A stretch of 64,000 nt of DNA, from positions 310,001 to 374,000 of the forward strand of contig NC_015557.1 in assembly GCF_000213785.1 (NCBI RefSeq), in the 5' to 3' direction. The stretch comes from Hydrogenobaculum sp. 3684 (lineage in GTDB: Bacteria; Aquificota; Aquificia; Aquificales; Aquificaceae). The notes under the pieces were generated by a model, which was not told the origin of the DNA, did no database searches, and saw only the letters and a list, made by a program, of their open reading frames with translations. Within the stretch, counting starts at the first letter, position 1; every line of letters starts with the position of its first letter. This document shows, one piece after another, positions 1 through 64,000 of the stretch. The translations under genes were made by a program, and so were the position numbers.

Positions 1-1
1 T

Positions 2-256
2 ACGTTGGGAGTTTTTACTTTCAGCTATACGCTTTATAGTGTAATAATAAGAGTTTTGCTTAGCTACACTTTAGAAACCGGTTTTCTAAAATTACCCATG
101 TTTCTTATCTTTGATCTACTTGTAAAGCTAACGAACGTTGGTATTATTTATATAAAGTACCATCATATTGATTTTGGATTTTTAAGTTTTTTCATGTCAA
201 TTTTTATAGATTGTATAATATTTTTTGTGTTAGATAGGTTTTATAAAAATGTATGA
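2..256 (+). CDS. C-terminal part of a small membrane protein, probably MreD (cut by window edge)
   Basis: The reading frame is open to the left edge, so only about 84 residues are visible. They are hydrophobic, with roughly three membrane segments and a basic tail ending in FYKNV. The stop overlaps the ATG of the penicillin-binding protein gene by four bases, which indicates translational coupling. In many bacteria the gene directly before mrdA is mreD, the membrane subunit of the rod-shape complex, and the size and hydrophobicity fit. No diagnostic motif is visible, so the name rests on gene order. A TTG at base 5 could be read as a start but is probably internal. Confidence 0.5.
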   Translation, partial: TLGVFTFSYTLYSVIIRVLLSYTLETGFLKLPMFLIFDLLVKLTNVGIIYIKYHHIDFGFLSFFMSIFIDCIIFFVLDRFYKNV

Positions 257-2013
257 AGAAAAATTACATCGTTTTTGCGCTTTTAATATTATTAGCTTAT
301 ATTGCAATAGGTGCCAGATTATTTTATTTACAGGTAATAAAAGGAGACAAATATTACGAAGAGTCTAAGCAAAACTATACCAGACTTCAGATACTTTACC
401 CTCCAAGAGGTGCTATAGAAAGTTCAGATGGCAAAAAGCTTGCCTATGACGTTCCCACTTACGATCTTTATATAGATCCTCAAGAAATATCTGAAAATAA
501 AGATTTATCAAAAGAGATAGAAAAATTTAAGAACATGTTTGGTATAGATATAACTAATATTATCAAGGTAAATAAAAATTCTATAACACCTATAAAAATT
601 ATGGACAACCTAAGCACCCAGCAGCTGGAAACATTTTATGCAAATTCTTACAAGTTTCCTGGTATTTTTGTAGGTATAGTACCAAAAAGGGTGTATCCTT
701 ATGGAGATGAATACGCTCATATCCTAGGTTATGTAGGCTTGCCATCTCAAAAGGATTTAAAAGAATACAAGATAGGTCCTCAAAGCCTTGTAGGTAAAGC
801 TGGTATTGAAAAGCGATTCAATAAATATCTTATAGGTGAGCTCGGTTATAAAAAAATAATGGTGAATGCTTTGGGAAAAGAGCTTTACACTATTGATAAA
901 AAATTACCCGTACAGGGTGATACAGTAGTACTTACTATAAACTCTCAGATTCAAGACATAGTGCATAATGTGTTTTTAAGCTCTGGTCAGAAAGTGGGTG
1001 CAGTTATAGTTATGAACGCTCACAACGGTGAGATATTGGCATTGGATAGCTTTCCTGAATACAACCCAAACGATGTTTATAAAGATTGGGATAAGATTAT
1101 AAATAACCCTTTGAGGCCCTTTTTAAATAGAGCCACTGAGGCTATATATCCACCCGGCTCTGTTTTTAAGATCCCTATTGCAATAGCTGCTCTAAAATAC
1201 GGTGTTATAACTCCATCTTCTACCCTTGATTGTTCTGGGTACATTAAAGTAGGTAATCATATTTTTTATAACTGGATTAGATACGATACAGGATATCAGA
1301 CAATAGACCAGGCTATACAAAACTCTTGTGATACATTCTTTTATCAACTTGGTATGAAGCTCGGCCAGAGAAAGATATACGAAATAGAAAAAGACTTTGG
1401 ATACGGCTCTAGTATACCTTTTGAACTTTACAATTCTCCTGGGTTTTTACCTACTAAAAGCTGGAAACTAAGGAAATTTCATCAACCTTGGTATGAAGGT
1501 GATACGGTTAACATGAGTATAGGTCAAGGTTATGTGTTGGTTACTCTTCTACAGCAAGTTACCATGATGGAAGGTATAGCAAACAACGGCGTGATATATC
1601 AACCTACTTTGCTAAAAGAAATAAAAACTGCCGATGGAAAGATTGTATTTGAGAATCACCGCAAGGTTTACAAGTATGTACGAGCACCGCTAGAAGATTA
1701 CTCAATAGTTAAAAAAGGCTTAAGGGAAGTTGTTTTAAAAGGTACTGGTACAAACGCATTTTCTACTATTGTGGATATAGCAGGCAAAACTGGCACAGCT
1801 CAAGTGGTATTTGGAAAACATGTAGGCCCAAACAGTCCGTGGAAATATCAACCAGATGCTTGGTTTGTGGGCTTTGCACCGTATAGAGACCCTAAGTATG
1901 TGGTGGGAGTTATAGTAGAGCACGGTATTGAAGGAAATCTCACAGCTGCTCCTATTGTAAAAAGAATATTGGAACAAATATATATAAAAGGTATAAATAG
2001 AGAAATAAATTAA
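253..2013 (+). CDS. mrdA: Penicillin-binding protein 2 (peptidoglycan D,D-transpeptidase)
   Basis: This enzyme cross-links peptidoglycan during cell elongation, anchored in the inner membrane with its catalytic domain in the periplasm. One N-terminal membrane segment (about residues 5-27) is followed by the PBP dimerisation region and the transpeptidase domain. The catalytic triad of motifs is intact: S303-V-F-K306 (nucleophile Ser and Lys), S358-C-D360, and K512-T-G514. At 586 residues it is close to usual PBP2 length. It overlaps the preceding MreD-like gene by four bases, so the two are probably co-transcribed as a cell-shape operon. Identification is firm. PBP3/FtsI is the alternative, but the neighbour and the SCD motif favour PBP2. 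Confidence 0.9.
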   Translation: MKKNYIVFALLILLAYIAIGARLFYLQVIKGDKYYEESKQNYTRLQILYPPRGAIESSDGKKLAYDVPTYDLYIDPQEISENKDLSKEIEKFKNMFGIDITNIIKVNKNSITPIKIMDNLSTQQLETFYANSYKFPGIFVGIVPKRVYPYGDEYAHILGYVGLPSQKDLKEYKIGPQSLVGKAGIEKRFNKYLIGELGYKKIMVNALGKELYTIDKKLPVQGDTVVLTINSQIQDIVHNVFLSSGQKVGAVIVMNAHNGEILALDSFPEYNPNDVYKDWDKIINNPLRPFLNRATEAIYPPGSVFKIPIAIAALKYGVITPSSTLDCSGYIKVGNHIFYNWIRYDTGYQTIDQAIQNSCDTFFYQLGMKLGQRKIYEIEKDFGYGSSIPFELYNSPGFLPTKSWKLRKFHQPWYEGDTVNMSIGQGYVLVTLLQQVTMMEGIANNGVIYQPTLLKEIKTADGKIVFENHRKVYKYVRAPLEDYSIVKKGLREVVLKGTGTNAFSTIVDIAGKTGTAQVVFGKHVGPNSPWKYQPDAWFVGFAPYRDPKYVVGVIVEHGIEGNLTAAPIVKRILEQIYIKGINREIN

Positions 2014-2020
2014 CTTTGTA

Positions 2021-2029
2021 TGCTATAAT
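2021..2029 (+). promoter_or_regulatory. Extended -10 element (TGCTATAAT) for the Sco1-like gene
   Basis: TGCTATAAT is a consensus extended -10 (TGnTATAAT) directly after the mrdA stop. Only seven bases separate TATAAT from the GTG at 2037, so the transcript would start at or next to that codon and be leaderless. No good -35 was seen, as is common for extended -10 promoters. The spacing argues against the longer TTG start at 2016, which would lie upstream of the promoter. Confidence 0.5.
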
Positions 2030-2036
2030 ATTTTTT

Positions 2037-2609
2037 GTGAGAAAATTAACGTTAATTTTTGTTGTTATATTTAGTATTTTGCTATTTTCTTGCGAAAAGC
2101 CAGTAAACCCAAGCATAAACGCAAAACCTTTTGATTTTAAGCTTCTTTCTGGTAATAAAGAAGTATCGTTGAAAGATTATGAAAATCGTTATAAGGTAGT
2201 TTTGATTTACTTTGGTTATACTCATTGCCCTGATGTATGCCCTACGGTGTTGCACAGGCTATCTTCTATGTACAATATGCTTGGTGATGATAAAAAATAT
2301 GTAAAAGTTGTTTTTATAACTTTAGATCCCAAAAGAGATACTCCAAACGTTGCTGATGAATATGCTAAGTTCTTTAACAAAAATTTTAGCGGTTTATCCG
2401 GGGATCCAGGTTATATAAAAAAAGTAGCCGATAGCTATGGTGTGGTTTACAAAATAGTGCCTTCAAAAACACAGGGTTATCTGATAGATCATACTGACAA
2501 CATATATGTAATTTATAATAAAAGCCTAAAAACAATATTCTTTGACAAAGACCAAAACCCAAGTTATATGGCTTCTTACATAAAAAAACTTTTAAAAAGT
2601 AAAGGCTAA
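2037..2609 (+). CDS. SCO1/SenC family copper-dependent lipoprotein
   Basis: Sco proteins deliver copper to the CuA site of cytochrome c oxidase or act as thiol-disulfide reductases on the outer face of the inner membrane. A hydrophobic signal segment ends in a lipobox (LLFSC), so this is a predicted lipoprotein. The thioredoxin-like domain contains the copper-binding C-x3-C (HCPDVCP) and the later histidine in a DHTD motif. With the GTG start the protein is 190 residues, normal for the family. I chose GTG 2037 because an extended -10 box sits seven bases before it. The gene lies between mrdA and a motility-type gene and appears to have its own promoter. Confidence 0.85.
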   Translation: MRKLTLIFVVIFSILLFSCEKPVNPSINAKPFDFKLLSGNKEVSLKDYENRYKVVLIYFGYTHCPDVCPTVLHRLSSMYNMLGDDKKYVKVVFITLDPKRDTPNVADEYAKFFNKNFSGLSGDPGYIKKVADSYGVVYKIVPSKTQGYLIDHTDNIYVIYNKSLKTIFFDKDQNPSYMASYIKKLLKSKG

Positions 2610-2633
2610 AAAACTTGCTTTTTGAACCGATAT
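2607..2633 (+). promoter_or_regulatory. Candidate FliA (sigma-28) promoter
   Basis: TAAAAAAC at 2607-2614, an 11-base spacer, then ACCGATAT at 2626-2633. The flagellar sigma-28 consensus is TAAAGTTT-N11-GCCGATAA. The conserved TAAA and CCGATA cores and the exact 11-base spacing are present. It lies 28 bases upstream of a small motility-type gene, which fits a late flagellar promoter. A sigma-70 reading (TTGCTT-N17-TATATT) overlaps it and cannot be excluded. Confidence 0.5.
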
Positions 2634-2661
2634 AACTTATATTAATCAAAGGAGGTGCAAT

Positions 2662-2853
2662 ATGAGTTACATGGACATAGCAAACATAGCAACAGACATG
2701 CAGCAAGCTAAAGATGTAAACAAGCAGCAATTATGGGGCTTAAAATCTATGTTGGACAATCAATCCAACGTAGTACAACAGCTATTGGGCGAAGTTTCAA
2801 ATACAAACAACAATCCGCCAAACACAGGAGAAAAATTAAACGTAAAGGCATGA
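2662..2853 (+). CDS. Small YjfB-like putative motility protein
   Basis: A 63-residue soluble protein starting MSYMDIANIATDMQQAK, resembling the YjfB/putative motility protein family (short proteins that begin with MDIA and are predicted helical). An excellent ribosome-binding site, AAAGGAGGTG, precedes the ATG, and a FliA-like promoter lies just upstream. Its stop overlaps the ATG of the response-regulator gene (ATGA at 2850-2853), so the two are translationally coupled. Function in the family is not known. The flagellar link here is inferred from the promoter and from a FliK-like gene elsewhere in the window. Confidence 0.6.
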   Translation: MSYMDIANIATDMQQAKDVNKQQLWGLKSMLDNQSNVVQQLLGEVSNTNNNPPNTGEKLNVKA

Positions 2854-3551
2854 AGGTTCTTATAGTAGAAGACAATATAGACTTAGCACTTTCCATAAAG
2901 GATATTATAAGAAGCAAAGGATGGCTTGCGGATTTTGTATCAAACTTTGAAGACGCCAAATATGCTACAAAAGATAAGTCTTACGATATAGTGATACTAG
3001 ATTTGATGCTTGGTCCTAAAGATGGTATTGAGCTTTTAAAAAATGCTAGAGAAGAAAACTTAAAAACACCATTTTTGATACTTACCGCAAGAGATGGTAT
3101 AAACGATAAATTAACTGCTTTCAACATAGGAGCCGATGATTATCTTACAAAACCTTTTGATATGAAAGAGCTTCTTGCAAGGATAGAAGCCATTGTAAGA
3201 AGAACTAGACAAACTAGTGGCGCTGAGTTAATTTGCAATAAACTTGTACTCGACACTTCTAATTTTACAATTCAAATAGATGGTAAGGTGATACCAGCTA
3301 CTAAAAAACAATTTTTGATATTAGAAAAGCTTATTTCTAACGTTGGAAGAGTTGTAACAGTAGAACAGCTTCTTAGTTATGCGTGGGGAATAGACGAAGA
3401 GCCGTCTTCTTTTTCTTTGAGGTCCCATATTAGAACAATCAGAAAGCTTATAGACGGCTCCGGATGTCAGATAAGGACGGTTTACGGTATAGGATATTCT
3501 ATAGAACCCAAAGATAGCTCCGGTAAAACAGAAGAGACAGATTGGGATTAG
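2850..3551 (+). CDS. OmpR-family response regulator
   Basis: A 233-residue DNA-binding regulator with an N-terminal receiver domain (about residues 1-120) and a C-terminal winged helix (about 130-225). Receiver landmarks are intact: acidic pair E7/D8, phospho-acceptor D51 in VILDLML, the LTAR switch Thr region, and the conserved Lys in YLTKPFD. The C-terminal part has the typical Trans_reg_C run ending in IRTVYGIGYSIE. The start is the ATG that overlaps the stop of the motility-type gene; an in-frame extension upstream would run across that gene and looks artefactual. It overlaps the sensor kinase gene by ten bases, forming a classical pair. The stimulus is unknown. Confidence 0.9.
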   Translation: MKVLIVEDNIDLALSIKDIIRSKGWLADFVSNFEDAKYATKDKSYDIVILDLMLGPKDGIELLKNAREENLKTPFLILTARDGINDKLTAFNIGADDYLTKPFDMKELLARIEAIVRRTRQTSGAELICNKLVLDTSNFTIQIDGKVIPATKKQFLILEKLISNVGRVVTVEQLLSYAWGIDEEPSSFSLRSHIRTIRKLIDGSGCQIRTVYGIGYSIEPKDSSGKTEETDWD

Positions 3552-4705
3552 AAGAGAAAAAAGAAAATACACTTGCCTATCTTACCGTAGTATATAGTCT
3601 GGTTATTTTTGCTATAGTTTTTATATTTTCTATATCATCGTATTTGGCTTTTAGTATATTGGTAGATAACTTTGTAGCTTCAGATTTGAGACAAGAATTG
3701 CGATACATAAGCTCTCAGAATATTACCCAGAACACGAAATGGCTTACTTTTAGCGATGAATCAATAGCAGTGTTAGATAAAAGCGGTAATATAATAAGCA
3801 TATCAAAGAACTTTCCTAGTTTTAGGTTTTCAAAATTTAAACCTGGTTTTCATCTTGGATATATAAACGGTAAAAAGATTATGTATATAAGGGCTTTACT
3901 ACCTAATCATTTTACTGTGATAGTAGCAAGAAACATGACGAAATTTGAATCTATTAAGAAAAAGCTGTTGAGCAGTTTTATATTAGCCTTGGTAATACTT
4001 TCTGTAATAATAGCTTTTACAGGATTTTTTATAGCGAAAGCCATAACAAATAGCTTTATAAATTTCATGGAAAGAATATACACTATGGCTCTTAACTTTT
4101 CTCATGAGGTAAAAACACCACTAGCTATAATATCTACAAACCTTTCTTTGTTGGAAATTAATCCTGATAAAGCTTATATAGAAAGGATCTCAAGAGCTCT
4201 AAAACAATTAAACAACCTTTTAAATAAAGTAGTTTTCATAGCAAAAGCAGATGAGTATTCTATGTTAAAAAAACAAACGTTTATGCTGGAAGATGTTGTA
4301 ATGAAAGCGCTAAAAGAACTTGAGCCTATTATAGAGGAAAAAGGTTTAAAGATAGAGCTTAACATAGAGCCTATAGAGGTTACATCTTCTTGGGAGCTTT
4401 ATGAAGCTATTGTATCTAATTTATTGGAAAATGCTGTAAAATATACAAACGAAGGTTATATAAAAATAGCGGTTGTATCTGATAATAAAAATATAATTAT
4501 TAAGGTAGAAGATACTGGTGTTGGCATACCAAAAGAAAAACTCTCTACAATTACCAAAGAGTTTGAAAGAGCCAACACAGATAAACCTGGTTTTGGTCTT
4601 GGGCTTTTCATAGTATCAAAGTCAGTTGGTATATTAAAAGGTAAATTGCATATTGAATCTGAGGAAAACAAAGGCACCACTATAACAGTTTATATACCGT
4701 TTTAG
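3542..4705 (+). CDS. Membrane sensor histidine kinase
   Basis: Partner of the preceding regulator. Two membrane segments (about residues 13-38 and 143-168) bracket a periplasmic domain of about 100 residues. The H-box FSHEVKTPLAI carries phospho-acceptor H188. The catalytic domain has the N-box NLLENAVKY, the G1 box DTGVGIP and the G2 box GFGLGLF. The periplasmic part shows no recognised ligand-binding motif. Translation appears to start at TTG 3542, inside the end of the regulator gene, which couples the two. The gene ends convergently, overlapping the AI-2E transporter gene by four bases. Confidence 0.88.
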   Translation: MGLEEKKENTLAYLTVVYSLVIFAIVFIFSISSYLAFSILVDNFVASDLRQELRYISSQNITQNTKWLTFSDESIAVLDKSGNIISISKNFPSFRFSKFKPGFHLGYINGKKIMYIRALLPNHFTVIVARNMTKFESIKKKLLSSFILALVILSVIIAFTGFFIAKAITNSFINFMERIYTMALNFSHEVKTPLAIISTNLSLLEINPDKAYIERISRALKQLNNLLNKVVFIAKADEYSMLKKQTFMLEDVVMKALKELEPIIEEKGLKIELNIEPIEVTSSWELYEAIVSNLLENAVKYTNEGYIKIAVVSDNKNIIIKVEDTGVGIPKEKLSTITKEFERANTDKPGFGLGLFIVSKSVGILKGKLHIESEENKGTTITVYIPF

Positions 4706-5763
4706 GAAAATTTTTCTTTGTATATGTTAAAGGCTGTAATAAGGGTTGTAAATACTATAGGACCTAAAAACATACCCAAAAATCCCATACTAAACAACCC
4801 ACCCAAGACAGACAAAGATAGCAGTATATAAGGTATGTGTATGGCTTTTTTCATAAGAAGAGGTCTTACAAAGTTATCTGAACCTATTATAAATAAGATT
4901 GAATAGGCAAATGCTTCTAACGATGCTAACAAACCACTTTGATAAGCTACGTAAAATCCATAGGGTATCCATACTAAAGCCGTACCAAGAGGTGGTATAA
5001 AAGAAGACATAAATGTTGCAAAAGCAAGCACCAGAGCATAGTTTGGAGTAAAGTAATAATACATAAAAAATCCAAATATAGCCTGTATCAGCGCAGTACC
5101 AACGAAACCATATACTACGCTAAGTACTGTGGAATATACAGTTTTTAGTATTGTATCAAAATCTTTTGTGTTTATTGGGGTTATATCTTTTACAAAATCT
5201 ATAAACTTATCCCAATCTCTTAACATAAAAAATGTTGACATAAGAAATATAAGAGCTTTTAACATAAAACTACCCAAAAAAAGCACCATGTTTTTTAGTT
5301 GATCACCCAAAAAAGAGGCAGCGTAGGTAAGTATAGAGTTAGCAGCTTGGTTTATAGTGGGGGCATTAAGATGCAAAAACCTCAAAAATTTGTAGTAGGT
5401 AATATGTTTGCCAATGATTGGCAATTTTTTGGATATAAGATACACTTTTTGTTGGTCAAGGCTCATTAAGAATGCACTAGCGTTTTGCACAAGGTAAATG
5501 CCTTGCTCTATTATGAGTACTCCAAACACAGAAAACGGTATTACTACTATTAGCAATATAAGGATTGTGATAATTAAAGAACTTAAGTTTTCAGATTTTA
5601 GTATATGAGAAAGTTTTTTGTGAAGCGGATAAAATACTATTATAGCTATCATAGACCAAACGATAGGTGTAAAAAAAGGAGCTATCGTGTATATTGCAAG
5701 GATTATAAGTATTATTAAAAATATTGTAAAACTTATGTTTATCTTCTTATCTTTTTTTAGCAT
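4702..5763 (-). CDS. AI-2E family (YdiK/PerM-like) membrane transporter
   Basis: A 353-residue integral membrane protein with about seven to eight hydrophobic segments. Its C-terminal signature (PLLMKKAIHIPYILLSLSVLGG followed by G-LGMFLGPIV) is typical of the AI-2E transporter family. The family name comes from TqsA; most members are uncharacterised and some are Na+/H+ antiporters, so substrate cannot be assigned. It is the last gene of a minus-strand run and overlaps the preceding engB by 17 bases. Confidence 0.75.
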   Translation of the reverse strand: MLKKDKKINISFTIFLIILIILAIYTIAPFFTPIVWSMIAIIVFYPLHKKLSHILKSENLSSLIITILILLIVVIPFSVFGVLIIEQGIYLVQNASAFLMSLDQQKVYLISKKLPIIGKHITYYKFLRFLHLNAPTINQAANSILTYAASFLGDQLKNMVLFLGSFMLKALIFLMSTFFMLRDWDKFIDFVKDITPINTKDFDTILKTVYSTVLSVVYGFVGTALIQAIFGFFMYYYFTPNYALVLAFATFMSSFIPPLGTALVWIPYGFYVAYQSGLLASLEAFAYSILFIIGSDNFVRPLLMKKAIHIPYILLSLSVLGGLFSMGFLGMFLGPIVFTTLITAFNIYKEKFS

Positions 5764-6301
5764 GGCTTAGTTCTTTGATTATAGCTTTTAGCTGTTTTAT
5801 GCCTATGCCATCTTTTGAAGAGGTTTGTATGATGTTTTTATCAAAAGCTTTTAAACGATTTAGCGTATTGGCAAGTTCTTTTTGAGTGGCTTTGTCTACT
5901 TTTGTTAAGACTAATATTGTGTTTAAGCTTTTACTATCAAGATAATCAATAAGCATATTATCAAGTTCCGTAGGACCTACCACAGAGTCTATTAAAGCAA
6001 AAACACACAATATATTTTCACCATAGTTTTCTATAAAATCGTTTATTATGTTTGCCCATTTGTTTCTTTCTTCTTTTGATCTTTTAGCATATCCATAGCC
6101 AGGCGTATCTACTATATAAATATTTTCTTCTATATAAAAGTTTAAAGTAGCGGTGAGACCAGGGTCTTTGCTTACCCTTGCTATTTTTGTGTTGGCAATG
6201 GCGTTTATTAAAGATGATTTACCTACGTTTGAGCGCCCAGTTAGTAGTATACAAGGTTTGTCTTCTGGAAAATCTTTTACATAGGAACCTTTGAACTTCA
6301 T
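5747..6301 (-). CDS. engB: Ribosome-biogenesis GTP-binding protein EngB (YsxC/YihA)
   Basis: An essential-type small GTPase needed for assembly of the large ribosomal subunit. The 184 residues show the G motifs in order: G1 GRSNVGKSS (about 22-30), G2 around GLTATLNF, G3 DTPGYGYA, G4 TKVD, and G5 SSKDG near the C terminus. Length and motif spacing match the EngB family. It overlaps trpS by four bases upstream and the AI-2E gene by 17 downstream, so it lies in a translation-linked operon. Confidence 0.92.
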   Translation of the reverse strand: MKFKGSYVKDFPEDKPCILLTGRSNVGKSSLINAIANTKIARVSKDPGLTATLNFYIEENIYIVDTPGYGYAKRSKEERNKWANIINDFIENYGENILCVFALIDSVVGPTELDNMLIDYLDSKSLNTILVLTKVDKATQKELANTLNRLKAFDKNIIQTSSKDGIGIKQLKAIIKELSHAKKR

Positions 6302-7473
6302 AGACCCAATATGTCGTTTATAGAGTCCATGTTTGATTTTGCTATTTGGTTTGCCTTTTTGTTGCCCTCTTCCAATATGTTTTTTACCATATCTTTGTCT
6401 ATATCTTTTCTTTTTTCTCTTATAGGTGCTAAAAAGTTATTTAGATTTTTAGCAAGTATTTTCTTGCATTCTACACAGCCAAGTTTACCGCTTTTACAAT
6501 CAAGCTCTATATTTGAGGTTTCATCTAAGTTTGTAAAAATCTTATGATAGCTAAACACGTTGCATTTCTCAGGATGACCAGGGTCGTTTTTTCTAAGTTT
6601 TTCTGGATCTGTAAACATCTTCATAATCTTTGACGTGGTTTCTTCTTCTGTTTCATCTATCATAATTGTGTTGTTGTAAGATTTGCTCATCTTCCGTCCA
6701 TCTGTGCCAAGAAGTTTTGGAGTTTCTGTAAGTATGGCTTTTGGTTCTTTGAAAAATTCTTTGTAAAGATAGTTAAACCTTCTGGCTATCTCCCTCGTTA
6801 TTTCTATGTGTGGAAGCTGATCTTCTCCTACTGGTACACCATCAGCGTTGTAAATTAATATATCTGAGGCCATCAAAACAGGATATCCAAAAAATCCAAA
6901 GGTATCTGTCTCGTAAAAATCTCTTTTTGATATGTTTAGCTCTCCAAGTTTTTCTTTATCTATTGCCCCTTCTATTAAAAGCTTTATAAAAATATCCGTT
7001 AGTCCATCCAACAAAACTTTTTTAAACATCGCTTCATCTTCTACGATTGCAGGAGCGTGCTTAAGCATAATATCTACAAGAGGTGTCAATTTTTCAGAGT
7101 ACTCTTTTTCTACATGGTTTATCTTTAGTAGGTTGTATTTTGTATCTTTATAAGTGGGATTTAGTTCTAACCAGCTTTTTGGGGTTATCATACTAAGTAT
7201 AAGATTTAACTCCGCATGATATTTTACTTTTGATTGAACAAACAGCGTAGATTTATTTGGGTCAAGACCCATTGCAATCCAATCTGCCACCATCTCAAGC
7301 GTATTTTCTTTTATTTTTGATATATCTTTATAAGAAGTGGTAAGAGCATGCCAATCTGCCACAAAAAATAGAGTCTCGTGTTCTTTTTGTAAGTCTACCC
7401 AGTTTTTAACAGCTCCAAAAAAGTGCCCTATATGAAGTTTTCCAGTGGGTCTCATGCCACTTACTATTCTCAT
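6298..7473 (-). CDS. trpS: Tryptophanyl-tRNA synthetase with probable [4Fe-4S] motif
   Basis: This class Ic synthetase charges tRNA-Trp. The HIGH-type signature KLHIGH lies near residue 12 and the KMSKS loop (GRKMSKSYNN) is intact. At 391 residues it is about 60 longer than Bacillus TrpRS. The C-terminal part contains C304-x21-C326-x6-C333-x2-C336, very close to the C-x22-C-x6-C-x2-C motif that binds a [4Fe-4S] cluster in Thermotoga maritima TrpRS. The gene overlaps the site-2 protease gene and engB by four bases each. Cluster binding here is inferred from the motif. Confidence 0.92.
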   Translation of the reverse strand: MRIVSGMRPTGKLHIGHFFGAVKNWVDLQKEHETLFFVADWHALTTSYKDISKIKENTLEMVADWIAMGLDPNKSTLFVQSKVKYHAELNLILSMITPKSWLELNPTYKDTKYNLLKINHVEKEYSEKLTPLVDIMLKHAPAIVEDEAMFKKVLLDGLTDIFIKLLIEGAIDKEKLGELNISKRDFYETDTFGFFGYPVLMASDILIYNADGVPVGEDQLPHIEITREIARRFNYLYKEFFKEPKAILTETPKLLGTDGRKMSKSYNNTIMIDETEEETTSKIMKMFTDPEKLRKNDPGHPEKCNVFSYHKIFTNLDETSNIELDCKSGKLGCVECKKILAKNLNNFLAPIREKRKDIDKDMVKNILEEGNKKANQIAKSNMDSINDILGL

Positions 7474-8132
7474 ATACCGAATCCACCCAATAGTATTCTA
7501 TAGGCAATGGCTATAAAAGGATATATAATTTTACCTATTACACCAGTAAAAATAAGCACAGTAAGTATCAAAAACCCATAAGGTTCAAACTTATAAAACT
7601 CTTCCCAATACTTTACAGAAAAGAAACTCATAACAATACGGCTTCCATCCAAAGGAGGTATAGGCAAAAGATTAAAAAACGCCAACACTAAGTTTATTAT
7701 AACAAGCTCTCTAGAAAACCACAAAAGAGGTTCTACAACGCTTGCGAAAAAAAATGGATTTATATCAGATGCTATAGTGCTTTCTAAAAGCCTAAAAGAA
7801 ACAGCACCTAATATTGCCATCGCTATGTTGGCCAAAGCACCAGCTGACGATACAATAAGCATACCCATCCTTAAGTCTTTAAATCTGTATGGGTTTATAG
7901 GTACTGGTTTTGCCCATCCAAAAAGTATAGGAGAACCTACAAGCATCAAAATCCCAGGTAATATAATAGTACCAAGCAAATCTATATGAGGAATTGGATT
8001 TATTGTTAGCCTTCCAGCTTCCTTGGCGCTTTTATCCCCCATCCAATAGGCCGCTGCCCCATGAGCTATTTCATGAAATATAACAGCCATCATTAAAGCC
8101 GGTATAGTAATTACTATTTGCTCAAAGTTCAT
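7470..8132 (-). CDS. Site-2-protease-type membrane metalloprotease (M50)
   Basis: A 220-residue membrane protein with the zinc-ligand motif H20-E-I-A-H24 in the first membrane segment and the second-ligand motif NLLPIPPLDGSRI around residues 155-167. It is one of the short prokaryotic M50 proteases without PDZ or CBS domains. Such proteases cut within the membrane; substrates of this subfamily are largely unknown. The gene starts one base from the end of the zinc-ribbon gene and overlaps trpS by four bases. Confidence 0.85.
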   Translation of the reverse strand: MNFEQIVITIPALMMAVIFHEIAHGAAAYWMGDKSAKEAGRLTINPIPHIDLLGTIILPGILMLVGSPILFGWAKPVPINPYRFKDLRMGMLIVSSAGALANIAMAILGAVSFRLLESTIASDINPFFFASVVEPLLWFSRELVIINLVLAFFNLLPIPPLDGSRIVMSFFSVKYWEEFYKFEPYGFLILTVLIFTGVIGKIIYPFIAIAYRILLGGFGI

Positions 8133-8845
8133 TATTTTATTATATCAGATTGTTTATATATAATGCGCTGACAGTTAGGACACATAAAGCTAGGTATGTT
8201 ATTTTGGATTAGCCTGTTGTAAAAGTCTATTGGCAATATAGTTCCACAATAAGAGCAGGCTTTGTTATCTATTGGTACAAAAACAGGTTGTACTCTTTTT
8301 TTAATATCTTCATAAAAATCTATAAGGCTTTTCTCTAAAGTATCTTTGTAGTCTTTTATATCTTTTTCCGCTTTGAGTATAGATTGTTCTATGCTTTCTA
8401 GATCTTCTTTTAAATTTCTTATCTCTTCTTGTAAGCGTTTTTGTTTTAAAAGTAAATCTTTTAATTCGTTTGAGTTTTCTATATTGCTAAGTTGTATATA
8501 CGCTTGTTTTAACCTATTTTTTGTATTTATAATAGCGTTTTCTGTTTTTGATTTTTCTCTCAACACATTTTTATACAGCTCTTTGCTTTTGATGGTTCTT
8601 AGGGATTCTGTTATCTTTTTGAGATTTTTTTCGTGATTTTCTATGGTTTTTAGTAGTTCTTCTATTAGTTTTTTGATATTTTCTTTTTCTTTGTTTATGC
8701 TTTCTACCTCTTTTAATACGTTGCTAAGCTCTTGCTCAAAGTGTTGTATTTCTTTCAATATTTTTTCTTTTTCTTTTAAAAGCCTAAAAAATCTTTCTTC
8801 TTTTTCCTGTAATAAAATAAGACTCCTTAAACTATCTTTATCCAT
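8132..8845 (-). CDS. Coiled-coil protein with C4 zinc ribbon (CT398-like)
   Basis: A 237-residue protein, nearly all charged heptad-rich helix up to about residue 190, followed by a zinc ribbon with C-x2-C (CSYCG) and C-x2-C (CPNCQ). This is the layout of the CT398/FlxA-type family, found widely in bacteria, whose members have been linked to type III export and flagellar regulation in some species. A TATAAT-like box (8860-8865 on this strand) lies 14 bases before the ATG, so this is probably the first gene of the run that continues into the protease, trpS and engB. The exact function is unknown. Confidence 0.75.
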   Translation of the reverse strand: MDKDSLRSLILLQEKEERFFRLLKEKEKILKEIQHFEQELSNVLKEVESINKEKENIKKLIEELLKTIENHEKNLKKITESLRTIKSKELYKNVLREKSKTENAIINTKNRLKQAYIQLSNIENSNELKDLLLKQKRLQEEIRNLKEDLESIEQSILKAEKDIKDYKDTLEKSLIDFYEDIKKRVQPVFVPIDNKACSYCGTILPIDFYNRLIQNNIPSFMCPNCQRIIYKQSDIIK

Positions 8846-8875
8846 ATGTGTAATCTAATATTATATCAGATAAGG

Positions 8876-9895
8876 TTATTCAAATACACCTTCTATTTTA
8901 TAACCGCAAAAACTACATTTTCCTTTTTCTAATTTTAGGCTTTTAATAAAAAATCTATCTCTTTCTATAACTACATTGTTGCAATTTGGACATACAGTAT
9001 GTTCGTGCTCTGATTTTATGTTGCCAGTATATACATAGTATAGACCCTCTTCTTTTCCAATCTCATATGCAGTTTTTATCATGGACTCTGGCGTAGGGTA
9101 TAAATCTAGGGCTTTGTAGTATGGGAAAAACCTTGATATATGCCAGGGCATATGAGGACCTAGCTCTTTGCTTATAAATTTAGCTATTAACCTTAGTTGT
9201 TCTTCGTCAAGGTATTTTGGCACCAAAAGAGTGGTAAGCTCAATCCACTTGTTGTGCTTTAAACACAGTTTTATGAAGTTTAAAATAGGTTCAAGTTTTC
9301 CTTTGGAATATTTTGCATAGGCTTTTTCTGAGAAAAACTTTAAATCTATACTAAAAGCATCTATAACATCCATAAGCTTTAAAGCAGGTTCTTCTGTGAT
9401 GTATCCAGCGGTTACCATGATGTTTTTTAAGCCTTTTTCTTTAGCTAACTTTGCTATATCAAACATGTATTCATAAAATATTATAGGGTCAGAGTATGAG
9501 TAAGATATACTCTTAGAGCCTGTTTCTATCGCCTTTTGTACTATTTGTTCTGGAGATATATAGGAGTTTTCAAAAAACGATTTGTTAGACTCATCTATTT
9601 TTACTTGAGATATTTCATAATTTTGACAACCAAGACAATGTAGATTGCATCCTGGTGTTGCTATCGTTAGGGTTTTATGTCCTGGTAAAAAATGAAACAA
9701 CGGTTTTTTCTCAACTGGATCAAGTGCTATAGATACCAAAGATCCATATGTAGCGCTTAAAAGCTTTCTGCCTTTATTCAATCTAACACCGCATACGCCT
9801 ACTTGGCCTTCTTTTAATTTACAATAATCAGGGCAAAGTTCACATATTACTCTACCATCTTCTGTAGTTTTCCAATATGAAGCTTCTATAAACAT
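8876..9895 (-). CDS. amrS: AmmeMemoRadiSam-system radical SAM enzyme (AmrS type)
   Basis: A 339-residue radical SAM protein related to pyruvate formate-lyase activating enzymes. The cluster motif is C83-x3-C87-x2-C90 (PGCNLHCLGC). An N-terminal Cys group (CELCPDYC and C35) and a C-terminal zinc-ribbon-like pair (CPNC and CSFC) are typical of the AmrS subfamily. Family genomes usually also encode Memo and AMMECR1 proteins; neither is in this window. The reaction is not established. It stands alone, with 50 bases to the thioesterase gene. Confidence 0.8.
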   Translation of the reverse strand: MFIEASYWKTTEDGRVICELCPDYCKLKEGQVGVCGVRLNKGRKLLSATYGSLVSIALDPVEKKPLFHFLPGHKTLTIATPGCNLHCLGCQNYEISQVKIDESNKSFFENSYISPEQIVQKAIETGSKSISYSYSDPIIFYEYMFDIAKLAKEKGLKNIMVTAGYITEEPALKLMDVIDAFSIDLKFFSEKAYAKYSKGKLEPILNFIKLCLKHNKWIELTTLLVPKYLDEEQLRLIAKFISKELGPHMPWHISRFFPYYKALDLYPTPESMIKTAYEIGKEEGLYYVYTGNIKSEHEHTVCPNCNNVVIERDRFFIKSLKLEKGKCSFCGYKIEGVFE

Positions 9896-9944
9896 TTTTA
9901 TAATTTACAGTATTTTTTACATTTTATCAATGATAATTGTATGT

Positions 9945-10328
9945 TTATTCTAAAACGTGCTTAGGAGTTACAACACAAAGGAAAACACCTTCAAAAACTT
10001 TTATATCGTTAACTTTTACAAAAGCCTCCACAGTATATTTGTTGTTGTCTATTTTCTGGATTTTGGCATAAGAGGTCATAACATCTCCTAATTTTACCGG
10101 TTTTAAAAATTTAACCTCCGCTTTTGCCAATACAACGTTTGGATGATTTACAGCAAGCATAGATGCATAATCTGCTAGTCCAAATATAAACCCACCGTGT
10201 ATAAGCCCTTTTTCATCTGCTACCATGTTTTCTTTGGCTTCTAAGCTCACTACAGCGTAGCCTTCTCCAAGCTCAACGGGAGTACCACAAAGACCTTGAT
10301 TAATCTTTAAATGTGTGTTAATCATCAT
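9945..10328 (-). CDS. PaaI-type hotdog-fold thioesterase
   Basis: A 127-residue single hotdog domain. The central helix motif HGGFIFGLADYASMLAVN (about residues 44-61) is characteristic of the PaaI/4HBT superfamily, with HGG and the acidic Asp typical of acyl-CoA thioesterases. It probably hydrolyses acyl- or aryl-CoA thioesters in the cytoplasm; substrate unknown. Two in-frame ATGs overlap at the start. Neighbouring genes do not suggest a pathway. Confidence 0.72.
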   Translation of the reverse strand: MMINTHLKINQGLCGTPVELGEGYAVVSLEAKENMVADEKGLIHGGFIFGLADYASMLAVNHPNVVLAKAEVKFLKPVKLGDVMTSYAKIQKIDNNKYTVEAFVKVNDIKVFEGVFLCVVTPKHVLE

Positions 10329-10427
10329 CTTATTAATTTATCTAAGTTATCCTGGGATTGTATGATATTGCTAAATATAAACGTATACTTTTACTATTGT
10401 AATATATCATAAGACAAAAATCAATGA

Positions 10428-11126
10428 TTAATTATCGAATTCAATCATATACTTTCTAAAGTACTTTGGAGCGTAGTGATTTTGCAACCTTGCGTTGGAC
10501 CTTTCTCTTATTGTAACCGCTTCAAAAAATGCCTTCCATAGTTTTTGGTATGTATCTTTTTCTATATTTATCTCTTTGTCAAAAGCTTCTATACTAAGAT
10601 GTTTTTCGTGGTAAACAGCTGCTTTTTTCCTTTTTACGTCGTGTATTACAAAGTTCTCCTCTTTATATCTTCTTTTGAAAAACTCCCCTAAGTAATCTAA
10701 TACAAAGTGCTTTGGCTCAAACTTTGCATATAAAATATTATCTACCTGATGAAACCTTAAAAAACCTATGTATTTGTGCCTTTCTCTATTTACCGATTTT
10801 CTATAATAAATTAGATTTCTTATAAAATCTTGATTTACATCCTTTAGGTGCTTATACTCCAAGTAGAATAAAAAACTTCTGTATGTATCAGAAAAAGCCT
10901 TTTCTTCATCATAACAAAAGCAATCGTAAAAGAGTTCTATCGTCTCTTCGTCTAACATTTGTTTGAATTTTTTTAGTATATCATCTTCTATTTGTACTTT
11001 TACAGTTTTAAAAAGAGATGGTTTTTTGGCTTTTAAGAATATAGGATTTTTTATATCGTTTTTAAAAGCCCAATACAAGGCACTTAAAAAACCTTCAAAA
11101 CTATCTTCAAATACTATATTTACCAT
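10428..11126 (-). CDS. DUF4130 (TIGR03915-type) putative DNA-metabolism protein
   Basis: A 232-residue protein with the features of the DUF4130 family: an N-terminal IVFEDSFEGFLSALYWAF segment and a C-terminal region containing ERHKYIGFLRF and a conserved Arg-rich end (NHYAPKYFRKYM). Family members sit next to a radical SAM protein and are sometimes fused to a uracil-DNA-glycosylase-like domain, so a role in DNA modification or repair is suspected but unproven. Here it overlaps the radical SAM gene by seven bases, so the pair is co-expressed. Confidence 0.78.
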   Translation of the reverse strand: MVNIVFEDSFEGFLSALYWAFKNDIKNPIFLKAKKPSLFKTVKVQIEDDILKKFKQMLDEETIELFYDCFCYDEEKAFSDTYRSFLFYLEYKHLKDVNQDFIRNLIYYRKSVNRERHKYIGFLRFHQVDNILYAKFEPKHFVLDYLGEFFKRRYKEENFVIHDVKRKKAAVYHEKHLSIEAFDKEINIEKDTYQKLWKAFFEAVTIRERSNARLQNHYAPKYFRKYMIEFDN

Positions 11127-12313
11127 AACCTTAGCTGAGTGTAAGAAGGCTTTTGGGAACTTTCTTTTATGATGGCTTTTCTTATATATTCTGGAGACAG
11201 GCTATAACCTAAGTATTTTTTTGCCACTATAAAGTGCTTTGCCTTTTTAATAGATATTCCAAGCTTTATAAGGTCCATATATTCTAAGGTTTTAAATGCT
11301 CTTGCTTGTATTATTTTCATGGCGTTTTTTCTACCGATGCCAGGCACTCTTATGAGCTCTTCGTAGGAGGCTTTGTTTACATCTATTGGGTATAGATGTA
11401 TATTTTTAATGGCGTAGGCGGTTTTTGGGTCTAGCTCTAAGTCTAAGTTTGAATCTTTTTCAACAATCTCTTCATACTTAAAATCGTAAAATCTAAGAAG
11501 CCAATCAGCCTGGTAAAGCCTATGTTCTCTTAAAAGAGGTGTTTTATCCACTTTTATATGCTTTGTGTTTGGAACTGGTATATAAGCTGAGTAATACATT
11601 CTTTTTAGTATTTTCTTTTCGTAAAAATAAGAGGCAAGCCTTAAAATCTGATAATCTGGCTCGTTGGTAGCCCCCACTATAAGCTGTGTTGAGGTGCTTG
11701 CTACTGGCTTTTCACTGCTCTCTCTTAGATTTTTTAAAAACATCAGAGGTTTTAAGACGTTGTCTTTATTTTTTTCCGGTGCTAAAAGCTTTAAACTTTG
11801 CTCAGTAGGAAGCTCTATATTTGAGCTAACCCTATCTGCTAGTTTAGAAGCTTCTTCTATGAGCTCTTTGGAAGCTCCTGGTATAAGTTTTAGGTGTATA
11901 TATCCGTTAAATTTATATTCTTCTCTTAAAATTTTTACGGTTTTTAACATTAGTTCCATCGTATGATCTGGGGACTTTGCTATACCAGAGCTTAAAAATA
12001 AACCTTCTATGTAGTTTCTTTTGTAAAAGTTTATAGTGATATCGGCAAGCTCTCTTGGTGTAAAAGAAGCTCTTTTTATATTGTTGGACGCTCTATTTAT
12101 ACAATATTCGCAGTCAAATATACATACGTTTGTAAAAAGCACTTTAAGAAGCGAGACGCATCTTCCATCGGATGTAAACGTATGGCAAACCCCTGGTGCA
12201 TAGGAGTTTCCTATACCACCTTCTATAGTTTCTCTAACTCCTCCAGAGCTGGCACAAGATACGTCGTATTTAGCACCATCAGCTAATATTCTGAGTTTTT
12301 GCTCAACATCCAT
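11120..12313 (-). CDS. Putative DNA modification/repair radical SAM protein (TIGR03916 type)
   Basis: A 397-residue radical SAM enzyme with the cluster motif C64-x3-C68-x2-C71 (CIFDCEYC). The C terminus has a helix-hairpin-helix DNA-binding motif, YEELIRVPGIGRKNA (about residues 315-330). The combination matches the family paired with DUF4130 proteins. The partner gene follows with a seven-base overlap. A TATATT box (12322-12327) lies eight bases before the ATG, suggesting a near-leaderless transcript. The reaction is unknown; repair or modification of nucleic acid is inferred from the HhH motif and the partner. Confidence 0.82.
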   Translation of the reverse strand: MDVEQKLRILADGAKYDVSCASSGGVRETIEGGIGNSYAPGVCHTFTSDGRCVSLLKVLFTNVCIFDCEYCINRASNNIKRASFTPRELADITINFYKRNYIEGLFLSSGIAKSPDHTMELMLKTVKILREEYKFNGYIHLKLIPGASKELIEEASKLADRVSSNIELPTEQSLKLLAPEKNKDNVLKPLMFLKNLRESSEKPVASTSTQLIVGATNEPDYQILRLASYFYEKKILKRMYYSAYIPVPNTKHIKVDKTPLLREHRLYQADWLLRFYDFKYEEIVEKDSNLDLELDPKTAYAIKNIHLYPIDVNKASYEELIRVPGIGRKNAMKIIQARAFKTLEYMDLIKLGISIKKAKHFIVAKKYLGYSLSPEYIRKAIIKESSQKPSYTQLRLW

Positions 12314-12360
12314 ACGTTATAAATATAATGCGTTTTTAATCTTTTAGAATGATAAAGTTT

Positions 12361-12738
12361 TTATTTTGCTATTTTAACCAAAAATTCTGGTATTTCATCT
12401 TTTTTAAGCACAAAATCTACACAACCGGTTTTTATGGCATTTTCTGGCATAGCCCACAATATAGCAGATTTTGGATCTTCGGCTACCGTAATACCGCCAT
12501 TTTTCTTAACATCCACTATACCCTTAGACCCGTCGTCGCCCATGCCAGTCATTACTATACCGCAGGTGTTTTCCTTAAAAACCTTGGCACAAGAAGACAA
12601 AAGCAAGTTGGCAGATGGTACATATATTATAGAATCTGAATTTAGATGCTCTGCAAAGCTTTTTGTAAATGTATCTGGCATATGTATAGCAATAACTATA
12701 GGATAAGGAGAATCAGCTGGGAGCTTTGGAAGTGTCAC
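12361..12738 (-). pseudogene. Remnant of chemotaxis methylesterase CheB (N-terminus and middle lost)
   Basis: The 125 residues align by eye with the CheB methylesterase domain: the catalytic-His region (IAIHMPDTFTKSFAEHL) and the catalytic-Asp region (VMTGMGDDGSKGI) through to the C terminus. The N-terminal receiver domain and the GASTGG segment carrying the catalytic Ser are absent. About 60 residues between the His and Asp motifs are also missing, bridged only by IIYVPSANLLLSS, which resembles the RPSVDVLF segment. The catalytic triad is therefore incomplete. A GTG overlaps the uppP stop (GTGA), so the remnant may be translated by coupling. It looks like a doubly deleted gene rather than an active enzyme. 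Confidence 0.72.
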
Positions 12739-13505
12739 CTCAAAAGATAAGCTAAATAAGCTAATCCAGTAATTATTCTATAATATCCAAAAATTTTAAG
12801 ATTGTTGAAAGATATGAAATTTAAGAAAGTTTTTACAGAAACAATTGCAAAAACAAGGGCTGTTATAAAGCTAATACCCATTGGTAATATATCTTGGTGA
12901 CGAATTTGACTATGGTCTTTAAGAAGTGAATATAAACCAGCGCTAAGTATTGTTGGTATTGCTATTAGAAAAGAAAAATCAGCGGCAGTTTTTCTCTCAA
13001 AGCCTATAAGCATAGCGCCTATGATAGTAGCACCAGAACGAGAAACTCCAGGTATCAAGGCAAGAGATTGAATAAAGCCTACGGCTATTGCGTCTTTTAT
13101 GGTAACATCTTTTAAACTTGTGATTTTTGGCTTTTTGGACAAAGATTCTACTATTATGATAATAACACCACCAATAAATACCATACTTGCGGTAATGAGT
13201 GGATTACCAAGAAGATAGTGTTTGATTGGTTTGTAAAATAAAAATCCTATGGCACCTGTTGGCACGAATCCAGCTATTATTTTAAGCCATATTTCTTTAT
13301 CTACTATAAGCCTTTTTGAATAAAGTATTATTACTGCTATTACCGCTCCTATTTGCATGAATATTTCATATATTTTAAAGGCAGGGTTTTCTGTATTTAT
13401 ACCAAGAAGCTTTCCCACCAGTGTTAAGTGCCCTGCTGCCGATACTGGTAAAAATTCCAAAGCTCCTTCTACTATGCCAAGTATAATAGCATGTACGATG
13501 GTCAA
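12735..13505 (-). CDS. uppP: Undecaprenyl-diphosphatase
   Basis: This membrane enzyme recycles the undecaprenyl carrier lipid by removing a phosphate from undecaprenyl pyrophosphate, for peptidoglycan and LPS synthesis. Motifs of the BacA/UppP family are present: LGIVEGALEFLPVSAAGH at the N terminus (catalytic Glu region) and PGVSRSGATI in the middle. At 256 residues with about seven or eight membrane segments it is of normal length. It overlaps lptA by four bases and so lies in an envelope operon (lptC-lptA-uppP). Confidence 0.92.
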   Translation of the reverse strand: MTIVHAIILGIVEGALEFLPVSAAGHLTLVGKLLGINTENPAFKIYEIFMQIGAVIAVIILYSKRLIVDKEIWLKIIAGFVPTGAIGFLFYKPIKHYLLGNPLITASMVFIGGVIIIIVESLSKKPKITSLKDVTIKDAIAVGFIQSLALIPGVSRSGATIIGAMLIGFERKTAADFSFLIAIPTILSAGLYSLLKDHSQIRHQDILPMGISFITALVFAIVSVKTFLNFISFNNLKIFGYYRIITGLAYLAYLLR

Positions 13506-14014
13506 GGTTTTGCTCCGTTACCGTTTGGTATAAATATAGATTGTACTCTTTTGCCAGTTACTATAGCTTTATCCAATTTTCTATAATATATAACTTTATC
13601 TCCTTGTACTACATCGCCTTTGTTTTCCAAGTAAGCATTACCAGTTACTATAATCTCATCTTGGGGAGCGTCGTATTCTATAACATTGCCTTTTATAAGC
13701 TTGTTAGGTTCAGTATAAACAGGGTTTCCTGTGGCTATTATTTTTTCTATTTTTTTGTTTTTGTCTAAAAATATTTTTAGCTCTTGGCAAGTTAGTTTTC
13801 CGTTGCCCCTTGTAGCTACTACGTTGCCGGTGTATGTGATTATATTGTTGTTATAATCCATTTTGTTTGCTTCTATATATATAGGTTTGTTATTGTTTTG
13901 GGTGTTTTGAGCTTTTACGCTTTGCATTGGTTTTTCTACTTTACTAAAAGCTAAAAACGACAACATAAAACTTAATATCACAAAAACTAATTTTTTATTT
14001 GCTTTATTTTTCAT
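13502..14014 (-). CDS. lptA: LptA/OstA-like periplasmic LPS transport protein
   Basis: A 170-residue secreted protein with an N-terminal signal segment (about residues 9-25). The following OstA domain begins PIYIEANKMDYNNN and has repeated short beta strands (ITYTGNVVA, EIIVTGNAYLENKGD) of the LptA jelly-roll type. It would bridge LptC in the inner membrane to LptD in the outer membrane. It overlaps lptC upstream and uppP downstream. An lptD homologue with a similar N-terminal domain lies at the far end of this window. Confidence 0.82.
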   Translation of the reverse strand: MKNKANKKLVFVILSFMLSFLAFSKVEKPMQSVKAQNTQNNNKPIYIEANKMDYNNNIITYTGNVVATRGNGKLTCQELKIFLDKNKKIEKIIATGNPVYTEPNKLIKGNVIEYDAPQDEIIVTGNAYLENKGDVVQGDKVIYYRKLDKAIVTGKRVQSIFIPNGNGAKP

Positions 14015-14507
14015 AGCTTTTAATATTATAAACTACAACATGAAGAGATGGCTTTAAATTTATATCAAAAGATTTCCCGTAGGAGATAAATTTATCTTCC
14101 GAAATTATTATATCATCGTTGGCCCAAAAGTGTGAATTTTTCAAATCTATGTTTGTGTATTGGGTATATATTTTGTCTTGGGTAGTTTTATCAGATTTTG
14201 AAAATACTACATCTTTTTTTAAATATCCAACACCAGAGGTTTTGTTTATAACACCTTCTTTTGCCGTAATTGTATAAGGATAGTCTGTAGCTTTTATGTT
14301 CTTTAGCGTTATATTTTGTCCTTTTATTATCAATATATCGCCCTCAACATTCCATTGATCATGGTCATTTGAGTATATGTGAATGTCTATTTTTTTTAAC
14401 ACCTGTGGAGAATTTATAAAATGGTTGTTTGTATGTTCTTTTTCGTATATAAAAAAAGCCCCTATACTTAAAAATAAAACAACAATTAAAGATATTATAA
14501 TTTGCAC
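14004..14507 (-). CDS. lptC: LptC-like LPS export protein
   Basis: A 167-residue protein with a single N-terminal membrane anchor (about residues 2-20) and a beta-rich periplasmic domain of the LptC/YrbK type. The identification rests on size, topology and position immediately before lptA; sequence in this family is poorly conserved. The start is GTG 14507. A TATAAT box lies six bases before it (14514-14519 on this strand), so the lptC-lptA-uppP transcript is probably leaderless. Confidence 0.75.
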   Translation of the reverse strand: MQIIISLIVVLFLSIGAFFIYEKEHTNNHFINSPQVLKKIDIHIYSNDHDQWNVEGDILIIKGQNITLKNIKATDYPYTITAKEGVINKTSGVGYLKKDVVFSKSDKTTQDKIYTQYTNIDLKNSHFWANDDIIISEDKFISYGKSFDINLKPSLHVVVYNIKSYEK

Positions 14508-14526
14508 AAAATAATTATATCAGAGA

Positions 14527-14769
14527 TTACTCTGTAAATATTTGACCTTCTATAGGTTGAACGTCTATACCTTTTTCTTGCATAAACTTCATAGCTTTTT
14601 CTATTTCTTCTATATCTCCATCTATTTCTATATTTAGTATAGCGCTATCTTGGGTGACCTTTGCCATCTTTATGTTTACTATGATGTTAAAGTTCTTACA
14701 TATGTTGCATATAATAGGTTCTTTAGCTACGTTTTCTGGATATATAAGTCTTAACCTTACAAAGTTCAT
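14527..14769 (-). CDS. NIL-domain protein
   Basis: An 80-residue protein consisting of one NIL domain, a ferredoxin-fold module otherwise found at the C terminus of methionine ABC-transporter ATPases or next to 4Fe-4S ferredoxin domains. The start MNFVRLRLIYP and the later DGDIEEIEKAMKFMQEKGIDV are characteristic. Stand-alone NIL proteins occur near sulfur-metabolism genes in several lineages; the ligand here is unknown. It is divergent from exbB across 47 bases. A TATAAT box (14776-14781) lies six bases before the ATG. Confidence 0.7.
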   Translation of the reverse strand: MNFVRLRLIYPENVAKEPIICNICKNFNIIVNIKMAKVTQDSAILNIEIDGDIEEIEKAMKFMQEKGIDVQPIEGQIFTE

Positions 14770-14803
14770 ACAGATATTATAACATGAAAAAGCTATTTTA
14801 ATT

Positions 14804-14809
14804 TATAAT
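14804..14809 (+). promoter_or_regulatory. -10 box of the exbB-exbD-tonB operon
   Basis: TATAAT is seven bases before the exbB ATG at 14817, so transcription would begin at the start codon. On the opposite strand 14776-14781 is also a perfect TATAAT, six bases before the NIL-domain gene. The 47-base divergent gap thus holds two start-proximal -10 boxes and no obvious Shine-Dalgarno for either gene. No Fur-box-like palindrome was recognised. Confidence 0.5.
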
Positions 14810-14816
14810 AAATGCT

Positions 14817-15272
14817 ATGATTACAAAGTTTTTACTAAAATTGGCTCTAATAGGTGGAGACCCGGTGCTTTACCTTCTCATAGTTATGAGTATTTTCTCT
14901 GTGGCTGTTATGATAGAGAGATTTTTAACTTACAGGTATGTAAGCAAGAGGCTTGAGCTTTTTAAAGAATTAGAACTAAGAATAACCCTTGACAAAAGAC
15001 TTGGCATATTGGCCACATTTGGCAACAACGCACCGTTTATAGGGCTTTTTGGCACAGTGTTAGGGGTTATAAAAGCTTTTAACGATTTGGGAAGTTCTTC
15101 TCAATTTGGTGTAAAAGTGGTAATGGAAGGCATTTCTCAGGCTTTGGTGTCTACTGCAATGGGACTTTTTGTGGCTATCCCTTCTGTTGTTGCTTATAAT
15201 TATTTTGTAAGAAAAATGAAATACTTGCTCTTGCTACATGAAAGCAAAAGGAAAATCCATGAAAGAATTTGA
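14817..15272 (+). CDS. exbB: ExbB/TolQ-type proton-channel protein
   Basis: With ExbD this forms the inner-membrane motor that energises TonB. The 151 residues contain a first membrane segment (about 18-35) and the conserved MotA/TolQ/ExbB core: NNAPFIGLFGTVLGVIKAF and the later STAMGLFVAIPSVVAYN. It belongs to the short ExbB class without a long N-terminal region. It is the first gene of a three-gene operon with exbD and tonB. The translation start is supported by the -10 box seven bases upstream. Confidence 0.85.
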   Translation: MITKFLLKLALIGGDPVLYLLIVMSIFSVAVMIERFLTYRYVSKRLELFKELELRITLDKRLGILATFGNNAPFIGLFGTVLGVIKAFNDLGSSSQFGVKVVMEGISQALVSTAMGLFVAIPSVVAYNYFVRKMKYLLLLHESKRKIHERI

Positions 15273-15654
15273 CCAAGATAAAGAGATATCCGAAATAAAC
15301 ATGACCCCTTTTGTGGATATTGTGCTTGTGATACTTATAATATTTATGGCTACTGCCACTTTTATGGTGGAAGGTAAAATTCCAGTAAATCTTCCAAAGG
15401 CTAAAACTTCAGAACGAACCACCGTATCTACAAAACCTGTAGTTGTGGCTATAAAAAAAGACGGTACAATACTAATAGATAATAACGTTATAAGCGGTAA
15501 TTTAGAAAGCGCTTTATCAAAAGTGGCTAATAAAGATTCTACCATAGTGTTACAGGCTTCTAAGGATACACCTTTTCAAAATGTAGTAAGTGTAATAGAC
15601 GCTTGCAGAGAGCTTGGTATAAATAAGTATATGATAGAAACGAAGAAAGAATGA
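15259..15654 (+). CDS. exbD: ExbD/TolR-type proton-channel protein
   Basis: A 131-residue protein with one membrane segment that begins NMTPFVDIVLVILIIFM, carrying the conserved membrane Asp of ExbD/TolR that is thought to conduct protons. A periplasmic domain follows. I chose ATG 15259 because AAAGGA lies six bases before it; an ATG at 15238 would add seven residues. It overlaps exbB by 14 bases and tonB by four. The tonB neighbour favours ExbD over TolR. Confidence 0.85.
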   Translation: MKEFDQDKEISEINMTPFVDIVLVILIIFMATATFMVEGKIPVNLPKAKTSERTTVSTKPVVVAIKKDGTILIDNNVISGNLESALSKVANKDSTIVLQASKDTPFQNVVSVIDACRELGINKYMIETKKE

Positions 15655-16475
15655 CCCCACGTCTTAAAACCCGTCAAAAAGAGTATTTTATTTTAGGTAT
15701 TTTGATTTCTTTACTACTTCATATTTGGCTTTTAATAGCTTTTATCCATATAAAAACCAAAAAACCAAAGAAAAATAAACCAATAGAGATAACACTAGTA
15801 CAAAAAGGTGTACCGAACAGAGCTATAGTCCCACCTGCTATACCGATGCCCCCAGTCCCTTTACAAAAACCTTCAAAGCCTCATCGCATTTCAAAACCAT
15901 CAATAAAACCGTCAACTCATAACCATGTTAATAGACCCTCTACTCAAAAGTACGAAGCACTTCCTTCTCATATTTTAAACTCTTTGCCCAAAAGTAGCTA
16001 CAAACCCCATATTGAATCTCAATCAAAACCAACAGCTTCTTCACCAGCACCATCTTCCAAACCAAACACAAAGACATCTTTACCTTCTACTCCTATGGCG
16101 AAAGAAGGACAAAAACACTACAATGCAAAGGCAAATCTAAATTTAAACATAAAACAATTTGTAAAAAAAGAAGAAAGTGTTTATCAATATCTTAGCTGGC
16201 TTATTAGATATCTTAATAGACAGGCTAGAGAAAGAGATTTGTATCCTAAAGAAGCTAAAAGACTTGGTATAAAGGGCGAGGTGGTGGTACGAGTTACTAT
16301 AAACAAAGATGGAACAATAGATAAGTCTTCTTTGAAAGTTGTACAATCAAGCGGTTACAAGATTTTAGACGAAAGTGCACCAAAAATCATATACGAACTT
16401 TCCCCTTTTAGAAAACCACCAAAGAAGATAACAATCAATTTACCTGTGTATTTTTTAATAAATGGCTATTATTAA
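15651..16475 (+). CDS. tonB: TonB energy-transducing protein
   Basis: The 274 residues show the TonB layout: a short cytoplasmic end, one membrane anchor (about residues 13-33), a long Pro/Lys/Ser-rich periplasm-spanning region (about 45-145), and a C-terminal TonB domain (about 195-274) with GIKGEVVVRVTINKDGTI. It would couple the proton-motive force to outer-membrane receptors for iron or other nutrients; no receptor gene is in this window. It is the last gene of the operon and converges on the Nfu-type gene with a four-base overlap. Confidence 0.88.
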   Translation: MTPRLKTRQKEYFILGILISLLLHIWLLIAFIHIKTKKPKKNKPIEITLVQKGVPNRAIVPPAIPMPPVPLQKPSKPHRISKPSIKPSTHNHVNRPSTQKYEALPSHILNSLPKSSYKPHIESQSKPTASSPAPSSKPNTKTSLPSTPMAKEGQKHYNAKANLNLNIKQFVKKEESVYQYLSWLIRYLNRQARERDLYPKEAKRLGIKGEVVVRVTINKDGTIDKSSLKVVQSSGYKILDESAPKIIYELSPFRKPPKKITINLPVYFLINGYY

Positions 16476-16729
16476 TGGCTTATATTGATCTTAGGGTATA
16501 AAATCTCTACCTTTTTAACCCATCTAAGATTACCTTTGATAGATGTATCTATAACATTTTTTACCGACATGTCCACTACAGGACAATCGGAACATCCACC
16601 TTCAAATTGGAGATAAACTACGTTGTCTTTTACGTCCACCAATTTTAAATTACCATGATGAGTATCTAAAGCTGGCCTTATCATCTGTAAAATTCTTTCT
16701 ACTTCTTGAAGCTTGTCTTCCATAAACAC
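16472..16729 (-). CDS. NifU C-terminal-domain (Nfu-type) Fe-S protein
   Basis: An 85-residue single NifU-C domain: LQMIRPALDTHHGNLKLVDV and the cluster ligand motif C-x2-C in GGCSDCPVV. Such proteins carry and deliver Fe-S clusters. It ends a minus-strand operon that also encodes an IscU-like scaffold, a PP-loop ATPase, a TusA-like protein and a DUF1858-like protein, so a role in sulfur or Fe-S trafficking is likely. A good ribosome-binding site (AAGGAGTG) precedes the start. Confidence 0.85.
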   Translation of the reverse strand: MFMEDKLQEVERILQMIRPALDTHHGNLKLVDVKDNVVYLQFEGGCSDCPVVDMSVKNVIDTSIKGNLRWVKKVEILYPKINISH

Positions 16730-16735
16730 ACTCCT

Positions 16736-16963
16736 TTAAGAAGCTAAAGAAACTATCTTGTTCCAGACTTCGTATTTTTCTTCTTCTGGCACCCTTGATA
16801 TTCTGAAAAGACCATGAACAGAAAGTTTATCTCCCAATACATCTAAGACATCCTCTTCTATGAGCTTTTTAAGACCGTAATCCATCAGTAAATTTCTGCT
16901 TTCTGGCACCACTTCAAACAGCTCCACCAAAACCATATCCATGCTTAACCTTACGTTGTTCAT
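16736..16963 (-). CDS. DUF1858-like small protein
   Basis: A 75-residue acidic protein starting MNNVRLSMDMVLVELFEVVPESRNLLMDYGL, resembling DUF1858 domains (about 60 residues, often found with hybrid-cluster or sulfur-transfer proteins). Many DUF1858 domains have a Cys pair after the GL motif; this one has no cysteine at all. It sits between a TusA-like and an Nfu-type gene. An AAGGAGG ribosome site precedes the start. Function is unknown. Confidence 0.6.
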   Translation of the reverse strand: MNNVRLSMDMVLVELFEVVPESRNLLMDYGLKKLIEEDVLDVLGDKLSVHGLFRISRVPEEEKYEVWNKIVSLAS

Positions 16964-16972
16964 AAGGCCTCC

Positions 16973-17218
16973 TTACTCTTTAACCTTTTTTACAAAAGCG
17001 TGAAACTCACCATCTTCTTCATAAATTCCTAAAAACTCTTGTCCGGTGGCTTTGCACCACGCCGGCACATCTTCTACTACACCAGGATCATCTGCTATAA
17101 GCTCAATCACTTGTCCTATCTGCATCTGTTTCATTTGATTGCTTAACTCTGATATAGGTATCGGACAATAGGTACCGCATACGTTATGCTCTACATCTGC
17201 CTTAATGTCATCTAACAT
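16973..17218 (-). CDS. TusA/SirA-like sulfur-carrier protein
   Basis: An 81-residue protein with the TusA signature CGTYCPIPISELSNQM: the CPxP motif with the sulfur-carrying Cys, followed by the helix. The second half contains DDPGVVEDVPAWCKATGQEF, the typical DPG and W-C region. TusA-like proteins accept persulfide sulfur and pass it to tRNA thiolation, molybdopterin or sulfur-oxidation enzymes. It overlaps the PP-loop gene by 11 bases, so its most direct partner may be that thiolation-type enzyme. Confidence 0.85.
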   Translation of the reverse strand: MLDDIKADVEHNVCGTYCPIPISELSNQMKQMQIGQVIELIADDPGVVEDVPAWCKATGQEFLGIYEEDGEFHAFVKKVKE

Positions 17219-18245
17219 GGCTTTCTGCTCCTACCTTAAGGGAATTAATTATATCATCTTCTAAAGGCTCTGCAATTTTTTTTATCATATTTTTATCTAT
17301 TGATATATCTACATATGTAGGCTTGTTGCCACAGTATCTTGCCATTATCCTTGCTATATAATCTATATCTTCTTCGTTTAAATCTTTTAATATGGCAATA
17401 GCTTTATTTTCTACATAAGCCCAGTCAAACCTATTTTTAAAACCACTTAGAAACTTTGTCTCGCCTTCGTTTCTTGAAATGATCATCTTGGTGCCGTTTG
17501 GTAACCTTAAGTGCCTTCCTACTGTCATAAGACTTAGATCGTCCCAATTTAGAGATTTTTTAAAGCTTAACTCTTCTTTAAACTTTATTGCAAAGTGCTC
17601 ATCGGTAAGATAGCAGCATCCTCCAGATGGTTGTTCGTAATCTATATTGTAGGTTTTTGCTAAATTTATCTGCTTTGTTCTTGAGCGTCCTGATATATCC
17701 CACATTAATTCTCTTTTTATCAGACCTTTTTCTTCTGGTATTGTTTTTGGTAAAAGCTTAGCAGACAAAGGTCTTACTATTAGGCCTTTAAGGCCTGTTT
17801 CTTTTTCTATTATAAAAAGTTTATCTTTTGTTTGAGACATTGGTCTTTGTCCCAGTACTTCTCCGGTGACTATAAAATCATAACCTTCTTTTTCCATTAT
17901 TTCTTTTAATTTTAAAAGCATAAAAATTCTACAATCAAGACATGGATTGACATTCTTGCCGTAGCCAAATTTAGGGTTTAAAATTACATTTATATACTCT
18001 TGAGATATATCTATTATTTCTATAGGTAATTCTAAAGCTGCGGCAGCTTTCAAAGCTGGATTTTGAGGTATTTTACCATCTTTGTTTGGAATGCCAAGTC
18101 TTCTTTTATGCTCTGTTATACAAAAACCAGTGTAGAAATGAATAAGCTTTACTTCTATGCCTTGAACTTTGCTAATGTTAACTGCGGCGAGCTGGCTGTC
18201 CAGCCCACCAGAAAATAGAACAAGCGCTTTTGGTTTATGACTCAT
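17208..18245 (-). CDS. PP-loop ATPase, tRNA thiouridylase-like (MnmA/ThiI-related)
   Basis: A 345-residue protein with the PP-loop SGGLDS (about residues 8-13), which activates a substrate by adenylation before sulfur transfer. Further conserved pieces are NPCLDCRIFML with a C-x2-C pair, VTGEVLGQRPMSQ, and QPSGGCCYLTD with a Cys pair. This matches a family annotated as tRNA thiouridylase-like that is distinct from canonical MnmA. It is flanked by an IscU-like scaffold gene (two bases upstream) and a TusA-like gene (overlapping), which fits a sulfur-relay thiolation unit. The tRNA target is not known. Confidence 0.7.
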   Translation of the reverse strand: MSHKPKALVLFSGGLDSQLAAVNISKVQGIEVKLIHFYTGFCITEHKRRLGIPNKDGKIPQNPALKAAAALELPIEIIDISQEYINVILNPKFGYGKNVNPCLDCRIFMLLKLKEIMEKEGYDFIVTGEVLGQRPMSQTKDKLFIIEKETGLKGLIVRPLSAKLLPKTIPEEKGLIKRELMWDISGRSRTKQINLAKTYNIDYEQPSGGCCYLTDEHFAIKFKEELSFKKSLNWDDLSLMTVGRHLRLPNGTKMIISRNEGETKFLSGFKNRFDWAYVENKAIAILKDLNEEDIDYIARIMARYCGNKPTYVDISIDKNMIKKIAEPLEDDIINSLKVGAESHVR

Positions 18246-18246
18246 T

Positions 18247-18711
18247 TTATGTGGTTAAGAAACCAAACTCTTGAGACTCTTCTTCCTCTGATTCTTCAAA
18301 GCATGTTGGTATAGCGTTTGCTTCTTCAAGTCTTCCTTGCTTTGTAAGATAATCTCTTATGGCTACGTGAAGGGTTTCAAGGCCTAAGTTTGTACAGTGT
18401 ATCTTTTGAGGTGGCAACCCACCAAGTTGGTCAAATATATCTTTATAGGTTAGATTTAGAGCATAGTTTATATCTTTTCCTTTTATCATCTCTGTAAGCA
18501 TAGAAGAAACCGCTATGGCAGAACCACATCCAAAGGTTTTAAACCTCACATCTTCTATAACATCGTTTTGAGGATTTACCTTTATGGTAAAAAGCATAGC
18601 GTCTCCGCAAGCTGGGTTTCCACATTGGCCTACGCCGTTGGCATCTTCCAAAACCCCTACGTTTCTTGGGTTAAGGAAGTGATCCAAAACTATATCACTA
18701 TATTCAAACAT
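18247..18711 (-). CDS. iscU: IscU/NifU-N type Fe-S cluster scaffold
   Basis: A 154-residue scaffold protein with the three cluster-ligand cysteines in their usual contexts: CGNPACGDAM, FKTFGCGSAIA and PQKIHCTNLG. It has a short acidic C-terminal tail (ESEEEESQEFGF) beyond the core. A GGAGGTTGC ribosome site precedes the start. It heads an operon with a PP-loop thiolase, TusA-like, DUF1858-like and Nfu-type genes. No cysteine desulfurase gene is in this window, so the sulfur donor must be elsewhere. Confidence 0.88.
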   Translation of the reverse strand: MFEYSDIVLDHFLNPRNVGVLEDANGVGQCGNPACGDAMLFTIKVNPQNDVIEDVRFKTFGCGSAIAVSSMLTEMIKGKDINYALNLTYKDIFDQLGGLPPQKIHCTNLGLETLHVAIRDYLTKQGRLEEANAIPTCFEESEEEESQEFGFLTT

Positions 18712-18791
18712 AAATGCAACCTCCTTTGAGTTGATAATATTAATCTATAAGCAAATTTTTAAATAGTTATGACTATACTCAATTTTTATGA

Positions 18792-19802
18792 CTATATGTC
18801 ATTTAAAACAATCTTACTATTATCTTTTGATTGTTCTATATGCCCTACAACAAAAGAATCTTTTATAGTGCTTAAAGCAACCTCTTTATCTTTTTCTTTG
18901 ATGATAATCATAAACCCTATTCCCATGTTAAAAGTTTTGTACATTTCTTCTTTGTTTATGTTTCCAAGCTTTTGAAACCATAAAAATAAATCCGGTATAG
19001 GGTATTTTTCAATCACTGCTCTTAGACCATCTGGTATTACTCTAACAAGATTCCCAGGTATACCGCCTCCTGTTATATGAGCCATAGCTTTTATCTTTAT
19101 TTTGTTTTTAAGCTCCAAAACATCTTTTACGTATATCCTTGTTGGGGTTAGTAGTATTTCCCAAAGCTCTTTTCCAAACTCTTTTATATAATCCTTGTAT
19201 TTAATGTTGTGCTTTTCTAATATATATCTTATAAGAGAAAAACCGTTGCTGTGAAATCCAGAAGAGGGTATAGCAATTATAATATCACCTTCTTTTACAT
19301 CTTGCCCTGTAACAATTTCATCTTTTTTACAAACGCCTATACAAAACCCAGCTAAATCGTATTCGTCTTCTTTGTAGAAAGAAGGCATTTCTGCAGTTTC
19401 TCCACCCACAAGAGGTGTATTTGCTTCCTCACAACCTGTTATAATACCTTCTATCAGTGGGTTTATTATAGACTCTTCAATCTTGCCTATGGCTATATAA
19501 TCTAAGAATGCCGTTGGTTTTGAGCCAGTGGTAATTATATCGTTTACGTTCATTGCCACTAAGTCTATGCCTACCGTGTTGTGTACATTTACGTTTTGGG
19601 CTATTTTTAGCTTTGTGCCAACCCCATCTGTGGTGGATGTAATCACTAAATCGCAATCTTCTACCAAAAAACCTGCCGCAAAAGCCCCGAAAGGGAGAGC
19701 TTGTTTTAGGTTTTTATTAAGATTGTTAAGTCTTTCTTTTAAAAAGCTTACAAAACGGTCTGCTTTTTCTATATCAACACCTGCTTCTTTGTAAGTGCTC
19801 AT
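18792..19802 (-). CDS. purM: Phosphoribosylformylglycinamidine cyclo-ligase (AIR synthetase)
   Basis: This enzyme catalyses the fifth step of purine synthesis, the ATP-dependent closure of FGAM to AIR. The 336 residues begin STYKEAGVDIEKADRFV and include the conserved LVITSTTDGVGTKLKIA, GGETAEMPSFY and AHITGGGIPGNLVRV motifs of PurM. Length is normal. The ATG overlaps the stop of the 2'-5' ligase-type gene by four bases, so it is the last gene of a three-gene unit. Confidence 0.93.
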   Translation of the reverse strand: MSTYKEAGVDIEKADRFVSFLKERLNNLNKNLKQALPFGAFAAGFLVEDCDLVITSTTDGVGTKLKIAQNVNVHNTVGIDLVAMNVNDIITTGSKPTAFLDYIAIGKIEESIINPLIEGIITGCEEANTPLVGGETAEMPSFYKEDEYDLAGFCIGVCKKDEIVTGQDVKEGDIIIAIPSSGFHSNGFSLIRYILEKHNIKYKDYIKEFGKELWEILLTPTRIYVKDVLELKNKIKIKAMAHITGGGIPGNLVRVIPDGLRAVIEKYPIPDLFLWFQKLGNINKEEMYKTFNMGIGFMIIIKEKDKEVALSTIKDSFVVGHIEQSKDNSKIVLNDI

Positions 19803-20368
19803 GCTTTCACATCGCTCCCTTTTAGATAAAATTCTTCTACAACTGTGTATATAGGCCCTACGCTTGTTAGTGAGCTTTTAACAAGAGCTATTTTACTTAT
19901 CTCTTCTTCCAAGAAGAATATATCTTTGTGCTTTCTCATGAATGGATATATTTTATTTGAGGTAATCTCATGTATTCTACATATACTAACATGTGGGTAA
20001 AAAGGTTTTGATTCTGGTTCTATACCGCTTTTGGCGTTTGCTTTTATTATTTTGTTGGCCAAAGCCTTTAGGTTATTTGCTCCTTTAGATATACCTATCC
20101 AAAGAATACGTGGTTTGCTCGTGTTTGGGAAAGCCCCAATACCAGTATAGGATACTGTAAAAGGTGATAAGTTTTTTGATATTTCTTCTAAATTATAAAG
20201 AAGATTAATCCTTTTTGACTCTTCAACATCACCTATAAACTGAAGTGTTATATGTAGGTTTTGAGGCTCTACCCATTTACCCAATATTGCATCAGAAATT
20301 TCGTTTTTTAGCCTGTTTACATGCTCTTCTAGTTTTTTGGTGGTAAAAATCCCTATAAAAAATCTCAT
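19799..20368 (-). CDS. thpR: RNA 2',3'-cyclic phosphodiesterase (LigT/ThpR family)
   Basis: A 2H-phosphoesterase of 189 residues with both His motifs: HITLQFIG and HVSICRI. Family members open 2',3'-cyclic phosphate ends of RNA. I chose ATG 20368 because it overlaps the stop of the small membrane gene (ATGA), and MRFFIGIF is the usual start of the family; an in-frame start nine codons earlier lies inside the previous gene. It is coupled to purM downstream. Confidence 0.85.
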   Translation of the reverse strand: MRFFIGIFTTKKLEEHVNRLKNEISDAILGKWVEPQNLHITLQFIGDVEESKRINLLYNLEEISKNLSPFTVSYTGIGAFPNTSKPRILWIGISKGANNLKALANKIIKANAKSGIEPESKPFYPHVSICRIHEITSNKIYPFMRKHKDIFFLEEEISKIALVKSSLTSVGPIYTVVEEFYLKGSDVKA

Positions 20369-20577
20369 TGTTCTTTCTTTTTTCCTAAAAACCAAATACC
20401 AAAGCCTATGCTTATGGCTATTAAAGTTACAAACATTGCAAAGTATTGAGATGTTGTATAACTGTAAAACCTATAGAATGTATCAAGGCAAAATGTATAT
20501 AAAAGATAGTATCCATAGGCTACAATGATATAAGAAAAGCCTTTCCATAGATATTTTAATACGTCTTTTGTTTCCAT
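20365..20577 (-). CDS. Small two-helix membrane protein, unknown function
   Basis: A 70-residue protein with two membrane segments (about residues 13-30 and 44-63) and a KKKEQ tail. I do not recognise the family. It is the first gene of a unit with thpR and purM and is divergent from asd across 63 bases. A perfect TATAAT (20585-20590 on this strand) lies seven bases before its ATG, implying a leaderless transcript. Confidence 0.6.
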   Translation of the reverse strand: METKDVLKYLWKGFSYIIVAYGYYLLYTFCLDTFYRFYSYTTSQYFAMFVTLIAISIGFGIWFLGKKKEQ

Positions 20578-20601
20578 ATAGTATATTATACAGAAAATTC
20601 G

Positions 20602-20630
20602 TTGCAGAACAACTCTTAATTTATTATAAT
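20602..20630 (+). promoter_or_regulatory. Promoter of asd (TTGCAG-N17-TATAAT)
   Basis: TTGCAG at 20602-20607, a 17-base spacer, and TATAAT at 20625-20630. The -10 is ten bases before the asd ATG, so the leader would be only about three bases. No Shine-Dalgarno sequence is present. Confidence 0.55.
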
Positions 20631-20640
20631 ACTTATCTAT

Positions 20641-21651
20641 ATGGTAAATGTTGCTATTGTTGGTGCTACTGGTGAAGTAGGAAGAGCGTTTTTAAAGGTT
20701 TTGGAAGAAAGAAACTTTCCCGTCAAAGAGCTTAGGCTTTTTGCATCTTCAAAATCAGAAGGCAAAACAATGAGTTTTAAAGGCCACGAGTATAAGGTGG
20801 AGGCTCTTGAAAAACAAACATCTTTTAAAGGTATAGATATAGCGCTTTTTTCAGCTGGGTCTTCAGTTAGCAAAGAATGGGCTCATAGGTTTGCCAAAGA
20901 TGGTGCTGTGGTGATAGACAACTCCTCCGCTTGGAGGATGGATGATGACGTACCGCTGGTGGTGCCAGAGGTAAACAAAGAAGATATAAAAAAACATAAA
21001 GGCATAATAGCAAATCCAAACTGCTCTACCATTCAAATGCTTGTGGCTATAAAGCCCATATACGATGAGTTTGGTATATCAAAGATTATAGTATCTACTT
21101 ATCAAGCGGTATCAGGAGCTGGGGCTAAAGCTATAGAAGAGCTAAAAATCCAAACGGAAAATTGGTGCCAGAAAAAAAGGATAGAACCAAATCATGTTTT
21201 GCCAAAGCGAATAGCTTTTAACGTGATACCTCAGATAGATGTATTTTTAGAGGATGGATACACCAAAGAAGAAACAAAGATGTTAAATGAAACAAGAAAG
21301 ATGCTTCACGACAACGATATAAGAGTATCTGCCACCGCTGTGAGAGTACCTGTGTTTTACGGACACTCTGAAGCTATAAGCTTAGAACTAAAAAAAGAAC
21401 CAGACATACCAAAAATAAGAGAGCTTTTAAGAAAAGCCCCAAGTGTTATACTTATGGATGAACCAAAAGACGGTGTGTATCCAATACCAATTGTAGTAGA
21501 AGGAAGAGATGAGGTATTTGTAGGAAGGATAAGAAAAGATAGGGCTTTTGATAACGGTTTATCTATGTGGGTAGTGGCAGATAACATAAGAAAAGGCGCT
21601 GCCACAAATGCAATCCAAATAGCGGAGGTGCTGATTCATGAAGGTGGATGA
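20641..21651 (+). CDS. asd: Aspartate-semialdehyde dehydrogenase
   Basis: This NADP-dependent enzyme reduces aspartyl phosphate to the semialdehyde, for lysine, threonine, methionine and diaminopimelate synthesis. The Rossmann motif GATGEVGR is at residues 8-15, the catalytic Cys is C128 in NPNCST, and the conserved His occurs in VFYGHSEA. Length (336) is normal. It overlaps the next gene by 14 bases and starts a plus-strand unit that runs to argS. Confidence 0.93.
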   Translation: MVNVAIVGATGEVGRAFLKVLEERNFPVKELRLFASSKSEGKTMSFKGHEYKVEALEKQTSFKGIDIALFSAGSSVSKEWAHRFAKDGAVVIDNSSAWRMDDDVPLVVPEVNKEDIKKHKGIIANPNCSTIQMLVAIKPIYDEFGISKIIVSTYQAVSGAGAKAIEELKIQTENWCQKKRIEPNHVLPKRIAFNVIPQIDVFLEDGYTKEETKMLNETRKMLHDNDIRVSATAVRVPVFYGHSEAISLELKKEPDIPKIRELLRKAPSVILMDEPKDGVYPIPIVVEGRDEVFVGRIRKDRAFDNGLSMWVVADNIRKGAATNAIQIAEVLIHEGG

Positions 21652-21988
21652 GTATCTAAAGGCTGGTCTTAAAAATGAAGTTTCAGAAAGCTTAGAAGGT
21701 TTGATGTATGGGCTTTGTAAAGAGGGTTGTCATCGTCTTGAGCTTTTCATAAAAAAAGAAAACGATGCTATAGTAGATTGTAAGTTTAAAGCTACAAAAC
21801 GCTGTAAAAAACTCTTAGCGGTCTCAGATTTCTTATGCGAGGAGCTAAAAGGTAAAACATCTATAGACAAAAATGCCCTAAAACAAAAAGCCTTAGAGCA
21901 TTTCAAAGAAGAAAAAGAAAAAGACAAGGTAGAAAATCGTATAGATATATTTTTAAGCGCTTTGGATGAAGCCCTTGGCAAAGCCTAA
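21638..21988 (+). CDS. Divergent NifU/IscU-N-like small protein
   Basis: A 116-residue Lys/Glu-rich protein not matching a named family I know. Residues about 24-75 line up by eye with the IscU-like protein in this window: LCKEGCHRLELFIKK against the CGNPACGDAMLFTIK segment, then IVDCKFKATKRCKKLLAVSD against IEDVRFKTFGCGSAIAVSS, then a shared E-x2-KGK. The second conserved Cys (CKK for CGS) is kept, while the third-Cys region is replaced by a charged helix. It may be a scaffold-fold protein that has lost cluster assembly. It overlaps asd and the DUF523 gene. Confidence 0.5.
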   Translation: MKVDEYLKAGLKNEVSESLEGLMYGLCKEGCHRLELFIKKENDAIVDCKFKATKRCKKLLAVSDFLCEELKGKTSIDKNALKQKALEHFKEEKEKDKVENRIDIFLSALDEALGKA

Positions 21989-22892
21989 TGTTCTTGTAAG
22001 CGCTTGTTTTTTTGAGGCTTGTAGATACAACGGCGCTTATATATCCGATGATTTTGTTAAAAGCCTATCAAACTTTGTAAACATAATCAAAGTATGCCCA
22101 GAAGTGGAGATAGGGCTTGGCATACCAAGAGACCCTATCCTAATACAAAAAGAAGATGATCATCTAAAACTTATCCAGCCTTCCACAGGGCTTGATTTAA
22201 CCGAAAAGATGACAAACTTTTCAAAAAACTTTGTTAAAAACCTAAACATAGACGGGGCTATACTAAAATCAAAATCTCCCTCTTGCGGGGTTTACAGTGC
22301 AAAGTATTTTCATAAGAACGGTCAAAGCCTTGGTAAAGGCCCAGGGTTTTTTGCAAAAGAACTTCTTGATGCTTTTGAAGACTATCCTATAGAAGAGGAA
22401 AAAAGGCTTTTGGATGATGGTATAAGGTATGATTTTCTTACAAAAATATTTGCTATAGCAGACTTAAGAGAAAACTTTGAACATATGAAAGATTATTCTG
22501 AGCTTATAGAATTTCATACAAGGTATAAGTTTATGCTTATGTATTACAATCAAAATATTATGAGATTTTTAGGTAGATTTGTGGCATCTTCTAAAAATGA
22601 AGATTTTAACAGCGTGAAAGATACATATAAAAAGCAGTTTTTAAAAGCTCTAAACTCCAAAAGAAAAAGATTAAACCATATAAATGTTATGGAACATATC
22701 TTTGGTTATTTTTCAAGAAAGCTGAGTAACGCCGAAAGAAGACACTTTATGGAAGTGCTTAAACTTTTTAAAGAGAATAAAGTAGATATTTTTGTGCCTC
22801 TTTACATGCTAAAATCTTTTGCTATTAGATTTGATGATGAATATATATTAAAACAAACTTATTTAGAACCGTTTCCAAAGGAGCTTATATGA
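21966..22892 (+). CDS. DUF523 + DUF1722 protein (YbgA-like)
   Basis: A 308-residue two-domain protein. The N-terminal DUF523 domain (about residues 1-140) has NVLVSACFFEACRYNGA, SPSCGVYSAKYF and GPGFFAKEL. The C-terminal DUF1722/YbgA domain (about 180-300) has FHTRYKFMLMYYNQN and LNHINVMEHIFGYF. Recent work links related domains to thiouracil handling or photoreactivation-associated loci, but no function is established for this arrangement. It overlaps genes on both sides. Confidence 0.75.
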   Translation: MKPLAKPNVLVSACFFEACRYNGAYISDDFVKSLSNFVNIIKVCPEVEIGLGIPRDPILIQKEDDHLKLIQPSTGLDLTEKMTNFSKNFVKNLNIDGAILKSKSPSCGVYSAKYFHKNGQSLGKGPGFFAKELLDAFEDYPIEEEKRLLDDGIRYDFLTKIFAIADLRENFEHMKDYSELIEFHTRYKFMLMYYNQNIMRFLGRFVASSKNEDFNSVKDTYKKQFLKALNSKRKRLNHINVMEHIFGYFSRKLSNAERRHFMEVLKLFKENKVDIFVPLYMLKSFAIRFDDEYILKQTYLEPFPKELI

Positions 22893-23305
22893 TGTTTCTT
22901 GTTTTAAAAGCATTTCATATTATGTCTGTCATTTTATGGGCTGGTGCTTCTTCGTCTTTGGGGCTTTTTACAATAGTGGCTTACGCAAAAGGTATAAACT
23001 GTGATTACGATTATATGTGGAGATTTTATAAAAAGCTTGTAAACTTAGAGCTTTTTGCCTTTTTCTTAGTGATATTTTTTGGCATAGGTATGTATTCTAT
23101 GCTTGGATTTAAACCAATCCCTTGGCTTATGATGAAACTTCCCATAGTTTTTGGTTTTTTCTTACCAATGGAAGCCCTAAACGTATATTTTATACATGTA
23201 AAAAACGATATAAAAACCTACGGAAAGTTTATAAAGATAGTAAGCCCGTTCTTGATAATAGCTGGTATATGTGTGATACTTCTAGCGGTGATAAGACCCT
23301 CTTGA
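22889..23305 (+). CDS. Four-helix membrane protein, CopD/DUF2269-like
   Basis: A 138-residue membrane protein with four predicted helices. The first begins LKAFHIMSVILWAGASSSLGLF, a heme-ligand-like His/Trp pattern seen in CopD-type and DUF2269 membrane proteins. Four-base overlap with the DUF523 gene; ten bases before argS. Function unknown. Confidence 0.6.
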   Translation: MMFLVLKAFHIMSVILWAGASSSLGLFTIVAYAKGINCDYDYMWRFYKKLVNLELFAFFLVIFFGIGMYSMLGFKPIPWLMMKLPIVFGFFLPMEALNVYFIHVKNDIKTYGKFIKIVSPFLIIAGICVILLAVIRPS

Positions 23306-23314
23306 GGAGTATAT

Positions 23315-24922
23315 ATGAAACAACTAATAAAAGAAATTATTAAAAAAACCGTTAAAAATTTGTACAATGTTGAGATAGAACCCCAGATACAGCTTCCAAA
23401 AGAAGAATCTTACGGAGATTTTGCCTCAAACGTAGCTTTTATACTCTCAAAAACCCTAAAACAAAAACCTCAGGATATAGCAATAACTATCGCAGATAAC
23501 CTAAAAAACCTCCCTTACTTTGAAAAAGTAGAAGCGCTAAATGGCTTTGTAAATATGAAACTATCAAGTGCATTTTACGAGGAACTTTTATTTGAGTTTT
23601 TAGAAAATCCTATAAACTATATAAAAGACGATGCTATTTTTGAGGCTTTTGGTATAAAAAAAGAAGATGAGATAAACTTAGAGTATGTGAGCGCAAACCC
23701 CACAGGACCCCTTCATCTTGGACACGGAAGAGGCGCTGTCATAGGTGATGTGCTTTATAGGTTGTTTAGATTTTTTGATATAAAAGTAGATAGAGAATAC
23801 TACATAAACGATGCAGGCAATCAGGTAAACTTACTGGCAAAAAGTGTAATGCATTATATAAACCAGGATTTATACCCATTTCCAGAAGATGGCTATAAAG
23901 GAGATTATATAAAAGATATAGCAGAGGCATTTTTAAAAGAGCATAACAAAAGCGACATAAACCTAGAAAGCGTCAAAGATTTTGCCATATCAAAGATGAT
24001 GGAAGATATAAAGAATACGTTGAAGATTTTAAATGTAGAGTTTGATATATATTTTAGTGAAAAGACCCTAAAAGATAAGGTAGAAAAAGTTTTAGAGCTT
24101 TTAAAAGAGAAAAATCTTATAGAAGAAAAAGATGGGGCTATTTGGTTTAAATCAAAAGATGAAGACAAAGATAGAGTGCTAAGAAAAAGCGATGGGTCTT
24201 ATACATACTTTGCTTCTGATATAGCTTATCATCTTGACAAATACCAAAGAGGATACAAAAAAGCTATAGACCTATGGGGAGCAGATCATCATGGATATAT
24301 ACCACGTTTAAAAGCAGCTTTGGAAGCTCTTGATATACCACAAGATTGGCTTAGTGTGGAGCTTTTCCAAATCGTAAAGCTTTTTGAAAACGGTCAAGAA
24401 GTAAGGATGTCAAAACGCACCGGCAAGATGCTAAAGCTAATAGATGTAATAGAGGATATAGGAGCAGATAATCTAAGGTTTATGTTCTTAACCAAAAAAG
24501 CCGATACACCCCTTGATATAGATATAAATTTAGTAAAAGCCCAAAACTCTGAAAACCCAGTGTTTTATGTGCAATACGCTTATGCAAGGACTATGGGTAT
24601 AAAAAGACAGCTAAAAGAGCCCTTTGTATTTGGCTTTTACAAGGATAAATATACATACGAAGAAGAGGAGTTAGATCTTATAAAACGAATTCTTTCTTCA
24701 AAGGACGTGCTTTTTGAAGGAGTTATCAAAAAAGACCCAAGCTTGGTGGTAAAGCTCTCTCTTGATATAGCTAAAAGCTTCCATAAATTTTACAACACAC
24801 ACAAAGTAATCACTTCAGATGAAATCACCACAAAAAAACGTATATCCTTAGTTTATGCCACTCAAAAGATATTTGATATTATATTTGATATTTTGAATAT
24901 AAAAGCCCCAGAGATGATGTAA
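23315..24922 (+). CDS. argS: Arginyl-tRNA synthetase
   Basis: A class I synthetase for tRNA-Arg. The N-terminal additional domain (PKEESYGDFASNVAF) is followed by the HIGH signature in GPLHLGHGRGAVIGD, the DLWGADHHGYIPRLKAA core motif and a KMSKS-like loop, RMSKRTGKM. The anticodon-binding DALR domain forms the C terminus. 535 residues is normal. It is the last gene of the unit starting at asd and is followed by a hairpin. Confidence 0.94.
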   Translation: MKQLIKEIIKKTVKNLYNVEIEPQIQLPKEESYGDFASNVAFILSKTLKQKPQDIAITIADNLKNLPYFEKVEALNGFVNMKLSSAFYEELLFEFLENPINYIKDDAIFEAFGIKKEDEINLEYVSANPTGPLHLGHGRGAVIGDVLYRLFRFFDIKVDREYYINDAGNQVNLLAKSVMHYINQDLYPFPEDGYKGDYIKDIAEAFLKEHNKSDINLESVKDFAISKMMEDIKNTLKILNVEFDIYFSEKTLKDKVEKVLELLKEKNLIEEKDGAIWFKSKDEDKDRVLRKSDGSYTYFASDIAYHLDKYQRGYKKAIDLWGADHHGYIPRLKAALEALDIPQDWLSVELFQIVKLFENGQEVRMSKRTGKMLKLIDVIEDIGADNLRFMFLTKKADTPLDIDINLVKAQNSENPVFYVQYAYARTMGIKRQLKEPFVFGFYKDKYTYEEEELDLIKRILSSKDVLFEGVIKKDPSLVVKLSLDIAKSFHKFYNTHKVITSDEITTKKRISLVYATQKIFDIIFDILNIKAPEMM

Positions 24923-24925
24923 AAA

Positions 24926-24947
24926 CAAAGGGCCGTAAAGCCCTTTG
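24926..24947 (+). terminator. Hairpin after argS (8-bp perfect stem)
   Basis: CAAAGGGC and GCCCTTTG pair perfectly around a CGTAAA loop four bases after the argS stop. There is no T-run behind it, so it may be a factor-dependent terminator, an mRNA 3'-end stabiliser, or the first element of a structured leader. Confidence 0.5.
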
Positions 24948-24959
24948 CCTACCAAATTA

Positions 24960-24985
24960 GTACCATTGTTTTCGTTGACTGGTAC
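24960..24985 (+). promoter_or_regulatory. Inverted repeat GTACCA...TGGTAC upstream of the AcfC-like gene
   Basis: GTACCA (24960-24965) and TGGTAC (24980-24985) form a 6-bp stem with a 14-base loop. A further CTTG/CAAG pair lies at 24994-25010. With the argS hairpin this gives three possible stems in the 135 bases before the AcfC-like start. It could be an operator or a folded leader; no known riboswitch class was recognised. Confidence 0.3.
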
Positions 24986-25057
24986 GGAATCCACTTGTCT
25001 TACAGCCAAGTTGCATATATATTATTTTTTGTAGTAAAGAGATTGGAGGTTTTAGCT

Positions 25058-25726
25058 ATGCTAATACACATATATGGTCCAGGGGGACCATATCCAGCAA
25101 TGAATTATGTAGCCAAAAAGTTTAACAAATATCAAAATAAGTGCAGGGCCGTAGTAAAAGCTGGACCTTTGCCAGTTTGGAAAAAAGAGGCTTTGAAAAA
25201 TGGAGATATTATTTACAGTGGTTCAGAAGATATGATGGAAGATTTTCTAAGAAAATTACCCAATATAGATAAATCTAGTATAAAACCAGTTTACTATAGG
25301 CCTTCTGCTATCATATATAGAGATATAACGATAAAAAGCTTTAAAGATTTGGCTAAACCTGGTGTAAAAATACTTGTGGTAAATGGTGCTGGTCAAGTGG
25401 GGCTTTGGCAGGATATGGCGATGAAGTATGGAAATTTTGAGCTTTTAAAAGCTATAGAAAAAAATATATCTCACATATCTTATAACTCCAAAGATGCGTT
25501 GGAATATTGGAATACCCATAAAAATGTAAACGCTTTTATCATATACAACATATGGGCTATAGCCCATCACATAAAAGATTACTATATACCAAAGCGCCAT
25601 GTGATATATAGAGATATGGATATATCCCTTACCTACAAAGGCGATAAAAACCCTTGTGCTAAAGAATTTTACAACTATGTAATCGAGGCAAAGCAAGCTT
25701 TTAAATATTTTGGATGGAGTTATTAG
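25058..25726 (+). CDS. AcfC-like periplasmic-binding-fold protein without signal peptide
   Basis: A 222-residue protein of the AcfC family (ABC-type substrate-binding fold related to ModA/sulfate-binding proteins). Recognisable blocks are IHIYGPGGPYPAMN, VKAGPLPVWKKEAL, IIYSGSEDMMEDF, KILVVNGAGQVGLWQDMA, and FGWSY at the end. I chose ATG 25058 because GGAGG lies 9-13 bases before it. From this start there is no signal peptide, unlike usual AcfC proteins; an upstream TTG (24995) gives a hydrophobic stretch but has no ribosome site. The ligand is unknown, perhaps an oxyanion. Confidence 0.72.
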   Translation: MLIHIYGPGGPYPAMNYVAKKFNKYQNKCRAVVKAGPLPVWKKEALKNGDIIYSGSEDMMEDFLRKLPNIDKSSIKPVYYRPSAIIYRDITIKSFKDLAKPGVKILVVNGAGQVGLWQDMAMKYGNFELLKAIEKNISHISYNSKDALEYWNTHKNVNAFIIYNIWAIAHHIKDYYIPKRHVIYRDMDISLTYKGDKNPCAKEFYNYVIEAKQAFKYFGWSY

Positions 25727-25888
25727 AGGAAAAGTTAACTAAATTTTAGCAAGTGTAAACATAGGAATTTTATTATACAAAAATCTTAAACAGACAAAAG
25801 TTTTAACAAATATTGCCTTTTGCTATTCATTTGGATAAATGCGGTATTTTTATGCTTTTGAGCTAACAACTATTAGGTTTGCTGCAAT

Positions 25889-26578
25889 TCAACATGTTCT
25901 AAATTGCCTTTTTGACACTTCTTTAATTAGCGATGGGTCTTTAAGTAAATCTATAACCACCTGTAGCTCTTTTATGTTTAGATATTCTTCGTCTGTATGC
26001 GGGTTGCGGTATCCACAAGCAAGGTTTACACTAGCTATAGAAAGCTCAGAGCTCAAATCAGTTATATCACTATATGAGCCACGCTCTTTATCAAGTCCTC
26101 TTTTGTTGAATATATCTAAAAACTCATCCTCTGCACCAACATAATCCACATAGTGCCCAGTTTCTTTTCTATCTATTTCTATAAAACAGGTGTTAGCTGA
26201 TAGAAGCTCTGGCAAGTCATGTATTGCTTTCTTTACACCTATGCAGCCGGTTTCTTCATAGTTTGTAAACAATAAATTGTAAGGCAGATCTTTCAGTGTA
26301 AGCAGTGCATAAACACCAGCTCTATCATCAGCACCAAGACCATAGCAACCACGGTTAAATAAAATATCATTTTCTAAAACGATATCATCTAATTTTGGTT
26401 TTTGTTTGTGAACCGTGTCTATATGAGCCACCAAGCAGGGTAAATTATCATCTTTGTGCAGGTATAAATACATATCATTCAAGTAAAAATTTGGTTTTAT
26501 CTCTTGAAAAATATGATTGTAAAGTTCACTTTCATTAAGAGATAACAAATGTGATAAATAGTCTAAATTTAAATCCAT
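25889..26578 (-). CDS. M20/M28-type zinc metallopeptidase-like protein
   Basis: About 229 residues with the metal-binding pattern of co-catalytic zinc peptidases: LVAHIDTVH (His and Asp ligands), GLGADDRAGVYALL (bridging Asp), NYEETGCIG (catalytic Glu pair) and a C-terminal NPHTDEEYL (His ligand). It is shorter than peptidase T or M20 carboxypeptidases and lacks the dimerisation insert. I chose ATG 26578, which follows GGGAGGTT, over an in-frame start 15 codons upstream. It is a single gene in repeat-rich surroundings. Confidence 0.72.
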   Translation of the reverse strand: MDLNLDYLSHLLSLNESELYNHIFQEIKPNFYLNDMYLYLHKDDNLPCLVAHIDTVHKQKPKLDDIVLENDILFNRGCYGLGADDRAGVYALLTLKDLPYNLLFTNYEETGCIGVKKAIHDLPELLSANTCFIEIDRKETGHYVDYVGAEDEFLDIFNKRGLDKERGSYSDITDLSSELSIASVNLACGYRNPHTDEEYLNIKELQVVIDLLKDPSLIKEVSKRQFRTC

Positions 26579-26689
26579 AAAACCTCCCAAGCTTGCATTT
26601 ATATTTAAAATACTACAACACAATTAACTTGTCAATGCTTTTTATAAGTTCACTATATCTCTAATATATAAAAACTGTGTTAAACTTAT

Positions 26690-26800
26690 GGTCTTAAAAA
26701 GTTATTTTTCTATATGCTTTTCAAAAGGCTAGCATGCTTAGCATTTATTACTATTGCTTGGCATACTCGTCGTTAGATTAGTGTCTTGACATTGGAACCT
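26690..26800. repeat. Degenerate copy of a dispersed intergenic repeat (copy C)
   Basis: The gap between the peptidase and the AAA gene holds AAAGTTATTTTTCTATATGC, CATTTATTACTATTGC and TTGGCATACTCGTCG. These match, in the same order, parts of the repeat at 56340-56450 (AAAGTTGTATTTTTCTATG, CATTTCTTACTATTGC, GTGGCATACTTGTCG). No coding frame is evident. It is one of at least four related copies in the window. Confidence 0.55.
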
Positions 26801-26818
26801 AAACTATTCTGATGAATA

Positions 26819-28354
26819 CTATACTTTTTCCCACTCAAAACTTACAATGTTCTTATCTTTCTTGCTAAACTCTATCCCTATTAGATAGACCTCTTGGTAC
26901 TTACCAATATACTTCTCATAATACCTTTTATCTTTTATCTGTTTTAAAGCAACGCCCTCTTCTTTATCTTCTACTACCTTAAACTCTATTATATAAACGC
27001 TGTCTTGGTTAAAGATGCTAAGATCTATTTGGCCTTTGTTGGTGTTGTCTTCTGATATCACATTTAACCCTGCTCCGTTAAAAAGAGCATATACAATAGA
27101 TGCATAAAAGCCTTCGTATGATGCTATATCGTTGTTTCTATACCAATCATGGGGGATACTTGCTAAGAACATGTATATAGCATCTTTTATTTTGTCTATA
27201 TTCTTTTCTTGAATGGCTGTTATTAAATTTATCTCAGCCTTATCTTTTAAAGGTGGGTTTCTTACTATGTAAGTTAAGAAAGCATCGTTAAAACTCATCC
27301 TCACTTCAAAGTTTGGATAAGATAATTTAAATACGTTTTTACTACCTAAAACCTTGTAGTCTTTTATGGTAAGATAACCTGCTTGAAATAATAGATTTTC
27401 TGGAAATATATTATCCACATCAAGATTAGATAAAATCTCTTCTCCTACTTCCAAGTTCTCAAGCTCTGGGATATAGTATCTGTTTTTCATAAACATCTTA
27501 ATAAGGAATGTAGGTGTTCCTGTCTCAAACCAAAAGGCTCTAAACCTTTTTTCTGAAAAAAGAAGAAGTATATCAAAAGGATTGTAAACACTCTCTCCAA
27601 GCCAACTATAGCCGTTGTACCAGACTTTTATCTTCTCTTTATCAAAATCCTTTAGTCTGTCTTCAAACACACTTTCAAGCTCAGATTGGGTATATCCGCA
27701 AACAGTGGCAAAGCTTGGGTCTATGGTTATATCGTTTAACTGGTTTAAACCGCTAAAGATTGATACTTTTGAGAATCTTGAAACCCCTGTAAGAAAGACG
27801 AGCTTTAGATAAGGGTCAGAGGGCTTTAGTATCTCAAAAAACTTTTTTAGTATATCTCTATTTCTTTTGGCTTTTTCTATATCCTCTATCACATCAAGAA
27901 TAGGCTTATCGTATTCATCTATAAGCACTACCACTTTTTGATTGTATTTTTCATATAGTTTTTGGATGAGTTCTTGGAATTTTAAGGGTATAAGCCTTTT
28001 GGTTAGTTTTATATGGTGTAATGTTGCTATATCATCCAAAAATGATTTTAAAGATTCTATGAGATTTTCCTCTGTATCTGGGTAAGCCTGGCTTAAATCA
28101 AACTTTATCACCGGATATTTCTTCTCCCAATCCCAATTATCGTATAGATATAACCCTTTAAATAATTCTTTGTTGCCAGAAAAGGCTTCTTTTAATGTGT
28201 CAAGAAAAAGAGATTTACCAAACCTTCTGGGGCGGGATAAAAAATAATATCCGCCTTCTTCTAATTTTTTAACAAACATCGTCTTGTCTACATAATAATA
28301 GTTGCTATTTCTTATTTTCTCAAAGGTTTGTATACCTATTGGTAAAAGCTTCAT
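26819..28354 (-). CDS. AAA-ATPase-like protein with PD-(D/E)XK nuclease domain (DUF1703)
   Basis: A 511-residue protein of the mobile AAA-ATPase/DUF1703 family. The N terminus LPIGIQTFEKIR leads to a Walker A-like RRFGKS, followed by Walker B VVVLIDEYDKPI. The C-terminal nuclease-like domain (about 385-505) contains GQIDLSIF and YIIEFKVVE, the D...E-x-K pattern. Such genes often occur in many copies and are suspected to be mobile or defence-related; function unproven. A TATAAT box (28361-28366) is six bases before the ATG, so it is probably leaderless. It is divergent from cas6. Confidence 0.78.
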   Translation of the reverse strand: MKLLPIGIQTFEKIRNSNYYYVDKTMFVKKLEEGGYYFLSRPRRFGKSLFLDTLKEAFSGNKELFKGLYLYDNWDWEKKYPVIKFDLSQAYPDTEENLIESLKSFLDDIATLHHIKLTKRLIPLKFQELIQKLYEKYNQKVVVLIDEYDKPILDVIEDIEKAKRNRDILKKFFEILKPSDPYLKLVFLTGVSRFSKVSIFSGLNQLNDITIDPSFATVCGYTQSELESVFEDRLKDFDKEKIKVWYNGYSWLGESVYNPFDILLLFSEKRFRAFWFETGTPTFLIKMFMKNRYYIPELENLEVGEEILSNLDVDNIFPENLLFQAGYLTIKDYKVLGSKNVFKLSYPNFEVRMSFNDAFLTYIVRNPPLKDKAEINLITAIQEKNIDKIKDAIYMFLASIPHDWYRNNDIASYEGFYASIVYALFNGAGLNVISEDNTNKGQIDLSIFNQDSVYIIEFKVVEDKEEGVALKQIKDKRYYEKYIGKYQEVYLIGIEFSKKDKNIVSFEWEKV

Positions 28355-28427
28355 AATGTGATTATACCACAGATCATTGTGAGCTAATTACTATCTAAAT
28401 GTTATAATTGATAAAGGGTAAAAAATT

Positions 28428-29164
28428 ATGAAAGTGGCGTATAAGCTTAAGCTTGGATTTTCTTTTGAAAAAGAGCTTGTGTTGCCAAAGCATTACAATC
28501 ATACACTTCAGGGGTTTTTCTATGAAAATATGGATAGGATGCTCTCAAGGTTTTTCCACGATATTGGGTTTCCTTACAACAATAGAACCTTTAAACTGTT
28601 TACATTTTCAAATATCATAGGCAATCTAAAAGCCGAATACCAAAATCAAATCGTATACGAACCTCCAAATATGTACATATACTTTTCAACACCTGTTATA
28701 GGGGCTATGAAATCCATTGTAAACCGGGTTATAAGAAACGATAGGCTTAGACTAAGCAAAAACATCATAAACCTTTCTGAGATAGAGATAACAGAAGAAC
28801 CGATAGATCAAGATGAGATAAAGATAGAGTGCCTATCTCCTATAGTAGTTTATAGAACACCCATTGGTAGCAAAAGACATATTTATTTTAGCCCTTTTGA
28901 AAACGAGTTTTATGAGCTTTTAAGAATAAACATACTAAAAAATACCGGATAATATACGGAAGAGATTACGATGGGGATTTTGAGATAACCCCTGCCAAGG
29001 TAAAAAAAGAATATATGAGAAAGGTGTTTTTTGATAAAACCTTCATAATAGGCTACGATGGACAGTTTTATATAAGAGCGGATAAAGATATGCTAAAAGT
29101 AGCCCTCGAGTGTGGGCTTGGCGTCAAAAACAGCGCCGGGCTTGGATGTATAATGAAGGTATAG
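28428..29164 (+). pseudogene. cas6: cas6 CRISPR endoribonuclease gene with a -1 frameshift
   Basis: Cas6 cuts CRISPR transcripts within the repeat. The first frame (28428-28952) gives a RAMP-type N-terminal half ending after YELLRINIL. The second frame supplies the rest, through ITPAKVKKEYMRKVFF to the Gly-rich C-terminal motif GLGVKNSAGLGCIM. The switch lies at an A6 run (28937-28942) within A-AAA-AAT (28937-28943), a plausible -1 slippery heptamer. Read through, the protein is about 245 residues, normal for Cas6. It could be a decayed gene, transcriptional slippage, programmed frameshifting or a sequencing error. A TATAAT lies 19 bases before the ATG. Confidence 0.82.
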
Positions 29165-29168
29165 TTTT

Positions 29169-29666
29169 ATGGATTTTGATAGGATAAATGGAACCCTTAT
29201 GTGGTATAGTTACATATGCGATAGACAAGTGTGGTTTATAGGGCACTCTATAGAGCCACCTCAAGAAAATGAATATCTTGGTAAAGGGAGAGCCATTCAT
29301 GAGATATTTTATCAAAACAGCGCCAAAGAACTTTTTGTGGATAATACTATTATGATAGATGTTGTAAGAGGAAAAGAGCTTATAGCGGAGTTAAAATCTA
29401 GCTCAAAACATCTTCGCAGTGCTATGATGCAAATGGCTTTTTATCTTTATTATCTAAAGAAAGAAAAGGGTAAAATGTTTTCTGGGAAGGTCCTTGTCCC
29501 CACAGAGAAAAAATCTTACGATGTGAAGCTTACCGATGATATAGAAAAGGAGATTGAGGATAAGATAAGACATATAAATGAGATTTTGGCACTTGATAAA
29601 CCGCCAGCGTTTGTTAAAATACCCTTTTGTAAAAATTGTGCTTATAAAGAACTGTGCTTTGCTTAG
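29169..29666 (+). CDS. cas4: Cas4 nuclease
   Basis: A 165-residue RecB-like exonuclease that trims pre-spacers for Cas1-Cas2. It has the Fe-S ligands C17 at the N terminus and C154, C157 and C163 at the C terminus (CKNCAYKELC). Nuclease motifs are GRAIHE, the Asp in MIDVVRG and the E-x-K in AELKSS. Length matches the short Cas4 proteins of type I systems. It lies four bases after cas6 and four before cas1. Confidence 0.88.
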   Translation: MDFDRINGTLMWYSYICDRQVWFIGHSIEPPQENEYLGKGRAIHEIFYQNSAKELFVDNTIMIDVVRGKELIAELKSSSKHLRSAMMQMAFYLYYLKKEKGKMFSGKVLVPTEKKSYDVKLTDDIEKEIEDKIRHINEILALDKPPAFVKIPFCKNCAYKELCFA

Positions 29667-29669
29667 GCT

Positions 29670-30572
29670 ATGGCAAAAACTCTTTATCTTTTTAGCAGCG
29701 GAAGATTGGAAAGAAAAGACAATACCCTTCATTGGGAATCGGAAAAAGGGAGTAAGACTATACCTGTAGCGGTAATAAGCGATATAAAAGTATTTGGTGA
29801 AATAGACCTAAACAAAAGACTTTTGGAGTTTCTTGATAAGAACGATATTCCTATACACTTTTTCAATTATTATGGATATTATGTAGGTTCTTTTTACCCA
29901 AGAAATGCTTATAACTGTGGTATCATAATCCTAAAACAAGCAGAGCATTACATGGATAAAGACAAAAGGTTTTACATAGCAAAGAATTTTCTTGTGGGTG
30001 CTATATCAAATATGCTTAAAAACCTAAAATACTACGAAAATCGTGGCAACGAAGAGCTTAAAAGTATCTCTTCTTATATAACAGAAAAGTTAAAGGCTTT
30101 GGATTTGAAAGAAGATATACAAACGCTTATGCAGACCGAAGGCGATGTAAGGAAAACCTATTATCAGGCTTTTAACAGTATACTAAAAGATATGGAATTT
30201 GAAAAAAGAACCAAAAGACCACCGGAAGACCCTTTAAACGCCATGATATCTTTTGGCAATTCACTACTTTATACTACAGTGCTTAGTGAGATATATAAAA
30301 CGCATTTGGACCCGCGCATAGGATACCTTCACGAAACAAACCAAAGAAGCTTCACTTTAAACCTTGATATTGCAGAAGTTTTTAAGCCGGTGATTGTGGA
30401 CAGAGTAATTTTTCAGCTTTTAAATAAAAATCAAATAACTGAAAAGCATTTTGACAAAGATATAAGTTTTGCTTACCTAAACGAATCAGGGCGAGAGATA
30501 TTTGTAAGAAGTTTTGAAGAAAAGCTAAATACAACAATAAAATACAAAAATATGTTTTGTTTGTGCCTATAG
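29670..30572 (+). CDS. cas1: Cas1 integrase, C-terminus truncated by the CRISPR array
   Basis: Cas1 inserts new spacers at the leader end of an array. The 300 residues show the catalytic E157 (TEGDVRKTYY), H221 (YLHETNQRSF) and D233/E236 (DIAEVFKP) of type I-B-like Cas1. The conserved sequence stops at LNTTIKYK; the last residues NMFCLCL are read from repeat DNA, and the stop codon lies inside the first CRISPR repeat. Family members usually continue about 30-35 residues (YLIRLE and similar) and are followed by cas2 and a leader; all three are missing. Activity is doubtful. Confidence 0.85.
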   Translation: MAKTLYLFSSGRLERKDNTLHWESEKGSKTIPVAVISDIKVFGEIDLNKRLLEFLDKNDIPIHFFNYYGYYVGSFYPRNAYNCGIIILKQAEHYMDKDKRFYIAKNFLVGAISNMLKNLKYYENRGNEELKSISSYITEKLKALDLKEDIQTLMQTEGDVRKTYYQAFNSILKDMEFEKRTKRPPEDPLNAMISFGNSLLYTTVLSEIYKTHLDPRIGYLHETNQRSFTLNLDIAEVFKPVIVDRVIFQLLNKNQITEKHFDKDISFAYLNESGREIFVRSFEEKLNTTIKYKNMFCLCL

Positions 30573-30850
30573 GGGATTGAAACAAGATTCTAACCCTGGG
30601 AACATCTCACTAAGTTTTAGGTTTTGTTTGTGCCTATAGGGGATTGAAACCGCTAGTGACAACAAACTGTAGTGCATGACCAATAAGTTTTTTGTGTACC
30701 TATAGGGGATTGAAACGCACGCACAAAAACTGCACAAAAACTGCTAAAAAATGGTTTTTTGTGTACCTATAGGGGATTGAAACTATAGTGAATAACATCA
30801 TTTTTACATTTTGCAATGAGGTTTTTTGTGTACCTATAGGGGATTGAAAA
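30554..30850 (+). CRISPR. Five-repeat CRISPR array fused to the end of cas1
   Basis: Thirty-base repeats lie at 30554-30583, 30621-30650, 30687-30716, 30754-30783 and 30821-30850, with four spacers of 37, 36, 37 and 37 bases. All repeats share CCTATAGGGGATTGAAAC at the 3' end, except that the last ends in A instead of C, a typical trailer-end decay. Repeats 1-2 differ from 3-5 at three positions (6, 8 and 12). Spacer 3 is internally repetitive (GCACAAAAACT twice). Repeat orientation puts the leader on the cas1 side, where no leader remains. Confidence 0.92.
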
Positions 30851-30939
30851 GAGTTTTTGTTAGGTTATAGAATAATTGCTGAGATATATAAGAATGTCAT
30901 GGTTTATGCGTTCACAATGTAGTGAATTTGTAAAATACA

Positions 30940-30968
30940 TTGACAAAATGCATAAGTTGTCATATAAT
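30940..30968 (+). promoter_or_regulatory. Consensus sigma-70 promoter pointing into the IS256-type element
   Basis: TTGACA (30940-30945), an exact 17-base spacer and TATAAT (30963-30968). A second TATAAT follows within ten bases, and AAGGAG at about 31003-31008 could be a ribosome site. The gene it once served has been replaced by the insertion element; the truncated RAMP gene on the other side of the element is the obvious candidate. Confidence 0.65.
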
Positions 30969-31006
30969 ATACTATAATATGAAAATATAAATTAAGATAT
31001 TTAAGG

Positions 31007-33594
<2,588 letters not shown>

Positions 33595-33761
33595 CAAATA
33601 TACTACATAATACCAATGACATTGTTTATCAACTATTAAGTTATTACTTTATTAAAGGAAGCATTAGGATGTTAAAAAGTTAGTTCTAATTTTGACTCTT
33701 CCAGTTTGGCTTTTGGCGCAGGTGTATCACAGCGCAACGTTTTGTGTTTTGATCTGTATAA

Positions 33762-33791
33762 GTTTTACTTGTACCTATAGAGGATTGAAAC
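33762..33791 (+). repeat. Solitary CRISPR repeat of the array-1 family
   Basis: A 30-base sequence ending GTACCTATAGAGGATTGAAAC-like, matching the array at 30554-30850 with about four differences from repeats 3-5 (one is A in TATAGAGG). It lies 2.9 kb beyond the array, past the insertion element and the RAMP fragment. No second copy at the expected spacing was seen. The rest of the 33595-34045 gap contains no gene I can support. Confidence 0.75.
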
Positions 33792-34045
33792 CTTCATATT
33801 TAACCTATAACCTTGGGGGCGTGGTTATCTCAATTATGTTTTTTTCCAGAGTAGCTCTACTTCCAAATATTTATACCTGATTCCTTAATAGCTTTTATCT
33901 TCAGTTAGTCTTATTTTTACCTTGATGCTTTTATCATATAAGTGTTGAAGTGTATAAATTGTCACCACTTTTTTATTTCAAAATAATTTTTCTCATATTT
34001 ATGTTAATATAATTACCATTATGTTAACAAATGAAAGCTTTTATA

Positions 34046-34059
34046 TCTTGATATCAAGA
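34046..34059. promoter_or_regulatory. Perfect 14-bp palindrome TCTTGATATCAAGA (probable operator)
   Basis: It lies four bases upstream of the -35 box of the HTH/coiled-coil gene. Further TGATAT half-sites occur inside the promoter (34074-34079 and 34084-34089) and GATATC recurs just after the start codon. The arrangement suggests binding by the adjacent HTH protein. Confidence 0.55.
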
Positions 34060-34063
34060 AAAT

Positions 34064-34092
34064 TTGACATCAATGATATAAAATGATATATT
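34064..34092 (+). promoter_or_regulatory. Promoter of the HTH/coiled-coil gene (TTGACA-N17-TATATT)
   Basis: TTGACA (34064-34069), 17 bases, TATATT (34087-34092) preceded by TGA, giving an extended -10. Transcription would start near 34099, giving a short leader with GGAGGT at 34110-34115 before ATG 34123. The spacer contains two TGATAT half-sites. Confidence 0.6.
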
Positions 34093-34122
34093 AATGTTAT
34101 CAAAATATTGGAGGTAAGTCAA

Positions 34123-34731
34123 ATGGGTGATATCAAAATGAAGGCAAGCGAGTATGCGGCAATGATGTCAGTGTCATTAAATACTGTCAAAAATAGGATA
34201 AAAGCTGGAATACTAAATGGTGCCAAAGAAGAAGATGGTATATGGTATGTGTATTTGACATCAGACGAATATGAAAATCTGCAAAACAGCAAAGAAAAAT
34301 CTCAAGAAAGAGAACAAGCTATTTCAGACTCTATAGAAAAATTGAAAGCTCTTCCAGATGGTGCTCTTATAGCCACATATATCAATATTCAAAGATATGC
34401 CGAGTTTCAAAAGCAAGAGCTTATGCAAGAGCTTTCTAGTCTGTATGCTTTGCTGGCTGTAAAAGAGAAAGAGATAGAGTTTTTGTCAAAGGATTTAGAC
34501 CGTTATAAAAGCAAAATAGAAGAGCTTAAAGAAGAAAACTTATCATTATCTGAAAAGCTAAAAAACCTAAGCAAAGAGTTAGAAGATTGTAAAAAAGAGT
34601 ACAAAGATCTAGACAACAAATATCAAAGAGCAGACATAGATATGAAAAAAATAATCCTTGATAAAGAAAAAGAGATACTTGAGAAAGAGCGGGAGATAGA
34701 AGAGTTAAAGAGGAAACTATCTATGCTATAA
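34123..34731 (+). CDS. Helix-turn-helix protein with long coiled coil
   Basis: About 202 residues. The N terminus (about residues 1-45) has a MerR/excisionase-like pattern: MKASEYAAMMSVSLNTVKNRIKAG, then a short wing-like IWYVYLT. From about residue 95 to the end the protein is a continuous charged coiled coil. This resembles plasmid KfrA-like or partition-accessory proteins in layout, but I see no specific family match. The start is supported by GGAGGT eight bases upstream. A palindrome and half-sites around its promoter suggest self-regulation. It stands alone next to the CRISPR remnants. Confidence 0.65.
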   Translation: MGDIKMKASEYAAMMSVSLNTVKNRIKAGILNGAKEEDGIWYVYLTSDEYENLQNSKEKSQEREQAISDSIEKLKALPDGALIATYINIQRYAEFQKQELMQELSSLYALLAVKEKEIEFLSKDLDRYKSKIEELKEENLSLSEKLKNLSKELEDCKKEYKDLDNKYQRADIDMKKIILDKEKEILEKEREIEELKRKLSML

Positions 34732-34750
34732 GCTTTAAAAATTTTTAACA

Positions 34751-35341
34751 CTATATCCTTGAGTTTATGAGGCTTTTAAGATAAAAATAGCTTAATTCTT
34801 TTTTGTATTGACGCCTTATTATATCCATTAACTTATTGAATATATTGTAAGTTAGAAGAGCATCGTCTTTAGCTCTGTGAAGTCTTTCGTATTTTATGTT
34901 AAAGTAATCTGCTACTGCAGAAAGTTTGTAGGATTTTAGGTTAGGGATGAGTTTTTTGGAAAGTTCAAGGGTGCAGATATTTGGAGATTGTAGTTTTTTA
35001 TGAAGATATATGCTGTAAGCTTTGTTTAAAAACGATAAATCAAATTTTACGTTGTGACCTACTATGATATAGTCTTTTACAAAGTTGTCAAAATCGTATA
35101 TAACCTCTTCAACCTTGGGTTGGCCTACCAGCATAGCGTTTGTTATGCCTGTTATTTCTGTTATCCTTCTTGGAATAAAAAAACCTGGGTTTATGAGTCT
35201 GTGAAATTGTTTTGTGATTCTTTCTTTTTCCACCAAAAAGGCAAAAATCTCTATTATTTCATGCTCATCTGGATTAAGGCCGGTGGTTTCTATGTCTAAA
35301 ACTACGTATGCGTCATTCTCAAAAGATTCGCTAAAATACAT
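34751..35341 (-). CDS. DnaQ-like 3'-5' exonuclease (DNA polymerase III epsilon type)
   Basis: A 196-residue DEDDh exonuclease. Motif I is VLDIETTGLNPDEHEIIE (about residues 14-31), motif II is IVGHNVKFDLSFLN, and motif III is HRAKDDALLTYNIF. It could be the proofreading subunit or a stand-alone repair exonuclease; the lack of a C-terminal alpha-binding region favours a DnaQ-family protein rather than a certain epsilon. Convergent with the HTH gene, 19 bases apart. Confidence 0.83.
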   Translation of the reverse strand: MYFSESFENDAYVVLDIETTGLNPDEHEIIEIFAFLVEKERITKQFHRLINPGFFIPRRITEITGITNAMLVGQPKVEEVIYDFDNFVKDYIIVGHNVKFDLSFLNKAYSIYLHKKLQSPNICTLELSKKLIPNLKSYKLSAVADYFNIKYERLHRAKDDALLTYNIFNKLMDIIRRQYKKELSYFYLKSLINSRI

Positions 35342-35354
35342 AATTTCACACGCA

Positions 35355-36305
35355 TTACTGTAAATATACCTTTATGTAGCTTTCTTTTTTAAGTTTGTGT
35401 AAAATCTCATCGTATTTTTTCTTCATCTTTTCTTCTAAAAGCTTTTTCTTTAGCTTGTCTAGGTCTATGTTTTTATATACAAGTTTTATGTTTTTAACCT
35501 TAGCAATGTATATGTTGTTTTTACCTTCTGCAAAGACTATATCACCTTTTGATGCTTTCCAGACTTGTTCGTCTAAGTTTTTTTTCAAATCTCCTTTTGC
35601 TACTTCTAATTCTTGAGGAGTTAGGTTTAGTTTGCTGGCTATCGTTTTTAAGCTTGTGGTGTTGTTTAAAAGCTTACTTAGTTTATCTTTGTCTTTTTTG
35701 GGCACTATAAGAAGTTCAATATCTCTTTCTATTTTAGGTTTGCCGTATTTTAATTTTAAAAGCTCAATATCAGAAGGTGTAATCTTAACAGCTTTTCTTA
35801 AGTATTCTCCAAAGCCAGCTGTTGCCAAGATCTCTTTTCTTAAAAAGTCTCTAAACTCTTTTGGTGATATACCTTGTTTTTTTAGCTCTTCGTAAAGTTG
35901 TTCAATGGTAAGGTTGTTTTGAGAGGCCAAGTCTTTTATAGTTTGGTCTAAAAAGCTCTCTGGTGTGGCCATATGGTTTTCACTCAAATATTGGTATATG
36001 AGGTATATATCTATAAGCCTTTTTAAAGCTAATTTTGCATCTTTTGTACCAAAATAAACCATTGCTATTTTCAAATCGCTTTCTAAAATTGGTTCACCGT
36101 TTACGGAAGCTACAACTCTATTTACTAAAACTCCAGGTGTGCTATGTAAAAGCTCTTCAAAGCTGTTGTTGGTAGCGCTTTGTTGGTTTATAGTTTTATG
36201 GCTTTTATCAACGTTTTTATCAGTCTTAGCGCCTGCAAATGTAATATTTATTAGGGTTAGTATAGATATAGCGCTTGTTAGTATTTTGCTTTTGTAAAAT
36301 TTCAT
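35355..36305 (-). CDS. SurA-like periplasmic chaperone
   Basis: A 316-residue secreted protein with a signal peptide (about residues 1-24, ending TFAGA). The SurA N-terminal motif VNRVVASVNGEPILESDLKIAM (about 60-81) is present, followed by a helical chaperone region (about 85-170) and a C-terminal part that resembles a degenerate parvulin domain, lacking a clear active-site pattern. It would assist outer-membrane protein folding, which fits LptD in this genome. GGAGGTG precedes the ATG. Confidence 0.75.
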   Translation of the reverse strand: MKFYKSKILTSAISILTLINITFAGAKTDKNVDKSHKTINQQSATNNSFEELLHSTPGVLVNRVVASVNGEPILESDLKIAMVYFGTKDAKLALKRLIDIYLIYQYLSENHMATPESFLDQTIKDLASQNNLTIEQLYEELKKQGISPKEFRDFLRKEILATAGFGEYLRKAVKITPSDIELLKLKYGKPKIERDIELLIVPKKDKDKLSKLLNNTTSLKTIASKLNLTPQELEVAKGDLKKNLDEQVWKASKGDIVFAEGKNNIYIAKVKNIKLVYKNIDLDKLKKKLLEEKMKKKYDEILHKLKKESYIKVYLQ

Positions 36306-36382
36306 AACACCTCCTACTTATCATTTTACATCAAAAGCAATTAGTTTTGTGTACTAGTTAACTATATCATTAACACATACAT

Positions 36383-36490
36383 GTGGTATGCTTGTAAACC
36401 GTGTTATACTTGTGAACCTTGGCATACTTGTGAATCGTGGCATACTTGTAGGGTGTGGCAGACTTGTGAATCGTGGCATACTTGTCTTTA
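36383..36490. repeat. Six tandem 18-bp repeats, consensus GTGGCATACTTGTGAATC
   Basis: Units start at 36383, 36401, 36419, 36437, 36455 and 36473. The core CATACTTGT is nearly invariant; the last five bases vary. The 18-base period makes one frame read as repeated Trp-His-Thr-Cys-Glu-Ser, but there is no ribosome site and the same unit occurs in another intergenic gap, so I read this as DNA repeat, not gene. The following stretch (36491-36721) holds no gene I can support. Confidence 0.8.
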
Positions 36491-36721
36491 TAGGTGCTCA
36501 CTCAACTTATACACCTTCGGATTAAAATATGTTATACTATCTACATTGGGGCTTATTGAGCTTCTTAAGTTTTTCTTAAGAGCTGGCCGCACTTCAATAG
36601 CTGAATAAGCGTAGAGAGTGTTGGTATGCTTGTGTTGAACCCCACGGCATTTTTAACTTTTTTAGTTAGGGTTTTTAGTAGGTTGTTTATACAAAAATAA
36701 GTTTTATTAGCCTTCCAACTT

Positions 36722-36826
36722 ATTGTCTGACAAGCAATTAATTTTGCCGTAAAACCGTAAAGCCGTAATTACATAAAACCGTAAAGCCGTAATTACGGCG
36801 AATTTGTAAAAAGCTTGTTAGACAAT
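36722..36826. repeat. 105-bp inverted-repeat-bounded element with internal direct repeats
   Basis: ATTGTCTGACAAGC (36722-36735) and GCTTGTTAGACAAT (36813-36826) are inverted with one mismatch. Inside, a 23-base sequence containing CCGTAAAGCCGTAATTAC occurs twice in tandem (36750-36772 and 36774-36796), and the second copy extends into the perfect palindrome GCCGTAATTACGGC. This could be a miniature transposable element or a strongly structured RNA. Confidence 0.6.
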
Positions 36827-36898
36827 TATTTAAACTTGATAACGGTACACTAAACTTTGCAGAATCTGGCATTTTCGGAAAATTACCTTCATTTGCGG

Positions 36899-36939
36899 GG
36901 GGGTACCCCCTTGACAAAACCATTGATACACTATATAAT
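36899..36939 (+). promoter_or_regulatory. Palindrome GGGGGTACCCCC abutting a consensus promoter
   Basis: The 12-bp palindrome (36899-36910) touches TTGACA (36911-36916), which is followed by exactly 17 bases and TATAAT (36934-36939). A near-palindrome, ATTTTCGGAAAAT, lies at about 36871-36883. The first repeat of CRISPR-like array 2 begins 22 bases after the -10, so the predicted transcript starts just before it. The palindrome looks like an operator in a genome where G/C runs are rare. Confidence 0.65.
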
Positions 36940-36961
36940 ATTAGGAGTAGTGATTTCTGGG

Positions 36962-37121
36962 GTTTCATCTGAACCGTGTGGGTTAAGAAGCACAACACCT
37001 TTGCCGTTTACAAGCACGTTTGAAGAGTTTCATCTGAACCGTGTGGGTTAAGAAGCTGATTTGACAGCATCAAATACAGTTGCAATAATCTGAGTTTCAT
37101 CTGAACCGTGTGGGTTAAGAA
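36962..37121 (+). CRISPR. Second, three-repeat CRISPR-like array with a different repeat
   Basis: Three identical 28-base copies (36962-36989, 37027-37054, 37094-37121) start GTTTCATCTGAACCGTGTGG and end TTAAGAA. They are separated by unrelated 37- and 39-base sequences. The repeat is unrelated to that of the array near cas1. No cas gene adjoins it. A consensus promoter sits directly upstream in the same direction. The repeat identity and spacer-length range fit CRISPR, but three copies is the minimum for the call. Confidence 0.72.
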
Positions 37122-37135
37122 AAAGAAAACGTATT

Positions 37136-37428
37136 GTATAAGTTCAGATAGACTGAACATAGAGTGCCTGAGCATGTTTCAGATGCCTGTCTTCTTAAAA
37201 GACACTAATCTCATGATGTAAAAAATGCCCTTGGCACACTAGTGCGTGAGCATGTTTCAGATAAGCATGTTCTTAGAATACACTTATCACACGACAAGTA
37301 TGCCACACAATAGTAAGAAATGCCTTTGGCACACTAGACTCTTGAAGAAGTACATAGAAAATACAACTTTGTAAGATCTACAAATCTACCACGGTTTATG
37401 TGTTCACGATGTAGTGAACTTATACACT
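37136..37428. repeat. Dispersed intergenic repeat, copy A (with internal 78-bp duplication)
   Basis: This stretch is largely the reverse complement of 56270-56515. Shared blocks include GTATAAGTTCAGATAGACTG, AGAATACACTTATCA, CGACAAGTATGCCAC, CAATAGTAAGAAATGCC and GAAGTACATAGAAAA, in the same order. Copy A contains a duplicated segment (GTGCSTGAGCATGTTTCAGAT at 37164 and 37242). The end, GGTTTATGTGTTCACGATG, also resembles 30901-30920 after CRISPR array 1. No coding frame is evident. Confidence 0.75.
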
Positions 37429-37532
37429 ATAGTATGCCAACGATACTCCTTACATCGTAAGTAAAAAGTTTGTTAAAAATATAAAAGCATTTAAAACATG
37501 CTTACAGCATTCTATTTATATCCTATCCAAAC

Positions 37533-38798
37533 TCATTCACTTTGTAGGCTAATTTTACCTATATCAGAATATGCTATATCTCCGGCTATTACATAAGATT
37601 TATTTTGATATTTAAAAGCCAGTGAAACGGTTATACAAAAATCATCTGTGGCTTTAGAAAGATAAACTCCTGTTATATAAGGGGTTTCCGATGCATTTTT
37701 AAAATAAGCTTCTTTTGATCTATCTGCCCCCTTTTTCCCTGTGGCTATGCTTTTGGATATGTCTGGATTTATTATATTGTTGGATATCTGGATTCCAGAC
37801 TCGTTCATTATATAGATAAGGTCGTAAAAAGGATACTTTTTAAACATATCGTAGACCACAAATTCCCATAGATTTTTTTCAGTTTTCACTAGATTGTTGG
37901 CAATATCTTGTATAGAGGATGATATTTTTTCTTTTATAAGCTGGACTGTTGGATAATCTTGCTTTGATAAGTGCGTTATCAGAAGAGGCTGTAATCCATC
38001 AATTATCGCTACGGTATTTTTCATATCTTTTATATATACTTTTAATATATCTATTCGTTTTAGGAAAGCATCGTAAGATTTTATGTTGTTTAAATTTAGT
38101 ACGATGGCGTACATAACAGGGGTTTTATGGGTTTGAAACAGTACGTTGTATTCTTTATAAAATTCATCAAAGAATTTATTTATAACATCTTTTGTGATTT
38201 TTGTTTTGTGTACACTGTATATTTCGTTATCGGATTTTTCTATATATGTACAACATTCGTTAGACATATTTTTTAATAGATCTCTTATTAGCTTAAACAG
38301 CGAGTCTATTTTATAACTAAGCTCTTCTTTTAGTTCTTTAAAATCCTGAAAACCTATAACCACCGCATAGTAATCTTTCCCTAACATGTTAGATATTTTG
38401 TCTTGAGAAGAGTCTGGGAATTTGCTTAGATAATGGATTACTGTGTCGTAATTTATTACTCCTATGTATTGATTTTTGTTGTTTACCAAAAATATATCAG
38501 ACACTTGGAGTCTAAGGACCTCAATAACATCTGAAAGTCTTTGTGGGTTTATGTTGGTGTTTTTGACTTTTGGAAGAGGTTTTGATAGTTCTCCTACATT
38601 TAAATTTCTATTTGCAAAAGCTATGTCATCTTTTTTGACAATACCTATAGGTGTTTGATTTTTTAGTATAACAACGTATTTGTAGAAGGGCTTTTCTTTG
38701 AAAAACTTATAAACCAAATCAACACTATCTTCATAGTTAAAAGCCGGTATGTTTGAAGAAAAAATGTCTAAACTTACATAGTTTTCAGCTTTTGGCAT
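37533..38798 (-). CDS. CBS-domain protein with C-terminal Cache-like sensor region
   Basis: A 421-residue soluble protein. Residues about 1-130 form a CBS pair (FKEKPFYKYVVILKNQTPIGIVKKDDI and the later SDIFLVNNKNQYIGVINYD). Residues about 140-260 form a domain starting DYYAVVIGFQDFKELKEEL that may be a degenerate GGDEF-type fold but lacks the signature. Residues about 300-420 resemble a PDC/Cache sensor (DLIYIMNESGIQISNN, FKNASETPYITGVYLSKATDDFCITVS). There is no membrane segment, unusual for Cache. It ends a long minus-strand operon, overlapping nadD by 14 bases. Ligand unknown; adenine nucleotides are possible from the CBS pair. Confidence 0.6.
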   Translation of the reverse strand: MPKAENYVSLDIFSSNIPAFNYEDSVDLVYKFFKEKPFYKYVVILKNQTPIGIVKKDDIAFANRNLNVGELSKPLPKVKNTNINPQRLSDVIEVLRLQVSDIFLVNNKNQYIGVINYDTVIHYLSKFPDSSQDKISNMLGKDYYAVVIGFQDFKELKEELSYKIDSLFKLIRDLLKNMSNECCTYIEKSDNEIYSVHKTKITKDVINKFFDEFYKEYNVLFQTHKTPVMYAIVLNLNNIKSYDAFLKRIDILKVYIKDMKNTVAIIDGLQPLLITHLSKQDYPTVQLIKEKISSSIQDIANNLVKTEKNLWEFVVYDMFKKYPFYDLIYIMNESGIQISNNIINPDISKSIATGKKGADRSKEAYFKNASETPYITGVYLSKATDDFCITVSLAFKYQNKSYVIAGDIAYSDIGKISLQSE

Positions 38799-39354
38799 AA
38801 ATACCCTCTTTCAATATATATTCTAATACTTTATCTGGTATCATATATTTTACACTCTTACCATGCTTTATACGCTCTCTTATTTCAGTAGAGGATATAT
38901 CTATAGTTCTTGTGTTGCAAAAAATTGCATCTATATCGTTGTTTATAAAAATATCTTCTTTGCCTCTTTTTACCACTATAAAATTTGCAATTTTTACAAG
39001 ATCTTCATATCTGTACCATTTATCAAGCGTTAGGTAAGCATCGTAGCCTATTATGAAGGTTGGATTTTCTTTATACTTTTCTTTTAGCATCAGTGCACTT
39101 TTATAAGTATAAGATATTTCTTCTTTTTTTAGTTCTATATCTTCTATAAAAGCCCAAGGCTCATCCTCCAAGGCAAGCTTTAACATTTCAAACCGCTGTT
39201 TGGGACTTGCTATAGGTTTTGGTTTAAAAGGAGATATAAAAGCTGGCATAAAATATATTTTATCAACATCACAAAGCTCGCATACATCCCTTGCCACAAG
39301 TATATGCCCTATATGTATCGGGTCAAAGCTACCACCAAAAAACGCTATACCCAT
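38785..39354 (-). CDS. nadD: Nicotinate-nucleotide adenylyltransferase
   Basis: A 189-residue NAD-biosynthesis enzyme that adenylates nicotinate mononucleotide. It has the nucleotidyltransferase motif GGSFDPIHIGH (residues 7-17) and the C-terminal ISSTEIRERI motif. It overlaps the DUF72 gene by ten bases and the CBS gene by 14. Confidence 0.92.
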   Translation of the reverse strand: MGIAFFGGSFDPIHIGHILVARDVCELCDVDKIYFMPAFISPFKPKPIASPKQRFEMLKLALEDEPWAFIEDIELKKEEISYTYKSALMLKEKYKENPTFIIGYDAYLTLDKWYRYEDLVKIANFIVVKRGKEDIFINNDIDAIFCNTRTIDISSTEIRERIKHGKSVKYMIPDKVLEYILKEGIYAKS

Positions 39355-40148
39355 ATACCTTGATTTCTTATAGCTTCAAGCTTGTCTGGTATTTCCACAT
39401 CAAATCCGTAAAGCTTTTTAAGTTCTAAAGCGTTTAGAAAAGCTCCTGCTCCAAAGGTGTTGTTAAAAAATATGTAAGTAGGTTTATACTCTTCTATTTT
39501 TCTTATTTTTGTTTTTAATTTTTTCAGCTCGTCTATGCTGTATATGTATTTGTAAGGATTTTCTTCATCTTTTCCATGTATTCTTATATAGTTGAAGTTT
39601 GCTGTGCTAATCCAAGGTCCTACCAAAGCATCTTCTTTTTTTGGAGCATCTACATTTACTATGCTGACGTTGTTTTCTTTTAAAAGCTCAAAAACATCTT
39701 TTCTGTTAAAAGACTTGCTTCTAAACTCTATGGCCAAAGGTATTGGTTTTAAGCTTTTTATAAGATCTTCGATATGCTCTAAAGACTCTTCTTTGTAGTG
39801 CATAGATGGTGGAAACTGCATTAAAAGTGCTATAAAACGCCCAGAAGATACTATTAGTTCTATGTCTTCTATAAACTTCTCCAAGCTTTTTTTATCGTAA
39901 TTTTTAAAATGTGTAAAGCTTCTATGAAGTTTTATTGAATACCTTAAATTTGGTGCTTTTTTAAGTATAGATTTTATATGATGCTTTTGTGGATATCTAT
40001 AAAATGTGAAATTTAGCTCTACACTATCGAAAAATCTCTGGTAATAAAGTATAAACTCCGATGGTCTTATGCCGTTAGGGTAAAATCTTCCTATGGCATC
40101 TTTATAATAATATCCACTTATGCCAATATGTATATTAGCATTCTTCAT
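39345..40148 (-). CDS. DUF72 family protein
   Basis: A 267-residue TIM-barrel-like protein of the DUF72/YecE family. It starts IHIGISGYYYKDAIGRFYP, followed by FDSVELNFTFYRYP, the RYSIKLHRSFTHFK region, LAIEFRSKSF and FNYIRIHGKDE. The biochemical role is unknown. Its ATG lies in a duplicated copy of the 3' end of the upstream O-antigen-ligase-like gene. Confidence 0.8.
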   Translation of the reverse strand: MKNANIHIGISGYYYKDAIGRFYPNGIRPSEFILYYQRFFDSVELNFTFYRYPQKHHIKSILKKAPNLRYSIKLHRSFTHFKNYDKKSLEKFIEDIELIVSSGRFIALLMQFPPSMHYKEESLEHIEDLIKSLKPIPLAIEFRSKSFNRKDVFELLKENNVSIVNVDAPKKEDALVGPWISTANFNYIRIHGKDEENPYKYIYSIDELKKLKTKIRKIEEYKPTYIFFNNTFGAGAFLNALELKKLYGFDVEIPDKLEAIRNQGIWV

Positions 40149-40241
40149 AGAGCGGCCCGACGCATTTCATATTCAAGTAGTGGTTTATCATGTACCATCT
40201 TCATAGAGCAGCCCGATGCATTTCATTTTTGCTTAGTGGTT
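40143..40241. repeat. Tandem duplication of the 3' end of the O-antigen-ligase-like gene
   Basis: Two copies of about 43 bases (40143-40185 and 40199-40241), 56 bases apart, each beginning CTTCATAGAGC and ending TAGTGG. On the minus strand both encode a PL---EM-RAAL-stop tail. In the copy nearer the DUF72 gene the stop overlaps the DUF72 ATG (ATGA). The ancestral gene junction was probably that overlap. Confidence 0.7.
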
Positions 40242-41400
40242 GTTTTAAAAACCAATTTTCAGCAATACCAAATAAAAGCAAAATCAAAGGAAGATAAAGG
40301 CTCCAAAAAAAAGTAAACAAAGATCCAAAAAGCTGATACACCATTGTAGCCACAAAAGGTATAAATAAAAAATCCTCTTGTTTAAAAGCTTTTAAGCTAA
40401 AACTAAATTTTAACACCCTCCAATAAAACCAAATAAGTCCTATAAGCCCAATAAGACCCTTTTCTATGTATTCTGACAAACCTTCAAAAGATTCAAACTT
40501 TTCAAGACCAAGCTTTGGATCTAATTTTAATCCACTTCTAACCCCATGTCCTATTAGAATAGCTACTATATTTTTATCCTTAATATCCTTATCTATTACT
40601 CTAAAAGCGTGTATCATAATTTTATATCTTAAACTTGAAACTGTGTTTAACTCTTTTGTGGTAATCTGCTCGTGTTTTAGGATTTTAACAATTACATCAA
40701 ACCTAGGATCTTTTCTAAAAACGTAAAACCCGCCTATCGAAAGCACAAGCACCGAAGCGGTTAATATTGAAAGCACAAGTTTTTTGGAATAACTACCCAA
40801 AGATGCACTTAAAAAAACGCTTAGCCCTGCCAAAAACCCAAGCAAATCAGATCTTTTTGTACTAAGTACCACCATCAAAGTATAAACCAAAAAAAGCCCT
40901 AAAAACAAAAACCTTTTCCAATCTTTTTTATATAAAAAAATACCAATGCTAGAAAAAGCTAAAATAGAAAATATAAACCCAGCATCAAAAGCCCCACCAA
41001 ACAAAAGCATCTCATAGCCTTTTAATTTTATATTGTAAAGACCCACAATTGTAAGTGGGATCCCGATAAGACAAAAGTAAAAATTTATCTTTTTAGCAAA
41101 AGCTAAATAATCTATATCAAGATAATTTTTTGCTAGATATAAAAGCATAAAAACAAGCTCTTCAATAGCATGGTTTATCTTTGATATATTAAACAAAATG
41201 CTTGATATGAGCCCAGGGGTTATATAAGTGAATATAGGAGCCGTCAAAATACCTTTTAGATTTTTATTTTTAATCTCGTCGTACAAAAGCACCAAAAGAT
41301 ATATCACAACAAAAGCTTCAAAGATTGTTATAGATATAAAAAATGTAAAAACTAAACACCAAAGGAGTGTATACCTTATCTTACCTAATGAGATCTGCAT
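40201..41400 (-). CDS. O-antigen ligase/polymerase-like membrane protein (Wzy/WaaL type)
   Basis: A 399-residue membrane protein with about ten hydrophobic segments. Features of the Wzy_C superfamily are KRSDLLGFLAGLSVFL in the middle, a large periplasmic loop (about residues 225-315) with HGVRSG, and GLIGLIWFYWRVL after it. It could polymerise or ligate a surface polysaccharide; substrate unknown. It overlaps the phosphotransferase-like gene by 20 bases. Its 3' end is duplicated. Confidence 0.68.
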   Translation of the reverse strand: MQISLGKIRYTLLWCLVFTFFISITIFEAFVVIYLLVLLYDEIKNKNLKGILTAPIFTYITPGLISSILFNISKINHAIEELVFMLLYLAKNYLDIDYLAFAKKINFYFCLIGIPLTIVGLYNIKLKGYEMLLFGGAFDAGFIFSILAFSSIGIFLYKKDWKRFLFLGLFLVYTLMVVLSTKRSDLLGFLAGLSVFLSASLGSYSKKLVLSILTASVLVLSIGGFYVFRKDPRFDVIVKILKHEQITTKELNTVSSLRYKIMIHAFRVIDKDIKDKNIVAILIGHGVRSGLKLDPKLGLEKFESFEGLSEYIEKGLIGLIGLIWFYWRVLKFSFSLKAFKQEDFLFIPFVATMVYQLFGSLFTFFWSLYLPLILLLFGIAENWFLKQPLSKNEMHRAAL

Positions 41401-42358
41401 ACTCTTTTGATAGTTTAAAAAGTTTTTTTGCGTTTTGGATAGCGCTGTCTTTGTTTTCTATATGTGGGTCTTTTAGTAAAAACGATGTAACTTTACCCCT
41501 AACGTAAGCTCTGTAAGATTTGTAAAAGTTTAAAAATATATCAAAATCTTCGTCTTTTGTAGCGCTTTTATAGGTATCTTCGTATATTTTAGCAAAATCT
41601 CTATAACCCTTAAGATCAAGCTCCATTGACAAAAAACACATGTCGTTTATCTGATCTTGTATTCTAAACCTATCGTTAAACTCTATAGCATCCATTATAC
41701 ATATGTTATCTTTGTCTATTACCACATGCTCTAACCTTATATCCCCGTGTCCATCTATAACATAGCCTTTTTTTTGCCTTTTGTAAAAAAGGTCTTTATG
41801 CTTTTTATAAAAGCTATTTACTTTGTCTTTTATAAACTCGTAATCTTCTTGTTCTATGGTTTTACCTATAAATTCTTTAGTTTGCTCAAAATTCTCATCG
41901 GTGTTAAACTTCATTTGATTGTATACGTCAAAATCATACATCTTCTTACTTTGAGAGTGAAAATAGGCTATTTTTTTAGCCACATTTTTTATATCCTCTT
42001 CTTTTAAAGAGTTTAGTTTGTTTATCATAAAAAGTTCATCTTTTACCCTTTTCATCTTAACGGCGTACTCTACCACCAAAGCCTCGTCAATGTCTTCTTG
42101 GGAAAGCTCGTAAGTGTTGTTTATTTTTATTATAGGTATCACACCAAGATAGACATCTTCGCAGAACCTTTTGTTTATTTCAAGCTCTTTGTAAGAGTAA
42201 AACAGCCTTTTTTCTAAGGTTGAATAGTCCAAAAATCCAAAGTTCACCGGTTTTTTTATTTTATAAACAAACTCATCTGTGATGATGACAAAAGAGCTAT
42301 GAGTCTGAATTAGTTCACCTTTTAGTTTGTCTTTGAGGTAAAACACCACTTCAGACAT
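41381..42358 (-). CDS. Aminoglycoside-phosphotransferase-fold kinase-like protein
   Basis: A 325-residue protein of the APH/COG2187 type, in which the kinase-like domain often precedes a P-loop ATPase domain; here only the first is present. The N terminus has VYKIKKPVNFGFLDYSTLEKR, the catalytic-loop equivalent is VIDGHGDIRLEHVV, and the metal-binding Asp region is IMDAIEFNDRFRIQD. Substrate is not known. It is translationally linked to nuoG upstream (8-base overlap). Confidence 0.72.
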   Translation of the reverse strand: MSEVVFYLKDKLKGELIQTHSSFVIITDEFVYKIKKPVNFGFLDYSTLEKRLFYSYKELEINKRFCEDVYLGVIPIIKINNTYELSQEDIDEALVVEYAVKMKRVKDELFMINKLNSLKEEDIKNVAKKIAYFHSQSKKMYDFDVYNQMKFNTDENFEQTKEFIGKTIEQEDYEFIKDKVNSFYKKHKDLFYKRQKKGYVIDGHGDIRLEHVVIDKDNICIMDAIEFNDRFRIQDQINDMCFLSMELDLKGYRDFAKIYEDTYKSATKDEDFDIFLNFYKSYRAYVRGKVTSFLLKDPHIENKDSAIQNAKKLFKLSKEYADLIR

Positions 42359-44210
42359 TGATCATAGCTTCCTTGTTTTTGTTTTCAAGGTTTTGTAGCA
42401 GTTTGCTATGCTCTAATATCCAAGAGCTGTTGTAAACTGATACCTCTTTTTTGTAGTCTGTTTTAAACATCCCTTCTTTGTAAGAGAAGGAATTTCCTAT
42501 ACCTGCTAACTTTGGAAGCTCTTTTAGTATATCGTCGTCTATTGGGAAAGGTAAGACTTTTGAAACTTTTTTTAAGCCTCTCAACGTATGGATAGTACCA
42601 TCTTTTTCACCGGTGAGCTTCATCGGTATACAGGTATCTGCTAAAAGAGAAAGATCGCTCTTGAAAGGTGTTACAAGGGTTAGTTTTGTGTTTTTAAAAG
42701 CCTCAAATACAACATCTTTATCAAAATAATCAAATAAATCTTCACCAAACAGCAGCACTGATTTTATTTCACCTTGCTTAATCATTTCTAATATGAGACC
42801 TATATCTGTTATTGGTATATCTTTTAAAGCTTCGTAAAGACCAAGTGCGTTTGTTTGTAAAGGTATTGGCATAACTGGGGCGTCTATTTTGTTAAGCATA
42901 TTCCCAAGCTTTGAAGCCTCTTCATATCTAAAGCTGTAAACATCTACTATTATAGCTGTATCCTTGTCTATTACATCATGGATTTTTTCTATGTCTATGT
43001 AGGTTGGCTTAAATTTATCATCCCTTGATTTTTTATTGGATGTCTTATAGACTTTGCCGTTTATCCTATAACTTACCACAGGGGCAACTGAACTTATATC
43101 ATCTCCTATAAACACGAATTTGGTTTTTGATGTAATATCGTCAAGATGAGCTATTGGTTTGTTATAGGCTTTTAAAAATGGAATTAAATCAACACTAATT
43201 ACAGAAGATACGTAAGAGCTTACTTTTTTAGCTATCTCTAAAGCTAAACTTATCTCTTCGTTGGTCATAAAAGGAGATATTATGACTGCCATAGGTTTTT
43301 CTTTGAAGTTTTTGTTTATTATCTCTATTGGCTCTGAGAAGGGAAATCTGTTTTGATTTGTGATGGGTTCTTTTATTCTGTTGTCGTTTAACATGTCGTA
43401 TCCAAAAAATATCTTTGCGCAGCTATCAAGTTCTTTTCCTGGTTTTGTCCTATAAACTTGAGCTTTTGACTTCCAGTCTCCTACACCAAACTCAAGCTCT
43501 ATGTTGCATCCGGTGGGGCAATTGAGACATACGGTCTCTTCATTTTTTAAAAGCCAGCTTCTAGACCAGAATTTAAAAGGTTTTGATATGATAGCACCCA
43601 CTGGGCATACATCCACGCACATACCACACATATCACAAGATGATGTATCAATGGGTCTTACTGTTGGGACTATGTTAGAATCAAACCCTCTTTCTTCTAC
43701 ATAAAGGGCTTTTGCTTTGTTTATATAATCACATACCCTTGTACATCTGTAGCACACGACGCATCTATTTGAATAGTACTCCAAGTAATCACTTTGCCAA
43801 TCGTGTTCTTCTCTGTGCTTTTCTAAAGCTGATACTGGTACTATCTGAGTTTGTGGTCCATAAAGAGCTCCATAGTTTTGCAGATCGCATTCACCAGCTT
43901 TATCGCATATTGGACAATCAAGAGGATGTCTTGTCATATAAGCTTGCAACAAGTAAGCCTGATTTTCTTTTACAGCTTTTGCTTGGGTGCTGACTCTAAG
44001 ACCTTCTTGTATTTGAAGTGTGCAAGATGGTATAACGCGGTTTTGATTTTCTACAAGCACTATACAAAGCCTACAAGAACCAAGCGCTGGCAATCTATCA
44101 AGATAGCAAAAATAAGGAATTTCTATACCCACAGAAAGCATGTATTTTAATAAATTTTCTCCTTTTGGAGCTTTATATTCTTTGCCGTCTATAAATATAC
44201 TAACTTCCAT
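42351..44210 (-). CDS. nuoG: NADH-quinone oxidoreductase subunit G (NuoG)-like
   Basis: This peripheral complex I subunit relays electrons through Fe-S clusters. The N-terminal [2Fe-2S] domain has C35, C46, C49 and C63. It is followed by H95-x3-C99-x2-C102-x5-C108 (N5-type ligands), C150-x2-C153-x2-C156-x3-C160 and a second ferredoxin set (SSCDMCGMCVDVCP), then CLNCPTGC at the start of the molybdopterin-oxidoreductase-like region. At 619 residues it is shorter than E. coli NuoG. No other nuo gene is in this window, so it may serve complex I encoded elsewhere or a hydrogenase-type module. Confidence 0.8.
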   Translation of the reverse strand: MEVSIFIDGKEYKAPKGENLLKYMLSVGIEIPYFCYLDRLPALGSCRLCIVLVENQNRVIPSCTLQIQEGLRVSTQAKAVKENQAYLLQAYMTRHPLDCPICDKAGECDLQNYGALYGPQTQIVPVSALEKHREEHDWQSDYLEYYSNRCVVCYRCTRVCDYINKAKALYVEERGFDSNIVPTVRPIDTSSCDMCGMCVDVCPVGAIISKPFKFWSRSWLLKNEETVCLNCPTGCNIELEFGVGDWKSKAQVYRTKPGKELDSCAKIFFGYDMLNDNRIKEPITNQNRFPFSEPIEIINKNFKEKPMAVIISPFMTNEEISLALEIAKKVSSYVSSVISVDLIPFLKAYNKPIAHLDDITSKTKFVFIGDDISSVAPVVSYRINGKVYKTSNKKSRDDKFKPTYIDIEKIHDVIDKDTAIIVDVYSFRYEEASKLGNMLNKIDAPVMPIPLQTNALGLYEALKDIPITDIGLILEMIKQGEIKSVLLFGEDLFDYFDKDVVFEAFKNTKLTLVTPFKSDLSLLADTCIPMKLTGEKDGTIHTLRGLKKVSKVLPFPIDDDILKELPKLAGIGNSFSYKEGMFKTDYKKEVSVYNSSWILEHSKLLQNLENKNKEAMINV

Positions 44211-44874
44211 GGTAACCTCCTAACATATTTAATATACTAAAAATTGTTTCTTTTGGATTGGGGCTATTAAATATACTCCTTCCCATAACAATTATATCCG
44301 CTATCCCACCGACTTCTTGTAAGCTTACTACCCTTTTTTGATCGTCTTTTTTGTCTTTATCAAGCCTTACTCCTGGTATAACGGTTTTTAAATTTGGAAA
44401 TTTATTTTTTATACTAAAAGCCTCAAAACCAGAACATACAACACCATCTAAATTGCACTCGTTAGCAACACCAGCGAGATTTAAAACCATCTCTTCTAAA
44501 CTATACCTAGAACCTAAGAACTCCAAATAAGATGAGTCATGAGATGTTAGTATTGTAACCCCTATTATATTTGTATTTCCTTTTATATCTTTTAAAGGAC
44601 TAAGCATTTCTTTTCCACCAAGCGTATGTACGGTAAGATAATCTATGTTGTTTTTTGCACAAATTTCAACTGATTTTAAAACGGTGTTTGGAATATCGTG
44701 AAACTTTAGATCCAAAAACACTTCAAAGCCCGATTGTTTTAGGGCTTTTAACAAAGAAAAACCCTCTTCTAAAAATACTATAGGTCCTATTTTTACAACT
44801 AGTGGAAGACCTTCCAATTCTTTCAAAATGTTCAAAGAACTTTTGTCATCTATGGCTAATGCTAGTTTAGGCAT
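44200..44874 (-). CDS. pyrF: Orotidine-5'-phosphate decarboxylase
   Basis: The last step of UMP synthesis. The 224-residue TIM barrel has the catalytic motif DLKFHDIPNTV (about residues 53-63), the N-terminal ALAIDDKSS Asp and the C-terminal GVRLDKD and VMGRSIF phosphate-binding segments. It overlaps nuoG by 11 bases and the upstream helical hypothetical gene by eight. pyrE lies near the end of this window, in a separate unit. Confidence 0.93.
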   Translation of the reverse strand: MPKLALAIDDKSSLNILKELEGLPLVVKIGPIVFLEEGFSLLKALKQSGFEVFLDLKFHDIPNTVLKSVEICAKNNIDYLTVHTLGGKEMLSPLKDIKGNTNIIGVTILTSHDSSYLEFLGSRYSLEEMVLNLAGVANECNLDGVVCSGFEAFSIKNKFPNLKTVIPGVRLDKDKKDDQKRVVSLQEVGGIADIIVMGRSIFNSPNPKETIFSILNMLGGYHGS

Positions 44875-45718
44875 TTTTTACAAGCTCTTTTACAGAAGCT
44901 GATAACTCTTTTATATATGTTTCAAAATAAGGTAACAGCTTTTTTAAAGCTTCATAAAACTCTTTGTGATCAACATCCCATGTGGTTATTAGTCTGTTTT
45001 TTAACCTCATCATATCGTAAGCTATATTTGGATTTTCTATTATATTTGCTTGAGCCATTATAACAAGACAATCGTCAGAGGGATTTTTTAGTTTAAACTT
45101 CGGCGATAGATGCCTACATATATCAAACAAAGCATCGTATGCTACCTGATAAAAGTATTTTGCCCTATCAAAATACATTGGTTTTGATAAGAACTCTGCT
45201 TCGTCTTTTGATAGTACAAACCTTAGTTTCTCAACAGCATCTTTTATATGTTTTGCTTTTTCGTTTAGAAGATCATAATCTATCAAAAGATAGTTCTTTG
45301 TGGTAGTTTTTATATAGTTTATAATTTGCTCAGCGTAATCTCTAAAAAGTTTTATGTGAGTGCTAAGAAAATCGTATAAATAAGAAGGGTCTATATCCTT
45401 TTTAAGATCTCTATAGTTTATATAAAACTCCGATAAATCTTTCATATCTTTGGCAAAAGGAAATCCTAAGCTTTCAGAAAGCTCGTAAAGACAGTGTTTT
45501 GTGGTTTTTATATTTAACACTTGGGATATGTGTCTACATGGTCTCATGGCGGCTTCAAAAGCTATGTTGAAATCTGTTCTTACTTTGTCTATTGCAAGTT
45601 TATTTTGTACAAAAGATTCTTTTGGGAGTTTGAGATTTTTTAATATATCTTTATAGGCTTTTTCAAGGTTTATGAAGCTTTGTACTATAAGCGATATGTT
45701 AAAGCCTTTGGTTTTCAT
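44867..45718 (-). CDS. Helical protein of unknown function
   Basis: A 283-residue, predominantly helical, Lys- and Asp-rich protein without membrane segments. I recognise no family. Internal similarity is suggested by the recurring C-RHIS/LS pattern (PCRHISQVL and ICRHLSPKF), about 140 residues apart, hinting at two related halves. It is the first gene of a long operon: a TATAAT (45726-45731) lies seven bases before its ATG, so the transcript is probably leaderless. It overlaps pyrF by eight bases. Confidence 0.6.
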   Translation of the reverse strand: MKTKGFNISLIVQSFINLEKAYKDILKNLKLPKESFVQNKLAIDKVRTDFNIAFEAAMRPCRHISQVLNIKTTKHCLYELSESLGFPFAKDMKDLSEFYINYRDLKKDIDPSYLYDFLSTHIKLFRDYAEQIINYIKTTTKNYLLIDYDLLNEKAKHIKDAVEKLRFVLSKDEAEFLSKPMYFDRAKYFYQVAYDALFDICRHLSPKFKLKNPSDDCLVIMAQANIIENPNIAYDMMRLKNRLITTWDVDHKEFYEALKKLLPYFETYIKELSASVKELVKNA

Positions 45719-45725
45719 CTTATGT

Positions 45726-45731
45726 ATTATA
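45726..45731 (-). promoter_or_regulatory. -10 box of the pyrF-nuoG-nadD operon
   Basis: TATAAT on the minus strand, seven bases before the start at 45718. No other promoter was seen for the eight tightly overlapping genes that follow (45718 down to 37533). Confidence 0.5.
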
Positions 45732-45762
45732 AACTAATTTTATATTTTTTGTATGCCGTTTG

Positions 45763-47595
45763 TTAGCCTAAAATGCCCATATGTATTAGTATTGCGCTTA
45801 TGGAGGCTGGTGTGATACCATCTATATTTTTTGCTTGAGCTATAGTGGCTGGTTTAAGTTTTTTTAGTTTTTCTATAGCTTCTTTGGTGAGACCTTTTAC
45901 GTTTTCATAATCCATATCTGGTGGTAATTTTATATGTTCAAACATCTTGAGCTTTTCGTTTAATTTCTTTTCTTTTTCTATGTAATATTCGTATTTTAAT
46001 ATTATTTCTGTTTCATCTTTTATATAAGGATTTTGAGGCACGTCAAAGCCAAGTTCTTTTAATTTATCAATGCCTTCTATCGCTATTATTTGAGATAAAG
46101 TATAGGGTTTTGGGTTTTCACCCAAGTTTATAACGGTTTTTTGGCTTTTATAATAATCAACATAATAGTTGATCCCGTTTAAAAGCTCTTTGGCAAGTTT
46201 GTAATCTTCTTCATTTAAAAGCCCAAGATTGTGAGATAGCTCTAAAAGTCTTTCTGGTGCATTGTCTTGTCTTACCGATAATCTATATTCGGATCTTGAT
46301 GTAAAAAGCCTATAAGGTTCTACTATTTCTTTTGTAGTAAGATCTTCTGCCATAAGTCCTATATAGCTGATAGACCTTGGTAATATTATAGGTTCTTTGT
46401 TGTTTGCCCTTAAGCCGGCGTTTATACCTGCTAATATTCCTTGTCCTGCGGCTTCTTCATAGCCTGTGGTGCCGTTGAAGTTTCCAGCGTGGAAAAGCCC
46501 TTTTATCTTTTTGGTTTCAAGCGTTGGATATAGCTCCAAAGGATCCACTATATCGTATTCTATAGCGTAAGCGGGTCTTATAAGCACTACGTTTTCAAGC
46601 CCTTTTATAGTCCTATACATCTCTTGCTGTATGTCTTCTGGTAAGGATGTGGAAAGCCCGTTTGGGTATATTTCTATAGTATCTTCTCCTTCTGGTTCTA
46701 AAAATATTTGATGCTGGGCTTTTGATTCAAACTTTACAACCTTATCTTCTATAGACGGGCAATACCTTGGGCCCACTCCTTTTATAAGACCACCGTAAAG
46801 AGCTGTTCTATGTAAATTTTTTCTTATTATCTCATGGGTTTTTGGGTTTGTATAGGTAATATAGCAATTTATTTGCTTTTTATTTGGCTCAAACCAATAG
46901 CTTCCTCTTGGGTCTGAAAACAATGAAAATTTGGGTGCTGGTTCATCGCCGGGGGCTATCTCTAGCTCATCAAAATTTATTGTTCTTTTATCAAGTCTTG
47001 CAGGTGTTCCCGTTTTAAACCTTTTTAGAGTAAAACCAAATCTTTTGTAAAACTCATCTAAATTTGTAGATGGGGGTTCCCAAGCTCTACCACCAGGAAA
47101 AACTTTATCACCTATAAATATCTTTCCGTTTAAAAATGTACCTGTGGTTACCACTACAGCTTTGCATTGATATTCTATGCCAAGTTTTGTTTTTACTCCA
47201 ATTACTTTATTATCTTTTACAAGTATATCTATTACTTCATCTTGCACAAGGTATAAGTTTGGTATGTTCATAAGGGCTTTTTTCATATATTCTTTGTATT
47301 TTAGCTTGTCCGCTTGAGCCCTTGGTGCCCATACAGCCTCACCTTTTCTTCTGTTTAGCATCTTAAATTGTATGCCTGTAGCGTCTATGGCTTTTGCCAT
47401 TTCCCCACCTAGTATATCTATTTCTCTTACTACAATGCTTTTTGCTATACCACCTATGGCTGGATTGCAAGACATCTGTCCTATGTTATCTATGTTTATT
47501 GTAAAAAGCCCAACACTATCGCATAGCTTTGAAGCGGCTATAGCTGCCTCTATACCGGCATGTCCTGTCCCTACAACTACCACATCAAATTTCAT
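45763..47595 (-). CDS. mnmG: tRNA uridine-34 carboxymethylaminomethyl synthesis enzyme MnmG (GidA)
   Basis: An FAD-dependent enzyme that, with MnmE, modifies U34 of tRNA. The 610 residues start FDVVVVGTGHAGIEAAIA (FAD Rossmann motif) and contain MSCNPAIGGIAKS, GTFLNGKIFIGD, KTGTPARLD and GLFHAGNFNGTTGYEEAAGQG. Length is normal. It lies five bases after the soxW-like gene. Its folate-dependent relative trmFO is also in this window. Confidence 0.95.
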   Translation of the reverse strand: MKFDVVVVGTGHAGIEAAIAASKLCDSVGLFTINIDNIGQMSCNPAIGGIAKSIVVREIDILGGEMAKAIDATGIQFKMLNRRKGEAVWAPRAQADKLKYKEYMKKALMNIPNLYLVQDEVIDILVKDNKVIGVKTKLGIEYQCKAVVVTTGTFLNGKIFIGDKVFPGGRAWEPPSTNLDEFYKRFGFTLKRFKTGTPARLDKRTINFDELEIAPGDEPAPKFSLFSDPRGSYWFEPNKKQINCYITYTNPKTHEIIRKNLHRTALYGGLIKGVGPRYCPSIEDKVVKFESKAQHQIFLEPEGEDTIEIYPNGLSTSLPEDIQQEMYRTIKGLENVVLIRPAYAIEYDIVDPLELYPTLETKKIKGLFHAGNFNGTTGYEEAAGQGILAGINAGLRANNKEPIILPRSISYIGLMAEDLTTKEIVEPYRLFTSRSEYRLSVRQDNAPERLLELSHNLGLLNEEDYKLAKELLNGINYYVDYYKSQKTVINLGENPKPYTLSQIIAIEGIDKLKELGFDVPQNPYIKDETEIILKYEYYIEKEKKLNEKLKMFEHIKLPPDMDYENVKGLTKEAIEKLKKLKPATIAQAKNIDGITPASISAILIHMGILG

Positions 47596-47600
47596 ATATT

Positions 47601-48125
47601 TTAAGATAAACAGTTGTTGGCTTTTATGTATGAGTTTATATCTTCTTTTTTATAGCTTTTAGTAGTTATAAAGTTTATAACACAAACCATCGTTTTTGGT
47701 TTTACATAGCCTGGCACGTTTAGTATAACCTTACCTTCTTTATTTAAGAAAAATATATTTGGATAGGCGTTTACTCCAAGGTCAGAAGCTATATCTTCTC
47801 CAGTGCCAATGAGCTTATGGTTGTTTATAACTAATTTGTAAAGTTTTGAAGTATCATCTGCCAAAACTGGTGCTACTTCAACGTTTTTTAAAGCTTTTAT
47901 AAGCTCTGGGTTTGTGGTGATATCGTGTTGGAGTTTATGACAATATGGACAATCGCTACTTTCTATTATAAGCATCTCGTAATCTTTTGAAGGTATCAAA
48001 CTCACTATTGGTACATTTTTGCTGGAGCTTGATTTTAGATATTCATTTACGCCGTTTTGCTTAGAACAAGAAGCTATCAAAAGCCCAATACTAAAAAATA
48101 AAGATATTTTTAAAAACTTTCTCAT
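47601..48125 (-). CDS. Lipoprotein thioredoxin, SoxW-like
   Basis: A 174-residue thioredoxin-fold protein with a lipoprotein signal (LLIASC at about residues 15-20) and the redox motif CPYC in SSDCPYCHKLQHDI. The cis-Pro region is VNAYPNIFFLNKEG. SoxW-type proteins keep periplasmic sulfur-oxidation enzymes reduced; that link is inference, as no sox gene is in the window. It overlaps the aminotransferase gene by four bases. Confidence 0.75.
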   Translation of the reverse strand: MRKFLKISLFFSIGLLIASCSKQNGVNEYLKSSSSKNVPIVSLIPSKDYEMLIIESSDCPYCHKLQHDITTNPELIKALKNVEVAPVLADDTSKLYKLVINNHKLIGTGEDIASDLGVNAYPNIFFLNKEGKVILNVPGYVKPKTMVCVINFITTKSYKKEDINSYIKANNCLS

Positions 48126-49294
48126 AGACTTCTTAAAGCCTCGTTTATACGCTTAACACCTTCTGATAAGGTGTCTTCAGATACGCAGTAAGATAGCCTT
48201 GCCCAGAAGTCTTTTCCAAAGGAAGAACCAGGTACTAAAGCTACGTTACCTTTTTCTAAAATATAAGAGCTCATTTCTATATCGTCTTTGAAGTTGCTTT
48301 TATACTTTGTTAAATCTATAAACATATAAAAAGCGCCCTTTGGTTTCGAATAAGGTATGTGGTAGTTTTCTAAAATATTTATAAGATGTGATCTTCTTTT
48401 TGAAAACGTATTTTTCATATTTTCTATAAAAGCTTTTGAATTATCGTTTTTCAAAGCTTCTAAAGCACCCCATTGGGCAAAGCTTGTGACATTTGATACA
48501 CTTTGACTGTTTAAATCAGCTATAACCTTTGCATAAGAAGAAGGGCAAGCTACATATCCTACTCTCCAGCCTGTCATGGAAAAGGTTTTGGAAAAAGCGT
48601 TTATTGTGAAAGTGATGTCTCTTGCTTCTTTACTAAAAGATGCTGGACTTACCATATAAGCCCCGTCGTATACAAAGTGTTCATAACATTCATCGGATAT
48701 AATAAATATATTCCTTTCTATGCAAAATTCCACAATCTTTTTAAGGTTTTCTTCTGATATGACAGCACCTGTGGGGTTTGAGGGTGAGTTTATTATAACG
48801 GCTTTGGTTCTTGGGCTTACGTATCTTTTTAGTATGTCAAGCGTTAGTTCAAAATTGTTATCCTCTTGAAGCTCTGCAAACACAGGTATTCCACCAAATA
48901 GCCTTATCTGTTCTGGATATGTTACCCAATAAGGTGAAGGTACGATAACCTCATCTCCTTCGTTTAATATAGCCATAAATATAAGAAATAAAACCATCTT
49001 AGCTCCAGTGGATACTACTATTTCCGAAGGACTATACTCTACGTTGTTTTCAGTTTTTAGCTTTTGTGATAGTGCTTCTCTTAAAAGCGGAATACCAGAG
49101 GATGGTGTATATTTGGTTTTACCTTCTTTTAAAGCTTTTATGCAAGCTTCTTTGACGAAATCAGGCGTATCTATATCTGGTTCACCTGCTCCAAAGCTTA
49201 TTATATCTATACCTTTTGCTTTTAGCTCGTTAGCTTTAGCGCTAACTGCTAAAGTGGGCGATGGTTTTAATGTTTTAACTCTATCTGCAAGCAT
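48122..49294 (-). CDS. Aspartate (class I) aminotransferase
   Basis: A PLP enzyme of about 390 residues, fold type I, subgroup I-gamma. Landmarks are ISFGAGEPDIDTPDFV, NSPSNPTGAV, the Tyr/Asp region ISDECYEHFVYDG, and the Schiff-base Lys in NAFSKTFSMTGWRVGY. I chose the ATG at 49294 because a perfect TATAAT (49301-49306) lies six bases before it; the in-frame start six codons upstream falls on the promoter. It heads an operon with the soxW-like gene and mnmG. Confidence 0.9.
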   Translation of the reverse strand: MLADRVKTLKPSPTLAVSAKANELKAKGIDIISFGAGEPDIDTPDFVKEACIKALKEGKTKYTPSSGIPLLREALSQKLKTENNVEYSPSEIVVSTGAKMVLFLIFMAILNEGDEVIVPSPYWVTYPEQIRLFGGIPVFAELQEDNNFELTLDILKRYVSPRTKAVIINSPSNPTGAVISEENLKKIVEFCIERNIFIISDECYEHFVYDGAYMVSPASFSKEARDITFTINAFSKTFSMTGWRVGYVACPSSYAKVIADLNSQSVSNVTSFAQWGALEALKNDNSKAFIENMKNTFSKRRSHLINILENYHIPYSKPKGAFYMFIDLTKYKSNFKDDIEMSSYILEKGNVALVPGSSFGKDFWARLSYCVSEDTLSEGVKRINEALRSL

Positions 49295-49308
49295 AGAAAT
49301 ATTATAAA

Positions 49309-49974
49309 TCAAAAAACCTTTGGTATCTGGCTTTTTATAAAAATTTCATTCTCTGAGGTATAACAATCAAAACAAAGTATGTCTAAACCAATTTCTTTGG
49401 CTTGTTTTAGAGCTTCTGAGAAGTTTGGATCTGTTTCTTCGTTTGGTTTGAAGGCTTTTGCATCTGGTCTTTGTACCACAAACACTATCATAGGTTTATA
49501 TTCTTTTGTGATGTGTATATTTTTTAAAAGCTCAATGTGTTTTGTGCCACGTTCTGATGGTGCATCTGGAAACATGGCTATTTCATCTTTTACAAGGTTT
49601 ACAGATTTTGTTTCTATGAGAACCTCGTTGTTTATTAGTATATCAAACTTATGATTATCACCATATTTTGGTTCTAGTTTTAGGCTTTTAATATCAAACA
49701 AATTCTCTTTTCTTATAAAATCTAAAAACAATTTAGGAGCCAGCAAAGAGTCGATATAAACCCAATGTCCATTTTTATTCACAGCTTTTAAATGCCAGTT
49801 GTATTTGCCACCTTCTTTTTTCTCCAAAAGACCCTTTGCTCCTTTTACCAAAAGCTCTGGCAGTCTTCCAGTGTTTCTAATGTGGACAAGGGTTTCTTCG
49901 TTGTCAACGATAACTTTTGCTACAAACCTGTTTAGTCTTTCTAAGACTATACACTCTTTGAGGTCAAATTGCAT
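49309..49974 (-). CDS. sfsA: SfsA family protein (sugar fermentation stimulation homologue)
   Basis: The 221 residues have the SfsA layout: an N-terminal OB-fold part (CIVLERLNRFVAKVIVDNE, HIRNTGRLPELLVKGAKG) and a nuclease-like C-terminal part (VLIETKSVNLVKD, FPDAPSERGTKHIELL, VVQRPDAKAF). The nuclease-like residues are kept, though function is uncertain in all species. The gene overlaps the FliK-like gene by 11 bases. Confidence 0.88.
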   Translation of the reverse strand: MQFDLKECIVLERLNRFVAKVIVDNEETLVHIRNTGRLPELLVKGAKGLLEKKEGGKYNWHLKAVNKNGHWVYIDSLLAPKLFLDFIRKENLFDIKSLKLEPKYGDNHKFDILINNEVLIETKSVNLVKDEIAMFPDAPSERGTKHIELLKNIHITKEYKPMIVFVVQRPDAKAFKPNEETDPNFSEALKQAKEIGLDILCFDCYTSENEIFIKSQIPKVF

Positions 49975-51967
49975 TTATAAATTCAAAGTCGCTTTCTTCA
50001 GAGCTGTGTTTTTTGTAATCTTCTTTATCGTCTTTGCCTTGTTCTTTGTCTTGCGAAAATTCCATTTGAGATTCTATGGTGGTGCCATTGATGGTTATAT
50101 TTTCTACGCTAAAACCAAGGTTTTGTAGATTTTTAAGCAAATCTTTTATTTGAGAATCTTTGTATACAAGCTCTGTGTTTGTATTTATTGTTATAGATAA
50201 ATTGTTGGCATTAAATCTTATCTGAAGATCCGTTCCGTCGTCAAGTTTGATAGATACATTTTTCATCAACACTGGATTTTTTGACTCTTTTAGCACAGTT
50301 TTTTCTATTTCTTTAAATAGGTTATCTGCTTTTATCTCGTTTGTTTTATCTTGAACATTTGCTTGCAGGTTTTGACCCATGTTGAAGTTTTGAGCATCGC
50401 TTTGATCTTTTTTATCTTGTTTTTGATTTTCTTCTTTAAAAGCCTGTAAACTTGAAATATCTTTCACTAGACCTTCTATAGGATTTTTTAGGTTTTGTGT
50501 CTCAAAAATAGGTTTTCCGTTTAAAATGGAATTATCAAATACATCTTTATATGTTTTATCTAGATTCAAAGCGTTCATATGCTTTTGTATATGTTGTTTT
50601 ACATCTTGGATTGAGCTATCAACGTTATTAGTTAGTGCTTTGTTTGTGGTATCGGTATTTTTCATATCGCTTGTATCGGTTTTTATAGCGTCTTGATTTT
50701 GAGGGGGTATTGGTTTATCTTTTGGAGCTTGAACATCGGCTTGTGCTATATTTTGGCTATCGGAGCTTTTAACTTGTATATTTGGAGTATCAGATTTTAA
50801 AGAAGGATCTTGTGGTATGGCTTGTTTGGTAGTTTCATTGGGTTTGTAAACCGTAATAGAATTGTCAGCTGTGGTATCGTCATTGCCTAAAATCTTATTA
50901 TCTATTGAAGATGGATCTTTGGCGCTATCTTTAGATTTTAAATCTATACTTGGCTTTATATCGTTGTTGGATAATTTTTTGTTTGGGTCATCTTTTGTTG
51001 TGCTTAAGGGTTTATCTATTTTGATATTTTTATTATATGAAGTATCTATTGTAATCTTTATACCTTTAAAAGAATATTCAAAAACATTTTTATTTGAAGT
51101 ATCGCTGATATAACGAGCGCTGATAGTAAGAAAATCAAGACCCCTTTTGATGTTGGTATCATTTGATGCTTGAGATGAGGTGAGATTGTCAGTGTTGGAG
51201 ATGTTTGTCTTGATAGCTTGATCATCTTCTTTTGGGGTAGTGTCCGCATTGTTACCAAGATCTTCGGTAGGAGCAGGATCTTGGTTAGATATTTTTGAAG
51301 ATGGTATATTATTGGCATTTTCATCTTTAGATTCAGGTTTTTGGGCTTTTATGGAAAAAATAGGAATAGAGGTATCATCTTGCTCTAAAACCACGCTAAA
51401 AGAAAAAGAAGATATGTAAGATGATATATCTTTGTTTGATAAAATGTATTTGTCAAGATTTGACAAGGTAGAGCCAAGAAAATCGTTAGTAGTAGTAGAT
51501 ACATATTCTTCTTTTATTGATATAGATAAAACAAAATCTTGGTTTTTGCTTGGGTTTTGGATATCTTTTATGATATCATCTATCGTACTTAGGACGTGGT
51601 TATCTTTAGTGGTATCTTTAAGCAGGTTTTCAACATCTTTTAGTACATTTACAATGTGAGATTTGGCAATGCTATCTATTTTTGATATATTTATTTTTAT
51701 ATTGTCTTTAGAAGATTCTTGGTGGATGTTTGTTATAGCGTTTGACATAAGAGAGCTTATATTTTGAAAAAGTGTTAGTATATCTTGAAAAAGTTTGTTT
51801 ATGTCTTTTGGTATATTTGAATCGTTTTTTGGCTTTTGGGAAAAACTATCAAGTAAGTTTGAAAAATCACCATAAGCGGAGTTTGTAGAATCCGCCGGCG
51901 TTGGAGGTGGTAAAGGTATAGAGTTTACTCCTATTAAGCTATCCAAAGCCCCTAAAACATTTAGCAT
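49964..51967 (-). CDS. FliK-like flagellar hook-length control protein
   Basis: About 667 residues, low-complexity and rich in Asp, Ser, Asn, Lys and Gln in the middle (about 190-480), as in FliK proteins. The C-terminal Flg_hook domain is visible: VSIKLDDGTDLQIRFNANNLSITI, then LVYKDSQIKDLLKNLQNLGF and ITINGTTIE. FliK measures hook length and switches export specificity. The start at 51967 is supported by a TATATT box six bases upstream (51974-51979), divergent from the glycosyltransferase promoter. Sequence conservation outside the C-terminal domain is weak. Confidence 0.75.
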   Translation of the reverse strand: MLNVLGALDSLIGVNSIPLPPPTPADSTNSAYGDFSNLLDSFSQKPKNDSNIPKDINKLFQDILTLFQNISSLMSNAITNIHQESSKDNIKINISKIDSIAKSHIVNVLKDVENLLKDTTKDNHVLSTIDDIIKDIQNPSKNQDFVLSISIKEEYVSTTTNDFLGSTLSNLDKYILSNKDISSYISSFSFSVVLEQDDTSIPIFSIKAQKPESKDENANNIPSSKISNQDPAPTEDLGNNADTTPKEDDQAIKTNISNTDNLTSSQASNDTNIKRGLDFLTISARYISDTSNKNVFEYSFKGIKITIDTSYNKNIKIDKPLSTTKDDPNKKLSNNDIKPSIDLKSKDSAKDPSSIDNKILGNDDTTADNSITVYKPNETTKQAIPQDPSLKSDTPNIQVKSSDSQNIAQADVQAPKDKPIPPQNQDAIKTDTSDMKNTDTTNKALTNNVDSSIQDVKQHIQKHMNALNLDKTYKDVFDNSILNGKPIFETQNLKNPIEGLVKDISSLQAFKEENQKQDKKDQSDAQNFNMGQNLQANVQDKTNEIKADNLFKEIEKTVLKESKNPVLMKNVSIKLDDGTDLQIRFNANNLSITINTNTELVYKDSQIKDLLKNLQNLGFSVENITINGTTIESQMEFSQDKEQGKDDKEDYKKHSSEESDFEFINAI

Positions 51968-52006
51968 ATCATAAATATAATAATTCAAAAACAATAGCTT
52001 ATGATA

Positions 52007-52012
52007 TATAAT
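52007..52012 (+). promoter_or_regulatory. -10 box of the glycosyltransferase gene
   Basis: TATAAT is six bases before ATG 52019, which implies a leaderless mRNA and selects this codon as the start over upstream in-frame codons at 52001. The 51-base gap to the divergent FliK-like gene contains a second, opposite TATATT. Confidence 0.5.
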
Positions 52013-52018
52013 CATATG

Positions 52019-53068
52019 ATGAAGATAGCCCATGTGATAAATACACTTGCAGGTGCAGGCGCTGAAAGGGTCGCTTTAGATGTTTTTGATTGTTTAAAAG
52101 GATATGATCAAGAGTTTATAGTGGCTAAAAACATCATAGATTATGAAATAGATTTTAGACCTAAGATATTGTTTAATATTAAAAAGAAGCCCTTTTATAT
52201 ACCAGCTTTTATATATGAGAAAATCCTTCTTAATAAGCTATCCAAGGCTTTAAAAGATTTTGATGTGATAATATCCCATCTAAGGGATATGAATACAAGG
52301 CTTTGCCTTCTTAAGAGTAAAAATCTTATAAAAGCAAAGCTTATAATAGTAGAGCATGTAACAAAAGAGCTTTACTCTAAAAAAGAGATAAAGTATATAA
52401 AAAGTCTTTATAAATATGCAGATATAGGAGTGGGTGTATCAGAAAAGGTTGTTAAGGATTTGGAAGAATACGGAGTCAAAAAGACAGTTCTTATAGAAAA
52501 CGCGATAGATCACGATAAGATAAAAGCGCTATCTTTAGAAGAAGATATAACCTTTGATAAATTTAGTTTTTTAAGCGTTGGTAGGCTAAGCGAGGATAAA
52601 GATTATCCCACACTTTTAAAGGCTTTTAAAATAGCAAATATAGATGCACATCTTTTTATAATAGGAGAGGGCTCCAAGAAAGAAGAACTTTTAAATCTTT
52701 CTAAAAGCCTAAAAATAGAAGATAAGGTTAAGTTTTTAGGTTTTAAGAAAAACCCATTTCCATATGTAAGAGCTTGTGATGTGTTTGTTAGCTCTTCAAA
52801 AAGAGAGTCTTTTTCCATGGTGGTGTTAGAAGCAATGGGTCTTGGTAAAGCAGTTATATGTACAGATGTGGTGCCCTTTGCCAAAGATGGTTTTAACGCT
52901 TTGGTGGTGCCAAAAGAAGATGAAGAGGCTCTTTCAAAAGCTCTCATAAAAATTTACCAAAATAAGAATTTAAGAGATAGCTTATCTCAAAATGCATTTT
53001 TGTTTTCACAATCTTATTCCAAATCTTATTTTTGCGAGAAATATAAAAATATCATTACTATGCTATAA
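52019..53068 (+). CDS. Family GT4-type glycosyltransferase
   Basis: A 349-residue GT-B fold enzyme. The N-terminal MKIAHVINTLAGAGAERVALD is the classical start of GT4 enzymes. In the C-terminal half are LSVGRLSEDKDYPTLLKAF, GEGSKKEELLNL, KFLGFKKNPFPYV and VSSSKRESFSMVVLEAMGLGKAVICTD, the nucleotide-sugar and E-x7-E region. It probably adds a sugar to LPS or another surface glycan. It is followed after nine bases by plsC, which has its own -10 box. Confidence 0.85.
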   Translation: MKIAHVINTLAGAGAERVALDVFDCLKGYDQEFIVAKNIIDYEIDFRPKILFNIKKKPFYIPAFIYEKILLNKLSKALKDFDVIISHLRDMNTRLCLLKSKNLIKAKLIIVEHVTKELYSKKEIKYIKSLYKYADIGVGVSEKVVKDLEEYGVKKTVLIENAIDHDKIKALSLEEDITFDKFSFLSVGRLSEDKDYPTLLKAFKIANIDAHLFIIGEGSKKEELLNLSKSLKIEDKVKFLGFKKNPFPYVRACDVFVSSSKRESFSMVVLEAMGLGKAVICTDVVPFAKDGFNALVVPKEDEEALSKALIKIYQNKNLRDSLSQNAFLFSQSYSKSYFCEKYKNIITML

Positions 53069-53069
53069 T
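53064..53069 (+). promoter_or_regulatory. Extended -10 (TGCTATAAT) of plsC
   Basis: TGC-TATAAT ends eight bases before the plsC ATG at 53078 and overlaps the stop region of the glycosyltransferase gene. The same TGCTATAAT occurs before the Sco1-like gene. It predicts a leaderless plsC transcript. Confidence 0.5.
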
Positions 53070-53077
53070 ACTCTAAG

Positions 53078-53716
53078 ATGGAATGCCCAGATACAAAACT
53101 TGGGAAATATGTGATAAGACCTCTTTGGTTTGGTATAAGAGGTATTTTTAGAAATGTATTCAATATTAGGGCTTTTAATATAGAAAATATAGAAGGGCTT
53201 GAAGGGGTTATTTTTGCATCAAACCACAGATCTCATCTAGACCCACCGGTGTTAAACGCTTTGGTAAAAGAACCTCTTTATTTTATCGCCAAAAAGGAGC
53301 TTTTTGAAGCACCTGTCATAGGGTTTTTATACAAACATATGAGGGCTATACCAGTCCAGAGAGGTTCTGGAGATTTTGGAGCTATTGAAAAGGCTATAGA
53401 GCTTTTAAATATCGGTTGTAATGTTTGCATATTCCCAGAGGGAAGAAGAGCGCCGGCTGGGGAGTTTTTAAAACCAAAAACTGGTGTTGGTATAATGGTT
53501 GTAAAAACCAAAAAACCAGTGATACCAATATACATTGAAAATACGGATATAAATTTTCCTATAGGAGCAAAGTATCCAGTGCCAAAAGTGCCTATAAACG
53601 TATACTTTGGAAAGCCCATTCATTTTGGAGATTTAGAAGATAACATCCAAAGCTACAAACTTGTGGCAAACACCACAATGGAGCACATCAAAGAACTTGC
53701 CTACAATAAACGTTAG
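53078..53716 (+). CDS. plsC: 1-acyl-sn-glycerol-3-phosphate acyltransferase
   Basis: This membrane-associated enzyme makes phosphatidic acid. The 212 residues contain the acyltransferase motifs: NHRSHLDPPV (H-x4-D catalytic), IPVQRGSGDFGA, and FPEGRRAPAGEF. It is slightly shorter than E. coli PlsC. It converges on a small gene fragment, which overlaps its stop by four bases. Confidence 0.88.
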   Translation: MECPDTKLGKYVIRPLWFGIRGIFRNVFNIRAFNIENIEGLEGVIFASNHRSHLDPPVLNALVKEPLYFIAKKELFEAPVIGFLYKHMRAIPVQRGSGDFGAIEKAIELLNIGCNVCIFPEGRRAPAGEFLKPKTGVGIMVVKTKKPVIPIYIENTDINFPIGAKYPVPKVPINVYFGKPIHFGDLEDNIQSYKLVANTTMEHIKELAYNKR

Positions 53717-53844
53717 TTAGCCTCGTTTAACACCTTCTCTATCTTTTGATAGTACTTAGTCCTTATCTTAGCTAAGTTTACAAAGCCACCTTTACCTTCT
53801 ATGGCGTGACCGACAAACAAACTTTGAAGCGTTTCTTTAAACAA
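53713..53844 (-). pseudogene. N-terminal fragment of a DNA-methylase-like gene
   Basis: This strand encodes LFKETLQSLFVGHAIEGK, GFVNLAKIRTKYYQKIEK and a stop. The H/N-AIEGKGGFVNL-RI-T-YY pattern resembles the beginning of some adenine-specific DNA methylases (from memory, unverified). A stop in the first codons (ATGAAATAA) suggests a frameshift near the start, and the gene ends after about 44 codons. It is a relic. Confidence 0.4.
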
Positions 53845-53922
53845 TTGTTATTTCATTTTCACGCTTTCCTTTAAACATCAATTATACCATAGGTTTTGGC
53901 GATATTGTATAGTTTAATAAGT

Positions 53923-53967
53923 CATACTCACCATACTAATCATAACTATCATACAAGTCATACAAGT
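53923..53967. repeat. Five 9-bp tandem units of CATACnnnT type
   Basis: Consecutive units are CATACTCAC, CATACTAAT, CATAACTAT, CATACAAGT and CATACAAGT. They resemble the CATACTTGT core of the 18-bp repeats elsewhere in this window. Confidence 0.6.
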
Positions 53968-54265
53968 AATCAAATCATGTGAATTTTCTTATTTGCAATG
54001 ATGCTAATTAGTAAATTTTCAGTTTATTTATGATTTTTGACAGTATAGTGGTGGATTTTATAAAATTTTTTGCTTTTGTAAAAACTGTTAGTTTGTTATC
54101 AAAATCTTAAAAAACTAAGTGTTATAAATAACTTACACAACACAGCATTGTTTGAATTTATGAGTGTTTTTTACTTGACGAAATGCTTTATTTATGTAAT
54201 AAATTAAAAACCTCTTTCATTTTTTTGTACAGGGTATATTTTAGACGCATTTTCGAATCAATTTT

Positions 54266-54292
54266 CATACTCGTCATACTGGTCATACTCGT
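54266..54292. repeat. Three 9-bp tandem units CATACTsGT
   Basis: Units are CATACTCGT, CATACTGGT and CATACTCGT, followed by CATATACAAGTA. They are related to the CATACTTGT core. The flanking stretch 53970-54260 shows no gene or other structure I can support. Confidence 0.6.
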
Positions 54293-54389
54293 CATATACA
54301 AGTAGCGTCTTTGATTTTATAACAAATGATTACTTGTAAAAATCATTGATAGAGTTGCATTTGACACGTTCATTCACCAGAGAATGCTC

Positions 54390-54700
54390 TAGAACCATAG
54401 CATACTTGTCAGAGTTAAAGTTGGGTTGTAAATCTTCTAATAAGCCTTGTGGCTAATGGATACTCTGAGAGCAAGATATAGTCTACCTTGAATAATTTGG
54501 GTCTTTATCTCAAAACCAGAGAATTATAAGAAATAGCTATTTTTTAGTGTGCCAAAGGCATTTCTTACACTACCAGTGCCTGTTCCCTTGTCAACCCACG
54601 ACAAGTCTGCCACGCTATAAGTAAAATGCAATACCATCGCTCTAGTGTGCTTTAGCATTTCTTAAATCTTTTAGGTGGCTTTGAAACAGTGGCAGACTTG
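54390..54700. repeat. Degenerate dispersed-repeat material (copy D)
   Basis: Scattered matches to the repeat family: AGCATACTTGTCAG near 54399, TAGTGTGCCAAAGGCATTTCTTAC near 54547 (compare TAGTGTGCCAAGGGCATTTCTTAC at 56392), ACGACAAGTCTGCCACGC near 54598, and CAGTGGCAGACTTGTCC near 54688. They are in mixed orientation and interrupted. No gene is supported in 53845-54779. Confidence 0.5.
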
Positions 54701-54779
54701 TCCTGTTTTTTAGCTCTGAAATGCGGTCCAACCGCTCTGCTGCGATTCTTTAAATAAATATCCTTGTCTAGAGATTTTT

Positions 54780-54980
54780 TCAATAAGTGGAGTTCTGCAA
54801 ATATTCAACAGGAGATTTTGTTATTAGATACAAAATTATTGACAAGTCTCTATCTAAATTTTTCTTATGCTTATCTATAACCACTATATTTGAATACCCT
54901 GCTTCTTTTAAAAATGCCACAAGATTTTGATCCACAAGCCCAGCACCACCTGGAAGGACTATTTTGTTGTATTTTTCCAT
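54780..54980 (-). pseudogene. N-terminal fragment of a nucleotide-sugar epimerase-like gene
   Basis: A 66-residue frame starting KIVLPGGAGLVDQNLVAFLKEAGY, the Gly-rich Rossmann start (GGAG-x2-x2-NLV) of NAD-dependent epimerase/dehydratase proteins, followed by VVIDKHKKNLD. Intact enzymes have about 300 residues; after about 45 residues the similarity ends and unrelated sequence follows. It is a truncated relic 12 bases after the mscS gene. Confidence 0.6.
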
Positions 54981-54992
54981 ATGAAAACTATA

Positions 54993-56105
54993 TCAACTTT
55001 CGTCTTTTATTATTACATTTATCGTCTGATATGGTATTTCTATGTTTTCTTCCTCAAATCGCTTTTTTATGGCTTTTATAAGCTCGTGGACTATAAAATA
55101 TTGCTTTTGAAACTCTTTTACTACTCTTACTACAAGAATTAACTCTATGCCAGAACTACCAAAAGATCTATATCTTACGACTGGCTCATAGCTTTTGTCT
55201 GCACTTTCTACTTTGTTTACAACCTCTTTTGCTATTTCTATAAGAAGTTTTTCTACTCTTTCAAGATTTTCTTTATAACCCACAGAAAAAGAGAACACCA
55301 CTGACATATGTTCGTAAGTGAGGTTATAGTTTGTAATGACAGAAGATGTGAGTTTTGAGTTTGGCACCGCTATAATGTTTTTAGAAAGAGTTCTTATATG
55401 AGTAGTATGCCAATGTATATCTTTTACATAACCCTCGTATTCGTCAAACTTTATATAATCCCCTACTCTTATATTTTTACTAACCAGTATATAAAACCCA
55501 GATAATAAGTTTGATAGGGTATCCCGAACGACAAAACCTATTACTGCTGTACCAACTCCTAAGGTTGTAATAAGAGTAGTTATAGAGATTCCTATAATTT
55601 GAAAAGCTATAAAAAGCCCGATAATGAAAACAAATAACACTATCAAATCTTTTAATATGGGAGAATTTAATTCATCGGTTTCAGGCTTTATAAATAAATC
55701 TATTATCTTTCCTATAATTTTTGAAAGTATCAATCCTATAATTTTTGAAAGTATCAAAAAATTGATAATAACGAAAAAAAATATTATAGTCCTATCTATT
55801 ATTAAATGATGTTTTATTACAACATGATCTTTTTTTGTGATGTAAAGATAATCAGAAAATATATAAGCTACTAAGAAAGCTAACCAAATTCCTATAAGAA
55901 ACGGGCTTATGCTTATTTTGTTGGTGGTTTTAAATCTTTTGAAAACTGCATTTAGAGATATTCCTATTAAAAACCCTATACAAAAGAATAAAATACTCCA
56001 GAAACTAAAACAAAACACCAATAAACCGTATTCTTCTATAATTTTAAAAACGTGGCCCAGGAGCTCTAATAACATTAGGTGTCTGGTGATTGTTATTTTT
56101 TCCAT
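54993..56105 (-). CDS. MscS-family mechanosensitive channel
   Basis: A 370-residue membrane protein with about four to five membrane segments, the last being the pore helix GVGTAVIGFVVRDTLSNLLSGFYILV (about residues 178-203). The MscS beta domain follows (NIRVGDYIKFDEYEGYVKDIHWHTTHIRTLSKNIIAVPNSKL), then an alpha/beta C-terminal domain. It releases solutes during osmotic downshock. An internal duplication, GLILSKIIG repeated within ten residues (about 124-141), is encoded by a DNA duplication near 55690-55760. Confidence 0.85.
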   Translation of the reverse strand: MEKITITRHLMLLELLGHVFKIIEEYGLLVFCFSFWSILFFCIGFLIGISLNAVFKRFKTTNKISISPFLIGIWLAFLVAYIFSDYLYITKKDHVVIKHHLIIDRTIIFFFVIINFLILSKIIGLILSKIIGKIIDLFIKPETDELNSPILKDLIVLFVFIIGLFIAFQIIGISITTLITTLGVGTAVIGFVVRDTLSNLLSGFYILVSKNIRVGDYIKFDEYEGYVKDIHWHTTHIRTLSKNIIAVPNSKLTSSVITNYNLTYEHMSVVFSFSVGYKENLERVEKLLIEIAKEVVNKVESADKSYEPVVRYRSFGSSGIELILVVRVVKEFQKQYFIVHELIKAIKKRFEEENIEIPYQTINVIIKDES

Positions 56106-56269
56106 ACTAATATACTACAAGCTCGCTACACCGTGAACACATACCCACAAAAAAATTATAACACATTACCATAGGACAAGTCTGCCACGATCCACCACCT
56201 CAGAATTCTTTATACCATTACCATAAACTACTTCAGCAGGTGTTCTATAACCTAACGAACAATGAAACT

Positions 56270-56515
56270 GTGGTAGACTTGTAAACCGTGGTAGACTTGT
56301 AGGTCTTACAAAACTGTGGTAGACTTGTAAACCGTGGTAGACTTGTAGGTCTTACAAAGTTGTATTTTTCTATGTACTTCTCCAACACTCTAGTGTGCCA
56401 AGGGCATTTCTTACTATTGCGTGGCATACTTGTCGTATGATAAGTGTATTCTAAAAACATGCTTATCTGAAACGTGCTCACGCACTCTGTGTTCACAGTC
56501 TATCTGAACTTATAC
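56270..56515. repeat. Dispersed intergenic repeat, copy B, with 18-bp and 46-bp tandem repeats
   Basis: The first part holds four 18-base units of GTGGTAGACTTGTAAACC type (starting 56270, 56288, 56316 and 56334), arranged as two 46-base direct copies that each end in TTACAAA. The rest (56352-56515) is the inverse of copy A at 37136-37428, sharing GTATTTTTCTATGTACTTCT, GTGTGCCAAGGGCATTTC, TTACTATTGCGTGGCATACT, GATAAGTGTATTCTA and CTATCTGAACTTATAC. A related ACAAGTCTGCCACGATCC lies at about 56168. No gene is supported in 56106-56562. Confidence 0.78.
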
Positions 56516-56562
56516 AGTGGTTTTCAAAGTAAATGCAAGAAAATGTTTAACAGTTAAATTGC

Positions 56563-57177
56563 CTACTTGAATTTAGGAAGTTTCCATTTTAGCATTATAG
56601 CCAACATCCTTATTGAAAAAACCGATATTACACAAAAAGATGCCGCAAGCGTTATGTTTTTGAAAAACGTTGTTGTAATATAAAAAATAACGGCGCCTAT
56701 GATGCTACAACTAGCGTAAAAGTCATCTTTTAAAACAGATGGTATCTTTCCAAGAAGTATATCGCTTATAACACCCCCACCTACTCCTGTCAGTGTAGCC
56801 AGTATAACAATTCCAAACACGTTTACGCCTGCCTTATAAGCGATCATGGCACCTGTGGTGCTGAAAGCCGACAATCCTACAGCATCTGGTATTAGTATGA
56901 GCATTGAGCTTTCAATACCCTCAAATTTGTAAATAGATATCCCTATCAAAAGCCCTAAAATGGCAAATATCATATTTTCTTTAGATTTAAAAGCTATTGG
57001 AATGGTATTTATTATGACATCTCTTAATATACCGCCCCCAAGGGCTGTGGTGATAGCTAAAACCGTTATACCAAGAAGATCTAAATCCTCTTTTATGGCT
57101 TTTAAAGTACCAGATATCGAAAAGGCTACTATACCAACCAAGTTTATAAAAGAAAAAACTGACCAAAAGTCAATCAT
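56563..57177 (-). CDS. TRIC/UPF0126 family membrane protein (YicG-like)
   Basis: A 204-residue membrane protein with seven predicted helices in two related halves. Each half has the family motif: GGGILRDVI (first) and GGGVISDIL (second). Prokaryotic TRIC proteins form trimeric cation channels; older annotation is UPF0126. It overlaps the end of trmFO by eight bases, so they are co-transcribed. Confidence 0.83.
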   Translation of the reverse strand: MIDFWSVFSFINLVGIVAFSISGTLKAIKEDLDLLGITVLAITTALGGGILRDVIINTIPIAFKSKENMIFAILGLLIGISIYKFEGIESSMLILIPDAVGLSAFSTTGAMIAYKAGVNVFGIVILATLTGVGGGVISDILLGKIPSVLKDDFYASCSIIGAVIFYITTTFFKNITLAASFCVISVFSIRMLAIMLKWKLPKFK

Positions 57178-58465
57178 GTATCTTGTGATGCTCTATAAAC
57201 TTTTTCATATCAAAAAGTGCTCTGTAAGCTTTTAATAATTTTTTATGCTTTTTGGGAGCCTCTATGTCTGGTAAAAGCCCAAAAACTGGATTCATAGGTT
57301 GAAGCTCTCCTTCTTTAGAGCTTATATAGTCTAAGAGCGCTCCTAACATGGTGGTTTTTGGTGGTGTTATAGGTTCTTTGCCTTCTAATTTTAACCATGC
57401 GTTTATACCTGCTATAATACCAGTGGCAGCGGAAGCTGAATAGCCTTCAACACCGGTTATTTGTCCTGCAAAAAGTATGTTTGGATTTTTTCTTAATTCA
57501 AGAGTTGATCTTAAAAGTTTGTTGGATTGTAAGAATGTGTTTCTATGCATAGAGCCAAGTCTTGAGAAAACAGCATTTCTAAGGCAAGGTATAAGCCTGA
57601 ATACTCTTACTTGTTCTTTATAGGTAAGTTTTGTTTGAAATCCCACCAAAGAAAGGGCTTCTCCTTCTTTTGTTTCTTTTCTTAGCTGTACTATTGCATA
57701 TACATCTTTTGATATGTGATGTTTTAAACCTTTTGGGCTCATTGGTCCAAAAACAAGCGTTTCATAACCCCTTGATGCCATTTCTTCTATAGGAAGGCAT
57801 CCTTCAAAGTGCACCACTCTTTCAAAATCTTTGGTGGGTACTTTTTCTGCTTTTAAAAGCTCATTATAAAATATATCGTACTCTTCTTTGGTCATTGTAC
57901 AGTTAAAATAATCATCTCCTTTGTCATATCTAGAACCCCAAAATCCCTTTGAAAAGTCAACGCTTGAAGCTTCTACGATTGGAGCTATCGCATCGTAAAA
58001 GTAAAGATAATCATCTGTTATAAGATTCTTTAAGTATTTTGAAAACTTTTCTGAGGTAAGAGGCCCTGTGGCTACTATATTTAGCTCGTTTTCATCTAGG
58101 CTTTCTACTTCTTCTCTTACAACTTCTATATTTGGATGAGACAATATCGTTTTTGTCATAAAATCTGAAAACTCGTTTCTATCTACCGCCAAAGCGCTTC
58201 CGGCTTTGACATAAGAGTGTTTTGCAGCTTTTATAACAAGGGAGTTTAAAAGTTCCATCTCTTTTTTTAGAAGGCCTGCCCCAGTAGTTATTTCAAAACT
58301 TCCAAGGGTGTTGCTACAAACAAGCTCTCCAAATTTATCCGTTTTGTGAGCCTCTGTAGTAGTTATTGGCCTCATTTCAAAAAGTCTAACTTTTATGCCT
58401 TTGTTTGCTAAAAAATAAGCCGCTTCTGAACCAGCAAGCCCTGCTCCTATGACGTTTACTTTCAT
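57170..58465 (-). CDS. trmFO: Methylenetetrahydrofolate-tRNA-(uracil-5-)-methyltransferase TrmFO
   Basis: A folate- and FAD-dependent enzyme that makes ribothymidine at position 54 of tRNA. The 431 residues start VNVIGAGLAGSEAAYFLANKG (FAD motif) and contain RPITTTEAHKTDKFGELVCSNTLGS, FEGCLPIEEMASRGYETL and GQITGVEGYSASAATGI. It is divergent from the HisZ-like gene; a TAAAAT box (58472-58477 on this strand) is six bases before the ATG. Confidence 0.94.
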   Translation of the reverse strand: MKVNVIGAGLAGSEAAYFLANKGIKVRLFEMRPITTTEAHKTDKFGELVCSNTLGSFEITTGAGLLKKEMELLNSLVIKAAKHSYVKAGSALAVDRNEFSDFMTKTILSHPNIEVVREEVESLDENELNIVATGPLTSEKFSKYLKNLITDDYLYFYDAIAPIVEASSVDFSKGFWGSRYDKGDDYFNCTMTKEEYDIFYNELLKAEKVPTKDFERVVHFEGCLPIEEMASRGYETLVFGPMSPKGLKHHISKDVYAIVQLRKETKEGEALSLVGFQTKLTYKEQVRVFRLIPCLRNAVFSRLGSMHRNTFLQSNKLLRSTLELRKNPNILFAGQITGVEGYSASAATGIIAGINAWLKLEGKEPITPPKTTMLGALLDYISSKEGELQPMNPVFGLLPDIEAPKKHKKLLKAYRALFDMKKFIEHHKIHD

Positions 58466-58493
58466 GTTAATATTTTATGATAAAATAGTTGCT

Positions 58494-59342
58494 GTGAATG
58501 GTTTTTTAGATTTAAAAGCTTCAAAAGTGTTTAAACAATTTATAGTGTTTGCAGAAGAGATATTAAGTGAAAAAGGATATAGTTTTATAAAGCTTCCAAT
58601 GTTTGATAGCTTTTATAATCAAATGAGAACCACCACCAACTACAATGAACTTATCACCATAAGGTCTTCAAAAGAGGTGTTTGTTTTAAGAAGAGATATG
58701 ACTTATCAAGTGGCAAGCTATATAGCTTCTTTAAAAGAAAGAACTTTACCAATAAGGATATATTATGAAGGTGAAGTGTTTTCTTGGGAAAATGAAATAA
58801 AATCCGATTATCAGCTTGGTTTAGAATACATAGGATACGATAAAGACGATGGGATATTTGAAGTAATTGATATTATACATAAGCTTTTAGCATTTTTTAA
58901 CAACGATATTTTCATTTATATAAACGATGAAGCCATACTAAAGGAGCTTCTGTCAAAGTTTGATGATAAACATAAAGAAGATGTAAAATACGCTCTTACA
59001 TCAAAAAATCTAAATACACTTTATAAATATGACCTTGATTGGATGCTTTTGGAAGATGAAAATGTAGTTTTTGAAAAACTAAGCGCTTTTAACATCGATA
59101 GCACTAGGCTCCAAAATGTTTTTTATATTTTAAAAAATAAGTCTTTAAACGTAAGACTTGATATATCAGAGTTAAAATCTATCCCTTACTACGATGGTAT
59201 AACGTTTTCTTTCTATTCCCCAAATCATCCTTTTGCAATAGCCTCTGGTGGTGAATATCAGATTTTAAAAAATATTTATAATTTAGATATAAAAGCGTGC
59301 GGTGGTGCCATATATCTTTCTTCCATATTGGAGAAAATATAA
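58494..59342 (+). CDS. HisZ-like ATP phosphoribosyltransferase regulatory subunit
   Basis: About 282 residues of the class II aminoacyl-tRNA-synthetase-like fold. Motif-2-like features are VFVLRRDMTYQVASYIA and RIYYEGEVFSWE; the C-terminal motif 3 (GGEYQILKNIYN) is weak, and the HisRS anticodon domain is absent, which fits HisZ rather than HisS. HisZ activates short-form HisG. I chose GTG 58494 because TGATAAAAT ends seven bases before it. No his gene is nearby. Confidence 0.7.
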   Translation: MNGFLDLKASKVFKQFIVFAEEILSEKGYSFIKLPMFDSFYNQMRTTTNYNELITIRSSKEVFVLRRDMTYQVASYIASLKERTLPIRIYYEGEVFSWENEIKSDYQLGLEYIGYDKDDGIFEVIDIIHKLLAFFNNDIFIYINDEAILKELLSKFDDKHKEDVKYALTSKNLNTLYKYDLDWMLLEDENVVFEKLSAFNIDSTRLQNVFYILKNKSLNVRLDISELKSIPYYDGITFSFYSPNHPFAIASGGEYQILKNIYNLDIKACGGAIYLSSILEKI

Positions 59343-61385
59343 TTACCTAGATATTGGTACGGTTAGATGCTCTAAGTTAAATACATTAAAAGTCAAAAGA
59401 ACATAATTTATATATTGATTTCTTGTACCATCAAAGTACTCTTGAAAAGACAACGATACAGAATAACATTCTCCGTTGTAAGTTAGGTTTAAATACCTAG
59501 ACACATCGTGTCCACTTATATCATCATGGATTATACCACCGTTTATGTTAAAAGCTTTGTAAGCATAAGATGCGCCGTAGCTTTGCTGATTTAGTGTATA
59601 TTTTCTGTTTATATCTTTTGCTGTGCTATCACCAAGGTAAAAGTTGAACTTTTTAAAATTTACGTTTATATATTGGTTTTCTTCTGGAAATTCATTTTTG
59701 TTAAAATCATAAAAACTATCTATTGTATAAGACAAATTTTGAAAAGGTCTAAATGTTATTGTGGTCCTAAGAGGTAATAGAGGTTTATGCACTATGAGGT
59801 TTGAATTTTGATAACTAGCGGATGTAACAAATGAATTTAGTGAACTAAGATATGTGGGGAAAGCGTACTCTTTTAAAAACGTATAACCATCTTCTAAATA
59901 TACGTTTGCAAAGTTGTAACCGTTGTAAGTAAAAGCGTTGTTTATTTTAAAATCTAAATAATTTTGATTTGACTGGTAATCTTTGTAATCAAATATTGGG
60001 TTGTTGGTATTGTTGATAGGTTGATAGTTGTAAGATAGCTCGTAAAAGTTGTTTATATTTAGGCTTTTAATATGAAAATTTTTGCTAAAAAACGTTTTGT
60101 TTTGAAATAGAACTTGATATGTTGAGGATTTGTAGCCGCTTTGATTTAAGGCTATATACTTTGTACCTAAGAAGTTTATATTTGTGCTGTTGGTAAAAGG
60201 TCCGAGGCTAAGGGTTTTTGTTAGGTTTGGATTTACGATAAGCCTATCTCCTTTTAGTCCATCTTCTCTGTAAAAATATGTGTTTTGAGCACTTATGTTA
60301 TAGTAGATGTTATCAAAAAGAGGATGGTTTTTCCATAAAAAATCTATTTCTGGAAGCCTTTGGAGTGTATAGGCATTTGTGTTTGATGTAGTATCGTAAA
60401 AAAAGTGAAAACTTACATCTGCAAAAAAGTCTTTATTGTCTTTTTCGTAATTTACATAAGAAGTTAAGTAAGGTATAGTCCTCTGGATGGATTTGAAATA
60501 CATATCCTGCATAAAGTAAGGATCTGATATTGTATCTAGCTTAAAATCAATACCGTCGTATCTTCCAAAGATGTCTAATCTGTATCGGTTAGACCTAAAT
60601 GTTGACAAATCTCTACCATACCACCATTCTCCTGGTGTGGAGGGCTCTTTAAAGTAGTATGTGTTGAAATTTATATAATCTTTTTTTGTAAAAGCTTGTC
60701 GATATTGGAAAGAGAGTCCTTCACCTTCGTTGTTTCTGTATTCTGGGGTTATTGTCATGTCTTTATCTTGAGATATTGCAAAATATATGGGTTGTTGATA
60801 TATAAATGCATTGTAGGTATTTGAGCCTATAAGAGGTGGAAGTAAGCCACTTCTTCTTTTGCCTACAGGAAATATGCCGTAAGGTATATAAAGAATAGGT
60901 AGTTTTTTGTAAGCTAAAATGTTTGAATTTGCATATACGTATTTGTTGGTTACTTTTGCACTAAAAACACAAAGACGCAACTTTTTATCCTTTAATTCTT
61001 TATCTATTTTACAAGTGCTTACCACTCCTTTTTTTATAAAATAAACTTTATCATCTTTTGTTATTTTATTAGCTACAAAATATATGTTGTGAAGTTTTCC
61101 GTAAGCGTCTAAAAAGTATCCTTGCTTTGTTGATAGGTTTAGTTTTCCCATTTTACCATAAATGTTTTCCTGATTTACAACGTTGATAAGATGCACATGC
61201 CCAATCAAAGTTATAGTTTTTGAGTTTTTATCGTATATGGCTTTATCACAGTATATCGTATAATCTTCGTAGTATATCACCACATCTTTTTTTGCTATCA
61301 CTTGGTTGTTTGGTTCTTTTATCAAAATATCAGATAGTATCTTTACAGGCTCAGTTCCGTATGATAAAGCTACTATTAAAAGCAA
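59343..61385 (-). CDS. lptD: LptD (OstA) outer-membrane LPS assembly protein
   Basis: A 680-residue outer-membrane protein that inserts LPS into the outer leaflet. A short signal segment (MLLIVALSYG) is followed by an LptA-like domain (DVVIYYEDYTIYCDKAIYDKNSKTITLIGHVHLI, about 35-70) and the barrel start PILYIPYGIFPVGKRRSGLLPP. Alternating aromatic beta strands continue to the end. It lacks the many cysteines of E. coli LptD. Convergent with the HisZ-like gene (no gap) and five bases after the HAD gene. Confidence 0.85.
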   Translation of the reverse strand: MLLIVALSYGTEPVKILSDILIKEPNNQVIAKKDVVIYYEDYTIYCDKAIYDKNSKTITLIGHVHLINVVNQENIYGKMGKLNLSTKQGYFLDAYGKLHNIYFVANKITKDDKVYFIKKGVVSTCKIDKELKDKKLRLCVFSAKVTNKYVYANSNILAYKKLPILYIPYGIFPVGKRRSGLLPPLIGSNTYNAFIYQQPIYFAISQDKDMTITPEYRNNEGEGLSFQYRQAFTKKDYINFNTYYFKEPSTPGEWWYGRDLSTFRSNRYRLDIFGRYDGIDFKLDTISDPYFMQDMYFKSIQRTIPYLTSYVNYEKDNKDFFADVSFHFFYDTTSNTNAYTLQRLPEIDFLWKNHPLFDNIYYNISAQNTYFYREDGLKGDRLIVNPNLTKTLSLGPFTNSTNINFLGTKYIALNQSGYKSSTYQVLFQNKTFFSKNFHIKSLNINNFYELSYNYQPINNTNNPIFDYKDYQSNQNYLDFKINNAFTYNGYNFANVYLEDGYTFLKEYAFPTYLSSLNSFVTSASYQNSNLIVHKPLLPLRTTITFRPFQNLSYTIDSFYDFNKNEFPEENQYINVNFKKFNFYLGDSTAKDINRKYTLNQQSYGASYAYKAFNINGGIIHDDISGHDVSRYLNLTYNGECYSVSLSFQEYFDGTRNQYINYVLLTFNVFNLEHLTVPISR

Positions 61386-61390
61386 AAAAA

Positions 61391-62167
61391 CTAAGATTCT
61401 AAACTTAATAATATCTCCTCCGCTTCTTTTAAAGAGCTTACTATGAAGTCTGGTCTAAAATCGGTTTTTTCTAAATCTTCTTTTTTATATTTACCAGTGG
61501 TAATAAATATAGTCTTTATGCCAAGAGCTTTAGCTCCTATCAAGTCTGTATAAAAATCATCGCTTATTATTACACTATCTTTGTATTCATCGTTGTTTAA
61601 AGCTTTTGATAAAAATAGTTCTGATGGTTTTCCTAAGTTTGGTATATCTTCCTTGTAATCTGTGGCATTTGCTATCATAAAAGCCAAAGAACCAGAACCT
61701 TGAAAATAAAGCCCGTCAGAGTCCTTTACGATTTTGCTGTGATTTATAGGTATTATTTTTGCTTTGTTTAAAAATACTGCTGATATTGCTTTTTTTAACT
61801 TTTCAAAGCTTAGCCGTTTGTCTTGACCTATGATTACACTTTCTACATCTATATCGTCTTTTACCTCTACAAATTTTGATAAATAGGCTTTTAAGTGATC
61901 TGTACCTATTACAAAACAAGAAGATATATCTTTTTCTTTAAGATAATCTGGAAGTATTTTTAAAGGTGTCAGAATATCTTTATCTTCAACGTTTAATCCT
62001 TTTTCGTTTAGTATTTTTACCAGCTCTTCAGGTGGTCTTGTGGAGTTGTTTGATAATATTTTAAAGTTTTTGGTTTTTAAAAAGCTTAAAAACGCTTTTG
62101 AATCTTCAAAAAGGTTGAACTCTTTATCTTTTACCAATACACCATCTAAATCCACTAGTATTTTCAT
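61391..62167 (-). CDS. HAD-superfamily (IIA, NagD-like) phosphatase
   Basis: A 258-residue hydrolase with HAD motif I LVDLDGVLVKD (nucleophile Asp), motif II LSNNSTRPPEEL, a C2-type cap in the middle and motif III/IV in KPSELFLSKAL and VIISDDFYTDLIGAKALGIKT. NagD-like enzymes dephosphorylate sugar or nucleotide phosphates; substrate unknown. It is followed by lptD with five bases between. Confidence 0.82.
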   Translation of the reverse strand: MKILVDLDGVLVKDKEFNLFEDSKAFLSFLKTKNFKILSNNSTRPPEELVKILNEKGLNVEDKDILTPLKILPDYLKEKDISSCFVIGTDHLKAYLSKFVEVKDDIDVESVIIGQDKRLSFEKLKKAISAVFLNKAKIIPINHSKIVKDSDGLYFQGSGSLAFMIANATDYKEDIPNLGKPSELFLSKALNNDEYKDSVIISDDFYTDLIGAKALGIKTIFITTGKYKKEDLEKTDFRPDFIVSSLKEAEEILLSLES

Positions 62168-62190
62168 AGAAAATAGTTTACAATGTTTTT

Positions 62191-62613
62191 ATGGAACTTG
62201 TGGATATTTTTTATAAGAGAGCTATAATGTTTTGGAAAAGTTTTTTAGGTTTAATAACAATATCTTATATAGCGCTTTTGTTGTCTTACTTTATAATAAG
62301 ATTGCCTATAAAACTTCCTCTTGAAATTAGGTTTTATTTGATTGGAGGGGAGATATTTTTGGGTATCATAGTGTTTTTCTTATCTTATTTTGTTAAAAAG
62401 CAATACATACCTGTATCGATTCATGAGCCTTATTGGAGTTATAAAGCTATGAAAGGTTATTTCTGGCCTTATAGCATAGCTTCTGCTCCTTTTTTGTTTG
62501 CTGGGATATTTTACCTTTTAGTGGCTGATTTGATAAGTTTAAGCGTGGGGTTTTTTATAAGCTTTTTACTTATTTTTTATCAAAAGCCCAAAAAAGGTGA
62601 TATAATATACTAA
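62191..62613 (+). CDS. Four-helix membrane protein of unknown function
   Basis: A 140-residue protein with four predicted membrane helices (about residues 14-36, 46-66, 92-110 and 113-131). No recognised family. A TACAAT box (62179-62184) is six bases before the ATG, so it is probably leaderless. Divergent from the HAD gene across 23 bases. Confidence 0.6.
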   Translation: MELVDIFYKRAIMFWKSFLGLITISYIALLLSYFIIRLPIKLPLEIRFYLIGGEIFLGIIVFFLSYFVKKQYIPVSIHEPYWSYKAMKGYFWPYSIASAPFLFAGIFYLLVADLISLSVGFFISFLLIFYQKPKKGDIIY

Positions 62614-62634
62614 CATCAAGCTGGAGGTTTTAAT

Positions 62635-62868
62635 ATGGATAGAAAAGCTATTGAAGAAAAGTTATACAAAGAAGATCATCATTATAGGCATTTAAAGGAC
62701 AAACACGATGAACTAGACAAAGAAATAATGAAAATGGAAAAGCACCATCCTATGACTTATGATTTGGAACTTCAAATAGAAGCTCTCAAAAAAGAAAGGC
62801 TTAAATTAAAAGACGAAATGGAGTTAATTGTTGTAGAATATATGAAAAAGCATGGAGAAGTGGCATGA
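62635..62868 (+). CDS. DUF465 (YdcH-like) helical hairpin protein
   Basis: A 77-residue charged helical protein matching the DUF465/YdcH pattern: HYRHLKDKHDELDKEIMKME, a short turn with HHPM, then LEIQ-like LELQIEALKKERLKLKDEM. Function is unknown in the family. GGAGGT precedes the start; its stop overlaps the leuD ATG by four bases. Confidence 0.8.
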   Translation: MDRKAIEEKLYKEDHHYRHLKDKHDELDKEIMKMEKHHPMTYDLELQIEALKKERLKLKDEMELIVVEYMKKHGEVA

Positions 62869-63362
62869 TTATAAAAGGTAGAATATGGAAGTTTAAAGAC
62901 AATATAGATACAGATCAGATTATACCTGCAAGATATTTAAATACATCAGATCCTTTGGAGCTTGCATCTCACGTAATGGAAGACTCTGAAAAACCAAACT
63001 TTGCGAAAGAGCATCAAGAAGGTGATATCATAGTAGCTGGTAAAAATTTTGGTTCTGGCTCTTCTAGGGAACATGCTCCTATAGCTATAAAGTATGCTGG
63101 TGTACCAGTGGTGGTGGCTAAAAGCTTTGCAAGGATATTTTTTAGAAATGCAATAAACATAGGTCTTCCGATAGTAGAGTGCAAAGAAGCTGTAGATGAA
63201 GCTGAAGATGGAGATATTTTTGAAATAGACCTTGAAAATGGTATAGTAAAAAATGTTACAAAAAATAAAACCTATTCTTCTACTAAATTTCCAGAAGAGC
63301 TTATGGCTATACTAAGAGCTGGTGGGCTGATGGAATATGCAAAATCAAGATTATCTTCTTAA
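62865..63362 (+). CDS. leuD: 3-isopropylmalate dehydratase small subunit
   Basis: The swivelling-domain subunit of the isomerase in leucine synthesis (or of a homoaconitase-type enzyme). The 165 residues contain [39 protein letters not shown] and [18 protein letters not shown]. It is of the short archaeal/thermophilic type. The large subunit is not in this window. It overlaps pyrE by 26 bases. Confidence 0.88.
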
Positions 63363-63891
63363 GTTAAAAGAACTTATAAAAAAATATTCTCTTTTGGTAG
63401 CAGATGAACCTAAGTTTAAACTAGTTTCTGGTAAGCTTAGTAAGTATTATATAGATTTAAAACAAGTTACCTTTGATCCAGAAGGCATATACATACTTGG
63501 CAACGTTTTGTATGATATGCTAAAACCTTTTGACGTTGATGCTGCAGGTGGACTTACGCTAGGAGCCGATCCTATGGCATATGCGGTTTCAATTATATCC
63601 TTTGAAAAAGGCAGGCCTATAAAACCTTTTGTAGTAAGAAAAGAGCCAAAAGATCACGGCATGGGTAAGCAAATAGAAGGTAAGCTAGAAAACGTTAAAA
63701 ATGTGGCTATATTAGAAGATGTATCTACTACAGGTGGGTCTTCTTTAAAAGCTGCAAACGTTTGCAAAAACGCTTCTTTGAACGTGGTAGGTATATTTAC
63801 CATCGTAGATAGAGAAGAAGGCGCCAAAGAAAATATAGAAAAGGAAGGTTTTAAATTTTATTCTGTGTTTAAATTATCTGAGCTTTTGTGA
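63337..63891 (+). CDS. pyrE: Orotate phosphoribosyltransferase
   Basis: A type I PRTase of pyrimidine synthesis that joins PRPP to orotate. The 184 residues show the PRPP motif VAILEDVSTTGGSSLKAA (about residues 124-141), the catalytic loop FVVRKEPKDHGMGKQIEG and SGKLSKYYIDLKQVTFDPEG near the start. The stop overlaps the GTG of the tlyA-type gene. Confidence 0.92.
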   Translation: MQNQDYLLKLKELIKKYSLLVADEPKFKLVSGKLSKYYIDLKQVTFDPEGIYILGNVLYDMLKPFDVDAAGGLTLGADPMAYAVSIISFEKGRPIKPFVVRKEPKDHGMGKQIEGKLENVKNVAILEDVSTTGGSSLKAANVCKNASLNVVGIFTIVDREEGAKENIEKEGFKFYSVFKLSELL

Positions 63892-64000
63892 AAAAAAGAC
63901 TAGATCTATTGTTGGTGGAAAAGGGCTTGGTTTCTTCTCGTGAGAAAGCTCAAGCTTTTATAATGGAGGGAAGGGTTTTTGTAAATGGTAAAGCTGTTTT
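63888..64000 (+). CDS. tlyA: TlyA-type S4-domain rRNA methyltransferase (cut by window edge)
   Basis: GTG 63888 overlaps the pyrE stop (GTGA). The visible 37 residues read KKRLDLLLVEKGLVSSRE, then KAQAFIMEGRVFVNGKAV, which is the S4 RNA-binding start typical of TlyA-family rRNA 2'-O-methyltransferases/hemolysin A. The catalytic domain lies beyond the window, so the assignment is by the S4 segment only. Confidence 0.75.
   Translation, partial: MKKRLDLLLVEKGLVSSREKAQAFIMEGRVFVNGKAV

What the first reader, a model, noticed from the sequence alone, without database searches (positions are those of the whole stretch)
30540..30590. cas1 runs into the first CRISPR repeat; cas2 and the leader are gone
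The cas1 stop codon lies inside repeat 1 (30554-30583) and the last Cas1 residues are read from repeat DNA. Family Cas1 proteins continue about 30-35 residues, and cas2 plus a leader normally follow. A recombination or deletion seems to have joined the middle of the last cas1 segment to an internal repeat, removing the Cas1 tail, cas2, the leader and possibly leader-proximal spacers in one event. The array would be frozen, yet cas4 and most of cas1 remain intact, suggesting the event is recent.
Basis: partly seen in the sequence, partly recalled or inferred. Interest (0 to 1): 0.75.

Follow-up and report, generated by a model that had tools for sequence, protein, structure and literature searches.

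The report
cas1 cut short by CRISPR array
In this Hydrogenobaculum-type hot-spring bacterium a deletion fused a CRISPR memory-writing gene (cas1) directly onto the memory array, removing the gene's end, its partner cas2 and the control region, so this array very probably can no longer record new viruses; it is a clear but ordinary case of CRISPR decay.

Summary
cas1 (29670-30572) matches type I-B-like Cas1 through codon 294 (30551). Two bases later CRISPR repeat 1 begins (30554), and the stop codon (30570-30572) lies inside it. In 104 related Cas1 genes the tail after that point is 32-38 residues in all but three: two cut short near contig ends and one extended. cas2 follows cas1 in 93 of 99 relatives. 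No other array starts closer than 184 bp to a cas1 stop. The two closest relatives (65-66% identity) carry cas1 tail, cas2 and leader in about 530 bp between the same codon and their first repeat. No lost cas2 turns up elsewhere in the closed 1.55-Mb genome; the only credible one belongs to another cas1-cas2 locus with a different repeat. So a deletion of at least about 530 bp is well supported, and the array is very probably frozen.

The locus is decaying more widely: cas6 has a frameshift, a III-D Cas7-like gene lacks its start, and transposase debris splits the region. The sister species G003 lacks the whole 8-kb segment and has no Cas1 or Cas6, yet keeps an array of this repeat family. 'Recent' and 'single event' are plausible but untested. 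Similar truncations are published. It is a new example of a known kind.

The parts
28428..29164 (+). cas6, split by a 1-nt frameshift at the A-run 28937-28942 (first ORF 28428-28952; continuation in another frame to stop 29162-29164)
   Evidence: TIGR01877 in the first part; PF01881 C-terminal domain in the continuation; frame check
29169..29666 (+). cas4, complete
   Evidence: PF01930 positions 1-159/160, TIGR00372 10-178/180
29670..30551 (+). cas1 (type I-B-like), the part homologous to the family: residues 1-294, metal-ligand motif residues E157, H221, E236 intact
30552..30572 (+). end of the cas1 reading frame: 2 junction bases (AT) plus repeat DNA, encoding MFCLCL and stop
30551..30554 (.). 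deletion junction: cas1 codon 294 joined to the 5' end of repeat 1 with 0-2 ambiguous bases
   Evidence: comparison with relatives' cas1 DNA
30554..30850 (+). CRISPR array A: five repeats (30554-30583, 30621-30650, 30687-30716, 30754-30783, 30821-30850), four spacers, no leader
31014..32253 (-). Mutator-family transposase in two broken frames, between the array and the RAMP gene
   Evidence: PF00872 in both pieces
32275..33594 (+). type III-D Cas7-like RAMP gene lacking about 180-215 N-terminal residues
   Evidence: TIGR03986 positions 215-568/568; Cas7_IIId; only copy in genome
33762..33791 (+). isolated sixth repeat of the same family; its 3' end coincides with the right edge of the segment absent from the sister species
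25766..33791 (.). about 8-kb segment holding all of the above, present here but replaced by about 86 bp in sister species G003

Best explanation
This is the remnant of a cas6-cas4-cas1-cas2-leader-array CRISPR locus. A deletion joined codon 294 of cas1 to the 5' end of an array repeat, removing about 35 C-terminal residues of Cas1, all of cas2 and the leader: at least about 530 bp, more if leader-proximal repeat-spacer units went too. Without the Cas1 tail, its own Cas2 and the leader, the array cannot take up new spacers. Any crRNA would come from read-through of the cas6-cas4-cas1 transcript, because no leader promoter remains. Shown: the junction, the family-wide tail, and the usual gene order. 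Inferred: that it was a single deletion, the loss of function, and the read-through.
For: Homology ends at residue 294-295 in the profile and pairwise alignments. Tail length is 32-38 in all but three of 104 relatives, and tail columns (S, R, Y, K, K, H at 95% or more) are about as conserved as the rest. cas2 follows in 93/99. In the two closest relatives the same codon lies 530-531 bp from the first repeat, with cas1 tail, cas2 and leader between, and the L020 repeat matches repeat 1 at 25 of 30 bases (my count). No other credible Cas2 or Cas1 tail in the closed genome except those of the distinct I-B locus. Similar truncated cas loci are published: Bacteroides fragilis I-B (PMC5704556), Thermus (PMC7515739), M. 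tuberculosis (PMC5310062).
Against: No close strain with the intact junction was available; the sister species lacks the whole segment. Reads could not be checked, so a local assembly error is not formally excluded. Loss of Cas1 function is inferred, not measured.
Confidence: 0.9

Rival explanations
1. Assembly artefact: short identical repeats led the assembler to drop the cas1 tail, cas2, leader and proximal spacers, and the cell has an intact locus.
For: Arrays are a classic collapse point, and reads are not available here.
Against: Collapse needs identical sequence on both sides; cas1 around codon 294 shares no more than a few bases with the repeat, so a cas1-to-repeat join is not a repeat collapse. 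The genome is one closed contig. The locus shows other decay: cas6 frameshift, truncated RAMP gene, transposase debris.
Confidence: 0.04
2. Cas1 of this branch naturally ends here and the array naturally abuts it.
For: The frame is open and the catalytic residues are intact.
Against: All 104 surveyed relatives continue further, even the contig-end cases by 17 or more residues, and none of the other loci has an array within 184 bp of the cas1 stop. The last residues here are read from repeat DNA.
Confidence: 0.02
3. Self-inflicted deletion by the adaptation machinery: a broken DNA end inside cas1 was joined by Cas1-Cas2 to the leader-side edge of repeat 1, as in half-site spacer integration, and resolution removed the DNA between. 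This is a variant of the best explanation that names the agent.
For: The junction falls 0-2 bp from the repeat's 5' edge, where Cas1-Cas2 normally joins a spacer 3' end (established knowledge of Cas1-Cas2); a random endpoint in a 67-bp unit would do so in about 4-5% of cases. The right edge of the strain-specific segment also falls at a repeat end.
Against: One event, noticed after the fact; ordinary end-joining can give the same join; no known example met in the papers searched.
Confidence: 0.05

Closest known systems
Truncated type I-B loci of Bacteroides fragilis (PMC5704556)
   Same: Truncated cas1, other cas genes missing, short residual array; the authors infer a single deletion after spacer uptake
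   Different: There cas2 is kept and the 5' end of cas1 is lost; here the 3' end of cas1, cas2 and the leader are lost and cas1 joins the repeat itself
Truncated cas1 genes upstream of type III arrays in Thermus thermophilus HB27c (PMC7515739)
   Same: cas1 remnants beside arrays that do not acquire spacers; intact I-B cas1 elsewhere in the genome
   Different: There only C-terminal pieces remain and the leaders are present; here the N-terminal 294 residues remain and the leader is gone
cas1-cas2 deletions in M. tuberculosis (Beijing RD207 and deleted-DR strains; PMC5310062)
   Same: Deletion of cas1-cas2 next to a CRISPR array
   Different: Complete gene loss, type III-A; deleted-DR strains lose all spacers
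Type I-B cas6-cas8b-cas7-cas5-cas3-cas4-cas1-cas2-leader-array loci of G012 and G022 (same family)
   Same: 65-66% identical Cas1, similar cas6 and cas4, repeat of the same family
   Different: They keep the effector cassette, cas1 tail, cas2 and leader

Membership tests
Cas1 (TIGR03641 / type I-B Cas1b) | Sequence match to the family profile above the curated cut-off | tested here: met
   407 bits against a cut-off of 304, profile 1-290 of 324
Cas1 (TIGR03641 / type I-B Cas1b) | Conserved metal-binding residues | tested here: met
   E157, H221 and E236 fall in columns conserved in at least 95% of 103 sequences; their role is taken from knowledge of Cas1
Cas1 (TIGR03641 / type I-B Cas1b) | Conserved C-terminal segment (S..R..YK..KH) | tested here: not met
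   Missing after residue 294
Functional CRISPR adaptation module | Cas2 encoded with Cas1 | tested here: not met
   Only one credible Cas2 in the genome, in the other I-B locus
Functional CRISPR adaptation module | Leader upstream of repeat 1 | tested here: not met
   cas1 codon 294 is 2 bp from repeat 1
CRISPR array | Near-identical repeats with regular unique spacers | tested here: met
   Five 30-bp repeats at 66-67 bp spacing
Complete type I-B system | cas3, cas5, cas7, cas8b at the locus | tested here: not met
   None found in 25001-36000 with the relatives' proteins
Complete type III-D system | Cas10 plus several Cas7-like proteins | tested here: not met
   One N-terminally truncated Cas7_IIId-like gene; no match to the Csm1/Cas10 model TIGR02578 in the genome
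Functional CRISPR array | crRNA production and use | not testable with these tools
   Needs RNA data

The most novel reading that the evidence does not exclude
The Cas1-Cas2 integrase made the deletion itself, by joining a broken chromosomal end in cas1 to the leader-side edge of repeat 1, so that the memory-writing machinery destroyed its own gene, partner and landing site in one reaction.
Probability: 0.05. Interest if true: 0.6.

Novelty: new member of a known kind. Interest (0 to 1): 0.22.

Why it matters
It is a cleanly dissected case of how a CRISPR locus loses the ability to learn while keeping its memory, with a sister species one step further: no Cas1 or Cas6 at all, yet a 29-repeat array of the same family. 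It is useful for studies of CRISPR decay and orphan arrays, but does not change any picture. The only reason for more interest is the coincidence of the breakpoint with the repeat edge, which would matter if many such deletions did the same.

Tried and rejected
The weak Cas2 hit at C1:588775 was rejected: two stops and a score below the cut-off, and the sequence and ORFs there show no Cas2. A second Cas1 ending early (L022) was checked as a possible parallel: its contig ends 75 bp later and no repeat lies there. L102 is cut by its contig end. A first motif test for cas2 missed most genes and was replaced by a profile test. Spacers of array A had no credible match in phage records, and two spacer cores had none in viral contigs. 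Comparing the junction with the sister species failed because the whole segment is absent there. Transposition as the direct cause was considered: no transposase sequence lies at the cas1-repeat joint, so it is not favoured. Microhomology (GTTT in the cas1 Val-Ser codons and at the repeat start) was looked at but does not fit without a further 6-bp loss.

Full report
What was checked. The window is G000:C1:310001-374000 of a closed 1,552,775-bp genome. The genus is inferred to be Hydrogenobaculum: the sister genome G003 has 1,559,514 bp, which I recall as the length of Hydrogenobaculum sp. Y04AAS1; the naming rests on that recollection. The cas1 frame runs 29670-30572. Its last matching residue is N294 (codon 30549-30551), then two bases AT, then repeat 1 from 30554. 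The stop TAG at 30570-30572 is inside the repeat. The finding's coordinates and description are right.

Is the ending abnormal? Yes. The I-B Cas1 profile matches 290 of 324 positions. The two best-matching solved Cas1 proteins continue 31 and 37 residues past the aligned point. In 104 related Cas1 genes the tail is 32-38 residues except for two truncated near contig ends (17 and 20) and one long outlier. Tail columns are about as conserved as the body. cas2 follows in 93 of 99 relatives with enough sequence, and in the 58 other loci with an array within 1.5 kb the first repeat is never nearer than 184 bp to the cas1 stop; in the window it lies within the reading frame.

What was lost. The closest relatives, in genomes G012 and G022 of the same family (65-66% identity), read cas6-cas8b-cas7-cas5-cas3-cas4-cas1-cas2-leader-array. 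From the codon equivalent to N294 to the first repeat is 530-531 bp. The L020 repeat GTTTATTAGGTGCCTATAAGGGATTGAAAC agrees with repeat 1 at 25 of 30 bases by my count. So the loss is at least about 530 bp; whether leader-proximal spacers also went cannot be told. A query of relative Cas1 tail plus Cas2 found in the genome only the cas1-cas2 of the other locus, apart from one weak match with a stop inside.

Wider state of the locus. cas6 is split by a 1-nt shift at an A-run (both halves recognised). cas4 is complete. No I-B effector genes lie here; in the order survey the pattern cas6-cas4-cas1 appears twice (one of the two may be the window itself), so their absence may be original or a further loss. 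After the array come a broken Mutator-family transposase, a III-D Cas7-like gene without its N-terminus, and an isolated repeat at 33762-33791. No match to the Csm1/Cas10 model exists in the genome. Thus an effector dedicated to array A was not found. Two I-B loci elsewhere, at 0.59 Mb (cas6-cas8b-cas7-cas5-cas3, no cas1) and 1.08 Mb (complete), use different repeats. The second has intact Cas1 and Cas2, but that Cas1 is only 43% identical and array A has no leader, so rescue in trans is unlikely (inference).

Related genomes. G003 is 96-97% identical in the flanks. It lacks the 8-kb segment 25766-33791 (about 86 bp there instead) and has no Cas1 or Cas6 anywhere. Yet it carries a 29-repeat array of the same repeat family, orthologous in position and 95% identical in leader to array B of this genome at 1.024 Mb; the two arrays share no spacers. 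So these arrays gained or replaced spacers after the two split, and at least G003 later lost its cas genes. That fits a repeat family that has been losing its machinery in this genus (inference).

Mechanism. A plain deletion is the best account. The breakpoint lies 0-2 bp from the repeat edge, which a random endpoint in a 67-bp unit would reach in about 4-5% of cases. That leaves a small chance that Cas1-Cas2 itself made the join. Nothing here separates this from ordinary end-joining.

Known precedents. Truncated cas1 next to residual arrays is published for Bacteroides fragilis (PMC5704556) and Thermus thermophilus (PMC7515739), and cas1-cas2 deletions for M. tuberculosis (PMC5310062). The finding is a further member of that kind.

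Noticed in passing
G003:C1:1037709-1039600 (L151:9711-11601): The sister species has a 29-repeat array with an intact leader but no Cas1 or Cas6 in its whole closed genome; the first three spacers are identical copies.
   Followed up: partly
G000:C1:1023955-1024400 (L048, minus strand): Second array of the same repeat family, with leader, beside carB and without cas genes; its leader is 95% identical to that of G003 but no spacer is shared.
   Followed up: yes
window 28937-28942: cas6 is split by a single-base shift at a run of six A; could be a real mutation, slippage or a sequencing error.
   Followed up: partly
window 36962-37130: Three-copy mini-array with repeat GTTTCATCTGAACCGTGTGGGTTAAGAAGC, close to the repeat of the I-B locus at 0.59 Mb (L136).
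   Followed up: no
window 36383-36485, L049:1363-1429, L049:5937-6146: An 18-bp tandem unit (GTGGCATACTTGTGAACC and variants) occurs at several sites in the genome, in two cases inside coding frames.
   Followed up: no
window 33791/33792: The right edge of the strain-specific 8-kb segment falls at the 3' end of the isolated repeat, so two rearrangement edges in this locus coincide with repeat ends.
   Followed up: partly
window 26819-28354: AAA-ATPase/PD-(D/E)XK gene next to cas6 belongs to a family with at least seven long copies in G003.
   Followed up: no
window 30940-30968: A perfect sigma-70 promoter consensus (TTGACA, 17, TATAAT) on the + strand between the array and the transposase.
   Followed up: no
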